52,059 nt of DNA from Thermobrachium celere DSM 8682 (GTDB lineage Bacteria; Bacillota; Clostridia; Clostridiales; Caloramatoraceae): NCBI RefSeq assembly GCF_000430995.1, contig NZ_HF952018.1, forward strand, positions 1,843,062 through 1,895,120, read 5' to 3'. Both the position numbers and the translations under genes were made by a program. Each line of letters opens with the position of its first letter. The first letter of the stretch is position 1. The notes under the pieces are model-generated. The model saw nothing but the letters and a program-made list of their open reading frames with translations. It had not been told where the DNA came from and did no database searches. Shown here in pieces: positions 1 to 52,059 of this stretch.

Positions 1-450
<450 letters not shown>

Positions 451-491
451 CTATATCATACATGATTTTCACTATGGTTTTAATATTTTTT

Positions 492-517
492 ATCTGTTGC
501 ATTTAATTTTACAATGA
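492..517. repeat. Possible IS30 terminal inverted repeat
   Basis: About 75-100 bp upstream of the transposase start the sequence reads TGTTGCATTTAATTTTACAA. This resembles the TGTTGCA-type ends I associate with IS30-family elements of Firmicutes. The other end is outside the window, so the pairing and the exact boundary are not shown. Confidence 0.35.
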
Positions 518-546
518 ACCTTTTTAAATTGGTTAAAAAACATTAA

Positions 547-572
547 AATAAGGATGCCATAACATCCTTATT
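547..572 (-). terminator. Terminator of the lacI-type gene
   Basis: A 10-bp stem (547-556 with 563-572) has a 6-nt loop and, on the minus strand, is followed by TTAATGTTTTTT. The stop codon of the LacI-family gene (570-568) lies inside the stem. Confidence 0.75.
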
Positions 573-1578
573 TGCAACTCTCCCTTAATATTAACTTTGT
601 CTCTACCAAAACCTTATCAACCTCATAACCCTTTTCAATATAGTTTAATAATAATTCTGCTGACTTTTCTCCTAATTTTCTCATGTTTTGATCTACTGTT
701 GATAGTTTTGGTGAAGTCATTTGTGATAAAACAATGTTATCAAAGCCTATTATTGAAAATTCGTTTGGAACCTTTATTCCAAGTTCATGACAAGCATTTA
801 GTGCACCTGTAGCCATTAGGTCATTACAAGCTATAAGTGCAGTATAATCTAAACCTATCTTTATATCTTTTGAAAATTTTATTAAAGCATTTTTTGTATT
901 TTCAACAACTTCAATACTATTTCCTGCATTAACTGATATAACAACCTCTTTACTTCCAATACTCTTTACAAATTCTTTATAAATCTTTTCTTTGATATCA
1001 TAGGAATAACTACTATCTCCTCTAACAAATATGATATTTTTGTGTCCCTTTTTATATAAGTGTTTAAGGGCAGCTGTAAAACCCTTTTCTTCACTGCTTA
1101 TAACAAAACTTAAATCAATATTCTCATGATAACCATTTACAAATACAACTGGAATTTCTCCTACAACATCATTGTAAAAACCTGAGAGAATGTTTTCTGT
1201 CTGAGGGTCAACAACTATAATTCCATCCACATATCTCTCAATGAACTTATTTACTGCAACTTGCTCATTTTTATGATTACCATGTGTTATATTTAAAAAT
1301 ATATCATATCCATGGTCTCTTGCATATTTTTCAATACCATCAACAACCTCAGTAAAATACATATTTGTTATACTAGGAACAACAATACCAATACTATTTG
1401 TTTTTCTGGACACTAAACTTCTAGCAATTGGATTTGGCTGAAAATTAAGCTTCTTTATAGCTGCTTCTACCTTTTCTCTTGTTTCCTTCTTTACTGGATA
1501 GTTACCATTTATAACTCTTGATACTGTTGTAATAGATACCCCAGCTTCTTTTGCAACATCATTTATAGTTACTGGCAT
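568..1578 (-). CDS. LacI-family transcriptional regulator
   Basis: A DNA-binding repressor or activator of the LacI/PurR type. The N-terminus (VTINDVAKEAGVSITTVSRV) is the classic LacI helix-turn-helix, followed by the hinge region (NFQPNPIARSL). A periplasmic-binding-like effector domain begins at about residue 60 and ends with the GFDNIVLSQMTSPKLSTV signature. The length (336 aa) is normal for the family. I chose the ATG at 1578; a GTG three codons upstream (1587) is also possible. The downstream neighbour on the same strand is the transposase; upstream lies a POT peptide transporter. The effector and targets cannot be read from sequence. Many LacI-type proteins sense sugars or nucleobases, and control of the adjacent transporter is only a possibility. 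Confidence 0.93.
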   Translation of the reverse strand: MPVTINDVAKEAGVSITTVSRVINGNYPVKKETREKVEAAIKKLNFQPNPIARSLVSRKTNSIGIVVPSITNMYFTEVVDGIEKYARDHGYDIFLNITHGNHKNEQVAVNKFIERYVDGIIVVDPQTENILSGFYNDVVGEIPVVFVNGYHENIDLSFVISSEEKGFTAALKHLYKKGHKNIIFVRGDSSYSYDIKEKIYKEFVKSIGSKEVVISVNAGNSIEVVENTKNALIKFSKDIKIGLDYTALIACNDLMATGALNACHELGIKVPNEFSIIGFDNIVLSQMTSPKLSTVDQNMRKLGEKSAELLLNYIEKGYEVDKVLVETKLILRESCK

Positions 1579-1610
1579 AATTATCACCCTATCCTTATTT
1601 AGTTAACTTC

Positions 1611-1639
1611 ATTATACGAATATTACGACAATTTGTCTA
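1611..1639 (-). promoter_or_regulatory. Sigma-A promoter of the lacI-type gene
   Basis: On the minus strand TAGACA (1639-1634), a 17-bp spacer and TATAAT (1616-1611) form a consensus vegetative promoter 33 bp from the start codon. An 11-bp palindrome GACAATTTGTC (1627-1637, plus-strand reading) overlaps the -35 box and could be an autoregulatory operator. Confidence 0.7.
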
Positions 1640-1675
1640 GAAGTCTGTATTTATTTCCTTTAAGCAAACATAATA

Positions 1676-1709
1676 ATAGATAAGTCACACCTAGGTGTGA
1701 CTTATCTAT
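1676..1709 (-). terminator. Hairpin terminator after the POT transporter
   Basis: A perfect 34-bp palindrome (core GTCACACCTAGGTGTGAC) sits 11 bp beyond the end of the peptide transporter gene. The U tract is short in either direction, so efficiency is uncertain. Confidence 0.65.
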
Positions 1710-1719
1710 ATTTTATATA

Positions 1720-3090
1720 TTATTCTTCAACCATTAGCTTTTGTACCCATGGGCTTATTAAACATAGTATTATACCTGCACCAACTGTAACAGCTGTTAC
1801 AAATCCAAATACTTGTAATCCACCCCAAGTTTCAACATAAGCAGCTGATTTTCCTGCGATATAGTTACCAAAACCTGTTGCAAATAACCATGCTCCCATC
1901 ATTATTGCTGCAATTTGCTTTGGTGCTAGCTTACTTACCATTGATAAACCAACAGGTGACAAGAACATTTCTCCAACAGTATGAAGTACATATGCACCTA
2001 TTAACCAAATTATGCTTGCCTTAATTGATGGATCAGGTGAATTTCCTCTTTGTAATGCTGCTCCAACCATTAGAGCAAATCCTAAACCAAGTATAATTAG
2101 ACCGTATCCCATCTTTGTAGGAGTTGGAATATCACCCTTTGGTCTCTTTGATAATTGAACGAACCACCAAGCAAATGTTGGACCTAAAACGATACATAGG
2201 AATGGATTGATTGATTGGAACCAGCTTGTTGGAACTTCAAAGCCTCCAACGTTTCTGTTTATAAAATCATTCGTATATATAGTTAAACTTGAACCTGCTT
2301 GTTCAAATCCAGCCCAGAAGATAATTACGAAAAGTGATAAGATAAATATTGCTGCAACCCTCTTCTTTTCTTGAACAGTTAAAGGTCTCTTTTCAACTAC
2401 AGTGTTAGTAGCAGCAACTTCCTTTTCAGCAGTTTTTACAAATCCTAGTTTACCTACATCTCCAAGAAGGTTCTTATAAGATACTAAGTAAATTAATGAA
2501 CCTATAAGCATTCCAATACCTGCAGCTAAGAAACCATACTTATAACCATAGCTTATAACTTCAGTTCCGTTAGTTACAGCAAAAGTCTTTTCTGCAAGTG
2601 TTCCACAAACTAATGGAGCAACAAATGCACCTATGTTTATAAATGTATAGAATATTGAATATGCTCCGTCTTTTCTTGGGTCATCATCATCATAAAAATC
2701 TCCAACAATAGATGTTATGTTAGGCTTCCAGAAACCATTTCCTAAAGTAATAAGTATAAGTGCAACATAAACCATCATTTTAGTATTAGCAATAAATAGA
2801 CCAAACATTCCTAGGAAAATCATAATAGAACCAATAAAGAATGTATTTCTCTTACCTAGGAATTTATCTGCAACGTATCCCCCTAAAAGTGGAGCAAAAT
2901 AAACAAACATTGTAAAGTTTGCATAGATAGTTGCAGCTGTAGCCTTATCTAGTCCTAAACCACCTTTTAGAGCCTCAGTTGTCAAAAATAACATTAGAAG
3001 TCCTCTCATGCCGTAATAACTAAATCTTTCAAACATTTGGATGGTTGATACCAACCAAAATCCAGCTGGATGCCTCTTAGTTTGAGTCAT
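1720..3090 (-). CDS. POT/PTR2-family di- and tripeptide transporter
   Basis: A proton-coupled oligopeptide transporter of the DtpT/POT type in the cytoplasmic membrane. The 456 residues are almost entirely hydrophobic segments consistent with 12 or more helices. The family N-terminus is recognisable (FERFSYYGMRGLLMLFLT), as is the PTR2 region GNGFWKPNITSIVGDFYDDDDPRKDGAYSIFY near residues 117-149 and the FWAGFEQAGSSL segment in the second half. In the conserved ExxERF motif of helix 1 the first acidic residue is replaced by glutamine (QMFERF). The start has a GGGGG-type ribosome binding site. The gene is monocistronic by appearance. In an organism fermenting proline it could supply proline-containing peptides; that role is inferred from context. 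Confidence 0.92.
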   Translation of the reverse strand: MTQTKRHPAGFWLVSTIQMFERFSYYGMRGLLMLFLTTEALKGGLGLDKATAATIYANFTMFVYFAPLLGGYVADKFLGKRNTFFIGSIMIFLGMFGLFIANTKMMVYVALILITLGNGFWKPNITSIVGDFYDDDDPRKDGAYSIFYTFINIGAFVAPLVCGTLAEKTFAVTNGTEVISYGYKYGFLAAGIGMLIGSLIYLVSYKNLLGDVGKLGFVKTAEKEVAATNTVVEKRPLTVQEKKRVAAIFILSLFVIIFWAGFEQAGSSLTIYTNDFINRNVGGFEVPTSWFQSINPFLCIVLGPTFAWWFVQLSKRPKGDIPTPTKMGYGLIILGLGFALMVGAALQRGNSPDPSIKASIIWLIGAYVLHTVGEMFLSPVGLSMVSKLAPKQIAAIMMGAWLFATGFGNYIAGKSAAYVETWGGLQVFGFVTAVTVGAGIILCLISPWVQKLMVEE

Positions 3091-3235
3091 AGTGTTACCC
3101 CCTTCAAAATGTTAAAAATTTCAGACATTTTATATATTATCACATTTTTAATATAATGTACAGAATGAATTTATTCAATTACAAAATTTTAAGAAGGAAT
3201 TTTTTCAATATTATTTTTGTTATAAAGACAACAAA

Positions 3236-3259
3236 GCCATGAACAAAATTGTTCATGGC
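3236..3259 (-). terminator. Terminator of the TauE/SafE permease gene
   Basis: A 10-bp perfect stem (GCCATGAACA with TGTTCATGGC) and 4-nt loop are followed on the minus strand by TTTGTTGTCTTT. It lies 30 bp after the stop codon of the permease gene. Confidence 0.85.
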
Positions 3260-3289
3260 CTTATTTATAATCTAAATCATATTTTAAAA

Positions 3290-4171
3290 TTACATTGTAA
3301 CATCTTTATTTTGATATTTCTTAGCTGTTCTAAACATTGTAATTGAAGTGTATGTTATAACAACTATAACAAGCCATTTTAACCAGTATAGTGGTAATTC
3401 CTTTACTATATATGCTGCAATTAGAACACCTATTGAACCAAATATAGTTATAGCAATTGATGCTTTTCTATCATAAGCACCTTCCTTTATGAATTTAATT
3501 GATGCAGCAGGCATTAAGAAGGCACATGAACCCATCATAATTGGGAAAGCTACCTTTGGGCTCATTCCTAACGCATATACAAGAGCCATACATGGTGCAT
3601 AAAGACCTATACCTATTGTCATAAGTGCACCTAATATGAAGTTTGCTACAACTGCTAAGATTAATTTTCCACCTGTTAAGCCAATTGCATCTCCACCTAC
3701 TGGGAAAAGCTTTAATTGTCCTGCAAGCATAACCAATGCTACAACTGCAAGTGCAATTCCCATACCTAGTGAAACCTTCTTAGCATCAAGCTTTGAAACA
3801 ATTCCTGCTCCTATAACTGCACCTATTGATGCTGCAGCAAGCATTGAAATTAAAGTAACTGGTTCAACTTCAATTACTCTTATAAATATTAATGCCTCAA
3901 GAATAACTGGTATTGTCATTGAAACATTTAATGTTCCTGGGATTGTTCTGTCTTCTGTTAAGTTAAAGAATTTAAATAATGCAGTAGTTGGTGCAAAGCT
4001 TCCTATTCCTAATGTGTCAAAGAAGTTTGTTACAAAACCTACTCCACTTAGAGCCCAAAAGTTACCCTTTTCTAGTTCCCCTTCCTTCATCTTCTTTCTT
4101 ACGTCAACTACAAAGAAGTAAGTAAAAATGACTGCCAATACGACCAATAAACCCAACACTAGATTAACCAT
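3290..4171 (-). CDS. TSUP (TauE/SafE) family membrane permease
   Basis: A polytopic membrane protein of 293 aa with about eight hydrophobic segments in two halves, each with the family's glycine-rich pattern (GVGFVTNFFDTLGIGSFAPTT near residues 43-63 and GALMTIGIGLYAPCMAL in the second half). TSUP proteins export or import small anions such as sulfite, sulfoacetate or other organic acids. The gene starts 97 bp after the prdF stop, on the same strand, with a GGGG-type ribosome binding site. It may be the last gene of the prd transcription unit; no strong terminator is visible between them. The substrate is unknown. Export of a Stickland product would fit the context but is not shown. Confidence 0.85.
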   Translation of the reverse strand: MVNLVLGLLVVLAVIFTYFFVVDVRKKMKEGELEKGNFWALSGVGFVTNFFDTLGIGSFAPTTALFKFFNLTEDRTIPGTLNVSMTIPVILEALIFIRVIEVEPVTLISMLAAASIGAVIGAGIVSKLDAKKVSLGMGIALAVVALVMLAGQLKLFPVGGDAIGLTGGKLILAVVANFILGALMTIGIGLYAPCMALVYALGMSPKVAFPIMMGSCAFLMPAASIKFIKEGAYDRKASIAITIFGSIGVLIAAYIVKELPLYWLKWLVIVVITYTSITMFRTAKKYQNKDVTM

Positions 4172-4268
4172 TTATAATTCCCCTTTCTTTTAAAATATAT
4201 ATGAATATTGTAACACAAACTTTGTTAAATTTCATACTTCTGAATATTTAAATATTTTTAATACTTAT

Positions 4269-5276
4269 TTACTTAAGAATAAAACCATACTTTACAGGAT
4301 CTTCAGGATCTATAACAAAGTGATTGAACCCTGTTATATACGCACTACCTGTAATCTCTGGAATTACTGCATTAAAGTCCCCCACCTTTGTTTCACCTAT
4401 TACCCTAGCTTTGAACATTGTTCCTAAAATGCTTTCATATACAAACTCTTCATTCATTTTTAACTTTCCTTTTGCATATAAAGTGGCAATCTTTGCACTT
4501 GTACCTGTACCGCATGGAGATCTATCAACCTGACCTTGTCCAAAAACTACAACATTCTTTAGTGTAGCTTCCTCCTTTGTAGGTGGTCCATAAATCTCTA
4601 CAAGATCAACAGTTTTGATATGTGATAGTGTTGGATGTTGTATCTCTACTGACTCATTAACAGCCTTTCTAATCTTTAGTGCAACATCAACTAATTTTTG
4701 AACATTATTAGGGGAAATCTGTATTCCTAATTGAGTTGAATCAACTAGTGCAAAGAAACTTCCTCCAAATGCAATATCAAGGGTAACTTTACCTAATCCT
4801 TCAACCTCAACTTCAACATCAGACTTGTATAGGAAGGATGGAACATTTACAATTGAAACCTCTTTAGCCTTTCCATTCTCAACTTTAACTCTTGCCTTTA
4901 CAAGACCTGCTGGTGCTTCAAGAACTATTTCTGTATATGGCTCCTTAACTTCAACCATACCAGTTTCTACTGCAACAGTAGCTGCACCAATTGAACCATG
5001 ACCGCACATATTTAAATATCCGCCGCCGTCCATAAATATTATTCCTAAATCCGCTTCTTTGTTTGTTGGTTCAGTTATTATTGAACCAAACATATCATTG
5101 TGTCCTCTTGGTTCAAGCATAACAGCTGTTCTTATATGATCCATGTGTTCTTCTAGATACTTTTTCTTCTCTGGCATTGTATTTCCTGGTATCTTAGGTA
5201 TTCCACCTACAATAATTCTTGTCGGTTCTCCCATTGTGTGTGAATCTACTGCATAGATTGATTTGATAGACTTCAT
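4269..5276 (-). CDS. prdF: Proline racemase PrdF
   Basis: Interconverts L- and D-proline, giving the D-isomer that proline reductase uses. The two catalytic cysteines of the PLP-independent racemase fold are both present: Cys91 in the MCGHGSIGA motif and Cys255 in the DRSPCGTGTSA motif. The 335-aa length matches proline racemases. 4-Hydroxyproline 2-epimerases share this fold, but position at the end of a prd operon, 2 bp after prdE, makes proline racemase the best call. It is probably translated with prdE and driven by the sigma-54 promoter upstream of prdC. Confidence 0.95.
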   Translation of the reverse strand: MKSIKSIYAVDSHTMGEPTRIIVGGIPKIPGNTMPEKKKYLEEHMDHIRTAVMLEPRGHNDMFGSIITEPTNKEADLGIIFMDGGGYLNMCGHGSIGAATVAVETGMVEVKEPYTEIVLEAPAGLVKARVKVENGKAKEVSIVNVPSFLYKSDVEVEVEGLGKVTLDIAFGGSFFALVDSTQLGIQISPNNVQKLVDVALKIRKAVNESVEIQHPTLSHIKTVDLVEIYGPPTKEEATLKNVVVFGQGQVDRSPCGTGTSAKIATLYAKGKLKMNEEFVYESILGTMFKARVIGETKVGDFNAVIPEITGSAYITGFNHFVIDPEDPVKYGFILK

Positions 5277-5278
5277 AT

Positions 5279-5746
5279 CTACCTCTCTCCTTTCATTTTT
5301 AGTTTCAATAAAGCTAGCGCCTTTTTAGCATCTATTTCAGTCACATTGTTTTCGCCTACAACTTCTGTTTCAATTCCTTCTTTAGATTTGTTAAAGTCAA
5401 CTATTGTATCCATATATTTGTTTTTTACAACAAATTGAGCTTGAGTTCCTATAAAACTCAATCCTACAACTGGTATACCTCTTTTACCTATTTCCTCTAT
5501 TGTATTTGCATAATCTACATGACTATTTCCCCATCCGTCAACTGATATAATTACACCATCTACTCTCATTGCTTCACACCATCTTGCTGCCATCTTACCT
5601 ACAAAGTATTTATCTTCGTTCTCCTGTGGTGTACCTACTATCATAATTCCTACTAAGTCAATATCCTTATCATCTGAAACTACTTTAAGCAATGGATCTC
5701 TAAAATGATGTAATGTAGTTTCCTTTGTTGATGGACCAACACCCAT
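5279..5746 (-). CDS. prdE: Proline reductase-associated protein PrdE (matches PrdA C-terminal part)
   Basis: A 155-aa soluble protein that aligns along its whole length with residues 493-646 of PrdA in this window (for example GPSTKE against GPASKE, VDGVIISVDGWGNSHVDYA against VDGAIVTTEGFGNNHIDFA, RGIPVVGLSF against RGVPVVGMSF). Its first residues fall exactly at the PrdA self-cleavage junction, and the cleavage cysteine is replaced (Gly2), so it cannot form a pyruvoyl group. It starts 11 bp after prdD. The role in proline reduction is not established; a structural or assembly partner of PrdD is a reasonable inference. Confidence 0.92.
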   Translation of the reverse strand: MGVGPSTKETTLHHFRDPLLKVVSDDKDIDLVGIMIVGTPQENEDKYFVGKMAARWCEAMRVDGVIISVDGWGNSHVDYANTIEEIGKRGIPVVGLSFIGTQAQFVVKNKYMDTIVDFNKSKEGIETEVVGENNVTEIDAKKALALLKLKMKGER

Positions 5747-5757
5747 ATCATCACCAC

Positions 5758-6522
5758 CTAATGCATTGCTCTTAATGCACCATCTCTAAATTCGTTTGGA
5801 GTTAATATTATTGGAACGTTTCCTATATCAATAACTGAACGCCCACCTTCAAATCCTGCTGGTTCATTAGGTAAAAACAGCGTGTCATACATAGCTCCTT
5901 GTCCTGCAACCTGTTTTATAATTACAACTCTCTTTTTTCCTACTTGAACTTTATCTACATATTCGTGTTTTTCATCGCAGTCTTTACCATTTAACTTCTT
6001 TAAACTCTTTCTTACTTCCTGTATTACTAAATCAAACAACTTATGTGCTTCTGTTGGACCCTTTCTTATAGTACCAAGTCCCTTTTTCAAAGTAACATCT
6101 AAATGAATTATTATATCCTCATCTGATGGTGTTCCAGCTCTGTTAAATACCACTTGTTCACTTAGTATACCTTCAGATGAACCAAACTCTGCCACTTGAA
6201 CACCTTCTTCATCTACTGCTGTAAGCATACAACATACCCCTGTTAAAACATGGGTAATCCCTTCTCCTAAATTACCAAGTACTTTAGTTGCAATTGGGCT
6301 AAAATCTAGAATAGAATTGACAAAAATATTTCTTTTATCTTTTTCAATTATTGATAGTCTTGCATCTTTTATAATTTCTCTATCTACATTTAAACTTTGT
6401 AGTAGATTTTCATCTAAGAAAAGAGTTTTCGACTTTAAATCAATAAAAGTTTTCGTTGAAAATTTAACATTTATGATATGAAAAGCCTTAATAACTAATC
6501 TTCTTAATTCCCTCTCTTCCAT
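5758..6522 (-). CDS. prdD: Proline reductase-associated protein PrdD (matches PrdA N-terminal catalytic part)
   Basis: A 254-aa protein aligning with about residues 245-492 of PrdA here (EERELRRLVIKAFHI against EEKVIRKLIRKHYKI, EFGSSEGILSEQVVFNRAGTPSDE against EFGSSEGILEENIMWNRPGAPDKG, GQGAMYDTLFLP against GQGAMHDNIILP, IDIGNVPIILTPNEFRDGALRAMH against VDLGNVPVVLSPLEVLDGGIHALT). It stops at the residue just before the PrdA cleavage cysteine. It lacks the two N-terminal repeats of PrdA. A strong hairpin without a U tract separates it from prdB. Function is unproven; it pairs naturally with PrdE. Confidence 0.92.
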   Translation of the reverse strand: MEERELRRLVIKAFHIINVKFSTKTFIDLKSKTLFLDENLLQSLNVDREIIKDARLSIIEKDKRNIFVNSILDFSPIATKVLGNLGEGITHVLTGVCCMLTAVDEEGVQVAEFGSSEGILSEQVVFNRAGTPSDEDIIIHLDVTLKKGLGTIRKGPTEAHKLFDLVIQEVRKSLKKLNGKDCDEKHEYVDKVQVGKKRVVIIKQVAGQGAMYDTLFLPNEPAGFEGGRSVIDIGNVPIILTPNEFRDGALRAMH

Positions 6523-6549
6523 AACACCACTTCCTATTTTTTTATTTTG

Positions 6550-6569
6550 AGCCCCCTAAAAAGGGGGCT
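6550..6569. other. Strong intercistronic hairpin between prdB and prdD
   Basis: An 8-bp GC-rich stem (AGCCCCCT / AGGGGGCT) with a 4-nt loop sits 5 nt after the prdB stop. In the direction of transcription it is followed by an A-rich stretch, not a U tract. It therefore looks more like an mRNA 3'-end stabiliser or processing boundary than a full terminator. Confidence 0.7.
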
Positions 6570-6574
6570 TTAAA

Positions 6575-7300
6575 TCATACCTTTGCTATATATTCATATG
6601 GAAGTGGAACTATTGTTCCAGGAGTTTGAATTTCAACTAATTGAATTAATGCATCTTTTAATATATTTCTTTGCATTTCTGGATCGTTTGGACGACCTGC
6701 GTTTGCACCCATTGGAACACGTGGAGCAACTGCTCTTGGAGTTCCGTTTTGCTTAACTACTGGTGGTAAAGCTGCTATTATTATAGTCGGTATACCTACC
6801 GACTCAATCGCTCTCTGTACAATTACAGCAGAGCGGTGGCAGGTACCTCAGCCAGCAGTTAGAACAACAGCGTCAACTCCTTCTTCCTTTAGGATTTTAG
6901 CAATTTGTGGTCCAGTTTCATTTTTGAATTTATCTTGGTTTCCACCTCCACCCATGAATCCTATATGAGTTTCAGCAACTTCCTTAATAAATCCTTCTGC
7001 CTTTAATTCTCTTAGTCTATCAATTGGGAACATACAGTTGATATCCTTATTTACATCCCCATTATCATATCCACCATGTGATACCATAAGGTCGTGTGAA
7101 TCGCAATCACCTGGTATAATTCTAAATGTAAAGTCACCTGCTAAATTAAATCTCTTATCTGACTTTAAGTGTACTCCTGCTGCTGTAGCTAAAGCTACCT
7201 TCATTTCCTTTAGTGGCTTTGTAACTTCAGCCCAAACAGGTGGAGGAGTTATTGGTACGTATATTTCTGATTGTAACCCCTTAACAACTGTTAAGCTCAT
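6575..7300 (-). CDS. prdB: D-proline reductase selenoprotein subunit PrdB
   Basis: Catalytic selenoprotein subunit that, with PrdA, reduces D-proline to 5-aminovalerate. The frame contains one in-frame TGA at 6850-6848 (codon 151), after which the same frame continues for 90 codons to a TGA stop at 6577-6575, giving 241 aa. The context TAG-Sec-GTC gives a UxxC redox motif like that of GrdB/PrdB, and the protein reads through as a GrdB-type family member (MGGGGNQDKFKNETGP before the Sec). Automated callers would truncate it at 6848. Its ATG overlaps the stop of the preceding 82-codon gene (ATGA), so the two are translationally coupled. A hairpin suited to a bacterial SECIS follows the UGA. Confidence 0.95.
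6809..6835 (-). promoter_or_regulatory. SECIS-like hairpin of prdB
   Basis: Twelve nt after the UGA codon the mRNA can form CGCTCT/AGAGCG, a bulged G, then CTGTA/TACAG closed by the loop ATTG. The apical loop starts 24 nt after the UGA, inside the window used by bacterial SECIS elements. The loop carries a G at its 3' end rather than in the usual first positions, so the exact SelB contact is uncertain. Confidence 0.7.
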
Positions 7301-7545
7301 TCTTCTTTCCCTTCCTTTCTTTCTATATTTTTAACATATTTTAAGTTGGGTTCTGGTGATATAACCTCTAAGAAGCTCATTTTAAAACCTACTTCCTGAC
7401 CAACCTTTAATGGATAGTCAGTAATTAACATCCTCATAGGTACCTTCATATATCCTAGTCTTCCCTTTAAATCTATGGTTACAGCACCATCTTCTATTTT
7501 TGTTATTATGCCATACATTTCAATAATTCTGTCAGCATATTTCAT
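7297..7545 (-). CDS. Small conserved protein between prdA and prdB (CBO2463/CBO2479-domain type)
   Basis: An 82-aa protein, largely predicted beta strand (YGIITKIEDGAVTIDLKGRLGYMKVPMRMLI), resembling a small beta-barrel. I believe this is the small domain named after C. botulinum proteins CBO2463/CBO2479 that recurs in prd clusters; that is from memory and unchecked. It starts 10 bp after prdA and its TGA stop overlaps the prdB ATG, so it is expressed with both subunits. No catalytic residues or cysteines are visible. A role in PrdA/PrdB assembly or selenium handling is possible, but nothing in the sequence shows it. Confidence 0.85.
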   Translation of the reverse strand: MKYADRIIEMYGIITKIEDGAVTIDLKGRLGYMKVPMRMLITDYPLKVGQEVGFKMSFLEVISPEPNLKYVKNIERKEGKEE

Positions 7546-7555
7546 CGTTTACACC

Positions 7556-9649
7556 TTACTTTGTTGAATATTTTTCAAGCCTCTTTTGGCTCATAGGAAT
7601 TGATGTTTCATTTTCTACTCTTTCTATCTTAGTGTTATATGCCTTTTCTATTAATTCTAAGTTGTTTTCCTTTACATTTGGATTCCATTGTCTTTCTGGT
7701 GCCTTAACCTCTTCACCAGCCATAACTGTCTTTAGCATAGCAAGTGCTCTTACAGCATCTTCTTTACATAATGTGTTGCATGCTAAAACTTCATTTTCAA
7801 TACCTTGTTCAGACTTATTTAGGTCTACCATGTACTTCATGTATTCATTACCAACAACTAGTGCTCCTTGAACTGCACAGAAGGACATACCAACTACTGG
7901 AACACCCCTCATACCAATTTGCTCTATGTGGCTTGCAAAGTCAATGTGGTTGTTTCCAAATCCTTCTGTTGTTACAATTGCACCATCAACATCCATAGTT
8001 TCAATTAGCATTCCAAGTCTTTCTGATACATAGAACTTTTCACTGTTTATTTGTGGGCTTCCTACAAATACAACACCACAAAGATCTATTTCTGGATCAT
8101 TCATAGCTTCAATTACAAGTGGTTCTCTGAAATAGTGTCTTGAACATTCCTTTGATGCAGGTCCTATACATGTTAATGCATGAATTCCACCATCTAATAC
8201 TTCAAGTGGTGAAAGCACAACAGGAACATTTCCTAGGTCAACATTTGGCTTACCACCTAATACTCCAACTGGTTCAACAGGAAGAATTATATTATCATGC
8301 ATTGCTCCTTGACCCATTATTTCCTTAACAATTACTACCTTCTTCTTGCCAGGTCTTCTCTTTTGAACTAGTTCTTCTGTTTCAACAACTAGACTATCAT
8401 CAAGTTTCTTTAATGCATCTCTTATTTCTTGAGTTATATAGTCAGTTGCCTTATGAGCTGCAAGAGGACCTACTCTTTCCATATTAGTTCCTTCTGCAAT
8501 TACTACCTGTGTCTTTATAAATATTTCACCTTTATCTGGAGCACCTGGTCTATTCCACATGATATTTTCTTCTAGTATACCTTCTGAAGAACCAAACTCT
8601 CCTATTTGAACACCCTTTTCATCTGTACCTGTTACCATTACTATAACACCATCTAATACTCTTGTTACTCCAGTACCTAACTTGCAATCCTTTTCCTTTG
8701 TTGCAATTGGTTGAACGTCCATTATTGTTTCACTGTAAGTATTGTATTTATCTGGAGTGATTATATCTATTTTAATATCCTTTACTAGATGGTCTACCTT
8801 TAGGGCATCCTTACATATGTCTTCTCTTATATACAATACAGTTCCTTCAATCTTTGTCTCTGGTCCAAACTTTACTTCTGTTATCTTATAATGCTTTCTT
8901 ATAAGTTTTCTTATTACTTTTTCTTCAACCTTTTCTTCTTTCTTAACTTCAACTTCCTTCTTTTCTACTGCTTCAGTCTTTAATGCAACAGCTTCATTCT
9001 TCTTTTGAACAGCTGGAACAGCTTGTGGTGCAAATAAAGGAATTTCTATATCTATTCCCTTTCCTTCTGCTATTTTAATCTTTAATGTACCTGTTGATTG
9101 TGGTACAATTCCTGAAACTTGTTGAACGTCTTCAACAACTGGTTTTACATATCCTTCAATCATTTCTGCTTTAATTGGAGTTAAAGCAGGTACATCCATA
9201 GTTAACTTCTTACCTAAAACATCTCCCACAGTTAACACCTCATCAGTTAACTTTATAAGTAATGAATCTTCAAGTTTCTCAAAATTAATTGGGTTTTCTA
9301 AATCCTTTTCAGTTATTACTTCATTAGCCTTCTTGTTTACCTTTAAAACTGCCTTTGCATTTAAATCTACTTTTACTTCATTCTTTTGAGAAGCAGTCTT
9401 AACTCCCTCTAGTAGATCTGGAGTTAATGGAGTTAGAGCATCTATTGTTTTTAAAAGCTTTGCACCTAATACTTCTCCTACTTTTAAGCAATCTGCAGGT
9501 ATTGTTAATAGTCCTGAATCAATTAAATCAGGAAAAATTTCTGGATCCTCTAAATTATCTGCAGAAATTATTGTTCCTTCTTCTGTTCTGCAGCATACAA
9601 TCGCAGGCTCATTTAGTAACTTCTGAGCTTTTTCTGCACTCATTGACAT
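7556..9649 (-). CDS. prdA: D-proline reductase proprotein PrdA
   Basis: Precursor of the two non-selenium subunits of D-proline reductase. The 697-aa chain contains two related repeats of about 70 aa (residues 1-75 and 98-170; compare ENLEDP/NLEDPEIFPDL with DLENPINFEKL, and VGEVLGAKL with VGDVLGKKL), a Lys/Glu-rich linker at 215-248, the PrdD-like domain at about 245-492 and the PrdE-like domain after it. Autocleavage before Cys494 (HALTCIGPASK) would give a 493-residue fragment and a 204-residue fragment bearing an N-terminal pyruvoyl group, as established for the Clostridium sticklandii enzyme. D-Proline would bind the pyruvoyl carbonyl and be attacked by PrdB selenocysteine. It lies 17 bp after prdC. 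Confidence 0.96.
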   Translation of the reverse strand: MSMSAEKAQKLLNEPAIVCCRTEEGTIISADNLEDPEIFPDLIDSGLLTIPADCLKVGEVLGAKLLKTIDALTPLTPDLLEGVKTASQKNEVKVDLNAKAVLKVNKKANEVITEKDLENPINFEKLEDSLLIKLTDEVLTVGDVLGKKLTMDVPALTPIKAEMIEGYVKPVVEDVQQVSGIVPQSTGTLKIKIAEGKGIDIEIPLFAPQAVPAVQKKNEAVALKTEAVEKKEVEVKKEEKVEEKVIRKLIRKHYKITEVKFGPETKIEGTVLYIREDICKDALKVDHLVKDIKIDIITPDKYNTYSETIMDVQPIATKEKDCKLGTGVTRVLDGVIVMVTGTDEKGVQIGEFGSSEGILEENIMWNRPGAPDKGEIFIKTQVVIAEGTNMERVGPLAAHKATDYITQEIRDALKKLDDSLVVETEELVQKRRPGKKKVVIVKEIMGQGAMHDNIILPVEPVGVLGGKPNVDLGNVPVVLSPLEVLDGGIHALTCIGPASKECSRHYFREPLVIEAMNDPEIDLCGVVFVGSPQINSEKFYVSERLGMLIETMDVDGAIVTTEGFGNNHIDFASHIEQIGMRGVPVVGMSFCAVQGALVVGNEYMKYMVDLNKSEQGIENEVLACNTLCKEDAVRALAMLKTVMAGEEVKAPERQWNPNVKENNLELIEKAYNTKIERVENETSIPMSQKRLEKYSTK

Positions 9650-9666
9650 ACTTTTCTACCTCCTTT

Positions 9667-10971
9667 TTATTTTTTATCTATTGGAAGCCTTCTTGGTATA
9701 GGCATATCCATCGTTCTTAATGCATGGTCAACATGGTGATAAACTGGAATATTTAACTTTGGAGCACATCCCATAACTGTATTTGTACAGTCATTGCAGT
9801 TAGCAACAAGTATTCTCTCTGCTCCCTGCTTTTTCAAATACATAACAGCCTGTGCCTGTCCTGGGCAATCTCCAGGGGTTAAACATTTATTTGTGCCTCT
9901 AACTTCAACTACATTTTTACATTTAGTAACACCAACAACTTCAGATTTCATCTTACTTGCAATATCTCTAAGTCTTGCTTCATCTGCTCCGCAGGCACAA
10001 ACTAAAAGTCCTATTTTTCCTTTAAATTCTGGAAGTGGAATTGTTACAATTGCTCCTCCTGATGTCTTTGTTACAAATGCATCCTTTAACTCCTCTGCTT
10101 TTCCTGTATATGGACCACCTATGATTATTTCTCCATATTCTCCATCTATTCCACCACATTTTTCAATTAAACTATTAATTGAAGTACCAATAGGAACTCT
10201 TAACATAACATGTGGTCCAAGTCCATTAACCAATTTTCCAGCTACAGTTACATCCTTGTCTATAACTGGTTTTCTATCCTCTACTGCTTCAGTCAAGTTG
10301 TAAAGTGTTTCTGTATTTAATACAACACAATTTGCATCTAATGGTAATTGTGTTGGTTCAAGCCATCTGCCAAAAATCTCATGAATTATTGCTCTTTCTT
10401 CTCCCATTGGATACATATCTGGAAGCATCTTTATTTCAATATTATCACTATCCTTAATTACCTCTTTTAATCTTTGGATAGCTCTTTCATTTTTTCCTTT
10501 TATAGCTATATAACCCTTAGATGCTCCAGTTGATTGCATAGCATATTTTATTCCTCTAACTATCTTTTCTGGATGCTTTTCTATAAGGCTTATATTATGA
10601 TGAAGAATAGGCTCACATTCAACACAGTTTGCAATAACATATCCACCATTTAATTTGCTTTGAAGCTTAACATAGGTTGGAAAACCTGCTCCTCCAGCAC
10701 CAACTATTCCTGCTTCATAGGCATATTCCCATATGCTATCACACTCTTTAATCTTTACATAATCATCTGTTTGTACTTTTGAAGCTTCTATTTCTATATA
10801 CTTTTCATTTACAACAACTACTTTTCCATCTACACTTGAATGTATTTTTGCACCTAATCCCTCTGGTTCTGCAATTAGTTGTCCTCTTTTTACCTCGTCC
10901 CCAGCTTTAACCATTGGTTTACAAGGTGCACCTGCATGCATTTTTAGATATATTCTAAAAATATCCCCCAT
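9667..10971 (-). CDS. prdC: Proline reductase electron-transfer protein PrdC (RnfC-like)
   Basis: A 434-aa RnfC/NQR-alpha-type protein expected to pass electrons from NADH-linked carriers to proline reductase. Residues 1-60 form a lipoyl/barrel-sandwich-like region (CKPMVKAGDEVKRGQLIAEPEG). The GAGGAGFPTYVK motif at 91-102 is the conserved RnfC nucleotide- or flavin-binding segment. The C-terminal third is cysteine-rich (Cys325, 327, 351, 363, 369, 392, 395, 402). Some clostridial PrdC proteins are reported as selenoproteins; here the frame has no internal TGA, so this one is an all-cysteine form. It is the first gene of the sigma-54-driven unit, with an AGGTG ribosome binding site. Confidence 0.93.
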   Translation of the reverse strand: MGDIFRIYLKMHAGAPCKPMVKAGDEVKRGQLIAEPEGLGAKIHSSVDGKVVVVNEKYIEIEASKVQTDDYVKIKECDSIWEYAYEAGIVGAGGAGFPTYVKLQSKLNGGYVIANCVECEPILHHNISLIEKHPEKIVRGIKYAMQSTGASKGYIAIKGKNERAIQRLKEVIKDSDNIEIKMLPDMYPMGEERAIIHEIFGRWLEPTQLPLDANCVVLNTETLYNLTEAVEDRKPVIDKDVTVAGKLVNGLGPHVMLRVPIGTSINSLIEKCGGIDGEYGEIIIGGPYTGKAEELKDAFVTKTSGGAIVTIPLPEFKGKIGLLVCACGADEARLRDIASKMKSEVVGVTKCKNVVEVRGTNKCLTPGDCPGQAQAVMYLKKQGAERILVANCNDCTNTVMGCAPKLNIPVYHHVDHALRTMDMPIPRRLPIDKK

Positions 10972-11001
10972 TTTTTATCACCTCCATTTTTATTATTTAT
11001 C

Positions 11002-11019
11002 ATGCAATTTCCATGCCAA
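11002..11019 (-). promoter_or_regulatory. Sigma-54 (RpoN) promoter of the prdCAB operon
   Basis: The minus strand reads TTGGCATGGAAATTGCAT, with the invariant GG and GC doublets in the required spacing for the -24/-12 boxes. It lies 31-48 bp upstream of the prdC start codon. The gene directly upstream encodes a sigma-54 activator. Confidence 0.9.
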
Positions 11020-11081
11020 AAAATAAACAATAGAATTTTTCTATAATTTCTAAATCACCTATCATAATTTTCTATATATTC

Positions 11082-11099
11082 ATGTCGAAATTTTGACAT
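11082..11099. promoter_or_regulatory. Candidate PrdR enhancer site
   Basis: An inverted repeat ATGTCGAAATTTTGACAT lies about 65-80 bp upstream of the -24 box, the usual distance for a sigma-54 enhancer. It is the only clear inverted repeat in this 200-bp gap besides the prdR terminator. Binding by PrdR is inferred. Confidence 0.6.
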
Positions 11100-11144
11100 T
11101 ATAAATATAACTGCATTCATTCTTAGTATTACAAAATAATAATA

Positions 11145-11178
11145 AAACATCCGTGTCAAATTACTGACACGGATGTTT
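11145..11178 (-). terminator. Terminator of prdR
   Basis: A 14-bp perfect stem (11145-11158 with 11165-11178) with a 6-nt loop is followed on the minus strand by TTATTATTATTTTG. It lies 13 bp after the prdR stop and isolates prdR from the sigma-54 promoter. Confidence 0.9.
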
Positions 11179-11191
11179 AAAAATTCGACAC

Positions 11192-12931
11192 TCATAGACC
11201 ATATTGTTCTATTTTGTAATATAATGTACTTCTTTTTATTTTTAATAACTCTGCTGCCTTCTTTTTATTGCCGTTCGAAAGTTCAAGAGCCCTCCTTATA
11301 GTATCCCTCTCCACCTTTTCTATCATCTTTTGTAAATCAAACTCATCAATTATCAGTTCATCCTTAACGGATTCACGTATATATTCAGGAACTAAATCCG
11401 TTGTTATCCTTCCATTTTGGGATAGTACCACCATTCTTTGTACAACATTTTTTAATTCCCTAACATTCCCTTCCCAAATATAATTTTCAAAAATATCATA
11501 AACCTTTTCATCTATGTATTCTATGTCCTTATTTTCTTCCTTTGCATACATGTCAAAAAATAAATTACTAAGTTCTCTTATATCCTCTTTACGTTCTCTT
11601 AGTGGTGGCAGATATATGTTAACTACTGATAGCCTATAGTATAGGTCATCTCTAAATAACCCTTTTTTAATCATTTCATTTAGATTTTTATTTGTTGCTG
11701 CAATAACCCTTGCGTTTATTTTTATAGGCTTTTCATCCCCTAATCTATATACAACTCCATCCTGAAGAACCCTTAAAAGCTTTGCCTGCATATTAAGTGG
11801 CATATCTCCTATTTCATCTAAAAATATTGTACCATTATTAGCAAATTCAAATTTACCTATCTTACCCTTTTTTAAGGCTCCTGTAAATGCACCTTCTACA
11901 TAACCAAACAATTCACTTTCAAGTAGGTTCTCTGGTATAGCACTGCAGTTTATTGCAACAAAATTTCCTTCTCTTCCACTTGCTTGATGGATAGCTTTTG
12001 CAAATACCTCTTTTCCTGTTCCACTCTCTCCCATTATTAAAACGCTAGCATTTGAACTTGCTACTCTTCTTGCTATTGATATCGCATCGAGTATTTTTTT
12101 ACTTTTTCCATAAATACTTGAAAAACTAAACTTTTCTGCTATCTCTTTGTTGTATTGGCTCTTTAGAAACTCAACCTTCTTCTTTTCATTTTCAAGTTGA
12201 ACAGATAGATTTACAACTTCAGTAACGTCTCTATCTGTTGAAACAGCAGCAATTACTTCATTATTTGTATTATATATAGGAACTACACTTAAAATGACAG
12301 TCTTGTCCTTTGTGGGCTTATGATAGACATTTTCTATTTTTTCTCCCTTTAGGGCCTTTAAAATTAAAGCATCTGGGAATATTTCGGAAATATTTTTACC
12401 TAATATTTCAGCAGCACTTATATTATATAGCTTTTCAGCACTTTTATTCCAATAAATAACAACACCCTTTTTATTTATAATACACACTGCTTCATGTAGA
12501 TTTTCTAATATATTTTTCTGAAAACCAAATAGCTCATCTATCCTTAAATAAAACTTATCGCGTATATTGGTTGCTGTTAATATCCCAATAACTTTATTAC
12601 CTTCAATTACTGGTAGGCGTCCTATATTTAACCTCAGCATTAAATTTCTTGCATCTCTTACATTGTCATCTGGGGATATTGTAATTACATTTTTTTGCAT
12701 AAACTCATATATCTTTTTGTTCCTTATCCTGTCTAGATTATCTTGAGTAGGTATATCCATTTTTGTAAAAATTCCTATTAAATCTTTTCTATCATCTACT
12801 ATTAAAACTTCTTCTCTTCTGTTTTTGAACATTATATCAATTGTTTCTGCTAATGTTGTATCTTTGTGTAACAATACAACATTAGTATCCATTATATCCC
12901 TTACCTTATAAATTAAATCTATGAACCACAT
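11192..12931 (-). CDS. prdR: PrdR, sigma-54-dependent activator of proline reductase genes
   Basis: An enhancer-binding activator of 579 aa. Two CBS domains occupy about residues 8-125, a PAS domain about 135-240, and a coiled region links to an AAA+ domain (about 270-505). The Walker A motif (GESGTGKE, 301-308), the sigma-54 contact loop GAFTGA (347-352) and Walker B (FLDEIGD, 370-376) are all intact. A Fis-type helix-turn-helix closes the protein (545-579, [18 protein letters not shown]). In C. difficile PrdR activates prd genes in response to proline; the same circuit is supported here by the sigma-54 site upstream of prdC. The CBS pair suggests a nucleotide-type ligand input. The start at 12931 is preceded by a weak GGGG-TTGG site; an ATG 13 codons in is an alternative. 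Confidence 0.95.
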
Positions 12932-12963
12932 ATAACCAACCCCAAAATTTATATTTCATACTT

Positions 12964-12992
12964 ATTATACATTAAACCATTTGTTTTTTAAA
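12964..12992 (-). promoter_or_regulatory. Candidate sigma-A promoter of prdR
   Basis: TTTAAA (12992-12987), a 17-bp spacer and TATAAT (12969-12964) lie 33 bp upstream of the prdR start. The -35 box is weak. It would give prdR expression independent of sigma-54. Confidence 0.5.
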
Positions 12993-13016
12993 TAAATTTA
13001 ATTATTGAAATAAAAA

Positions 13017-13085
13017 ATGATGGATATTAAGGCTTCTATCTAACATTTATATTCTTAATCTAGAAAGCCTTAAAAAATCCATCAT
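13017..13085 (-). terminator. Terminator of the fatty-acid operon
   Basis: Two stacked stems (ATGATGGAT with ATCCATCAT, and TTAAGGCTT with AAGCCTTAA) enclose an AT-rich loop; on the minus strand TTTTTTATTTC follows. It lies 14 bp after accA. Confidence 0.8.
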
Positions 13086-13098
13086 GTAACTTAATATA

Positions 13099-13974
13099 TT
13101 ATTTTTGTAATACTTCAAGTAAATTCCTCTTTATTTCTTCAGCTACAACTTGAGGGGCCTTGTGAGCTCCTCCTGCTGGCTCTTTTATTATTCTAGTTAT
13201 AATTCCAAGCTCCTTTAAATCATAGGCCGTCATTTTCATAACATCAGCGGCCTCCTTTGCACGTGATGCGTCCTTCCAAAGAATACTTGCAAATCCTTCT
13301 GGTGATAAAATTGAGTATACTGCATTCTCCAACATCCAAATTTCATCTGCAACAGATATTGCAAGGGCACCACCACTTGAGCCTTCTCCTATTACTATAG
13401 CAATCTTTAATGTGTCTATAGTTGACATCTCCATTAAGTTTCTTGCTATTGCTTCTGCCTGACCTCTCTCCTCTGCGCCAATTCCACAGTAGGCACCTGG
13501 GGTATCTACAAATGTTATAATAGGCCTTTTAAACTTTTCAGCCTGCTTCATAAGTCTTAGTGCTTTTCTGTATCCTTCAGGGTGAGGCATACCAAAGTTT
13601 CTATATAGGTTTTCCTTTGTATTTCTTCCCTTTTGTTCTCCGATTACAGTAACAGGAATTCCATTTAATGTGGCAATTCCTCCAACAATAGCTGGATCAT
13701 CTCCATATAACCTATCTCCATGAAACTCAATAAAATCGTCAAAAATCATTTCTATATAGTCAAGGCTTGTTGGCCTTTCATTTAATCTTGCTAGCATTAC
13801 TCTATCCCATGGGGTAAGTTTATTTGATAAATCATTTCTTAATTCAAGGAGCTTTTTTTCCATCTTTTCTATTTCACTTGTTAAATCTATATTATTTTGA
13901 GTTGAAATTATTCTAAGCTCCTCTATTTTTGATTCAAGCTCCTCTATTTTTCTATCTAATTCTAAAATAGACAT
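13099..13974 (-). CDS. accA: Acetyl-CoA carboxylase carboxyltransferase subunit alpha
   Basis: Alpha half of the carboxyltransferase that moves CO2 from biotin to acetyl-CoA, making malonyl-CoA. The 291-aa protein shows an N-terminal helical segment (residues 1-50) and the crotonase-like core with [49 protein letters not shown] and [11 protein letters not shown] motifs. Its ATG shares one base with the accD stop (TAATG), indicating translational coupling and equal production of the two subunits. It is the last gene of the fatty-acid operon. Confidence 0.97.
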
Positions 13975-14822
13975 TACCTCACCCCCACATGCATCTTTAA
14001 TATGCTAGTTAACAAACTCTTCATATCTCGTCTATCTACAACCTTATCTACAAATCCATGCTTTAAAAGAAATTCTGATGTTTGAAAACCTTCTGGTAGT
14101 CTCTGCCTTATTGTCTGCTCAATAACTCTAGGTCCTGCAAAACCAATTAGGGCTCCAGGTTCTGCAAGTATGATGTCCCCTAACATTGCAAAGCTTGCAG
14201 AAACTCCTCCAGTAGTAGGGTCAGTTAAGTAGGATATATAAAGAAGGCCCTCTTTGTTATGTTTAGCTAGTGCTGCACTGGTTTTTGCCATCTGCATTAA
14301 AGATACTATTCCTTCCTGCATTCTTGCTCCGCCTGAAGTTGTAAATATAATAAGTGGCAATCTTCTTTCTATAGATCTATATACAAGCCTTGTTATTTTC
14401 TCACCTACAGCATATCCCATGCTTCCCATTAAAAATCTATTATCCATAACTCCAAGTGCAACTTCAATACCATTAATCCTTCCTATTCCAGTTACAACAG
14501 CCTCATTTAAACCTGTTTCTTGCCTTAATTTTTCCAGTTTTTGTTTATAGCCCGGGAAATTTAATGGATCATCTCCTACTAAATCTCTATCAATCTCTTC
14601 AAAACTTCCCTCATCACACAGCATCTCAATTCTTTGGGGTGCAGTAATTCTAAAATGATATCCACAACTTGTGCATACATAAAGGGTTGAAACTAAATCG
14701 TCTTTATATATCATCTTTTTACATCTATCACACTTTAACCATAGTCCATCTGGTATATCTACTTTAGGTGTAGTGTTGTCATATATTAATTCCTTTTTTC
14801 TGTCAAACATATTATCTATCAT
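13974..14822 (-). CDS. accD: Acetyl-CoA carboxylase carboxyltransferase subunit beta
   Basis: Beta half of the carboxyltransferase (282 aa). The N-terminal four-cysteine zinc finger typical of AccD is complete (Cys31, Cys34, Cys50, Cys53), followed by the crotonase-like core ([54 protein letters not shown]). It begins 11 bp after accC and overlaps accA by one base. With AccA it forms the heterotetramer acting with AccB and AccC in this operon. Confidence 0.97.
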
Positions 14823-14833
14823 ACTGCCACCCC

Positions 14834-16174
14834 CTAAATATCAAAGTTTTTCTTTATAAAGGATGTATCAATATTACCTTCAACAAAATCTTTATGATTT
14901 ATTATTTTAGTTAAAAACTCTATATTAGTATCAATTCCGTCTATTATAAGTTCATATAATGCCCTATTCATCCTGCTTATAGCCTCTTGCCTTGTTTCTC
15001 CATATACAATTAGTTTTCCTATCATAGAATCATAATATGGAGGTATTCTATATCCTTGATATATGTGGCTATCAAATCTTACACCAAAACCTGATGGAAC
15101 TATTAACCTTTTTATTTCACCTGGTGATGGCATAAAATTCTTATCTGGATTTTCAGCATTGATTCTACATTCTATAGCATGTCCCTTTATTTTTATATCA
15201 TCCTGAGAAAACCTTAGCCTTTCACCCATTGCTATTCTTATTTGTTCCTTTATTAAATCTATTCCAGTTACAAGTTCTGTAACAGGATGCTCAACCTGTA
15301 TTCTTGTATTCATCTCCATAAAGTAAAAATTACCATTTTTATCTAAAAGAAATTCTATTGTTCCTGCATTTTTATAGTTTACAGCCTTTGCAGCCAAAAC
15401 TGCTGCTTCTCCCATTCTTTTTCTTAATCCTTCACTTAAAAGGGTACTTGGTGCCTCTTCTATGACCTTCTGATTTCTTCTTTGAATAGAACAGTCTCTT
15501 TCACCTAAATGAACTATATTTCCATATTCATCCGCAAGTATTTGAAACTCTATATGTCTTGGATTTTCTATAAATTTTTCAATATAAAGACTTCCATCTG
15601 AAAAGGCGGCCTCTGCCTCTTGTTTTGCGGCATTGAAATTTTGTATAAAGTCTTCTTCTTTATATACGAGCCTCATACCTCTACCACCACCGCCAGCAGA
15701 GGCCTTAATCATAAGGGGGAAGCCTATTTCTTTTGCAATCTTAAGTCCTTCTTCTAGAGATTCAACTGCCCCATCTGAACCTGGAACTACAGGAACACCT
15801 GCTGCCTTCATGGTTTCCTTTGCTATTGACTTATTACCCATTAAAGATATTGCTTCAGCAGATGGTCCAATAAATTTTATACCACATTCTTCACACATTT
15901 TTGCAAACTTGCTATTTTCAGATAAAAAACCATAGCCTGGATGTATAGCATCACACCCTGTCATTAATGCTGCTGATAAAATGTTTTGCATATTTAAATA
16001 GCTGTCCTTTGATTTAGCAGGACCAATACAAATTGCATGGTCTGCAAGATGTGCATGTAGACAATTAGTATCTGCTTCTGAATATACTGCTATTGTTTCA
16101 ATTCCCATCTCCCTACATGCTCTTATTACTCTTACAGCTATTTCACCTCTATTTGCAACAAGTATCCTTCTCAT
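14834..16174 (-). CDS. accC: Biotin carboxylase
   Basis: ATP-dependent carboxylation of the biotin carried by AccB. The 446-aa length is standard. The chain starts with [25 protein letters not shown], has the glycine-rich ATP-grasp loop [12 protein letters not shown], the [20 protein letters not shown] segment and the [14 protein letters not shown] active-site motif, and ends with the biotin carboxylase C-domain. It starts 14 bp after fabZ with an AGGTT-type ribosome binding site. Confidence 0.98.
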
Positions 16175-16188
16175 ACATAACCTCCAGC

Positions 16189-16611
16189 CTATGCTGTAAT
16201 AAACATAATTTCTGCTTCACAGGCAATTTCATCTCCTACATATGCTACTGCCCTTCCAACTCCCGCTCTTGATTTTAACTTTATCATTTCAACCTCAAGC
16301 TTTAGTACATCACCTGGAACTACCTTTCTTCTAAATTTTGCATTATTTATTCCACCAAAATATGCCATCTTACCCTTATAATCCTCGTGGGACAAAACAG
16401 CTATAGCACCAACTTGTGCAAGTGCTTCTATAATTAAAACTCCAGGCATTACTGGTTCTTGCTCAAAATGACCTTGGAAAAAATACTCATTAAAAGTTAC
16501 ATTTTTATATCCAACAGCCCTTTTCCCAGGCTCTAAGTCATCCACTCTATCCACAAGTAGAAATGGATATCTGTGGGGAATTATTTTTTTTATATCATTT
16601 ATTGTAAGCAT
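16189..16611 (-). CDS. fabZ: 3-Hydroxyacyl-ACP dehydratase FabZ
   Basis: Dehydrates 3-hydroxyacyl-ACP in the elongation cycle. With the start at the ATG 16611-16609 the protein is 140 aa ([19 protein letters not shown]), the usual FabZ size. The hot-dog-fold active site is present: the [20 protein letters not shown] stretch carries the catalytic His and Glu. The frame is open 30 codons further upstream inside accB, but that extension is not family-like. The ATG follows the accB TAA by one base (TAATATG), with an AGGATGG ribosome binding site inside accB. Confidence 0.96.
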
Positions 16612-16612
16612 A

Positions 16613-17080
16613 TTATTCACCATCCTTTTGGATTCTAAAGAGTGCTTGACCGTATTCCACCATCTGACCATTTTGAACACACACTGCTGCAATAACACCA
16701 TCTACCTCAGCTTCAATTTCATTCATTATCTTCATTGCTTCAATTATGCACAGTATATCACCCTTCTTAACTCTTTGCCCTATCTTTACAAAAGGCTCAG
16801 AATCTGGTGATGGTGCACTATAGAATGTTCCAACCATAGGTGATTTTACGACTATTTCATCTCTAATATCTTGTGGCTTTGTAGCTTCTACACTTTCTTC
16901 TCGTTTTTCTTCTACTTTATCTAATGTAATTGCCTTTTCTAGCCTTGGTACTTCCTTTATAACAAACCCTTCGCATTCCTTTTTCATTACAATTTTTGTT
17001 CCACTCTCTTCAAATTCAAAATATGTCAAATTAGAATTACTTACGCATTCTATAAGTTCCTGAAGCTTTTTAGTATCCAT
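16613..17080 (-). CDS. accB: Biotin carboxyl carrier protein
   Basis: Carries biotin between AccC and AccDA. The 155-aa form starting [10 protein letters not shown] is chosen over a longer in-frame extension into fabF. An N-terminal helical region, an acidic/charged linker (residues 50-75) and a C-terminal biotinyl domain are visible. The biotin attachment site is Lys117 in [15 protein letters not shown]. It starts 4 bp after the fabF stop and is coupled to fabZ. Confidence 0.97.
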
Positions 17081-17084
17081 AATA

Positions 17085-18317
17085 TCAACCTTCCCATTTC
17101 TTAAATAATATGCTGGCATTATGTCCACCAAATCCTAATGAATTAGACAATGCATAATTTACCTTCATACTACGTCCTGTATGTGGAACATAATCTAAAT
17201 CGCATTCTTCATCCTTTACATTTAAGTTTATTGTAGGATGTACAAAGTCCTCCTCAATAGATTTTACACAAACAATAGCCTCAACCGCTCCAGCTGCACC
17301 AAGTAGATGTCCTATCATTGACTTTGTTGAATTAACAGCTAATTTATAGGCATGTTCTTTAAATAATGTCTTTATTGCTAATGTTTCAATCTTATCATTA
17401 TATGGAGTGCTTGTTCCATGTGCATTAATGTAGTCTACATCTGTAACTTGAATACCTGCCTCCTTTATTGCCATCTCCATTGAGCGCACTGCACCTTCAC
17501 CAGTCTCAACTGGTGCTGTAATATGGTAAGCATCACAGGTTGCACCATATCCTACAACCTCTGCATATATCTTAGCTCCTCTCTTTAAGGCATGCTCTAG
17601 ACTCTCAAGTATTAGAATTCCACTTCCTTCTCCCATTACAAATCCATCTCTTTCTTTATCAAATGGAATTGATGCCCTATTTTTATCATCACTAAAACTT
17701 AATGCCTTAAGAGAACTAAAACCAGCAAGTGCAAGTGGAGTTATAGCAGCCTCAGTTCCTCCTGTAATTGCTACATCTAGCATTCCAGATTTTATTAGTC
17801 TAAATGCTTCTCCTATCGCATTTGTTCCTGATGCACAGGCTGTAACTACTGTATTTGCTATACCCTTTGCGCCAAATTTAATTGCTATATTACCTGCTGC
17901 AAGGTTGCTTATCATCATTGGAATAAAATAAGGTGATACTCTACCCGGACCCTTTTCTATAAGGGTTTTGTGTTCATTCTCAAGTGTCTTTATTCCTCCT
18001 ACACCTGAGCCTAAAACCACTCCAAATCTATATTTATCAACATTTTCAACATTAAGCCCTGAATCTAAAACAGCCTCATTTGCTGCAATAAGGGCAAATT
18101 GTGTAAATCTATCCATTCTTCTTGCTTCTTTTTTATCAATATAATCTTCAATATTTATATTAACTTCTGCAGCAAGCTTAGCTTTAAAATTTTGATAATC
18201 AAAGGATTTTATAAAATCTATAGCGTTTCTCCCCTCTTTAAGCCCATTCCAAAAATCCTTTACATTATTTCCAAGTGGAGTAACTGCTCCAAGACCTGTT
18301 ATAACAACCCTATTCAT
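17085..18317 (-). CDS. fabF: 3-Oxoacyl-ACP synthase II
   Basis: Condenses malonyl-ACP with acyl-ACP in chain elongation. The 410-aa form starts [16 protein letters not shown] at an ATG with a strong AGGAGGTG ribosome binding site; the open frame extends 12 codons further, which I reject. Catalytic residues are Cys161 ([15 protein letters not shown]), a His in [11 protein letters not shown] and a His in [17 protein letters not shown]. The C-terminus [14 protein letters not shown] is typical. It follows fabG by 10 bp. Confidence 0.97.
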
Positions 18318-18327
18318 ACTACACCTC

Positions 18328-19059
18328 CTACATAACCATTCCGCCATCAACATTTATAACCTGTCCTGTTATGTATGACGCCTTCTCTGAAACTAAAAAT
18401 GCTACTAAATTTGCAACATCCTCTACGCTTCCAACTCTCTTTAGTGGAATTAGGTTTTTGATCCCTTCCTTTACTTTATCATTTAAAACCTTGGTCATAT
18501 CTGTATCTATATACCCCGGTGCAACAGCATTTACTGTAACACCTCTTGATGCAAGCTCCTTTGCTACTGATTTTGTAAGTCCTATAACACCTGATTTTGA
18601 TGCCGCATAGTTTGCTTGCCCTATATTTCCAATAAGTCCTATTACCGAAGATATGTTTACTATCCTTCCTGACTCTGACTTCATTATATATGGTGATGCA
18701 TGCTTTATCATGTTAAAAGTTCCCTTTAGATTAACATCTATAACAGAATCAAAGTCCTCTTCCTTCATTCTTAATATCAATGTGTCCTTTGTTATCCCTG
18801 CATTATTTACAAGTATATCTAACCTTCCAAACTTATTAATAGCTTCATCTACTATTGCCTTAGCATCATTATAGTTGCTTACATCTCCCTTTACTGTTAA
18901 AATATCTACACCATACTTTTTTGCCTCTTCAACTGTCTCTTTAACATCATCTTCACTTTTTCTATAGTTTAAAACTAAATTTATTCCCATCTTGGCAAGC
19001 TCAATTGAAATTGCTCTTCCTATCCCACGGCTTGCACCAGTTACTATTGCCACCCTCAT
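18328..19059 (-). CDS. fabG: 3-Oxoacyl-ACP reductase
   Basis: NADPH-dependent reduction of 3-oxoacyl-ACP. The short-chain dehydrogenase motifs are intact: TGASRGIG near residue 7, NNAG near residue 84, and Ser plus YxxxK in the NISSVIGLIGNIGQANYAASKSG region. The 243-aa length is standard. Start chosen at MRVAIVTG (ATG 19059) with a GGAGGTAAG ribosome binding site; the frame is open 12 codons upstream into fabD. It follows fabD by 1 bp. Confidence 0.97.
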   Translation of the reverse strand: MRVAIVTGASRGIGRAISIELAKMGINLVLNYRKSEDDVKETVEEAKKYGVDILTVKGDVSNYNDAKAIVDEAINKFGRLDILVNNAGITKDTLILRMKEEDFDSVIDVNLKGTFNMIKHASPYIMKSESGRIVNISSVIGLIGNIGQANYAASKSGVIGLTKSVAKELASRGVTVNAVAPGYIDTDMTKVLNDKVKEGIKNLIPLKRVGSVEDVANLVAFLVSEKASYITGQVINVDGGMVM

Positions 19060-19060
19060 A

Positions 19061-19987
19061 TTACTTACCTCCAATATACTCAAGTGTTTTTTCAAGTGAT
19101 TTTAAATCCTCAACATTGAGTGTTGTTAATTTTCTATCTATCTTTTTAACAAATCCACTTAAAACCTTTGATGGCCCAAGCTCTATAAATGTATCATAAC
19201 CATCTTCTATGAGCCTCTTTACTCCCTTTTCAAAGTATACTGGAGATACCATCTGCATTTTTAGCATTTCTCTTATATCGTCATCCTTTTTGTAGTAATC
19301 TCCATTTAAATTTGAAACTACCTTTTTATTAGGCATTTTAATATCTATTTCTTTTAATATACTATAGAATTCTTCACTTGCATCCTTTAGCATTTGTGTA
19401 TGGAAGGCACCACTTACATTAAGCTTAACAGCCTTTGCTCCTAAATCTTCTGCCATATTCATAGCCTTAAGAACTGCCTCTTCTTCTCCTGCAATTACAA
19501 CCTGCTTTGGACAGTTGTAGTTTGCTGGTTTTACAAATCCCACATCCTCTGCCTTTTTACATATATCTTCAACTAAACCATCCTCTAGCCCTACTATTGC
19601 AGCCATTGTGCCCTTTACTTTTTGTGCACATCTTCCCATTATCTCTCCTCTTTTTCTAACAAGCTTTGCACCATCCTCTAAAGTAAAACTATCTGCAAAG
19701 CATAGAGCTGAATATTCTCCAAGGCTAAGACCAATTCCAGCATCTACATCTATTCCCTTTGACTTTAAAATATTTAATGCTGCCATACTTACAGTAAATA
19801 TTGCAATCTGTGCATACTCTGTTTTATTTATATTATCCTGCTCCTCAAAGCAAAGCTTTGCTACATCTATATCGACACTTCCATTTACTATTTCAAATAC
19901 TTCTCTTGCTTCCTTTAGTTCATAAAGTTCTCTTCCCATATTTAAATATTGGCTTCCTTGTCCTGAAAACAAATAGGCTATCTTCAT
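19061..19987 (-). CDS. fabD: Malonyl-CoA:ACP transacylase
   Basis: Transfers malonyl from CoA to ACP. The 308-aa chain starts MKIAYLFSGQGSQYLNMGREL. The nucleophile motif reads GLSLGEYSAL (GHSLGE in many homologues, so His is Leu here; the Ser is kept). The later catalytic His lies in NVSGAFHTQML. It directly abuts fabK. Length and motifs are normal. Confidence 0.96.
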   Translation of the reverse strand: MKIAYLFSGQGSQYLNMGRELYELKEAREVFEIVNGSVDIDVAKLCFEEQDNINKTEYAQIAIFTVSMAALNILKSKGIDVDAGIGLSLGEYSALCFADSFTLEDGAKLVRKRGEIMGRCAQKVKGTMAAIVGLEDGLVEDICKKAEDVGFVKPANYNCPKQVVIAGEEEAVLKAMNMAEDLGAKAVKLNVSGAFHTQMLKDASEEFYSILKEIDIKMPNKKVVSNLNGDYYKKDDDIREMLKMQMVSPVYFEKGVKRLIEDGYDTFIELGPSKVLSGFVKKIDRKLTTLNVEDLKSLEKTLEYIGGK

Positions 19988-20932
19988 CTACTTCACCATC
20001 CCACCTAAAGCTTTATATAAAGTTGAAGCCTCATCTATTATTTCCTCTATTATTTCTCTACATGTCTGCTCTTTTTTAACTAGGCCTGATATTTGACCTG
20101 CCATTACAGAACCAAAATCAATATCTCCATCTACTGCAGCTCTCTTTAAAGATCCTGCTGCCTTTTGCTCAAAAACTTCAGCATCAAGACCTTGTTTTTC
20201 AATATTTAATAGTTCTCTTGTAAATCTATTTCTTAATGAACGAACTGGATGTCCTGTTGATAAGCCAGTGATAACTGTGTCAATGTCCTTTGCTGATAAG
20301 ACTCTCTGCTTGTAGTTTTGGTGAACGTTACATTCCTTTGCAACTAAAAATCTTGTTCCCATTTGAACTCCAACTGCACCTAAAGAAAGGGCTGCTAAAA
20401 GTCCTCTTCCATCTGCAATACCTCCTGCTGCAACAACAGGTATTGAAACAGCATCCACAACCTGAGGTACAAGTGCCATAGTTGTAAGCTCTCCTATATG
20501 TCCTCCTGATTCATGCCCCTCTGCTATAACTGCATCTACACCGCTTCTTTCCATTCTCTTTGCTAGTGCAACAGATGGGACAACTGGTATTACCTTTATA
20601 TTATTTTCCTTCCACATTTCAATATACTTACCTGGGTTTCCTGCTCCTGTTGTAACTACAGCTACCTTTTCTTCACATACAACCTTTGCAATTTCATCTG
20701 CATGTGGACTTAAAAGCATTATGTTAACTCCAAAGGGCCTATCTGTTAATGCCTTTGCCTTCCTTATTTCCTCCCTTACTATTTCTGCTGGTGCATTTCC
20801 TGCTGCAATAATTCCAAGTCCACCTGCATTTGAGACAGCAGCCGCAAGGCTACTGTCTGCAATCCAAGCCATTCCACCTTGAATAATTGGATGTTCTATA
20901 TTTAAAAGTTCACAAAGCTTTGTCTTTATCAT
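19988..20932 (-). CDS. fabK: Enoyl-ACP reductase II (FMN-dependent, FabK)
   Basis: Flavin-dependent enoyl-ACP reductase that completes the elongation cycle. The 314-aa chain begins CELLNIEHPIIQGGMAWIAD and carries the nitronate-monooxygenase-like TIM-barrel motifs EGHESGGHIG and AAGGIADGRGLLAALSLGAVGVQMGTRFLV. Nitronate monooxygenases share this fold; location between acpP and fabD fixes the call as FabK. No FabI-type reductase is seen in the operon. The ATG overlaps the acpP stop (TAATG). Confidence 0.95.
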   Translation of the reverse strand: MIKTKLCELLNIEHPIIQGGMAWIADSSLAAAVSNAGGLGIIAAGNAPAEIVREEIRKAKALTDRPFGVNIMLLSPHADEIAKVVCEEKVAVVTTGAGNPGKYIEMWKENNIKVIPVVPSVALAKRMERSGVDAVIAEGHESGGHIGELTTMALVPQVVDAVSIPVVAAGGIADGRGLLAALSLGAVGVQMGTRFLVAKECNVHQNYKQRVLSAKDIDTVITGLSTGHPVRSLRNRFTRELLNIEKQGLDAEVFEQKAAGSLKRAAVDGDIDFGSVMAGQISGLVKKEQTCREIIEEIIDEASTLYKALGGMVK

Positions 20933-21162
20933 TATTCATCACCTATTCTTTCCTTTATGTAATCAACTACATCCTTTACTGTCTTGATATTTTCTGCATC
21001 TTCATTTGGTATTTCAACTCCAAATTCATCCTCTAAACTTATTAATATTTGGAAAAGATCCAATGAATCTACTCCTAATTCCTCAAATGTAGTTGCCTCT
21101 GTTATTTCACTTTCATCTAAATTTAATTGTTCTGCTATTATATTTCTTATCTTTTCAAACAT
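20932..21162 (-). CDS. acpP: Acyl carrier protein
   Basis: A 76-aa acidic carrier protein. The phosphopantetheine attachment site is Ser33 in the GVDSLDLFQ motif. The four-helix pattern and length are typical. It sits 13 bp after fabH with an AGGAG ribosome binding site and overlaps the start of fabK by one base. Confidence 0.98.
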   Translation of the reverse strand: MFEKIRNIIAEQLNLDESEITEATTFEELGVDSLDLFQILISLEDEFGVEIPNEDAENIKTVKDVVDYIKERIGDE

Positions 21163-21175
21163 TTTTAACTCCTCC

Positions 21176-22135
21176 TTATATACTCCAATTTATTATAAGG
21201 CCTCCTGAGGTTAATCCTCCTCCAAAGCCAACTAAAACAACCTTATCATCCTTCTTTAACATTCCCTTTTCATGCATCTCACAAAGAGCTATTCCTATGC
21301 TTGCAGATGATGTATTTCCATATTTATCTATATTTACATAGAATTTTTCCTTTCCTATACCTGTCTTATCTGCTGCATAGTCAATAATTCTTATGTTTGC
21401 CTGATGAGGTACAACATATGCTATATCCTTCTTCTCTAAATTTGCCTTTTTAAGAAGAATGTCTATGCATTTTACTATCGCATTTGTTGCAAACTTAAAA
21501 ACTTCCCTTCCATCCATTCTTACAAAACTATCCCACGCGTTTTGTATTAAAATGTTATTTAAAGGAAGTCCATTACACTCAAGGTATTTACCCTTTTCTC
21601 CCTCTGATGAAAGATACATACTTAATACTCCATCTTCGGATGCTTCAACAACACAGGCAGAGGCACCATCTCCAAATAGGACACAGGTATTTCTGTCCTT
21701 CCAATCAACTATCTTTGAAAGAGTTTCTGCACCAACTATAAGTGCATATCTATAATTTAATGTTTTTAACATTGCCTCTGCAGTTACAAGACCATATATA
21801 AGGCCTGTGCAACCTGCATTTAGGTCAAAGCAGGCTGCATTCTTTGCACCTATGTTCTTTTGAATAACACAGGCTGTAGATGGAGTAAAATAATCAGGTG
21901 TTACTGTTGACACTATTATAAGATCAATATCCTCTGGGCTTATATTTGCCATTTCAATTGCCCTTTTAGCAGCAATGCTTCCTAAATCTGAAGTATTTTC
22001 GCCTTCTGACAATCTTCTTTCCTTTATACCTGTTCTTGTAACTATCCATTCATCAGATGTTTCTACGTATTTAGAAAGCTCATCATTACTTACAACCCTT
22101 TTAGGAACATAACTCCCTAAACCTATCAATTTCAA
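21176..22135 (-). CDS. fabH: 3-Oxoacyl-ACP synthase III
   Basis: Starts fatty-acid synthesis by condensing an acyl-CoA with malonyl-ACP. The catalytic triad is visible: Cys109 in LNAGCTGLIYG, His in VPHQANIRI and Asn in KYGNTSSASI. At 319 aa the length is standard. Its ATG directly follows the fabT stop, so the regulator and first enzyme are expressed together. Confidence 0.97.
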   Translation of the reverse strand: MKLIGLGSYVPKRVVSNDELSKYVETSDEWIVTRTGIKERRLSEGENTSDLGSIAAKRAIEMANISPEDIDLIIVSTVTPDYFTPSTACVIQKNIGAKNAACFDLNAGCTGLIYGLVTAEAMLKTLNYRYALIVGAETLSKIVDWKDRNTCVLFGDGASACVVEASEDGVLSMYLSSEGEKGKYLECNGLPLNNILIQNAWDSFVRMDGREVFKFATNAIVKCIDILLKKANLEKKDIAYVVPHQANIRIIDYAADKTGIGKEKFYVNIDKYGNTSSASIGIALCEMHEKGMLKKDDKVVLVGFGGGLTSGGLIINWSI

Positions 22136-22597
22136 CTAAACATCACCACCTATTTTTTTTAGCCTTTGCTTGAAAAAGTTATTTAATTTTTCAAGGGAAC
22201 TTATTAAAATCTTTTCTTCCTCGTCTGTTAGTCCCTCTACTACCTCATTTATCATTGCACTATGGAATTTTTCATGCATTCTGTAGGCAAGCTTACCCTT
22301 ATTTGTTAGATGAACATATACTATTCTTCTGTCCTCCTCTGAACGTCTTCTTTCTACATATCCCTTTTTCTCAAGATTATTAACCGCAACAGTTAATGTT
22401 CCAACTGTTATGTTTAGCTTTTCTGCAACCTCTGACATAGTCTTATCTCCATACATCCCTATTGCTTCAATTGTATGGATTTCTGTAATTGATAGATCAT
22501 TAAAATCCTTTGATCTTAAAGCCTGCTGTTCAATCATAAGTATGTCGTTAAATAGTTCTACTAATAGTTCATTTAATACTGTATATGTCTTTGACAC
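22136..22597 (-). CDS. fabT: MarR-family regulator FabT
   Basis: A 153-aa winged-helix repressor heading the fatty-acid operon. The MarR fold is clear: helix region LSITEIHTIEAIG, recognition helix MSEVAEKLNITVGTLTVAVNNLEKKGYVER and wing RSEEDRRIVYVHLTNKG. FabT of streptococci represses the same gene order, using long-chain acyl-ACP as corepressor; identity here rests on that synteny and on matching palindromes upstream. Translation starts at a GTG (22597) behind a GAGGTGG ribosome binding site; autoregulation is likely because the operator lies in its own leader. Confidence 0.92.
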   Translation of the reverse strand: MSKTYTVLNELLVELFNDILMIEQQALRSKDFNDLSITEIHTIEAIGMYGDKTMSEVAEKLNITVGTLTVAVNNLEKKGYVERRRSEEDRRIVYVHLTNKGKLAYRMHEKFHSAMINEVVEGLTDEEEKILISSLEKLNNFFKQRLKKIGGDV

Positions 22598-22613
22598 AGT
22601 ACCACCTCAATAT

Positions 22614-22626
22614 TTTGATTATCAAA
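22614..22626. promoter_or_regulatory. FabT operator candidate
   Basis: TTTGATTATCAAA is a perfect palindrome around a central base and agrees with the streptococcal FabT site as I remember it. It lies just downstream of the expected transcription start. A second TTTGATTAT half-site adjoins the -10 box (22634-22642). Confidence 0.7.
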
Positions 22627-22641
22627 TATTTTTATAATCAA

Positions 22642-22670
22642 AGTATAATAAAATAAATATAACCTGTCAA
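22642..22670 (-). promoter_or_regulatory. Promoter of the fabT-accA operon
   Basis: On the minus strand TTGACA (22670-22665), a 17-bp spacer and TATACT (22647-22642) form a near-consensus sigma-A promoter. Confidence 0.85.
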
Positions 22671-22804
22671 GGTGGTAATCTAAATTTATTTCCAAAATAT
22701 ATATTTTTATTTTAAATGTTCCAGATACCAGTGTCAATAAATTGTATTAATGTTAATATTTTGTTTGTAAAATTAACTTTGTTATTATTAAGTCAAAATA
22801 AAAA

Positions 22805-22819
22805 GGGGCAATCTGCCCC
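22805..22819 (-). terminator. Terminator of the 261-aa membrane protein gene
   Basis: A GGGGCA/TGCCCC stem with a 3-nt loop is followed on the minus strand by TTTTTATTTTG, 6 bp after the stop codon. Confidence 0.9.
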
Positions 22820-22825
22820 CATTTA

Positions 22826-23611
22826 TTATTCTATTAATGTACCATCATTAGATATAGTAATTTCACTCCTATTAACTTCACAACATATTTTATCTTCAAC
22901 ATATTTATTTATTATATAAACAGTTACTAAAGTTGAGAAATAGGAGTTAAAAATTGTCTGCATAAATTCTACTTTTGTAAATATAATATTGGCTATCGCT
23001 ATTATAATAAATGTAAATACAAAAACACCTAATATATTAAAGAAATTAGAAAGTCCAAATTTAAATGACTTTTTAAATGCTCCTGTAAATCCTTCATTGT
23101 CAACAACAAGAATAGGAATTACAGGTGTTACTAGTATTGATAAAAATACTAATATCAATATAAAAAATATTATCCCCATTATAAATATCCCTACTGAACC
23201 GTTATCTGCAACATAAAATAGGCTTATTATGATCAATAAAAATGCAACAACATAAATAATTAATCCCATAATTAAAGCTATAGATACAACAAGCACTTTA
23301 AGATAATATTTTGATGCTTCCTTGAAACTTCCCTTAAAATCTATATTATCCTTTAGCGCTTTATCTTTAACCATTAAATTTGTCCATGCTGTTAAATAGG
23401 GTGATATGAAAATTAATAAAACAAACATTAAAAATCCCGTCATTATCTCACTTGAATATGTCTGTATAATACTATTTAAATCTGGCATACCATTATCAAG
23501 ACCAATTTCCCTTTTAACAGGTAGGGTAATTTTAGAAAATAAATTACATAAAAACAATGGAAGTACCATAAGCGGCTGTGTAAAAATCTGCTTTAAACTC
23601 TTCTTAAACAT
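22826..23611 (-). CDS. Integral membrane protein of unknown function
   Basis: I do not recognise the family with certainty. The 261-aa protein has about six strongly hydrophobic segments (for example around residues 55-75, 115-145, 150-170 and 205-230) and a short hydrophilic tail. The N-terminus, with an amphipathic start (MFKKSLKQIFTQPLMVLPLFL), recalls membrane domains of the YciC or glycerophosphodiesterase-membrane type. It is followed by its own terminator and lies 36 bp upstream-adjacent to no recognised partner except the pspC gene, which is transcribed before it. Function unknown. Confidence 0.75.
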   Translation of the reverse strand: MFKKSLKQIFTQPLMVLPLFLCNLFSKITLPVKREIGLDNGMPDLNSIIQTYSSEIMTGFLMFVLLIFISPYLTAWTNLMVKDKALKDNIDFKGSFKEASKYYLKVLVVSIALIMGLIIYVVAFLLIIISLFYVADNGSVGIFIMGIIFFILILVFLSILVTPVIPILVVDNEGFTGAFKKSFKFGLSNFFNILGVFVFTFIIIAIANIIFTKVEFMQTIFNSYFSTLVTVYIINKYVEDKICCEVNRSEITISNDGTLIE

Positions 23612-23647
23612 AAGATCACCCCAATTTAAATGAAACTAATAAAAATC

Positions 23648-23839
23648 CTATTCTATTGGCTCAAGTGGAATAACTATAGCACATACAATATAAGCTAAAA
23701 TCCCTGAACCACCAACTAGTGTTGCAAAAACCCAAAATAATCTAACTATAGTAGGGTCTATGTCGAAATACTTTGCTATTCCTCCGCATACTCCTGCTAT
23801 CATCCTATCTGTTCTTGACCTATAGAGCTTTTTTTCCAT
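23648..23839 (-). CDS. PspC-domain small membrane protein
   Basis: A 63-aa PspC protein. The signature KLYRSRTDRMIAGVCGGIAKYFDIDPTIVRLFWV spans residues 4-37, followed by one membrane helix (ATLVGGSGILAYIVCAIVIPL). PspC-type proteins act in membrane-stress responses in other bacteria. It is a stand-alone domain with no other psp genes near it. The ATG has a good AAGGAGTG ribosome binding site. It may be co-transcribed with the following membrane protein gene. Confidence 0.92.
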   Translation of the reverse strand: MEKKLYRSRTDRMIAGVCGGIAKYFDIDPTIVRLFWVFATLVGGSGILAYIVCAIVIPLEPIE

Positions 23840-23984
23840 GAAATCACTCCTTAAAACATCATTAATCTCAAAAAAATATATGAGTACAAATAATCGTCTA
23901 TTCCTATTTTTTGTATATATACTATTCTCTACTATAAATCATTTACTTTCAAGTAAATTTTGTTTAATTTTTGGTATAAAAAAA

Positions 23985-24022
23985 GAAATGTGACTTCCAT
24001 GTTGTGGAAAATGTCACATTTC
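23985..24022 (-). terminator. Terminator of the radical SAM gene
   Basis: The stem GAAATGTGAC/GTCACATTTC, extended by TTCCA/TGGAA inside, is followed on the minus strand by TTTTTTTATACC. Confidence 0.9.
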
Positions 24023-24035
24023 ACTTGGGTGGCAC

Positions 24036-24953
24036 TTAAGCGAGTCTACCCTGCCATGTATTTCGTTCTATAAATCTTCTATCTATCGCATTTAAAACTT
24101 CCCATTTTTTTAAGCTCCACATAGGTCCTATTAATAATTCCCTTGGACTATCTCCTGTCATTCTATGAACAACCATAGTTTCAGGTAACCTTTCTATTGA
24201 ATCAACTACTAAATCTACGTACTCATCCATCTCTAAAAATCTCAATTCTCCTCTTTCATAGAGCTCCACCATCTTTGTTCCCTTCATTAGATGCAATAGA
24301 TGTAACTTTATTCCTTGTGTATTTGTCTTTGCCACAAACTCAACGGTTTCAAGCATTCTTTTTCTATCTTCTCCAGGAAGTCCAAGTATTACGTGGGTTA
24401 CTACATCAATATTTCTCTTTTTTAATTTTTCCACAGCCTCAATATATGTCTCAAGTGGGTAGCCTCTATTTATTAGCTTTGCTGTATCATCGTGTATTGT
24501 TTGAAGTCCAAGTTCTACCCAAAGGTATTTTTTTTCATTTATTTCGCTTAATAGATCTAAAACATCATCTGGCAGACAATCTGGTCTTGTTGCTATTGCA
24601 AGTCCTACAACACCCTCTAAATTCAATACACTATAATACTTTTCCCTTAATACCTCAACTGGTGCATAGGTATTTGTGTAGGCCTGAAAATAAGGTATAT
24701 ATTTTCCTTCCTTCCATTTCCTATTCATAACCTGTTTTATATCATTAAACTGCTTAACTAGATCATCTCCACAACCTGCAAAATCTCCTGAACCTCTTGC
24801 ACTGCAGAATATACATCCTCCACTTGATATTCTTCCATCTCTATTTGGACAAGAAAATCCTGCATCTAAGGATATTTTAAATACCTTCTCTCCAAACTTT
24901 TGTCTTAAAAAATAATTAAGAGAATAATACCTCTTGTCTCCCCACATCTTCAT
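24036..24953 (-). CDS. TIGR01212-type radical SAM protein (YtqA/YhcC-like)
   Basis: A radical S-adenosylmethionine enzyme of unknown substrate. Cys35, Cys47 and Cys50 (FSCPNRDG ... GGCIFC) form the cluster-binding set with the spacing usual for this YtqA/YhcC group, and the glycine-rich HVILGLPGEDRKRMLETVEF region supports the Elp3-like barrel. Start chosen at the ATG 24953, 8 nt after AAGGTGG; GTG codons at 24965 and 24962 are alternatives. The protein is then 305 aa. It is divergent from the FUSC-type gene and ends in its own terminator. Confidence 0.92.
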   Translation of the reverse strand: MKMWGDKRYYSLNYFLRQKFGEKVFKISLDAGFSCPNRDGRISSGGCIFCSARGSGDFAGCGDDLVKQFNDIKQVMNRKWKEGKYIPYFQAYTNTYAPVEVLREKYYSVLNLEGVVGLAIATRPDCLPDDVLDLLSEINEKKYLWVELGLQTIHDDTAKLINRGYPLETYIEAVEKLKKRNIDVVTHVILGLPGEDRKRMLETVEFVAKTNTQGIKLHLLHLMKGTKMVELYERGELRFLEMDEYVDLVVDSIERLPETMVVHRMTGDSPRELLIGPMWSLKKWEVLNAIDRRFIERNTWQGRLA

Positions 24954-24971
24954 TTGCTTCACCACCTTAAT

Positions 24972-25000
24972 TTGAAAATTAGTGCGCCTTTGTTTATAAT
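24972..25000 (+). promoter_or_regulatory. Promoter of the FUSC-fur pair
   Basis: TTGAAA (24972-24977), a 17-bp spacer and TATAAT (24995-25000) lie 34 bp upstream of the next plus-strand gene. Confidence 0.8.
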
Positions 25001-25033
25001 AATCTTAACAAAATAAATTGTAAAGGTGATGTA

Positions 25034-25483
25034 ATGACAATAGGAATGAGAAATATAAAAACTGCTTTAGCTGTATTTTTGTCAATTATATTTTCAAATA
25101 TACTAAAACTTGATTACCCCTTCTATGCTGCCATTGCTTCACTTGTATGTATGCAGTCTACTTTAGAAAAAACTTATACAGCTGGTAAAAATAGGCTTCT
25201 TGGAACATTTATTGGAGCAGTTCTTGGGTTTGTTTTTGCCTCATTATTTCCAACAAACGCTTTGTTTTCTGCCTTAGGAATAGTATTGTTGATCTATATT
25301 TGTAATAAGCTAGATTGGAATGACGCAATATCAATGGCTGGAATAGTCTTTTTAGGTATTATGCTAAACATTAAAGACAATAAGCACGCACTAGTTTATA
25401 GCTACAAAAGACTTTTGGAAACACTAATTGGTATTACTATAGCATTTATTGTAAATTCTTTTATTAAACCACCAGAAAAATAG
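25034..25483 (+). CDS. FUSC / aromatic acid exporter-like membrane protein
   Basis: A 149-aa protein with four to five hydrophobic segments. Its start (MRNIKTALAVFLSIIFSNILKLDYPFYAAIASLVCMQSTLEKTY) and the AGKNRLLGTFIGAVLGF motif match the membrane half of small ArAE/FUSC proteins. The usual C-terminal soluble domain is absent, so it is a membrane-only form. It precedes a Fur-family regulator by 16 bp and probably shares its transcript. Substrate unknown. An ATG four codons further in is an alternative start. Confidence 0.8.
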   Translation: MTIGMRNIKTALAVFLSIIFSNILKLDYPFYAAIASLVCMQSTLEKTYTAGKNRLLGTFIGAVLGFVFASLFPTNALFSALGIVLLIYICNKLDWNDAISMAGIVFLGIMLNIKDNKHALVYSYKRLLETLIGITIAFIVNSFIKPPEK

Positions 25484-25499
25484 TTTGGAGTGTGTTGTT

Positions 25500-25937
25500 A
25501 TGAATGCTGTACAACTTGAGGAAATATTAAAATCTAATGGATATAAAATAACAAATCAAAGAAAGGCAATAATTGAAGTTTTATGCGAAAACATTGGTAA
25601 ATTTCTATCTGCAGAAGAAATATTAAATCTATCTAAACAAAAGTGCCCTCAAACAAATTTTTCAACTGTTTATAGAAATCTAGAGGTACTTGAGCAGCTT
25701 GAACTTATACATAAAACTAACATAGATGCAAGTAGTACCTGTTATTATGAAATTATAGATTTAGATAATCACCATCATCATATTATTTGTACTAGGTGCG
25801 GAAAAACAAAGGCAATAGACTTTTGTCCTCTTGAAATGTTTAAAATGAACATACAAGATGATGAATTTGAACTGTTAGATCATAAACTAGAACTTTATGG
25901 TATTTGTAATGAATGTAAAAATAAGCCTAAGAAGTAG
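25500..25937 (+). CDS. Fur-family metal-responsive regulator
   Basis: A 145-aa Fur/Zur/PerR-type repressor. The winged helix lies in residues 1-80 (YKITNQRKAIIEVL, TNFSTVYRNLEVLEQLELI). The dimer domain carries the HHHH cluster (HHHHIICTRCGK) and a second CxxC at the end (GICNECKN), giving the structural zinc site. I cannot decide between Fur, Zur and PerR from motifs alone. The ATG at 25500 with GGAG is preferred over a TTG at 25485. It overlaps the convergent ThrE-type gene by 11 bp inside a shared terminator. Confidence 0.93.
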   Translation: MNAVQLEEILKSNGYKITNQRKAIIEVLCENIGKFLSAEEILNLSKQKCPQTNFSTVYRNLEVLEQLELIHKTNIDASSTCYYEIIDLDNHHHHIICTRCGKTKAIDFCPLEMFKMNIQDDEFELLDHKLELYGICNECKNKPKK

Positions 25938-25953
25938 CCTTAGGCTTATTTTT
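25917..25953. terminator. Bidirectional terminator shared by fur-type and thrE-type genes
   Basis: A 15-bp perfect stem (25917-25931 with 25939-25953) with a 7-nt loop. Runs of A and T on its two sides serve both strands. Both convergent stop codons lie within it. Confidence 0.9.
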
Positions 25954-26379
25954 ATATCCTTCATTAACTTTAGATACAAATTGAAATACAGTAGATGCCA
26001 GCATTATTCCAAAGGCAATTGCACCTGCAGTTCCTATTGTTTCTATTCCTTTATTTACTGCAAATATAAGCCTTCCTTCAACTATTGCTCTAACAGTTGT
26101 ATAAGCAGTAATACCTGGAACTAGAGGATAAATTCCAGGGATAGAAAATACAAAGGCAGGTGTTTTGCATTTTCTTGCCATTGTTTCACTATATACTCCA
26201 CAAACAAATGCTGCTAAAAAGGTTGAAAATACAACTCTATCTGTCTGAATATAAAAAAGCTTAAATACTACCCATGATATTCCACCACATATTCCTGCCC
26301 ATATTAAATTTTTTCTCTCTATATTGAAAAGAATAGCTCCTGCAAAACTTCCAATAAAAGCTAATACAAAATCCATCAT
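25927..26379 (-). CDS. Threonine/serine exporter, small subunit (ThrE_2 / DUF3815 type)
   Basis: A 150-aa membrane protein with four to five helices and the sequence FSIPGIYPLVPGITAYTTVRAIVEG, the signature of the short ThrE C-terminal-like subunit (YjjB-like). It begins 6 bp after its partner gene. The pair equals the two halves of actinobacterial ThrE, split into two proteins. Predicted role: export of threonine, serine or related small acids. That is known for the family, not shown here. Confidence 0.88.
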   Translation of the reverse strand: MMDFVLAFIGSFAGAILFNIERKNLIWAGICGGISWVVFKLFYIQTDRVVFSTFLAAFVCGVYSETMARKCKTPAFVFSIPGIYPLVPGITAYTTVRAIVEGRLIFAVNKGIETIGTAGAIAFGIMLASTVFQFVSKVNEGYKNKPKATS

Positions 26380-26385
26380 ACTACA

Positions 26386-27141
26386 TCACACCCAACTTAA
26401 TTGTATTATTAATGAAACACCTACTCCAAGGCCTATAGCAATTGCTATAAATGAAGCTTCAATAAGCCTTGAAAAACTTGATATAAAATCACCATATAGG
26501 GCATCCTTTATTCCATTTGTTATTGCAACGCCTGGTACCAATGTCATTATAGAACCTATAATTACCTTATCAATGTTTACATTAGGAACCATTTTACCAA
26601 TTAGAATGGATAATACACCTGCTATAAGGCCTGAAATAAAAAACTCTAAAAATTGAAAAAAACCATATTTTTGAATCTTATCCTTAGCATAGAATATACC
26701 CATACTTATGATAAAAGCCACCAATGAATCAAATACATTACCACCAAATAATTTTGTAAATCCTAATGCCACAAAACCTGATGATATAATCTGTAGGCTA
26801 TAGCTAAAATAAGGCATATTTTTTATTCTGTTAAGCTCCTCCATAGCCTCTTTATAGGAGGCTCTTTCATTCAGTAGTTTTCGTGAAAAGGTGTTTACCA
26901 TCTCTACCCTATGAAGATCCACACTTCTATTCTTTATTCTTTTTACGTTACTTAAAACATCTCCATTTTTATTTCTAACAGTAAGTGAAAAACCTGTTGG
27001 CATTACAAAGCATTCACAGTCAACTCCATAACAGTTGCAAATCCTAGTTATTGTATCCTCAACCCTATATATCTCTGCACCACTTGATAAAAGTATCTCC
27101 CCTGCAAAGCTTGCTATATCCATAATCTCCTTTATGTTCAC
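26386..27141 (-). CDS. Threonine/serine exporter, large subunit (ThrE / DUF1212 type)
   Basis: A 251-aa protein with a soluble N-terminal part (IMDIASFAGEILLSSGAEIYRVEDTITRIC, residues 5-34, the DUF1212/YjjP signature) and about five membrane helices from residue 110 on. The conserved MTLVPGVAITNGIKDALYGDF motif is present near residues 195-215. It forms a two-gene operon with the small subunit. The 286-bp gap upstream holds no other gene, only AT-rich sequence and the terminator of the next gene. Confidence 0.9.
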   Translation of the reverse strand: MNIKEIMDIASFAGEILLSSGAEIYRVEDTITRICNCYGVDCECFVMPTGFSLTVRNKNGDVLSNVKRIKNRSVDLHRVEMVNTFSRKLLNERASYKEAMEELNRIKNMPYFSYSLQIISSGFVALGFTKLFGGNVFDSLVAFIISMGIFYAKDKIQKYGFFQFLEFFISGLIAGVLSILIGKMVPNVNIDKVIIGSIMTLVPGVAITNGIKDALYGDFISSFSRLIEASFIAIAIGLGVGVSLIIQLSWV

Positions 27142-27402
27142 GCTATCACCTGTCCTTATTATAATAATAACAATAAATAATATATCATAAATTATTCATA
27201 AGTTTTATTATTTAATAGTTAAATATACTTAAATAAATTGTAAACAATTGTAAAAATATTTTGATATTATTATTTACACTATGTTTACAATTTATCAACA
27301 ACATTTTAATATTGAAGCTGTATTATTAAATACGTAAAGTGAAGCTCAAATTTCCCCCCATAATAGTTCCCCCTTTAATATAGATTTATAAAATATAGTA
27401 TA

Positions 27403-27421
27403 AGCCGGCGTTAAGCCGGCT
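27403..27421 (-). terminator. Terminator of the GH31 gene
   Basis: A GC-rich AGCCGGC/GCCGGCT stem with a 5-nt loop lies 7 bp after the stop codon. The following minus-strand sequence is T-rich but interrupted (TATACTATATTTTA). Confidence 0.7.
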
Positions 27422-27427
27422 AGTTTC

Positions 27428-29791
27428 CTATATGTAGAATTTTATTTGAGAATCCTTAGGTTCAAGAGTGACTACCGTATCCTTTCCATAGACTTCAACT
27501 TTAACTTCAACATCATCTATTGTAACCTTGCCTGCTTCAATATTCTTTAACCTAATTTTTACTTTATTATATCCCTTATTATATCCTTTGTGTAGAATAC
27601 TAAAGTCTATATTTATAAAGTCCTTTTGTTCTGTCTGAACTAGCTTGTAAAGATTGTATTCACCTTCTTTATAGTTAAATGTTTCTCTATCATCCTCATA
27701 GTGAAGGTAGCTTCCATTACCCTTATATACTTCAAATTCTACTTCATCTAGTTCTATCTCTCCAATGTAATTCATGTCTTTATATGTTGGTATAATACTT
27801 CCTGCTTTTATATATATTGGACATACATCAATTGGAGCATTCTTTACAACAACCCTTCTTCCCTCTAATCTTTCTCCTGTCCAATAATCATACCATGCTC
27901 CTTCTGGCAGATATACTGCCCTAAAATTCTTTCCTTGCTCTAAAATTGGAGCAACTAATATATTTTCACCAAATAAAAATTCATCATTTAATTCATAGGT
28001 ATTTTTATCCTCCATATAGTGCATAAATAGAGGTCTCATTATTGGAAGCCCCTTTTCCTCTGCTTGATAGAATAGATCATATAAATATGGAAGAAGCTTA
28101 TATCTTAATTTAATATATTTTCTATTTATCTCCTCTGTTTTTTCATCAAAGGCCCAAGGTTCTTGGTCTCTTGTATGTATGCAGGAGTGATTTCTAAATA
28201 GTGGAGTAAAGCATCCAACTTGTACCCATCTTGATAAAAGCTCTGGTGTACAGTCAAATTGGAATCCTCCAACATCCGTTCCACAGAAGGCAAATCCAGA
28301 TAAACCTAAATTTAAAAGCATAGGAACTGCCATTCTCAAATGTTCAAAAAAGCTATGATTATCTCCTGTCCAAACTGTTGAATATTTTTGTGTTCCTGCA
28401 AAACATGCCCTTGTTATGACAAACGGTCTTTTATTTGTATATCTCTTTAATCCCTCATAAGTTGCCTTTGACATAAGATGTCCATATACATTATGGATTT
28501 CCCTATGGTCTGTTGGGAAACCATCATTTTTAAACTGAACATCATCTGGAAGTGGTCCACGGAAGGAGGCAGGTTCGTTCATATCATTCCAAATACCTGC
28601 TACACCACTATCTATCATTACTTTTTGCTTTTCTGACCACCATATTCTAACCCTTTCATCAGAGAAATCTGGATAAAGTGCTTCACCTGGCCAAACCTCA
28701 TTAACATAAGGAATTCCATCCTTATCCGTTGCAAAATATCCATTTTCTATTCCCTCATCATAAACATAGTAACCCTTGTCCTTTTTAACCCCCGGGTCAA
28801 TTATTGTTACAACCTTAAAGCCCATATCCTTTAATCTGTCGGTAAAGGCCTTTGGATCATTAAATTTTTCCTTATCCCAAGTAAATACCCTGTATCCATC
28901 CATATAATCTATATCAAGATATATCACATCACAGGGTATATCTCTTTTTCTGAAGTTTTCTGCAATCTCAAAAACCCTACTCTCAGGAGCATAACTCCAC
29001 CTACACTGTTGATAGCCAAGTGTCCACATTTGAGGTAGTGGTGTTCTTCCTGTTAAATATGTATACCCTTCAACAACATCTACTACTTTTGGACCATAAA
29101 TAAAATAATAGTCTAAATTTCCATCATCTGCTGCAAAGTAGTAGTAGCTGCTGTTTTCCTTTCCCATATCAAAATATGTTTTAAATGTGTTATCAAAAAA
29201 TATTCCAAAGGCTTTATTGTCTCTTAAGGTAATAAAGAAGGGAATAGATTTATATAGCGTTGTATAACTTTCAACGTGGGGCTTTGGATCATCTGTATTC
29301 CACATTTCATAGTAGTACCCTTTTTTATTAAGGTGCCCTGTTTTTTCTCCAAATCCGTAAAAATATTCATCCCCAAGCATCTTTTTTATAACTTCTATTT
29401 TATGTGGTTTAAAGTCTGCCTGTGTACTTATTCCTTCCCCCTCTGCAATTGAAGTATTCCCTCTTCTTATAAATGGGCTTCTTTCTCCATCATAATCTAA
29501 ACATAATGGATTTCTCTGTTTGTCATAAAAGTCAACTTTAAAGTTATCGTACACAACTACAACAACATCATTTGTTTCTATCTCTACCCTATCCTCAAAT
29601 CTTTTTTCTAAGATGCTCGCTTCTTTTATTTTTAAATTCTCAATAGCCTTTGAATTATGTTCCTTATACTTGATTGGAACAAAAACGTTTATTATTGTGT
29701 CGCTTATTACCTCTATAATACCCTCTCCATTTTCAAAGCTAAATATAAACTTATTATCTCTTCTTAAGTACTCCTTCATCTTTCCTAACAA
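27428..29791 (-). CDS. GH31-family alpha-glucosidase
   Basis: A cytoplasmic glycoside hydrolase of about 787 aa. The catalytic nucleophile motif GIWNDMNEP (Asp409 in the numbering from the upstream GTG at 29809) and the acid/base motif WTGDNHS (Asp483, same numbering) are intact, as is the GH31 entry motif YQQCRWSY. An N-terminal beta-sandwich precedes the barrel and beta-sandwich domains follow it. No signal peptide is seen. The start is uncertain: GTG 29809, TTG 29791 (GGGAG 8 nt upstream, preferred) or ATG 29779. The substrate is most likely an alpha-glucoside such as isomaltose or maltose; GH31 also includes xylosidases, so this is not certain. The gene stands alone between two terminators. 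Confidence 0.93.
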   Translation of the reverse strand: MLGKMKEYLRRDNKFIFSFENGEGIIEVISDTIINVFVPIKYKEHNSKAIENLKIKEASILEKRFEDRVEIETNDVVVVVYDNFKVDFYDKQRNPLCLDYDGERSPFIRRGNTSIAEGEGISTQADFKPHKIEVIKKMLGDEYFYGFGEKTGHLNKKGYYYEMWNTDDPKPHVESYTTLYKSIPFFITLRDNKAFGIFFDNTFKTYFDMGKENSSYYYFAADDGNLDYYFIYGPKVVDVVEGYTYLTGRTPLPQMWTLGYQQCRWSYAPESRVFEIAENFRKRDIPCDVIYLDIDYMDGYRVFTWDKEKFNDPKAFTDRLKDMGFKVVTIIDPGVKKDKGYYVYDEGIENGYFATDKDGIPYVNEVWPGEALYPDFSDERVRIWWSEKQKVMIDSGVAGIWNDMNEPASFRGPLPDDVQFKNDGFPTDHREIHNVYGHLMSKATYEGLKRYTNKRPFVITRACFAGTQKYSTVWTGDNHSFFEHLRMAVPMLLNLGLSGFAFCGTDVGGFQFDCTPELLSRWVQVGCFTPLFRNHSCIHTRDQEPWAFDEKTEEINRKYIKLRYKLLPYLYDLFYQAEEKGLPIMRPLFMHYMEDKNTYELNDEFLFGENILVAPILEQGKNFRAVYLPEGAWYDYWTGERLEGRRVVVKNAPIDVCPIYIKAGSIIPTYKDMNYIGEIELDEVEFEVYKGNGSYLHYEDDRETFNYKEGEYNLYKLVQTEQKDFINIDFSILHKGYNKGYNKVKIRLKNIEAGKVTIDDVEVKVEVYGKDTVVTLEPKDSQIKFYI

Positions 29792-29883
29792 GTCAATCAC
29801 TCCCTTCACTATAATTTTACAATAAAATTAAACGATTAAGTAGAGTCAATTTGTATGACTTTTAAAAATAATTTAAACAAAAA

Positions 29884-29909
29884 AGGCTAAAGCTCTTCTG
29901 CTTTAGCCT
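29884..29909 (-). terminator. Terminator of the fused activase gene
   Basis: A 10-bp stem (AGGCTAAAGC/GCTTTAGCCT) with a 6-nt loop is followed on the minus strand by TTTTTGTTTAAAT. Confidence 0.93.
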
Positions 29910-29936
29910 AAATTTGATGTTTAAGTTTTAAAGTTT

Positions 29937-32900
29937 TTATTTTTCCTCTGCTACGCTTGCCTCCTGTAGTATGTTATTATCCATATATTTTTGAGCTGAT
30001 TCTAATATTCTTCTGTGGGCTACAGACATCATAAGTTTCAATCTATTTACTTGATTTACTTCACTTGCCCCTGGGTCATAATCTATCGCAACAATATTTA
30101 CATCCTTGTATCTTTCCCTTAATGCCTTTGCAACTCCCTTTCCTGTTACGTGGTTTGGAAGACAAGCAAAGGGTTGAAGACAAGCAATGTTTGGCACTCC
30201 CATTTCAATAAGCTCAATCATCTCTGCTGTTAAAAGCCATCCTTCTCCTGTTTGATTTCCTAAATCTATTATTTCCTTTGCCTTTTCTGCTAAATGATAT
30301 ATAGTTGTTGGTGGCTCAAATCTTGATGAATTTTCAAGTGCCCTCCTTATTACATTTCTATACATCTCAACTATCTTTATGGTTGCATTTCCTAATATCT
30401 TTGCCTTCTTGCTTCCTGATAGATATTTATGCTTATATTCTGCATCGTAGGCACTATACAAGAAGAAATCGACAAGATCAGGAACTACAGCCTCTCCACC
30501 CTCTTCTTCTATTAACTTTACTATATCGTTATTTGCTGTTGGATGGAACTTAACAAGTATTTCACCAACCACACCAACTCTTGGCTTTCTCTTCTCTTCT
30601 ATTTCAACAGCTTCAAAATCTGCAATCATTTCGTATACAACCTTCTTGTATTCAAATATACTTCCACTTCTTACTACCCTTTTACATCTATTTATCCATT
30701 TATCATAAAGCTTATCACAGCTTCCCTTCTCCTTTTCATATGGCCTTGTTCTATATAAAAGCCTCATTATTAAATCTCCAAGTAAAAGTGCCATTATTCC
30801 CCTATGAAGCATAGGAAGTGTTACCTTAAATCCTGGATTTTTTTCAAGTCCAACCGCATTTAACGATATTACAGGAATGTGTGATAGCCCTGCATCAGAA
30901 AGTGCCTTTCTTAAAAATCCTATATAGTTTGTTGCCCTACATCCTCCCCCTGTTTGTGAAATTATAACAGAGGTATTATTTAGGTCATATTTTCCTGACT
31001 TTAGGGCGCTCATAAGCTGTCCAACTACAATTATTGATGGATAGCAGGCATCATTATTTACATATTTTAGTCCCTCATCTATTGCATTTTTATCAACCGA
31101 TGGAAGAACCTCAAGGTTGTATCCTGCCCACCTAAAGGCCTCCTGTACTAATTCAAAATGAATTGGAGCCATTTGTGGTGCAAGTATTGTGTGTTTTTGC
31201 TTCATTTCCTTTGTAAATATTACTTTTCTTGAATATTGTTTTATTCTTCTTGGAACGAAATTTAGTTTATCCCTTTCTTCTACTGCTGCTTTAAGGGACC
31301 TTATTCTAATCTTTACAGCGCCTAAGTTGTTTATCTCATCTATTTTAATTAATGTATATATCTTACCATATGCCTCAAGTAACTCTTTAACTTGATCTGA
31401 AGTTATTGCATCAAGTCCACATCCAAAGGATGTAAGTTGAACAAGCTCTAAATTCTTACTCTTTGCAACAAAACTTGCCGCCCTATAAAGCCTTGAGTGG
31501 TATGCCCACTGATCTACAACCCTTAAAGGTTCCTCCAATTTTCCAAGATGAGCAATACTATCCTCAGTTAAAACGCAAAATCCCTGTGATACTATAAGTC
31601 TATCTATTCCATGGTTTATTTCCTTATCTAAATGATATGGACGCCCTGCAAGTACTATTCCCTTCTTATTATTCTTTTCTATATACTCTAAAACTTCTAG
31701 TCCCTTTCTTCTTATCTCCTCTTTAAAACTATTAAGTTCCTTTTCTGCCTTTTCAACTGCCACTTCAATTTCACCATAAGATATATTAAAATCCTTTAGT
31801 TCATCATATAATCTCTTTTTTAGCTTTTCCTTATCATCAAACGGTAAGAATGGGTTTAAAAACCTTATTCCCTTTTCGTTTAGAATATCCATATTATTTT
31901 TTATTACTTCGCTATAGGATGTCACAACAGGGCAGTTATAATGATTATGGGCATCATTAAACTCAACCTTTTCATATGGTAGTGCTGGATAGAAAATAAA
32001 CTTAACTCCCTTATTTATTAAATTAACTATATGTCCGTGTACAATCTTTGCTGGATAGCATACAGTATCTGAAGGAATTGTATCCATACCAAGCTCATAT
32101 AACCTTCTAGTTGATGTATCTGACAAAACAACTTTAAATTTTAGCTCTGTAAAAAATGTAAACCAGAAGGGATAATCTTCGTACATGTTAAGTACTCTTG
32201 GTATTCCTACGCTTCCCCTTATGCTTTCCTTTTCATCTAAAGGTTTATAGCTAAAGAGCCTGTTATATTTATATTCATAAAGATTAGGGAGCTTTTCCTT
32301 TGTATTTTCTATTCCTGCTCCTCTTTCACATCTATTTCCTGTTACAACACTCCTATCATTTATTTTAGTTATTGTAAGAAGGCAGTTATTAGTGCACAAC
32401 TTACATCTTTTTATCTCATTTGTATAGGTTAAGCTATTTATATCGTCTAATTTTAATATATTTGATTTTTCTCCTTCCTTATAGTTTTCTAAAGCTATAA
32501 GTGCTGCTCCAAAGGCCCCCATTATTCCTGATATATCAGGTCTTACAACATTAATGCCTGTTATCTTTTCAAAGGCCCTTAAAACTGCATCATTATAGAA
32601 GGTTCCTCCTTGAACTACAACTTTTTTCCCAATATCCTTTGAATCTTTTAATTTAATAACCTTAAATAAAGCATTTTTTATAACAGAATATGACAACCCT
32701 GCTGAAATATCCTCAACTGTTGCACCTTCCTTTTGTGCCTGCTTTACCTTTGAGTTCATAAATACAGTACATCTACTTCCTAAATCTACTGGATGTTTTG
32801 CAAAAAGTGCTGCCTTTGCAAAATCTTCAGTAGTCATACCTAAGGATTTAGCAAAGCTTTCAATAAATGAACCACATCCTGATGAGCAGGCCTCATTTAA

Positions 32901-34220
32901 CATGATATTTTCTATAATTCCATCCTTAACAGTAAGACATTTCATGTCTTGTCCACCAATGTCTAATATAAAATCTACTCCATTTAAGAAGTAGTTTGCA
33001 GCTTTAAAATGTGCAACAGTTTCAACTTCCCCAATATCTATATTTAATGCATTTTTTAAAAGCTGTTCTCCATATCCTGTAACTGCAGATTTTGCAATAT
33101 ATGTTTTATCGTTTAAGTTACTATACAAATCCTTTAATGCATCTATTATTGTATTTAAAGGGCTTCCTTGATTGCTTGAATAGTATGAATACAGTAAATT
33201 TCCTTCTCTATCTATTAACGCCACCTTTGTGGTTGTTGAACCAGCATCTATACCTAAAAAACATTCCCCACTATAGGTTGAAAGTTCACGTCTTTTTATT
33301 TTATTTTTATCATGTCTAGTTTTAAACTCATTATATTCATCTTCATTATTAAACAAAGGCTCTAATACATCCTCATCTATTTCAATTATCTCTGCTGCTT
33401 CTTCTAATCTTCTAATTATATCTTCTAGATTATATATGCTACTATTTGCACTTAAAAGTGCTGCACCTATTGCAACAAATACCTGTGAATTTTCAGGTAT
33501 ATATACATCTTCTTGTTTTAAATTTAGTGTATCTATAAATCTTTTTCTAAGCTCTGATAAAAAGTAAAGTGGGCCACCTAAAAAAGCAACTTTACCTTTT
33601 ATTGGTCTACCGCAGGCTAGTCCACTAATTGTTTGATTTACTACAGCCTGAAAGATAGACGCAGCTATATCTTCTTTTCTTGCCCCCTCATTTAAAAGAG
33701 GTTGTATATCTGTTTTAGCAAAAACACCACATCTTGATGCAATTGGATATATTATTTGATAGTCCTTTGCAAGTTCATTTAAACCATCTGCATCTGTATT
33801 TAAAAGTGTAGCCATTTGATCTATAAATGCACCTGTACCACCTGCACAGGTACCATTCATTCTCTGTTCTATTCCATTTTTAAAATATGTAATCTTTGCA
33901 TCTTCTCCACCAAGCTCTACTGCAACATCAACTTCATTTAAAAGCTTTTGTACTGCATAACTTAAAGCAATAACCTCCTGTTCAAAAGGAACCTGTATCC
34001 ATTTTGATATAGACAGTCCACCTGAACCTGTTATTTTTATTTTTATATTAATATTACCTAAATCATTGCGAAGTTCATTTAATACACTAATAAGAGTACC
34101 CTTTATATCTGAATAATGTCTTTGATATCTTTTAAATTTTATTTCCCCATTTTTCCCTAACACAACGAGTTTTACTGTTGTGGATCCTACATCAATACCA
34201 CATCGTAAAACTTCCCTCAT
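29937..34220 (-). CDS. Fused acyl-CoA dehydratase activase-like protein (two BadF/BadG ATPase domains plus DUF2229/HgdB-like region)
   Basis: A 1427-aa protein with two actin-like ATPase domains in tandem (about 4-260 and 320-577). Each starts with GIDxGSTTxK and each holds the cysteines that bind the bridging 4Fe-4S cluster in activator HgdC: Cys124 ([11 protein letters not shown]) and Cys164 (ASRCGVF) in the first, Cys449 (SSGCGSF) and Cys484 (GSRCTVF) in the second. A cysteine set follows (606, 609, 613, 631), then a DUF2229 region and a 2-hydroxyacyl-CoA-dehydratase-like C-terminal part with further cysteines. Large fused proteins of this layout occur in many anaerobes without a defined substrate. 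No dehydratase genes are adjacent. It ends in its own terminator; a physiological role is unknown. Confidence 0.92.
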
Positions 34221-34396
34221 AAATAAGACCTTCCTTCTTTGTAAATTTTAACATTATAATTATACTACTACATTATTTAAAATTAATACATCGAAATATC
34301 CAATTAATTTAAGTAAAAAGTTCAAAAAAGGACAGTTCTAATTAGTTTATTAGATAAATACTTTATATTACTCAAAATTTGTTCTTTTTTCATAAA

Positions 34397-34424
34397 AAAT
34401 AAAGGTGCAATTGCACCTTTATTT
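34397..34424 (-). terminator. Terminator of the SEC-C gene
   Basis: A perfect 28-bp palindrome (core AAAGGTGCAATTGCACCTTT) contains the stop codon of the SEC-C gene and is followed on the minus strand by TTTTTATG. Confidence 0.85.
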
Positions 34425-34916
34425 TCCACAGCACTTCTTATATTTCTTACCTGAACCACAAGGACATGGTTCATTTCTTCCAACCTTATTTTCATTTACA
34501 ACAATTCTTGATCTATTGTATTCTTTTCTTATTTCCTTTCTTCTTTCAACTGTTAGTATGCCGTCCCATTCTGGAAGTTCATATAACCAATTGGCCTTTG
34601 CATCAAGCATATTGTAATATAACTTTTCAAAATCTATTTCAAGCTTAAGATGTGTATCTTCTTCAAGAGAATCTTCATCAACAGGATTTATTAGGCTTGT
34701 ATTTATACCAGAAACAAATGCAGCAAATGTTAATTCATCAACACCATATTCATTTGCAAGGTCCTTTAGTTTTCCTTCTACAACACTTTGCTTATTAGCT
34801 AATATAGTTTTATATATAGCCTGTTCCTTTTTTAAATAATCTGTCCAGAATTCTTCATAATCTGGTGCATTTACCTTTGAATCTGCTAGTGCTTCCCACT
34901 TTTTATATAAGCTCAT
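34419..34916 (-). CDS. SEC-C motif protein
   Basis: A 165-aa protein ending in a SEC-C zinc-binding motif ([15 protein letters not shown]; Cys151, 153, 162, 163), the same motif as at the end of SecA. The first 130 residues are helical and acidic and have no domain I recognise. It has its own promoter and terminator. SEC-C domains bind zinc and often contact ribosomes or SecB-like partners; the role of this protein is unknown. Confidence 0.88.
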
Positions 34917-34955
34917 ACCTAACGCTCCTTTGTATTAATATTTTCACAACGTTTA

Positions 34956-34985
34956 ATTATATCATAAGTCATTGCATTTAATCAA
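34956..34985 (-). promoter_or_regulatory. Promoter of the SEC-C gene
   Basis: TTGATT (34985-34980), an 18-bp spacer and TATAAT (34961-34956) on the minus strand, 39 bp upstream of the start codon. Confidence 0.65.
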
Positions 34986-35100
34986 TACTTGCAAAAAACT
35001 ATAAAAAAATCAAAATATAATAAAACTATTTTTATTGCATATAATAATATAAATGTGAATTGTTTATATGTTTTTGTTTCATTTTTTAGAAAATTGAATA

Positions 35101-35129
35101 TTGACATATATTATATTGCATATTATAAT
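35101..35129 (+). promoter_or_regulatory. Promoter of the asnA T-box transcript
   Basis: TTGACA (35101-35106), a 17-bp spacer and TATAAT (35124-35129) make a perfect sigma-A promoter just before the T-box stem I. Confidence 0.92.
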
Positions 35130-35135
35130 TTTAAA

Positions 35136-35398
35136 AAAGCGATGAAGGGAAGAGTAGATACAGGATGTAGTTACAGCGAGCTGGTGACGGTGGAAGACCA
35201 GTACGATGCCTGTATTGAAGAACATCCCTTAGCTCCCAACCGAAATCTTTTTAGAGAGTAGACTTGGGCGGAGAACTCTACCGTTAAAAGGAGTACAGTA
35301 TCGAGCTCGTCTCTGTACTGAAAGAGGGCCTTTTGCCAATTTGGGTGGTACCGCGGAAGTTAACCTTTCGTCCCATTTAGGGACGAAAGGTTTTTTAT
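35136..35398 (+). ncRNA. T-box leader, asparagine-specific
   Basis: A tRNA-sensing leader that controls asnA. Stem I is closed by AAGGGA (35145-35150) with TCCCTT (35225-35230). The internal specifier loop lies between TACAGG (35159-35164) and CCTGTA (35209-35214). On its 3' side the specifier codon reads AAC (35221-35223, Asn) followed by A, and its 5' side carries AGTAGA. The T-box itself is GGGTGGTACCGCGG (35343-35356), whose TGGT pairs with the tRNA acceptor end. The terminator is CCTTTCGTCCC (35364-35374) with GGGACGAAAGG (35380-35390) followed by TTTTTT. Uncharged tRNA-Asn should favour the antiterminator. Small open frames crossing this region are not genes. Confidence 0.95.
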
Positions 35399-35443
35399 TT
35401 GTAGCGCTACAAATACTTATATTAATAAATAAGGAGGATTGCC

Positions 35444-36448
35444 ATGGAATGTAGATGTTTTGAATATAAGTCATATCTTGATTTAAAAGAGACAGAAATT
35501 GCTATAAAAAGAATAAAGGATTATTTTGAAATGGCTTTATCTCAAAAACTTAACCTTACTAGAGTCTCAGCACCATTATTTGTACAAAAATCATCAGGAT
35601 TAAATGATTATTTAAATGGAATTGAAAGAACAGTATCATTTGACGCCTACGATCTATCTGGAGAGAATCTAGAAGTTGTTCAATCACTTGCAAAGTGGAA
35701 AAGATACGCTCTAAAAAGATATGGATTTAAGCCAGGAGAAGGACTTTATACTGACATGAATGCAATAAGAAGGGATGAAAAACTTGATGCTCTTCATTCA
35801 ATTTACGTTGACCAATGGGACTGGGAAAAAATAATACTTAAAGAACAAAGAAATATGCAGACATTAAAACAAATTGTTAAGGATATTTATAGTGTATTTA
35901 AACAAACTGAATTATATATTTATTCGATGTATCCCCATATTACACCTATTCTTCCTAAAGAAATCACTTTTTTAACAACACAAGAATTAGAGGATATGTT
36001 TCCTGAATCTACTCCTAAAGAGAGAGAATATAAAGCTTGCAAAAAATATGGCGCTGTATTCCTTATGCAGATAGGGGACTATTTAAAATCAGGTATTAAA
36101 CACGATGGCCGCTCTCCTGATTATGATGACTGGAAATTAAATGGAGACATACTATTCTACTACCCTGTGTTAGACTGTGCTTTTGAAATGTCCTCAATGG
36201 GAATTAGAGTCGATAAGGACGCTCTTATATATCAAACAAAAATGTGCGGATGCATCGAAAGACTTGAACTTCCTTTCCATAAGATGATACTTAAAGAGGA
36301 ACTTCCATATACAATAGGTGGAGGAATTGGACAGTCAAGAATTTGCATGTTCTTTTTACGCAAAGCCCACATAGGTGAAGTTCAAGCATCTGTATGGCCA
36401 AAACATATTATTGATGAATGTATGAAACAAGGAATTATGTTACTATAA
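35444..36448 (+). CDS. asnA: Aspartate-ammonia ligase (asparagine synthetase A)
   Basis: Makes asparagine from aspartate and ammonia with ATP. The 334-aa length fits AsnA (about 330 aa). The class II synthetase-like fold is recognisable ([66 protein letters not shown]). The ATG at 35444 follows AAGGAGG by 7 nt. The Asn specifier in the T-box upstream agrees with the enzyme, an independent check on the annotation. Monocistronic, with its own terminator. Confidence 0.97.
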
Positions 36449-36450
36449 AT

Positions 36451-36488
36451 AAAATCCCCATAAGAGTTTATACTCTAATGGGGATTTT
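36451..36488. terminator. Bidirectional terminator between asnA and the helicase operon
   Basis: AAAATCCCCA (36451-36460) pairs with TGGGGATTTT (36479-36488), with AGAGT/ACTCT stacked inside. T-rich sequence follows on both strands, so it can end asnA and the convergent operon. Confidence 0.88.
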
Positions 36489-36495
36489 ATTAAAT

Positions 36496-36672
36496 TTATT
36501 CCTTAATCCAAAATTTAAGAAGAATAAAAAATGCCAATCCCATAATGCCTGCAAAAACAAGTGCAATAGGAAATAAGACTTCAAATGCTGCAATTATCAT
36601 AGCAATTACATCCTTAAACTCTAACTTTACAGGTTCATCCCCCAAATTTTTATTTAATTTGTTATTCTTCAC
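36496..36672 (-). CDS. Small membrane protein (58 aa) ending the helicase operon
   Basis: A 58-codon frame starting at GTG 36672 behind GGGGGG and ending in TAA at 36498-36496. The N-terminal half is charged (KNNKLNKNLGDEPVKLEFK), the C-terminal half is one long or two short membrane helices (VIAMIIAAFEVLFPIALVF, GIMGLAFFILLKFWI). It begins 12 bp after the short UvrD-type helicase gene on the same strand and is followed by a terminator, so it is probably a real operon member. I recognise no family. A GTG start and small size explain why it is easily missed. Confidence 0.65.
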   Translation of the reverse strand: MKNNKLNKNLGDEPVKLEFKDVIAMIIAAFEVLFPIALVFAGIMGLAFFILLKFWIKE

Positions 36673-36684
36673 CCTAATCCCCCC

Positions 36685-38247
36685 CTATATAAACTCAGCA
36701 CTATAGAACATCTTTAAAAATTCCTTTTCACCATAGGCTTCAAATCTGACTTTTATTATATTTTCATCTTCGTATACTACAATTCCTTCTCCATATTTTT
36801 TGTGAACAACTTTATTTTTAGTACTATTACTTTTCTCTTTTTCTAATCTTAACATATCATATATTTCGCTTAAAGTATAATTTGACTCATTTCTTTGTTC
36901 AACTACAAGATCTTTTGGCAACATAGAAATATATTGACTCTTATACCCTTTAAATCCGAAAAAGGAAGGACTCTTTATATAGGAAATTTCCAGTATTTCC
37001 TTAGCCCTAGTTATTCCAACAAAGAAAAGCCTAAGCTCCTCTTCTTCAATCTCCCTCTTATTTGAAATTGGTATATTGCCTTCATTAACACCTATTATAA
37101 AAACACATCTAAACTCTAGTCCTTTAGATGAATGTAGGGTTAACAGTTTAACTGCTTGTCTATCTGAATGAGCTACAGGCTTTTCATTATCTTTTATAAA
37201 ATCACAATCCAACTCTCTACTTAATACATCGTAAACAACTTCACCCTGTATCTGTCTTCTAAATAAAACTGCAATATCATTTAAGTTTATACCCTTATCT
37301 TTTAACTCCTTTATTCTTCTTAATACATAATTTGCTTCATTGAAGGCATCATAATGTGCAGTAATTCTTATTGGTTCTCCATACTCTCTTTCACAGTATA
37401 TCTTTTCACCAATTAAAGCTGCCGCAGCCTCTGTTATAGTCTTTGTAGATCTATAATTAATAGGTAGTTCATAAATTGTAGCTTTATACCTATCTATAAA
37501 TCTATCAAATATTCTGTAGGTACCTGTTCTAAAGGAATAGATTGTTTGATTTGGATCTCCAACCACGAAAATATTTGTATTCTCACCTGCTATTTTTTCA
37601 ACAAATTCAAGCTGCATATAATCCGTATCTTGAAACTCATCAATTATAATATGCATAATGTCTAATTTACTGTTTAAAAAATCATTGCAATTTACTATTA
37701 AATCTTCATAATCCATCAAATCATTTTCAAGCTTTACTTTTTTATACTCTTCATAAAGCTTTTTTATATCGTCCTGCTTTTTCATGTTTGCATAAAGAAC
37801 ATTTCCACTTTTAAATTCCTCTATTCTTTTTAAAATCTTAGATTTGTATTTAATCTTTAATTTGCCTTCTTCAACTATTTTATTTAAAATTTCAGCTGCC
37901 TCTTCATTTGTTATAATTTTAAAATCTTTGCTATATCCATACCTTTCTAGTTCAACATTCTCCCTTAAAATTTTATTAGCAATGCTATGAAATGTACCTA
38001 AATATTTTAATTCATCATTTATATAATTCTTTAATCTATCTCTTATTTCATCAACAGCTTTATTTGTAAATGTAACAACCATTATTTTATCAAGTGGTAT
38101 GCCTTTTATGAAATATAAATAAAGTACCCTATATATTATAACAGTCGTTTTACCGCTCCCTACACTTGCCTTTAATGCAACATACTTTTCATCTGTTTCA
38201 ACTGCAATCCTCTGAAAGCTGTTTAATTTATCAAAGATTTCTTGCAA
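36685..38247 (-). CDS. Short UvrD/Rep-type DNA helicase
   Basis: A superfamily 1A helicase of 520 aa, against more than 700 for PcrA or UvrD. Motifs seen: Q-motif region LNSFQRIAV, Walker A (ASVGSGKTT, 28-36), Walker B IIDEFQDTD, GDPNQTIYSFR, YRSTKTI, LLTLHSSKGLEF and VGITRAKE. The C-terminal region KKYGEGIVVYEDENIIKVRF resembles the Tudor-like tail of PcrA. The shortness suggests reduced accessory subdomains (1B/2B). It starts at a TTG (38247) after AGGTGAG, 8 bp downstream of the MrfA-type gene, and is probably translated from the same mRNA. Likely role: DNA repair together with that helicase. Confidence 0.9.
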   Translation of the reverse strand: MQEIFDKLNSFQRIAVETDEKYVALKASVGSGKTTVIIYRVLYLYFIKGIPLDKIMVVTFTNKAVDEIRDRLKNYINDELKYLGTFHSIANKILRENVELERYGYSKDFKIITNEEAAEILNKIVEEGKLKIKYKSKILKRIEEFKSGNVLYANMKKQDDIKKLYEEYKKVKLENDLMDYEDLIVNCNDFLNSKLDIMHIIIDEFQDTDYMQLEFVEKIAGENTNIFVVGDPNQTIYSFRTGTYRIFDRFIDRYKATIYELPINYRSTKTITEAAAALIGEKIYCEREYGEPIRITAHYDAFNEANYVLRRIKELKDKGINLNDIAVLFRRQIQGEVVYDVLSRELDCDFIKDNEKPVAHSDRQAVKLLTLHSSKGLEFRCVFIIGVNEGNIPISNKREIEEEELRLFFVGITRAKEILEISYIKSPSFFGFKGYKSQYISMLPKDLVVEQRNESNYTLSEIYDMLRLEKEKSNSTKNKVVHKKYGEGIVVYEDENIIKVRFEAYGEKEFLKMFYSAEFI

Positions 38248-38255
38248 ATTCTCAC

Positions 38256-40883
38256 CTACCTAGTTAAATCATCATATCTTCTTATTATCTTATCTATCTT
38301 GTTATCATGATTTATTACATTTACATCAATTGAAAAGGTTTCTGGAACTTCTACATGTCTTCTTATTATATTTTCTATTTTTAGCTTATTTAAAGTATCT
38401 AATACCCATTCCCTAAAGAATGGAGAATTTACATTAAAAATTAATAAATCACCCTTAACTTCAACATAATCTATAGTATTGAAAAAGCCTAAAAAAGCTT
38501 CACTTTTTGATTTTAAATAGCTTTTAAATTCACTCCATTTTTGAGGAAGTTCATATAAGTTAAATAATTTTTCCTCTCTTATTACTACATCCTTTACAAC
38601 CTTAGTAACAACAGGGCTTTCACCTGTTTCTTTAATCATTCCCTCTAGTGCCCAAAGAACCATTTTTTTATCTAAATGATAGTCTCCAACGCATGCAGGA
38701 CAACCATCCTTGCATTTACAATTCTTAACCATTGATATTGCATCTTTTAAAATATCTTCAGCATAATCAAAGGCCTTTTCTGTAAAACCTAATCCTCCTG
38801 GATAAAGATCATATAAAATTACGAAGGCTCTTTTTACTTCTCCATCCTTTTCAACTGTATTGAATATTGTAGCTCCAATATCTTCTGAAGTTGCCATTGT
38901 TCTAATTCTTGCTGCATTTAATAGGGCATGTTTTACTCCATTATAATAATTAAACTCTGTATATGAATTTATTATATTATCTACATCTTCAGGAATTAAA
39001 TACCATAAACCTTCTGTTTCTAAAGTGGTAAAGAGATTATCTTTAATAGATTCAAAACCTAGATTTTGTCTATTGTGAAACTGTATCATTTTATATGCCA
39101 CAACTGCCTCTTTAATTAGAACATCCCCAAAACTTGCATTTGTTCTTGAAAATTCTCTGCTTTTAAACTCCTTTATTATATTTACCATAGTATCTGTAAA
39201 TGGAACAGTAAAATAATTAACCTCTATAGGAAAAACTGTAGCTATTCTATTAACTAAATCTAACTTTTCAACCATATACTGAACACCGTCATGCATATAT
39301 ATAGCCTTTTCATAAACCTCATGGAAGGCTTGATATTCATCCATTTCAGTTAGCATTTCTCCATTAACTTTATTTATTACTTTATAAATATCCCTTGATA
39401 TATTCCTTAAACTAAAATCTCCTGCTGGATGCTCTTTACCTATCCAAGTAAAAATTCCTCCGTCATTTCTAAGTTCACCAGCCTTTAAAAGTACCGGTAT
39501 TATTTCAGCTATGTCTGGAAAGAGCTCTGCATCATCTAAAGTCAAAGGAAGCTCTGCTGCTGCAGCTCTAACATGAGCAAGCTGTATAAAGAGGTTATTT
39601 TTATCTAAAACAGCATTTTCCACACCCGTCTTTAATAAAAATTCGCTATTTACTGCAATGTATTGATCAATTGGCCCTACATCTAGAATAAGTATTCCTA
39701 CAGCGTCTTTTCGTCTTCCTGCACGTCCTATCTGCTGCCAAAAAGAAGCCTTAGTTCCTGGAAAACCAGAGCAAATTACAATATCGATATCGCCAATATC
39801 TATACCAAGCTCTAGAGCATTTGTCGCAATAACACCATTTATTTCTCCCTTTACAAGCCTCTTTTCAATATCCTTTCTCTCTTCCTTTTTATAACCACCT
39901 CTGTATCCTGCTATCTTATCCGTTAAATCAAGTAGGCTTGGAACATCTTCAATATTTGATAGTCTATCCCTTGTTTCCTTAAGCACAACTTCAACTTCTC
40001 TTCGGCTTTTACAGAAGGTTATAAATCTTCTACCATTTTGTATCATATCAGGTATTATTTCTGCTGCTTCTTCTTCAGGAGTTTTTCTATATTCAGAATC
40101 CCTAACATATGGTGGTTGCCATATATATATATGTTTTTTATGTGATGGCGAACCATCGTTTTTTACGTGATAAAAAGTCTCTCCTGTTAATATTTCTGCA
40201 AGTTCTTTAGGATTTGCTATAGTTGCAGAACTAAATAGATATTGAGGCTTTGATCTATAATATTTACATATTCTATTTAGCCTTCTTATGATATTTGCCA
40301 TATGAGAACCAAAGGCTCCTCTATATACATGTAGTTCATCTACAACTATGAATTTTAGTTTAGAAAAAACATGATTAAACCCATGAAGGCTATGATTAGG
40401 TAAAAAGGCTGAATTTAACATTTCTGGATTTGTAAGAATTATATTTGCAGTCTTTCTTATTCTAGTCCTTTCATTAGGGGGAGTGTCTCCGTCATATATT
40501 CCTGCCTGTATTCTATCTTCTCCAAAATATTCAACAAAGGGAAGTATATTCCTATACTGGTCATTTGCAAGAGCCTTTGTAGGATATACAAATATGGCTC
40601 TTGTCTTTGGATCTTTTAATATTTCATCTATAACTGGAAGTAAAAAGCTTAATGTTTTTCCACTTGCAGTTTGAGTAGTTATTATAACATTTTCTCCTTT
40701 TTTAGCATGCTCAAACATTTCTCTTTGGTGTGAGTAAAGTTTACCAAATCCTCTTTTATTTAAAAATTGCTTTAATTCTTCACAAAGCAATTCAGGATAA
40801 TCCACATAAGTTGCCTCTCTACTATCTATACTAATTTCAGAAACTATTCTATTTTTAAATGGCTCAATTTCCTTAAGATACAT
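38256..40883 (-). CDS. MrfA/YprA-type DEAD-box helicase with C-terminal extension
   Basis: A superfamily 2 helicase (875 aa) of the YprA/MrfA group that repairs mitomycin-type DNA damage in Bacillus. Motifs: Walker A TTQTASGKTLSFLLPV near residue 70, DELH, SATIANPKEL and QQIGRAGRR. A DUF1998-type zinc site lies at Cys722, 724, 728, 731 (NCKCKDGCPACVGDYH). B. subtilis MrfA is about 749 aa; about 120 residues follow the cysteine cluster here, including residues 780-845, which have the pattern of DnaA domain I (KWSEFKSYLKSKSEAFLGFF ... VEVKGDLLIFNVNSPFFREWV). No mrfB-like gene is adjacent; the downstream partner is a UvrD-type helicase. Confidence 0.9.
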   Translation of the reverse strand: MYLKEIEPFKNRIVSEISIDSREATYVDYPELLCEELKQFLNKRGFGKLYSHQREMFEHAKKGENVIITTQTASGKTLSFLLPVIDEILKDPKTRAIFVYPTKALANDQYRNILPFVEYFGEDRIQAGIYDGDTPPNERTRIRKTANIILTNPEMLNSAFLPNHSLHGFNHVFSKLKFIVVDELHVYRGAFGSHMANIIRRLNRICKYYRSKPQYLFSSATIANPKELAEILTGETFYHVKNDGSPSHKKHIYIWQPPYVRDSEYRKTPEEEAAEIIPDMIQNGRRFITFCKSRREVEVVLKETRDRLSNIEDVPSLLDLTDKIAGYRGGYKKEERKDIEKRLVKGEINGVIATNALELGIDIGDIDIVICSGFPGTKASFWQQIGRAGRRKDAVGILILDVGPIDQYIAVNSEFLLKTGVENAVLDKNNLFIQLAHVRAAAAELPLTLDDAELFPDIAEIIPVLLKAGELRNDGGIFTWIGKEHPAGDFSLRNISRDIYKVINKVNGEMLTEMDEYQAFHEVYEKAIYMHDGVQYMVEKLDLVNRIATVFPIEVNYFTVPFTDTMVNIIKEFKSREFSRTNASFGDVLIKEAVVAYKMIQFHNRQNLGFESIKDNLFTTLETEGLWYLIPEDVDNIINSYTEFNYYNGVKHALLNAARIRTMATSEDIGATIFNTVEKDGEVKRAFVILYDLYPGGLGFTEKAFDYAEDILKDAISMVKNCKCKDGCPACVGDYHLDKKMVLWALEGMIKETGESPVVTKVVKDVVIREEKLFNLYELPQKWSEFKSYLKSKSEAFLGFFNTIDYVEVKGDLLIFNVNSPFFREWVLDTLNKLKIENIIRRHVEVPETFSIDVNVINHDNKIDKIIRRYDDLTR

Positions 40884-41007
40884 CTACATACCACCCCCCT
40901 TTAATTTTATACTTAAAACAATTTTTATTCAAATATATATTTGATTTACAAATTATGTTAAATACAAGTAAATCCTGTTTTAAATTACTGTTAAATATTT
41001 TGTTTTA

Positions 41008-41035
41008 TTAACACAAACTTAACATAGATTTAACA
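41008..41035 (+). promoter_or_regulatory. PhoP-box-like repeats upstream of the Na/Pi gene
   Basis: Three perfect TTAACA hexamers at 41008-41013, 41019-41024 and 41030-41035, each separated by 5 bp (11-bp period), match the direct-repeat form of the Gram-positive PhoP box. The last ends 9 bp before a TATAAT. Confidence 0.8.
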
Positions 41036-41044
41036 TAGAAGAAT

Positions 41045-41050
41045 TATAAT
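41045..41050 (+). promoter_or_regulatory. -10 box of the Na/Pi gene
   Basis: TATAAT, 84 bp before the start codon. No good -35 box lies at the right distance, as expected for an activator-dependent promoter that would use the PhoP box above. Confidence 0.7.
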
Positions 41051-41133
41051 TGACCTTGCTGTTGAAAAAATGCATTAATTGTCGTTATTTACACACAATT
41101 TATTACAAAATTATATTTAAATGGAGGTATGTT

Positions 41134-42744
41134 ATGGATATCAAGATGATTTTTGAATTGCTAGGGGGCCTTGGTCTTTTCATCTACGGTATGCACATGA
41201 TGGGTGGAGGACTTCAAAAGGCTGCAGGTGAAAAGCTAAAAAGAATTCTTGAGGTTTTAACATCCAACAGAGTCCTAGCTATACTAGTTGGAGCTTTAGT
41301 AACTGCAATTATTCAAAGTTCATCTGCAACAACTGTTATGACGGTAGGTTTTGTTAATGCAGGACTTATGAATCTATACCAAGCTGCAGGAGTTATAATG
41401 GGTGCAAATATTGGTACAACAATGACTGCACAGCTTATTGCCTTTAAGCTTACTGACATTGCTCCACTTGTTTTAGCAATTGGTGCTGCAATGCTTATGT
41501 TCTCAAATAAAAAGAAAACTAAGGACATTGGAGAAATAGTATTTGGTTTTGGTGTTCTATTTGTTGGAATGAAGATGATGGAACATTCAATGAAGCCACT
41601 TGTTAAAATGGACGAGTTTAGAAACCTAATAATAACTTTAGGAAATCATCCAATACTTGGTGTATTAGTTGGACTTGGTATGACAGCTGTAGTTCAAAGT
41701 AGTAGTGCTACAATAGGAATACTTCAAGCTCTTGCTGGATTAAATGCTATGCCACTAGGAGTTGCCCTACCAATTCTATTTGGTGACAATATAGGTACAT
41801 GTGTAACTGCAATGCTTGCAAGTATTGGAGCAAGCAAAAATGCAAGAAGAGCTTCACTTACACATCTTTCATTCAACGTAATAGGTACTTTAATATTTAT
41901 GGCAATACTTCCAATTGTAGTTAAGTTAATACCACTTTTAGGTGGAGATATAAAGAGACAAATTGCAAATGCGCATACTATTTTCAATTTAACAAATGTT
42001 ATTATACAAGCTCCATTTATACCTCTACTTGTAAAATGGGTTAAGTGGTTAATACCAGGAGAAGAAAAAGAAGCAAATGCTATGACACTTGAGCATTTAG
42101 ACTCAAGACTTCTAGAAACACCTTCAATTGCTGTTGGTCAAGTTGTAAAGGAAGTTTCTAGAATGGGTAAAATAGCATCTGAAAATTTAACAACAGCAAT
42201 GGAAGCATTCTTCAATGAAGATACAAAGCTTATAAATAAGGTATTTGAAGTTGAACAAGTAATTAATTTCCTTGAAAGAGAAATCACAGCTTTTATGGTT
42301 GCTCTATCAAATACTTCACTATCAGAACATGACTCTGAAATAGTGACTTCTCTATTCCATGTAGTTAATGATATTGAAAGAATTGGTGACCACGCTGATA
42401 ATATAGCTGAACTTGCTCAATATAGAATAGATAATAAGCTAATATTCTCAGATGATGCAATAAGAGAACTACATGAAATATATAGCGTTGCTAAATATGC
42501 TGTAGATTCTGCTGTTGAAGCTCTACATGATTTTGATTTTACAAAGGCACAAAAGGTACTTGAAGCTGAAGGAAAAATTGATATGATGGAAAAACAACTT
42601 AGAAATGAACATATAGAAAGACTAAACAAAGGTATATGCATGACAACAAGTGGAACAATATTCTTAGATTTAATAAGCAACATTGAAAGAATTGGAGACC
42701 ATTCAAATAACATCGCTCAAATGGTACTTGACTTTAAGGAGTGA
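41134..42744 (+). CDS. Na/Pi cotransporter family protein with PhoU domain
   Basis: A sodium-phosphate cotransporter II (NptA/YjbB-like) fused to a PhoU-type helical domain, 536 aa. Both repeats contain the QSSSAT motif of the family (residues 61-66 and 188-193), and the membrane part covers about residues 1-310. The PhoU part (about 340-536) shows its two conserved DxxxExxERIGDHxxNIA repeats (DIERIGDHADNIAE, NIERIGDHSNNIAQ). Start set at the second ATG of GGAGGTATGTTATGGAT (41134), in preference to a 28-codon upstream extension. Phosphate uptake or efflux is expected, with control through Pho boxes. The next gene follows by 5 bp. Confidence 0.93.
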   Translation: MDIKMIFELLGGLGLFIYGMHMMGGGLQKAAGEKLKRILEVLTSNRVLAILVGALVTAIIQSSSATTVMTVGFVNAGLMNLYQAAGVIMGANIGTTMTAQLIAFKLTDIAPLVLAIGAAMLMFSNKKKTKDIGEIVFGFGVLFVGMKMMEHSMKPLVKMDEFRNLIITLGNHPILGVLVGLGMTAVVQSSSATIGILQALAGLNAMPLGVALPILFGDNIGTCVTAMLASIGASKNARRASLTHLSFNVIGTLIFMAILPIVVKLIPLLGGDIKRQIANAHTIFNLTNVIIQAPFIPLLVKWVKWLIPGEEKEANAMTLEHLDSRLLETPSIAVGQVVKEVSRMGKIASENLTTAMEAFFNEDTKLINKVFEVEQVINFLEREITAFMVALSNTSLSEHDSEIVTSLFHVVNDIERIGDHADNIAELAQYRIDNKLIFSDDAIRELHEIYSVAKYAVDSAVEALHDFDFTKAQKVLEAEGKIDMMEKQLRNEHIERLNKGICMTTSGTIFLDLISNIERIGDHSNNIAQMVLDFKE

Positions 42745-42749
42745 TTTAG

Positions 42750-42965
42750 ATGAGAAGGTATGAAGAACCATACTATGGTAAAAGATATTTATATGATATA
42801 GAAAAGAAAACTCTACATGACTTAGTAAATGAAAAACCAGAATGTCAAATCGATTCAATCGATAAAGAATTAATAGACATGTATAGTTCTCTCAATGAAG
42901 CGGCATTACTTTTAGATCATCCTTTCTACTATCCTTGTCCACACTGCATGAAAAAGGACGAATAA
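42750..42965 (+). CDS. Small acidic protein of unknown function with C-terminal CPHC
   Basis: A 71-aa soluble protein that starts 5 bp after the Na/Pi gene with an AAGGAGTG ribosome binding site overlapping that gene's stop. It begins with a tyrosine/arginine-rich stretch (MRRYEEPYYGKRYLYD), has an amphipathic middle (KELIDMYSSLNEAALLL) and ends YPCPHCMKKDE. The CPHC could bind metal together with Cys32 or act as a redox pair. I recognise no family. The operon with a phosphate transporter is the only context clue. Confidence 0.8.
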   Translation: MRRYEEPYYGKRYLYDIEKKTLHDLVNEKPECQIDSIDKELIDMYSSLNEAALLLDHPFYYPCPHCMKKDE

Positions 42966-42975
42966 TATAAACTCT

Positions 42976-43024
42976 GTGCCATAAACTTAGGTAATTTTAG
43001 AAATTGCCTAATGTTTATTGGCAC
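42976..43024 (+). terminator. Terminator after the small CPHC gene
   Basis: A long hairpin of about 22 bp (GTGCCATAAAC with GTTTATTGGCAC with one bulge, continuing TTAGGTAATTT with AAATTGCCTAA) is followed by TTTTATTTATA. Confidence 0.88.
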
Positions 43025-43074
43025 TTTTATTTATATTCATTAAATAAACTTTTGTGTAATTTTTTCCAAAGTTT

Positions 43075-43083
43075 TGCTATAAT
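43075..43083 (+). promoter_or_regulatory. Extended -10 promoter of the second Na/Pi-type gene
   Basis: TGCTATAAT (TG at 43075-43076, TATAAT at 43078-43083) 34 bp before the start. The -35 region is poor, as usual for extended -10 promoters. Confidence 0.6.
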
Positions 43084-43116
43084 ATTATTATTGAGACTAT
43101 CATGGGAGGAGTACTC

Positions 43117-44718
43117 ATGAGGACACAAACTTATAATTTACTAGGCGGCATTGGACTTCTTATATTTTCTTTATCGATGCTTAGCCATGCATCTCAAAAC
43201 TTTTTTAGCTTATGGTTCCACAAGAATTTTAATAAAAAAGAAAAGAACAGATTTATGTCATTAATTCAAGGAATAATATTTTCTTTTATTACAGAAAGCA
43301 GTACAATATCTGCAACAGCTTATTCTGGACTTTTAGAGTCTAATTCTATCGATTTTACAAATATATTATATTTTATTTCTGGAGTTAATATAGGGGCTTC
43401 CCTAGTTCCTATAATAGTTTTACTAAAATTCTCTATAATACCTTATTTATTTGTTTTTTTGGGTACATTCTTAATTATTTTTATTAACAAAAGTACTAAA
43501 AAAAATATTTATCACCTTGGATATATTATTTTAGCTGTTGGACTACTTCTAACCTCAATTATATATATAGAAAGTGGAATCTTTCAAAGCAACCTTTTAC
43601 ATCTAATAAATAATAATTACATCTCAAGCTTATTTGTAGGAATTATAACAGCTTTGCTTTTTAGAAGCAGTAATGCAGTTGTTTTAATCTTAATACCTTT
43701 TACAGCTCAAAATATTATTAGTTTAAACACTGCTATATTTATTATAATAGGTGCAAATATAGGATCTTCTCTTTACGTAACAATTAGATCACGTAGACAA
43801 GAAAAACATATAAAAGTAACTTCAATTATGCATTTTATTTTAAATGTTTTTGGTGCTTTTGCTATATACTTAATATTTGTTTTAAATGGTTCATCCTTAA
43901 ATATAACTAATAATTTAACACTAAACATACTATCTATTCATTTTTTAACTAACCTATTAGGCTCACTAGTTTCTATATTATTTTCAGATTTTATAATAAA
44001 TAATATAGTTAATAACATATTCCCTTACAAAGCTCAATACAGCAATAAAAGGATGAAATACATAAATCCACTTGTTATTAATACACCTTCTATTGCTATA
44101 GAACAATGCATAAAAGAAATATGTAGAATGGGACACCTTTCTTTAAATAATTTGTATAAAGCCTTTAATCTATATTTTGACTACAGAAGAAATGATATAG
44201 GACAAATTGAAAAGGATGAAGAACTAATTGATTATCTAGAAGACTCATTGATGAACTTTTTAACAACACTGTCTATGAAAAATCCTACATACAGAGAATC
44301 TGAAGTAATTATTGCACTTTATAATATGATAAATGATATGGAAAGAGTTGGTGATCATGCCATGAATCTTGTTGATCTCGCTGAGTATAAATTTAACAAC
44401 TACATTAACTTTTCCGAAGAAGCTACAGTTGAACTAAAATATTTTTATGAACTATGCTATACAGCATTTTTAAAATCCCTTGAAGCGCTTGAATTTAAAG
44501 ATATATCAAAGGTAAATGAAGTTATAGAATTAGAAAATAAAATCGATTTATTAGAAAAACAATTAAGAAAGGATCATATTGATAGACTAAATAAAATGAT
44601 TTGTAAGCCAAATAGTGGAATGATTTTTCTTGACACTTTAACTAATCTTGAGAGGGTAGGAGATCATGCCTATAAAATAGCTTTAACAACAAAAGATATA
44701 ATAGGGGTCTTAGAATAG
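43117..44718 (+). CDS. Diverged Na/Pi cotransporter-like protein with PhoU domain
   Basis: A 533-aa paralogue of the upstream transporter with the same order: hydrophobic Na/Pi-type region (about 1-310) and a PhoU-like C-terminal domain (DMERVGDHAMNLVDLAEY, NLERVGDHAYKIALTTKD). The two transport motifs are changed: QSSSATT is TESSTISAT (59-67), and the second is FRSSNAV instead of QSSSAT. The GANIG segments are kept (VNIGASLVPI, GANIGSSLYV). Start set at ATG 43117 with GGAGGAG. Perhaps a different substrate, or a sensory protein; unknown. It ends in a terminator shared with cwlD. Confidence 0.85.
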   Translation: MRTQTYNLLGGIGLLIFSLSMLSHASQNFFSLWFHKNFNKKEKNRFMSLIQGIIFSFITESSTISATAYSGLLESNSIDFTNILYFISGVNIGASLVPIIVLLKFSIIPYLFVFLGTFLIIFINKSTKKNIYHLGYIILAVGLLLTSIIYIESGIFQSNLLHLINNNYISSLFVGIITALLFRSSNAVVLILIPFTAQNIISLNTAIFIIIGANIGSSLYVTIRSRRQEKHIKVTSIMHFILNVFGAFAIYLIFVLNGSSLNITNNLTLNILSIHFLTNLLGSLVSILFSDFIINNIVNNIFPYKAQYSNKRMKYINPLVINTPSIAIEQCIKEICRMGHLSLNNLYKAFNLYFDYRRNDIGQIEKDEELIDYLEDSLMNFLTTLSMKNPTYRESEVIIALYNMINDMERVGDHAMNLVDLAEYKFNNYINFSEEATVELKYFYELCYTAFLKSLEALEFKDISKVNEVIELENKIDLLEKQLRKDHIDRLNKMICKPNSGMIFLDTLTNLERVGDHAYKIALTTKDIIGVLE

Positions 44719-44726
44719 ACCCCTAT
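44701..44726. terminator. Bidirectional terminator between the Na/Pi-type gene and cwlD
   Basis: ATAGGGGTCT (44701-44710) pairs with AGACCCCTAT (44717-44726) across a 6-nt loop. The convergent stop codons both fall in this hairpin. Confidence 0.85.
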
Positions 44727-45400
44727 TGTTTATTTCCCAGGTAATATGTCGAAATTCCTTTAAATATGGCCCATGCTATCTTATTTTGATAGTCTTCCCT
44801 TTTTAACAACTGCTCTTCTTCATAATTTGATAAAAAACCACATTCTACCAAAACTGAGGGTATTTCATTATCTCTAATTACATATATATCGTTAGTTCCC
44901 TTTGCCTCTCTCTTGTTACCTCTATTTAAAGTTTTAATCAATTCAGACTGTATTAGTTTTGCAATCTCTTCACTTTTTGAATCATTCTTAGGGTAAAATA
45001 CCTGTGCACCATAATATTGGCTCTCTGGGAAGAAATTTAAATGAATGCTTATAAATAAATCCGCCTTATACTTTTTTATAAACTGCCTTCTGTTACGCAA
45101 ATCTTCATTTTTCTTGTCTCTAACTCTACCATATTCACTATAAAGTCCTTCATCAACCTCTCTTATCATAATACATGTAAATCCTGCATCCTCTAGATAA
45201 GCCTTTAATTTTAGAGATATGCTTAAATTTATATCCTTTTCAATTGTTCCATCTCTGCCTATTGCTCCAGGATCAATACCTCCATGACCTGCATCAATTA
45301 TTATAACTCTATTTGTATTTAAACTTAAAGCTGGTTTTGCTATGTATAGAGCAAAACCTGAAACTATTAATATTATAAAAATTAAATATTTTCTTTTCAT
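44723..45400 (-). CDS. cwlD: N-acetylmuramoyl-L-alanine amidase CwlD
   Basis: A 225-aa secreted or membrane-anchored zinc amidase. One N-terminal hydrophobic segment (KYLIFIILIVSGFALYIA) is followed by the amidase_3 fold: IIIDAGHGGIDPGAIG, the Glu in GTIEKDINL, DLFISIHLNF and the catalytic Glu in SVLVECGFLSN. CwlD removes peptide side chains when muramic delta-lactam of the spore cortex is made; size and sequence suit CwlD more than large vegetative amidases. Start chosen at ATG 45400 (GGGTGG 6 nt upstream); the frame extends 5 codons further. It is evidence that the host makes endospores. Confidence 0.88.
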   Translation of the reverse strand: MKRKYLIFIILIVSGFALYIAKPALSLNTNRVIIIDAGHGGIDPGAIGRDGTIEKDINLSISLKLKAYLEDAGFTCIMIREVDEGLYSEYGRVRDKKNEDLRNRRQFIKKYKADLFISIHLNFFPESQYYGAQVFYPKNDSKSEEIAKLIQSELIKTLNRGNKREAKGTNDIYVIRDNEIPSVLVECGFLSNYEEEQLLKREDYQNKIAWAIFKGISTYYLGNKQ

Positions 45401-45466
45401 ATAACCACCCAACAAACTAATTCAATAAATATTATATGCACTGTTATTTATTTTAAGCATAAAAAA

Positions 45467-45488
45467 ACAGGAGCAGTAATGCTCCTGT
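45467..45488 (-). terminator. Terminator of rplM-rpsI
   Basis: ACAGGAGCA/TGCTCCTGT with a GTAA loop (plus-strand reading), followed on the minus strand by TTTTTT. Confidence 0.95.
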
Positions 45489-45500
45489 CTGTATGCTTGA

Positions 45501-45893
45501 TTATCTCTTTGAGAATTGTGGTGCTCTTCTTGCCTTCTTTAGACCGTACTTCTTTCTTTCTACCATTCTTGGGTCTCTTGTTAAGAATCCAGCCTTCTTT
45601 AGAACTGGTCTTAATTCTGGATCAGCTTGAACAAGTGCTCTTGCTATACCATGTCTTATAGCACCAGCTTGACCTGTAAATCCACCACCGTGAACATTTA
45701 CAAGTACATCATACTTGTCAAGTGTTCCTGTTAGAACAAGTGGTTGCTTAACTATTACCTTTAATGTTTCAAGGCCAAAATAGTTGTCTATATCTCTCTT
45801 ATTTATTATTATATTTCCTTCACCTGGAACTAATCTTACTCTTGCAACTGAAGTCTTTCTTCTACCTGTTCCATAGTATTGAACCTTTTGCAT
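45501..45893 (-). CDS. rpsI: 30S ribosomal protein S9
   Basis: S9, 130 aa, starting [19 protein letters not shown] at the ATG 45893 with a GGAGG site; the open frame extends 6 codons upstream. The C-terminus [11 protein letters not shown] is the standard S9 tail that reaches the P-site tRNA. It is transcribed with rplM, 30 bp downstream of it, and is followed by a strong terminator. Confidence 0.98.
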
Positions 45894-45923
45894 CTTTTTT
45901 CCTCCCTTCACACCACTTTAACA

Positions 45924-46358
45924 TTAATACTTTAATTCAAGTACTTCTGGCTTTTGAGCGTGGTGATTGTGTTCAGCACCTCTATATACCTTAAGCTTCT
46001 TAATCATCTTTCTTCCAAGACGTCCCTTTGGAAGCATTCTTCTAACTGCTTCTTCTATAGCTAGTTCTGGCTTAGTTTCAAGTAGTCTTCTGTATGGAAT
46101 TTCCTTTAATCCACCTGGATATAGTGAGTGATGTCTGTATAGCTTTTGATCTAACTTCTTACCAGTTAATGCAACCTTTTCTGCATTTATTACTATTACG
46201 AAGTCACCAGTATCAACGTTTGGAGTATAGATTGGCTTATGCTTTCCTCTTAAAATAGTAGCTATTTGGCTAGCAAGTCTTCCTAGAGTCTTATCAGTAG
46301 CATCTACAACATACCATTTTCTTTCTACTTCTTGAGCTTTTGCCATGTATGTTTTCAT
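45924..46358 (-). CDS. rplM: 50S ribosomal protein L13
   Basis: L13, 144 aa. The chain starts [30 protein letters not shown] and includes [16 protein letters not shown] and [20 protein letters not shown], all standard. It is the first gene of the rplM-rpsI operon, with AAGGAGG upstream of its start and a promoter about 90 bp upstream. Confidence 0.98.
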
Positions 46359-46371
46359 CTTTTTCCCTCCT

Positions 46372-46440
46372 TAGCTTAATTAAATCTCATCTATGTGCAA
46401 GATCCGGGGCCAGTGGACCTTAGTATCACAATATACACCA
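46372..46440 (-). promoter_or_regulatory. Untranslated leader of rplM, possible L13 autoregulatory element
   Basis: The roughly 70-nt leader between the rplM promoter and start contains a GC-rich segment (minus strand AGGTCCACTGGCCCCGGATCT) that stands out in this AT-rich genome. Firmicute rplM leaders often bind L13; I cannot confirm the fold by eye. Confidence 0.4.
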
Positions 46441-46446
46441 TATTAT

Positions 46447-46475
46447 ATTTTAATACAACGAGCCTGGTGTGTCAA
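46447..46475 (-). promoter_or_regulatory. Promoter of rplM-rpsI
   Basis: TTGACA (46475-46470), a 17-bp spacer and TAAAAT (46452-46447) on the minus strand. It begins just 8 bp after the truA stop. Confidence 0.8.
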
Positions 46476-46482
46476 GAAGAAT

Positions 46483-47217
46483 TTAATAATATACCTTCTC
46501 TAAACATAACCCACAAGCTGGAGCTGTAAAGCCTGCATTCCTTCTGTCTTTTGAATTTAATATTTTTTGAACATCTTCTGTCTGTATTTTGCCCCTACCT
46601 ACATCTATTAATGTACCAGTAATTATTCTAACCATATTATACAAAAATCCATCTCCCTCAAAATCTAACCTAATAATGTCACCATCTTTGTTAATGTCAA
46701 TTTTATAAATTGTACGAACTGTCGTTTTGACAGAGCTTCCTTCTGATTTAAATGCTGCAAAGTCATGCTGACCTATTAAATATTTTGAAGCTTTTATCAT
46801 CTTATCTAGGTCAAGTTTATATTTAATGTGTGCAGCATATTTATTGTAAAATGGAGATGGCTCTACTCTATTTAGTATAGTATAACTATACCATTTTCCT
46901 TTACTGCTATACCTAGCATGAAAGCTCTCATCAACCTCTTCAGATGAGATTATTGAAATATCACTAGGAAGCTTACTGTTTATAGCATCCTTTAATTTGT
47001 CTGCAGGGATTTTTGTTTCTATTAAAAAATTTGCTACTTGCCCTCTAGCATGTACACCTGCATCTGTTCTTCCTGAGCCTATTAAATTAACACTTTGCTT
47101 TGTTATTTTAAATATTGCGTTCTCTATAACCTCTGAAATAGAGAGTCCATTCTTTTGCTTTTGCCAGCCTACATAGTTTGTTCCATCATATTCTATAACC
47201 AACTTAATGTTTCTCAT
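46483..47217 (-). CDS. truA: tRNA pseudouridine synthase A
   Basis: Makes pseudouridine at tRNA positions 38-40. The 244-aa chain has the catalytic Asp52 in GSGRTDAGVHARGQ and the conserved FLYNMVRIITGTLIDVGRG motif. It starts 2 bp after ecfT, as the last gene of the ecf unit. No terminator separates it from the rplM promoter. Confidence 0.97.
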   Translation of the reverse strand: MRNIKLVIEYDGTNYVGWQKQKNGLSISEVIENAIFKITKQSVNLIGSGRTDAGVHARGQVANFLIETKIPADKLKDAINSKLPSDISIISSEEVDESFHARYSSKGKWYSYTILNRVEPSPFYNKYAAHIKYKLDLDKMIKASKYLIGQHDFAAFKSEGSSVKTTVRTIYKIDINKDGDIIRLDFEGDGFLYNMVRIITGTLIDVGRGKIQTEDVQKILNSKDRRNAGFTAPACGLCLEKVYY

Positions 47218-47219
47218 AA

Positions 47220-48014
47220 TTATCTCCTACTTAAAATAGAGATAACAACAAATAAAAGCATAACTGTCAATGCCAAGTAGTCGTTTTTATTTATGTTAAA
47301 CTGTTTCATCCTTGTTCTACCTTCTCCACCTCTATAACATCTTGCCTCCATCGCTAAAGCGAGCTCATCAGCACGTCTGAAGGAATTTATAAATAATGGC
47401 ACAAGAATTGGTATTAAATTCTTGGCTCTATTAATTATATTTCCTGATTCAAAGTCTGCTCCTCTTGCCTTTTGTGCTTTAATTATCTTATCTGTTTCAT
47501 CTATTAAAGTTGGTATAAATCTTAAGGCAATTGTCATCATCATAGCTAGCTCATGAGCTGGAACTCCAATCTTTTTAAATGGGTTAAGCAAAAGTTCAAT
47601 ACCATCAGTTAATGCAATTGGAGAGGTAGTCAAGGTTAAAACAGAGGTACCGACAATTAAAAATATTATTCTTATTACCATAAAAGCTGCAAGATATAAT
47701 CCTTTATCAGTTACGGAAAATGGTCCTACCTTAGCAACTACATTACCAGGTGTCAAAAATGCATTTAACACACCTGTAAAAATTAAAATCCATAAAATTG
47801 GTTTTAAACTTTTAAAAATATATTTAAAAGGTATCTTTGAAATTAAGATTACCAAAGCAGTAAAAATGGCAACATATAAATATCCAAGGAAGCTGTTAAT
47901 TAAAAAAAGATCTATAACATAAATTGTTGATAATATAATTTTAATCCTTGGGTCTAATCTATGCACAACAGAGTCTCCAGGAAGGTATTGTCCTATTGTA
48001 ATATCCTTAATCAT
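47220..48014 (-). CDS. ecfT: Energy-coupling factor transporter transmembrane protein EcfT
   Basis: Membrane scaffold of the group II ECF vitamin and micronutrient importers, 264 aa with about five to six helices. The Ala-Arg-containing coupling motifs are visible ([13 protein letters not shown] and [18 protein letters not shown]), which contact the two ATPases. It overlaps the end of ecfA2 by 4 bp. Substrate-binding S components are encoded elsewhere. Confidence 0.95.
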
Positions 48015-48871
48015 TTCTCTTCTCCCCTTAATATCTTTAATATAGCATCTCTTGCCTCGCTCACAGTTATAATATCTTCATTTATATTAAATCCTTTTCT
48101 ATTTAAACTATTAACTAAATATTTCACCTGTGGCACGGCAAGGCCAATTTTTTCAAGGGTTTCAACATTCTTAAACACTTCCTTCGGAGTACCCTGTAAT
48201 ATATTTTTACCTTTATACATTACAATTAATCTATCTGCTAGTTCAGCAACATCATCCATGCTATGAGATACCAATATAACAGTAATCTTATATTCTTCAT
48301 GTAGTCTTTTAATATTATATAGTATCTCATCTCTTCCCTTTGGATCTAAGCCTGCTGTTGGTTCATCTAATATTAAAACCTTGGGCTGCATAGCAAGAAC
48401 ACCTGCTATTGCAACTCTTCTCTTTTGGCCTCCACTTAAATCAAAGGGCGATTTATCTTTATACTTCTCATAGTTAATTCCAACTACTTCTAGTGCCTTC
48501 TTTACCCTCTCTTCAATTTCCTTTTCATCTAAGCCTAAATTTCTAGGTCCATATGCAACATCTTTATATACAGTCTCTTCAAAAAGCTGATGTTCTGGAT
48601 ATTGAAAAACAAGCCCCACTAGCTGTCTTATTTTCTTTAAATCCACACCTTTAGCTGTTATACACACATCATCTATATATATCTCTCCTGATGTCGGTTT
48701 TAAAAGCCCATTTAGATGCTGTATAAGGGTTGATTTACCTGAACCTGTGTGACCAATTAATCCTATAAATTCTCCATCATTTATCTCAAGGGAGACATTA
48801 TCTAAAGCTGTTTTTTCAAAGGGAGTGCCTGTCATATATTTAAATGTTAAATTTTTTATCTTAATCGGCAT
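48011..48871 (-). CDS. ecfA2: Energy-coupling factor ATPase 2
   Basis: One of the two ATPases of the ECF complex (286 aa). Walker [12 protein letters not shown]-loop [12 protein letters not shown], signature [18 protein letters not shown], Walker [14 protein letters not shown] and the switch His in LVSHSMDD are intact. It overlaps ecfA1 by 16 bp and ecfT by 4 bp. The C-terminal extension typical of EcfA2 is present. Confidence 0.95.
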
Positions 48872-49698
48872 AGTTCCTCCACCAACTCATCAATTGTTAT
48901 AATATCCTGTCTAATGTTTAAACCACTCTTTCTTAGTTCATACGCAAGTTCTGTAACCTGCGGAACATCAAGTCCCAAATCTTTTAGAAGCTCTACCTTT
49001 GAAAAAACTTCTCTTGGAGTCCCCTCTGTCACAATCTTACCATCATCCATAACAACTACCCTATCAGCATCTACTGCTTCTTCCATGAAATGTGTAATAA
49101 GAATAATTGTAATTCCTTCTTCTTTATTTAACTTTTTAATTGTATCAATAACTTCTTTTCTACCAGAAGGATCCAGCATTGCAGTTGGTTCGTCTAATAT
49201 AATGCACTTTGGCTTCATAGCCAATATACCTGCAATTGCTACTCTTTGTTTTTGTCCTCCTGACAACAGGTGTGGTGCATGTTTTGCATACTCTTCCATT
49301 TTTACTGACCTTAGTGCAAAATCTACCCTTCTTTTTATTTCTTCTGGATCTATTCCCATATTTTCAGGTCCAAAAGCAACATCTTCTTCTACTATTGTAG
49401 CAACTATTTGATTGTCAGGGTTTTGAAAAACCATACCTGCCGTCTGCCTAATCTCCCAAAGCTTTGATATATCCCTTGTGTTCATTCCATTTACAAATAT
49501 ATCTCCTTCTTTAGGTAGGTAGATGGCATTTATATGTTTAGATAATGTTGATTTTCCAGAACCATTATGCCCAATAACAACAACAAATTCCCCTTTTTTA
49601 ACCTTTAAGTTTACACCACATAAAGCAAGGTGTTCCTTATCTTGCTCATGTTTTCTATAGGAATAATATACATTATTAACTTCAACCATATATTCCAT
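48856..49698 (-). CDS. ecfA1: Energy-coupling factor ATPase 1
   Basis: The partner ATPase (280 aa with start at ATG 49698). Walker [12 protein letters not shown]-loop [24 protein letters not shown], signature [18 protein letters not shown], Walker [14 protein letters not shown] and LITHFMEEA are intact. I prefer the ATG 49698 (AGAAGGTG upstream) to the GTG at 49707. It is the first gene of the ecf-truA unit, 73 bp downstream of rplQ. Confidence 0.95.
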
Positions 49699-49727
49699 AG
49701 CAGGCACCTTCTAAACTTAATATATAA

Positions 49728-49762
49728 AGGGATTAAGTATTTATATACTTAACTTAATCCCT
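49728..49762 (-). terminator. Hairpin between rplQ and ecfA1
   Basis: AGGGATTAAGT (49728-49738) pairs with ACTTAATCCCT (49752-49762). The T tract after it on the minus strand is short, so read-through into the ecf genes is likely. Confidence 0.6.
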
Positions 49763-49771
49763 CTAAATTTA

Positions 49772-50119
49772 TTATACTAATTCAAGAATTACCATTTCAG
49801 CTGCGTCGCCTCTTCTTGGACCCATCTTAATTATTCTTGTATATCCACCATTTCTTTCAGCATACTTTGGTGCAATTTCTGAGAATAGCTTTCTAACAAC
49901 GTCTTCTTCAGTTACGAATGAAAGTACTTGTCTTCTTGCGTGAAGATCTCCTCTTTTAGCAAGAGTTATCATCTTTTCAGCAAGGCTTCTAACTTCTTTA
50001 GCTCTTGCTTCAGTTGTTATTATTCTACCGTCTTCTGACTTGAAAAAGCTTGTTACAAGATTTCTTAACATAGCTTTTCTTTGGTCAGTTGGACGTCCTA
50101 GCTTACGATATCCTGCCAC
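49772..50119 (-). CDS. rplQ: 50S ribosomal protein L17
   Basis: L17, 115 aa. [26 protein letters not shown] at the start and [25 protein letters not shown] at the end are diagnostic. It follows rpoA by 12 bp, the standard alpha-operon order. Confidence 0.98.
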
Positions 50120-50131
50120 TTAAAATCCCTC

Positions 50132-51079
50132 CTATTCTTCGCTCTTCTTTAAGCTAAGTCCAAGTGCTTCTAGCTTTTGTTGTACTTCCTCTAGTGACTT
50201 CTTTCCTAGGTTTCTTACCTTCATCATATCTTCTTCTGTCTTATTTATTAGTTCTTGAACTGTATTTATACCCGCTCTCTTTAGGCAGTTATATGATCTT
50301 ACTGATAGATCTAGTTCTTCTATAGTCATTTCAAGAACTTTATCCTTCTTTTCTTCTTCCTTTTCAACCATTATTTCAACTTTATCAGCTAAATCTGTTA
50401 GTGATAAGAATAGCTTAAAGTGTTCTATAAGTATTTTTGCTGATAGGCTAACAGCTTCTTCTGGTTTTATTGTTCCATTTGTCCAAAGCTCAAGTGTTAG
50501 CTTATCATAATCTGTTATTTGTCCTACACGAGTATTTTCAACTGTATAGTTAACTCTCTTAACAGGCGTATAGATTGAATCTACTGGAATTAAACCAATA
50601 GGTTGGCCTGGATGCTTATTTTTATCAGCTGGTACATATCCTCTACCTTTGCCAATAGTTACTTCAGCATACAGTCTTCCGCCTTCACTAACAGTTGCTA
50701 TAACATGATCTGAGTTAACTATTTGAACATCAGGATCAACCTTAATATCCGCACCTGTTACTACTGCTGGCCCCTTAACATCTATTACAGCCGTTCTTGT
50801 TCCTTCGCCTTCCATTCTAATAGCTAAACCTTTTAGGTTTAGTATTATTTCAACAACATCTTCCTTAACTCCTGGAACAGTTGAAAATTCATGTAGAACA
50901 CCATCTATTTTAACAGAAGTTACTGCTGCCCCAGGAAGTGATGACAGCAGAATCCTTCTTAAAGCATTACCTAGGGTTGTTCCATATCCTCTTTCTAGAG
51001 GTTCTATAACAAATCTTGCATATAAACCGTCTTCTGATTTTTCAACACATTCAACTCTTGGTCTTTCAATTTCTAACAT
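50132..51079 (-). CDS. rpoA: RNA polymerase alpha subunit
   Basis: Alpha subunit, 315 aa. The N-terminal assembly domain covers about residues 1-228 ([32 protein letters not shown]), joined by a charged linker ([12 protein letters not shown]) to the C-terminal domain (about 245-310, [23 protein letters not shown]) that binds UP elements and activators. It sits between rpsD and rplQ. Confidence 0.98.
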
Positions 51080-51139
51080 TAATTTAACCCTCCTTTTTTG
51101 TGAGTATCAACTTGCGAGGGCAAATAATTCTACACTAAA

Positions 51140-51760
51140 TTACTTGCTGTAAAGCTCTACTATTAATGTTTCGTTAACTGGTATATCAATGTCCTCTCTT
51201 TGTGGAAGTGATACTACTCTACCAACCATATTTTCCTTATCAACAGTTAACCACTTTGGTACATTAGTTTCAACTTGCATTAAAGCCTTAAACTTTTCGC
51301 TTGATCTGCTCTTTTCTCTTACAGCAATTTCATCATTTACTCTTACTTGATATGAAGGAATATTTACCTTCTTACCATTTACAGTAAAGTGTCCGTGTCT
51401 TACTAATTGTCTAGCTTCTGCTCTTGAGCTTGCAAATCCTAGTCTGAAGATTACGTTGTCAAGTCTTAGCTCAAGAAGTCTTAGTAGGTTTTCACCTGTG
51501 ATTCCCTTTTGTCTTTCTGCTTCTTCATAATACCTTCTGAATTGTGATTCAAGAACACCGTAAATTCTCTTTGCCTTTTGCTTTTCTCTTAATTGTAAAC
51601 CGTAGTTTGTTAGCTTCTTCTTGTTGTGTCCATGTTGTCCTGGTGCATATGGTCTTCTAGCTAATGCACACTTATCTGAGTAGCATCTATCTCCCTTAAG
51701 ATATAGCTTAACTCCTTCTCTTCTACATAACTTACATGATGGTCCTGTATATCTTGCCAT
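51140..51760 (-). CDS. rpsD: 30S ribosomal protein S4
   Basis: S4, 206 aa, in the zinc-binding (C+) form: Cys9, Cys12, Cys26 and Cys31 are all present. The S4 RNA-binding domain follows ([34 protein letters not shown]). The gene follows rpsK by 18 bp and carries an AGGTG ribosome binding site. Confidence 0.98.
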
Positions 51761-51778
51761 TCACTACACCTCCAATCA

Positions 51779-52059
51779 TCAGACTCTTCTTCTCTTTGGT
51801 GGTCTACAACCATTGTGTGGAATTGGAGTTACATCCTTAATTAGGCTAACTTCAAGTCCAGCTGCTTGAAGTGCTCTTATAGCAGCTTCTCTACCAGCTC
51901 CTGGTCCTTTAACATATACTTCAACTGTCTTCATTCCGTGCTCAATTGCAGCCTTTGCTGCAGCCTCTGCTGCCATTTGTGCAGCAAATGGAGTGCTCTT
52001 TCTTGAACCTCTAAATCCAAGTGCACCAGCACTTGACCAAGAAATAGCATTTCCTGCTG
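51779..52059 (-). CDS. rpsK: 30S ribosomal protein S11 (5' end beyond window)
   Basis: The frame is open to the right edge of the window. Reading from it gives [20 protein letters not shown] then [20 protein letters not shown], and the end is the S11 C-terminus [22 protein letters not shown]. The internal Met at 51976 is not the start. It is the first of the alpha-operon genes seen here. Confidence 0.97.

Follow-up and report, generated by a model that had tools for sequence, protein, structure and literature searches.

Many anaerobes use D-proline reductase in the fermentation of amino acids. The enzyme purified from C. sticklandii has three subunits, of 23, 26 and 45 kDa. A Cys-derived N-terminal pyruvoyl group has been characterised by mass spectrometry in PrdA of C. 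difficile (PMC9908766), the same group was reported for PrdA of C. sticklandii (Kabisch 1999; Bednarski 2001), and PrdB has been described as a 26-kDa protein (PMC13188914). That PrdD and PrdE are similar to parts of PrdA is published (Fonknechten et al. 2010; PMC3091704), as an earlier note made on the DNA studied here had acknowledged. The same paper proposed an indirect, protein-stabilising role for PrdD and PrdE by analogy with the products of GrdE, for which a stabilising effect on GrdB has been reported (Grobe 2007), and noted that PrdD and PrdE are missing from a second gene set. Its description of the two proteins does not include the exact gene boundary, the replacement of Cys by Gly or the permuted fusion reported below. 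The similarity to PrdA is known, while neither the residue-exact boundary, nor the consistent Gly, nor the permutant was met in the open-access literature searched, though subscription papers or theses may contain part of this. No open-access paper that links proline reductase with circular permutation was found, nor a deletion or pull-down of PrdD/E in the open-access literature, including the available text of PMC6311696, PMC8557875, PMC10564238 and PMC6615313.

GrdE and GrdG, in component B of the glycine, sarcosine and betaine reductases (PF09338), are distant homologues with the Cys in a single chain and, unlike PrdD/E, are catalytic, processed and unsplit. The prozyme of trypanosome AdoMetDC is a dead paralogue of a pyruvoyl enzyme, which heterodimerises with AdoMetDC and activates it (PMC5201418). 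As in a pseudoenzyme of this kind, PrdD/E have lost the catalytic residue, judging from sequence, and have kept the fold, judging from prediction. The prozyme differs in belonging to another enzyme, in that a split or permutation is not part of its description in PMC5201418, and in that its activating role is proven there whereas that of PrdD/E is proposed.

The prd cluster of Thermobrachium celere

The stretch of DNA analysed, referred to as the window, comprises 52,059 nt of Thermobrachium celere DSM 8682 (contig NZ_HF952018.1, positions 1,843,062 to 1,895,120), and all of the genes described here are on its minus strand. Upstream of the prd cluster, an ORF at 11192..12931 presumably encodes a PrdR-like activator, a label based on its position and in part on domain features that we take to be those of PrdR. 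It is followed by prdC (9667..10971, TIGR04481), which encodes an electron-transfer protein, and prdA (7556..9649), the product of which is a proprotein of 697 aa with two SAF-like N-terminal repeats and a core at residues 241–646, as delimited from the ORF, profiles and a structural model. The codons for Thr493 and Cys494 (8168..8173), located by alignment, flank the pyruvoyl-forming scissile bond of PrdA known from the literature. A gene for a CBO2463/CBO2479-domain protein (7297..7545, NF041553) lies between prdA and prdB, and prdB (6575..7300) includes an in-frame TGA at 6848–6850 that was taken as selenocysteine.

The 254 aa product of prdD (5758..6522, TIGR04482) corresponds to PrdA residues 241–493, the N-terminal or larger-subunit half, and ends DGALRAMH. 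The 155 aa product of prdE (5279..5746, TIGR04480) corresponds to PrdA 494–646, the C-terminal or pyruvoyl-subunit half, and begins M-GVGPSTKE, with the Gly2 codon (5741..5743) opposite Cys494 in the alignment. The proline racemase gene prdF (4269..5276, PRK13969, above cut-off) is next. At the prdD/prdE junction (5744..5760), the TAG stop codon of prdD (5758–5760) and the ATG of prdE (5744–5746) are separated by an 11-nt gap, and a Shine-Dalgarno-like AGGTGG (5754..5759) overlaps the stop codon and lies 7 nt before the prdE start. Both genes are intact ORFs and, as prdE is in a different frame from prdD, they give two translation products. PrdA- and PrdE-like fragments also occur on contig C22 of this genome. 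The fragment examined there (L004) is flanked by N stretches, and a second prd copy was set aside.

The boundary falls on the cleavage bond of PrdA

In local alignments with the window PrdA, PrdD scored 536 over residues 241–492 and PrdE scored 392 over residues 495–646, the highest scores from 200 shuffles being 66 and 56, respectively. Anchoring on the flanking motifs aligns DGALRAMH with DGGIHALT, which puts the PrdD C-terminus opposite Thr493, and MGVGPSTKE with TCIGPASKE, which puts Gly2 of PrdE opposite Cys494 when the initiator Met is set aside. The PrdD model TIGR04482 covers PrdA 247–493, up to its final position (246/246), and the window PrdD matches it over positions 1–246 of 246 with 354.7 bits, above the curated cut-off of 320. 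At the level of aligned sequence this confirms that the prdD/prdE boundary corresponds, exactly to the residue, to the T/C bond of PrdA, as claimed in the earlier note, and that Gly stands in place of the pyruvoyl-forming Cys. The match to PrdA itself goes beyond chance, and the span, which had been given as about 245–646, was corrected to 241–646.

Against TIGR04480, the PrdA model, PrdE matches positions 415–566 with 194.4 bits and PrdD scores 272.8 bits, both under the curated cut-off of 700. PrdE belongs to the PF09338 Gly_reductase superfamily (51.8 bits; Pfam gathering score 22.2), PrdD gave no Pfam match at E 0.01, and a phmmer search with PrdA as query found no solved structure related by sequence. 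PrdD/E share with PrdA their homology over 241–646, the predicted order of the core elements and the operon, while the SAF-like N-terminal repeats, the C-terminal extension, the Cys at the site and self-cleavage belong only to PrdA, and PrdD/E have Gly at the site and consist of two chains or of one permuted chain.

Conservation of the boundary across the family

Relatives were collected by searching 225 genomes of the order with TIGR04480 (84 with a match, 38 with PrdA above the cut-off), 391 genomes of the class with the same model (53 with a match, 21 above the cut-off) and 398 genomes of the phylum with a fusion profile (19 with a match at 1e-20). Further sequences came from 27 named loci, and a chosen subset of the matched clusters was examined. 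The collection comprised the window and 220 loci (221 sequences); where C-terminal stretches were identical, the redundant rows were removed, leaving a distinct set of 66 PrdD, 68 PrdE, 29 fusions of a PrdE-like part to a PrdD-like part (E-D fusions) and 108 PrdA. PrdD rows were those aligned to at least query residue 245, such that truncated copies are left out and longer tails would count, and PrdE rows were those starting within query residue 8, which again leaves out truncated copies.

In 66/66 PrdD and 29/29 E-D fusions the C-terminus lies 8 residues from the DG motif, and in PrdA Thr493 is likewise 8 residues from this motif. The residue at the Cys site is Gly in all 68 PrdE and in 27 of the 29 fusions, and Cys in all 108 PrdA. 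Thr is still the C-terminal residue in 15 of the 66 PrdD, six of which read DGGIHS[VM]T right at the stop codon. While the PrdD tail has a fixed length (66/66), the tails of PrdE (4–15 residues, 67 measured), PrdA, PrdC, the CBO2463/CBO2479-domain protein and the racemase are variable; the PrdB tail is equally fixed (108/108) and an invariant C-terminus is thus shared by PrdD and PrdB. In 49 of the 68 PrdE no ATG, GTG or TTG is found in frame between the previous stop codon and the start, which forces a start directly before the Gly, and the other 19 have one at most 17 codons off. A PrdE start further upstream with a conserved Cys, which the earlier note had named as evidence that would tell against it, was not seen among the 68. 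The same boundary is found in every cluster examined.

At the 62 prdD–prdE junctions, the gaps range from 9 to 110 nt, the frames are distributed 25/14/23, and the prdD stop codon is TAA in 32, TAG in 27 and TGA in three. A Shine-Dalgarno-like word precedes prdE at 61 of the 62 junctions, as counted with a permissive pattern and without a chance control. The chance that a single split falls on one given bond out of about 400 is estimated at about 1 in 400. As the split genes derive from one or few events, the 66/66 agreement does not represent independent draws, and evidence beyond the single split comes from the way the ends were maintained afterwards and from the permuted fusion.

A fusion in reverse order

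A PrdE-like part lying upstream of a PrdD-like part in one open frame was first met in three genomes (G141, G135 and G144). The fusion protein is about 415 aa long (MGLGPSIKMTT...DGVIHSL[LV]) and is made up of the E part, a linker and the D part, the linker being of variable length (24–31 residues between fixed points, 26 measured). A scan with two short peptides from these three genomes led to at least 27 loci with the reversed order in 27/27. The E-D fusion, which the earlier note does not mention, is found in at least 28 genomes including G135, and 29 distinct ORFs carry both halves reversed in one open frame. The hosts include Clostridium drakei, Extibacter, Muricomes, Peptostreptococcus, Gemella, Peptoniphilus, Aedoeadaptatus, Anaerotignum, Lachnoanaerobaculum, Mogibacterium, Anaeroglobus and Anaerococcus, among others. 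The N-terminal start has been lost in one fusion (L099). Another (L094) includes the Gly and is without an in-frame start codon, perhaps due to an indel. At L108, where there are two copies, the first has diverged and is without the Gly.

Circular permutation by fission and fusion, where split genes are re-fused in the other order, is a known general class. Judged from its sequence and predicted fold, the E-D fusion represents a naturally occurring circular permutant of the PrdA core, its termini lying on the cleavage bond, and it differs from the general class in that the ends coincide with the autoproteolytic bond of the parent. Five fusions were scanned and scored 304–373 bits against TIGR04480, under the cut-off of 700, and 197.7–271.2 bits against TIGR04482, for which the PrdD of L131 scored 297.2, all being under 320. 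No model in NCBIfam 20.0 reached its cut-off for the five fusions or for PrdD of the L131 type. Permuted fusions of this kind might be mistaken for pieces of PrdD or PrdA.

Predicted structures

An AlphaFold model of the fusion, based on an alignment of 28 fusions, 31 PrdD and 35 PrdE from which PrdA was excluded, has a pLDDT of 91.5 and a pTM of 0.92, with residues 1–3 under 50. The model of the window PrdA (68 PrdA aligned) has a pLDDT of 85.6 and a pTM of 0.71, and the block at 491–500 averages 62. When the PrdA elements before residue 241 and two helices after residue 650 are left out, the helices and strands number 18 + 10 about the site in the PrdA core and 10 + 18 in the fusion, and they are of the same type and in the same order. 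The fold of the fusion is predicted to be that of the PrdA core. In PrdA, the boundary is located in a predicted loop between a strand (489–491) and a helix (503–507), and the position on the cleavage loop that the earlier note had relied upon is borne out by the predicted structure.

A Foldseek search with either model gave no match at E ≤ 0.001. The best VIA structure comparison for the fusion had a Z of 6.7 with an rmsd of 3.4 over 124 residues. In PrdA, a SAF-like repeat compared with type III antifreeze proteins gave a Z of 7–8 over 58–63 residues, and residues 435–694 compared with microcystinase C gave a Z of 8.0 with an rmsd of 5.2 over 196, all of these values being at the level of a common arrangement. 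Weak fold matches of this sort are no evidence of a new fold.

Conserved residues and phylogeny

The conservation of individual positions was assessed in 42 thinned PrdA, 24 split-form and 20 fusion rows, leaving out two rows from G601, the diverged L108 copy and L099. Among 112 PrdA positions conserved at ≥97 %, 50 are kept (≥80 %) and 22 are lost (≤20 %) in both the split forms and the fusions. The lost positions include C494, which is Gly in both groups, and E562, both of which are common to the GrdE type. In the PrdD/E forms Y506 is replaced by His and A498 by Ser, and G496, P497, K500, D486 and G487 are retained near the site. It looks as if PrdD/E have kept the fold and lost the pyruvoyl chemistry.

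A careful tree built from 51 thinned rows separates PrdA from the PrdD/E forms (100/97) and places the fusions in one clade (100/100). The PrdD/E of family f124, represented by one row (L131, Thr-ended), branch outside a group made up of all other PrdD/E and the fusion (100/99). A single clade of all split forms was rejected (AU p 0.005). This test presupposes a group fixed in advance; the split forms were defined by gene architecture, but the trees had been seen beforehand, and f124 contributed one row. A quick tree of 93 rows including the GrdE type is compatible with this (PrdA side 91, fusion clade 100). Rooting with the GrdE type was rejected because of the excessive length of its branch (4.86 changes per column), and hence the polarity rests on the state of these distant relatives, which are single chains with Cys in 8/8 rows (the GrdE-type label was assigned in this analysis), and on the branching order. 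If the root is on the PrdA side, the simplest order suggested by the tree is Cys proprotein, duplication, split with loss of the Cys, and reversed fusion. The duplication in which separate translation replaced autoprocessing, proposed in the earlier note, is supported by both the tree and the state of the GrdE type. For the catalytically dead heterodimer that the note also proposed, the data go as far as loss of the pyruvoyl-forming residue, and the pairing of PrdD with PrdE and full inactivity are putative.

Genomic context

The 67 cluster rows comprise 27 with a selenocysteine (Sec) PrdB, 36 with a Cys PrdB and four without a readable PrdB, with four places counted twice (L038/L084, L042/L085, L056/L156 and L107/L196). 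Clusters with Sec-PrdB include the split prdD and prdE pair in 22 cases, prdD alone with prdE elsewhere in one, and neither in four. In those with Cys-PrdB, the fusion is downstream in 20, upstream in four and divergent in two, and is absent from ten; a prdD and prdE pair was not seen in any of the 36. In four of these rows, from three genomes of the Peptoniphilaceae, the gene immediately upstream of the Cys-type prdA is a solitary prdE. In these genomes, prdE is about 12–16 kb from prdD, with the Cys-type cluster and the fusion in between, as are selA/selB in two loci that were checked with sel queries. A strict rule of split genes with Sec-PrdB and fusions with Cys-PrdB fails in three Anaerococcus genomes, where the fusion and a TGA-containing prdB are found about 10 kb apart, and the solitary prdE of the Peptoniphilaceae breaks it as well. 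The Anaerococcus fusion adjoins selD, yedF and a cysteine desulfurase gene, and also selA where the locus extends so far.

A PrdD-type half is present in at least 28 of the 38 PrdA genomes of the order, among the matches listed. The ten PrdA genomes without it, together with G601 and G795, were searched with a split-and-fusion profile, and neither PrdD/E nor the fusion was found in any of the 12, the matches being the own halves of PrdA-type proteins, weak GrdE-type matches and fragments. Complete clusters without PrdD/E or the fusion occur both with Cys-PrdB and with Sec-PrdB. Since PrdA/PrdB clusters can be without PrdD/E, the partner is not a general requirement. Genes for PrdD/E or the fusion also occur with no prdA nearby (L153, L155, L109 and L110), and G984, a possibly incomplete MAG, has no PrdA at all.

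In three loci (L151, L159 and L160) the PrdA core runs directly into PrdB in one frame (3/3). The layout is core, first part of PrdB, one TGA and the last 90 residues of PrdB, and the PrdA part includes the Cys at the site and is without the N-terminal repeats. From sequence, they have the appearance of natural selenoproteins in which PrdA is fused to PrdB. As the stretch equivalent to PrdD plus PrdE stands in them as a unit beside PrdB, PrdB may be considered a candidate partner of PrdD/E.

What PrdD and PrdE are likely to be

The explanation that best accounts for these data, and which taken whole is probably correct, is that PrdD/E are a pseudo-PrdA in the processed conformation, acting as a non-catalytic accessory partner of PrdA/PrdB. 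Its evolutionary and structural part can be held with high confidence, and the chance of a partner role with PrdA and/or PrdB is about even. In this explanation an ancient duplicate of the self-cleaving PrdA proprotein would have lost the pyruvoyl-forming Cys, and the division into two genes at this bond would have replaced the cleavage so that the chains are made already 'processed', both steps being supported by the aligned sequences and the tree. The strictness of the ends points to a fold that requires free termini at this bond, as in mature cleaved PrdA. The last residue of PrdD would then take the place of the new C-terminus of PrdA, and Gly2 of PrdE that of the pyruvoyl group. Removal of the initiator Met, by the general rule, would leave Gly2 at the N-terminus of PrdE. 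In one lineage the genes appear to have been fused in reverse order with both free ends on the bond, a step read from the fusion sequences and the predicted fold. As they carry no pyruvoyl group, PrdD/E are not expected to form a Schiff base with proline.

Most likely, PrdD/E would join PrdA and/or PrdB and stabilise the reductase or activate it conformationally, much as a prozyme does, and co-localisation of the prdD/prdE pair with prdA and prdB in 22 of the 27 Sec-type rows supports an association. The best working model by analogy is a bacterial prozyme, that is, a split, ready-processed pseudo-PrdA in which Gly sterically replaces the pyruvoyl group and which activates or stabilises D-proline reductase together with PrdA/PrdB; in this full form it is put forward tentatively and is less likely than not to hold. 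Against a partner role, the three-subunit purified enzyme leaves no room for stoichiometric PrdD/E, the clusters without PrdD/E show that they are dispensable for some PrdA/PrdB, and a few PrdD/E or fusion genes are found away from any prdA.

PrdD/E could instead be a maturation factor that acts as a template for the folding and autocleavage of PrdA, or accelerates them, and remains outside the working enzyme. The predicted fold of a processed product and the position of prdD and prdE adjoining prdA and prdB agree with this, as does the absence of PrdD/E from the purified three-subunit enzyme, and PanZ, which promotes the processing of PanD, provides a precedent (PMC4410942). However, the 12 genomes found to be without PrdD/E all have an intact Cys site in PrdA, and GrdE and PrdA were reported to be processable in vitro (Bednarski 2001). 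We regard a maturation factor as unlikely, though it is the alternative to be taken most seriously.

An alternative active subunit, in which the N-terminal Gly of PrdE is functional, as an amine or as a glyoxylyl group, and serves another substrate or the sensing of proline, appears improbable. The strictness of the Gly (68/68 PrdE) is in its favour, as Ala or Ser would equally allow removal of the Met, and so is the retention of 50 of the 112 near-invariant PrdA positions. However, we know of no route from Gly to a carbonyl, a hydrazine-probe study names PrdA and GrdE with PrdE unmentioned in its main text, and Cys494 and Glu562, which are common to the GrdE type, are lost.

Still less probable is an inert relic, a decaying duplicate that is held in place by operon linkage and owes its exact boundary to one ancestral event. 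The split genes do trace to one or few events, so that the 66/66 agreement is in part inheritance, and PrdD/E forms are wholly missing from some lineages. However, the PrdD ends are exact over a large divergence while most other tails drift, nearly half of the near-invariant PrdA positions are kept, the permuted fusion has retained both ends, and prdE and prdD persist 12–16 kb apart in Peptoniphilaceae. Readthrough or frameshifting to produce one PrdD-PrdE chain can be dismissed almost entirely, for though prdD and prdE share a frame at 25 of the 62 junctions and three have TGA stops, 37 are out of frame, the genes are sometimes 12–16 kb apart, and readthrough of the prdD stop is ruled out for most junctions by the varied frames, gaps and stop codons.

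With PrdD/E read as a processed pseudo-PrdA, two 'cluster proteins' become a defined object. Self-cleaved chain, split genes and permuted fusion form a natural series, which shows how gene fission and circular permutation can start from a processing site. If the prozyme reading is true, an autoproteolytic bond would first have turned into a gene boundary and later into the two termini of a circular permutant.

Genomic context of split and fused prdD and prdE

In three Peptoniphilus/Aedoeadaptatus loci (L225, L226 and L196), prdE and prdD lie approximately 12–16 kb apart and flank a second, Cys-type prd cluster that carries its own permuted fusion (PrdE and PrdD joined in reverse order), and in L225 and L226 selA/selB are also found between the two genes. 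A PrdD alone is encoded in L155 (8185–8949; genome G110), with no PrdE or other prd genes within the stretch read. The PrdD-PrdE pair in L153 (6299–7553; genome G834) is diverged, lacks an accompanying prdA and is close to apparent trp genes.

The permuted fusion gene of Anaerococcus sits in an island (L221, 678–9691; L222 and L223) that includes prd genes, selD, yedF, and genes for a cysteine desulfurase and for a double-cubane reductase and its activator, as well as selA where the locus extends far enough. A. octavius has two tandem copies of the fusion, one of them strongly diverged. In the Candidatus Mediterraneibacter loci L109 and L110, the fusion gene has no prd neighbour within the locus, and in one genome, G984 (a MAG), PrdA was not found.

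A permease-like gene that adjoins the racemase gene in the window (3290–4171), and which we take to be of a TauE-like family, was found repeatedly in prd clusters and also in the Anaerococcus island.

Variation in PrdA and PrdB

The N-terminus of PrdA (window 7556–9649, residues 1–170) comprises two SAF/antifreeze-like repeats, the first matching Pfam SAF (residues 25–81) and the second matching the fold of type III antifreeze proteins (residues 97–169). A separate ORF of this type, 144–169 aa long, lies upstream of prdA in five loci (L221–L223, L225 and L226).

The PrdA proteins of L149 and L150 (genome G601), from Sec clusters without PrdD/E, retain the Cys, yet the residues around the cleavage bond are PrdD/E-like (RAMT, then CIGPASKETTLHYF after the bond). 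Possibly they are near a pre-split state, though trees group them with PrdA.

The C-terminal part of PrdB (window 6575–6847 and homologues) is of constant length past a fixed residue in 108/108 distinct sequences, which include both Sec and Cys forms. In L151, L159 and L160 (genomes G601, G647 and G685), a PrdA core ORF of 553–565 aa, with AMT before the cleavage bond and CV after it, is joined in frame with the first part of PrdB. In all three a single TGA comes next, and the remaining 90 residues of PrdB complete the frame. The products are apparent PrdA-PrdB fusion selenoproteins.
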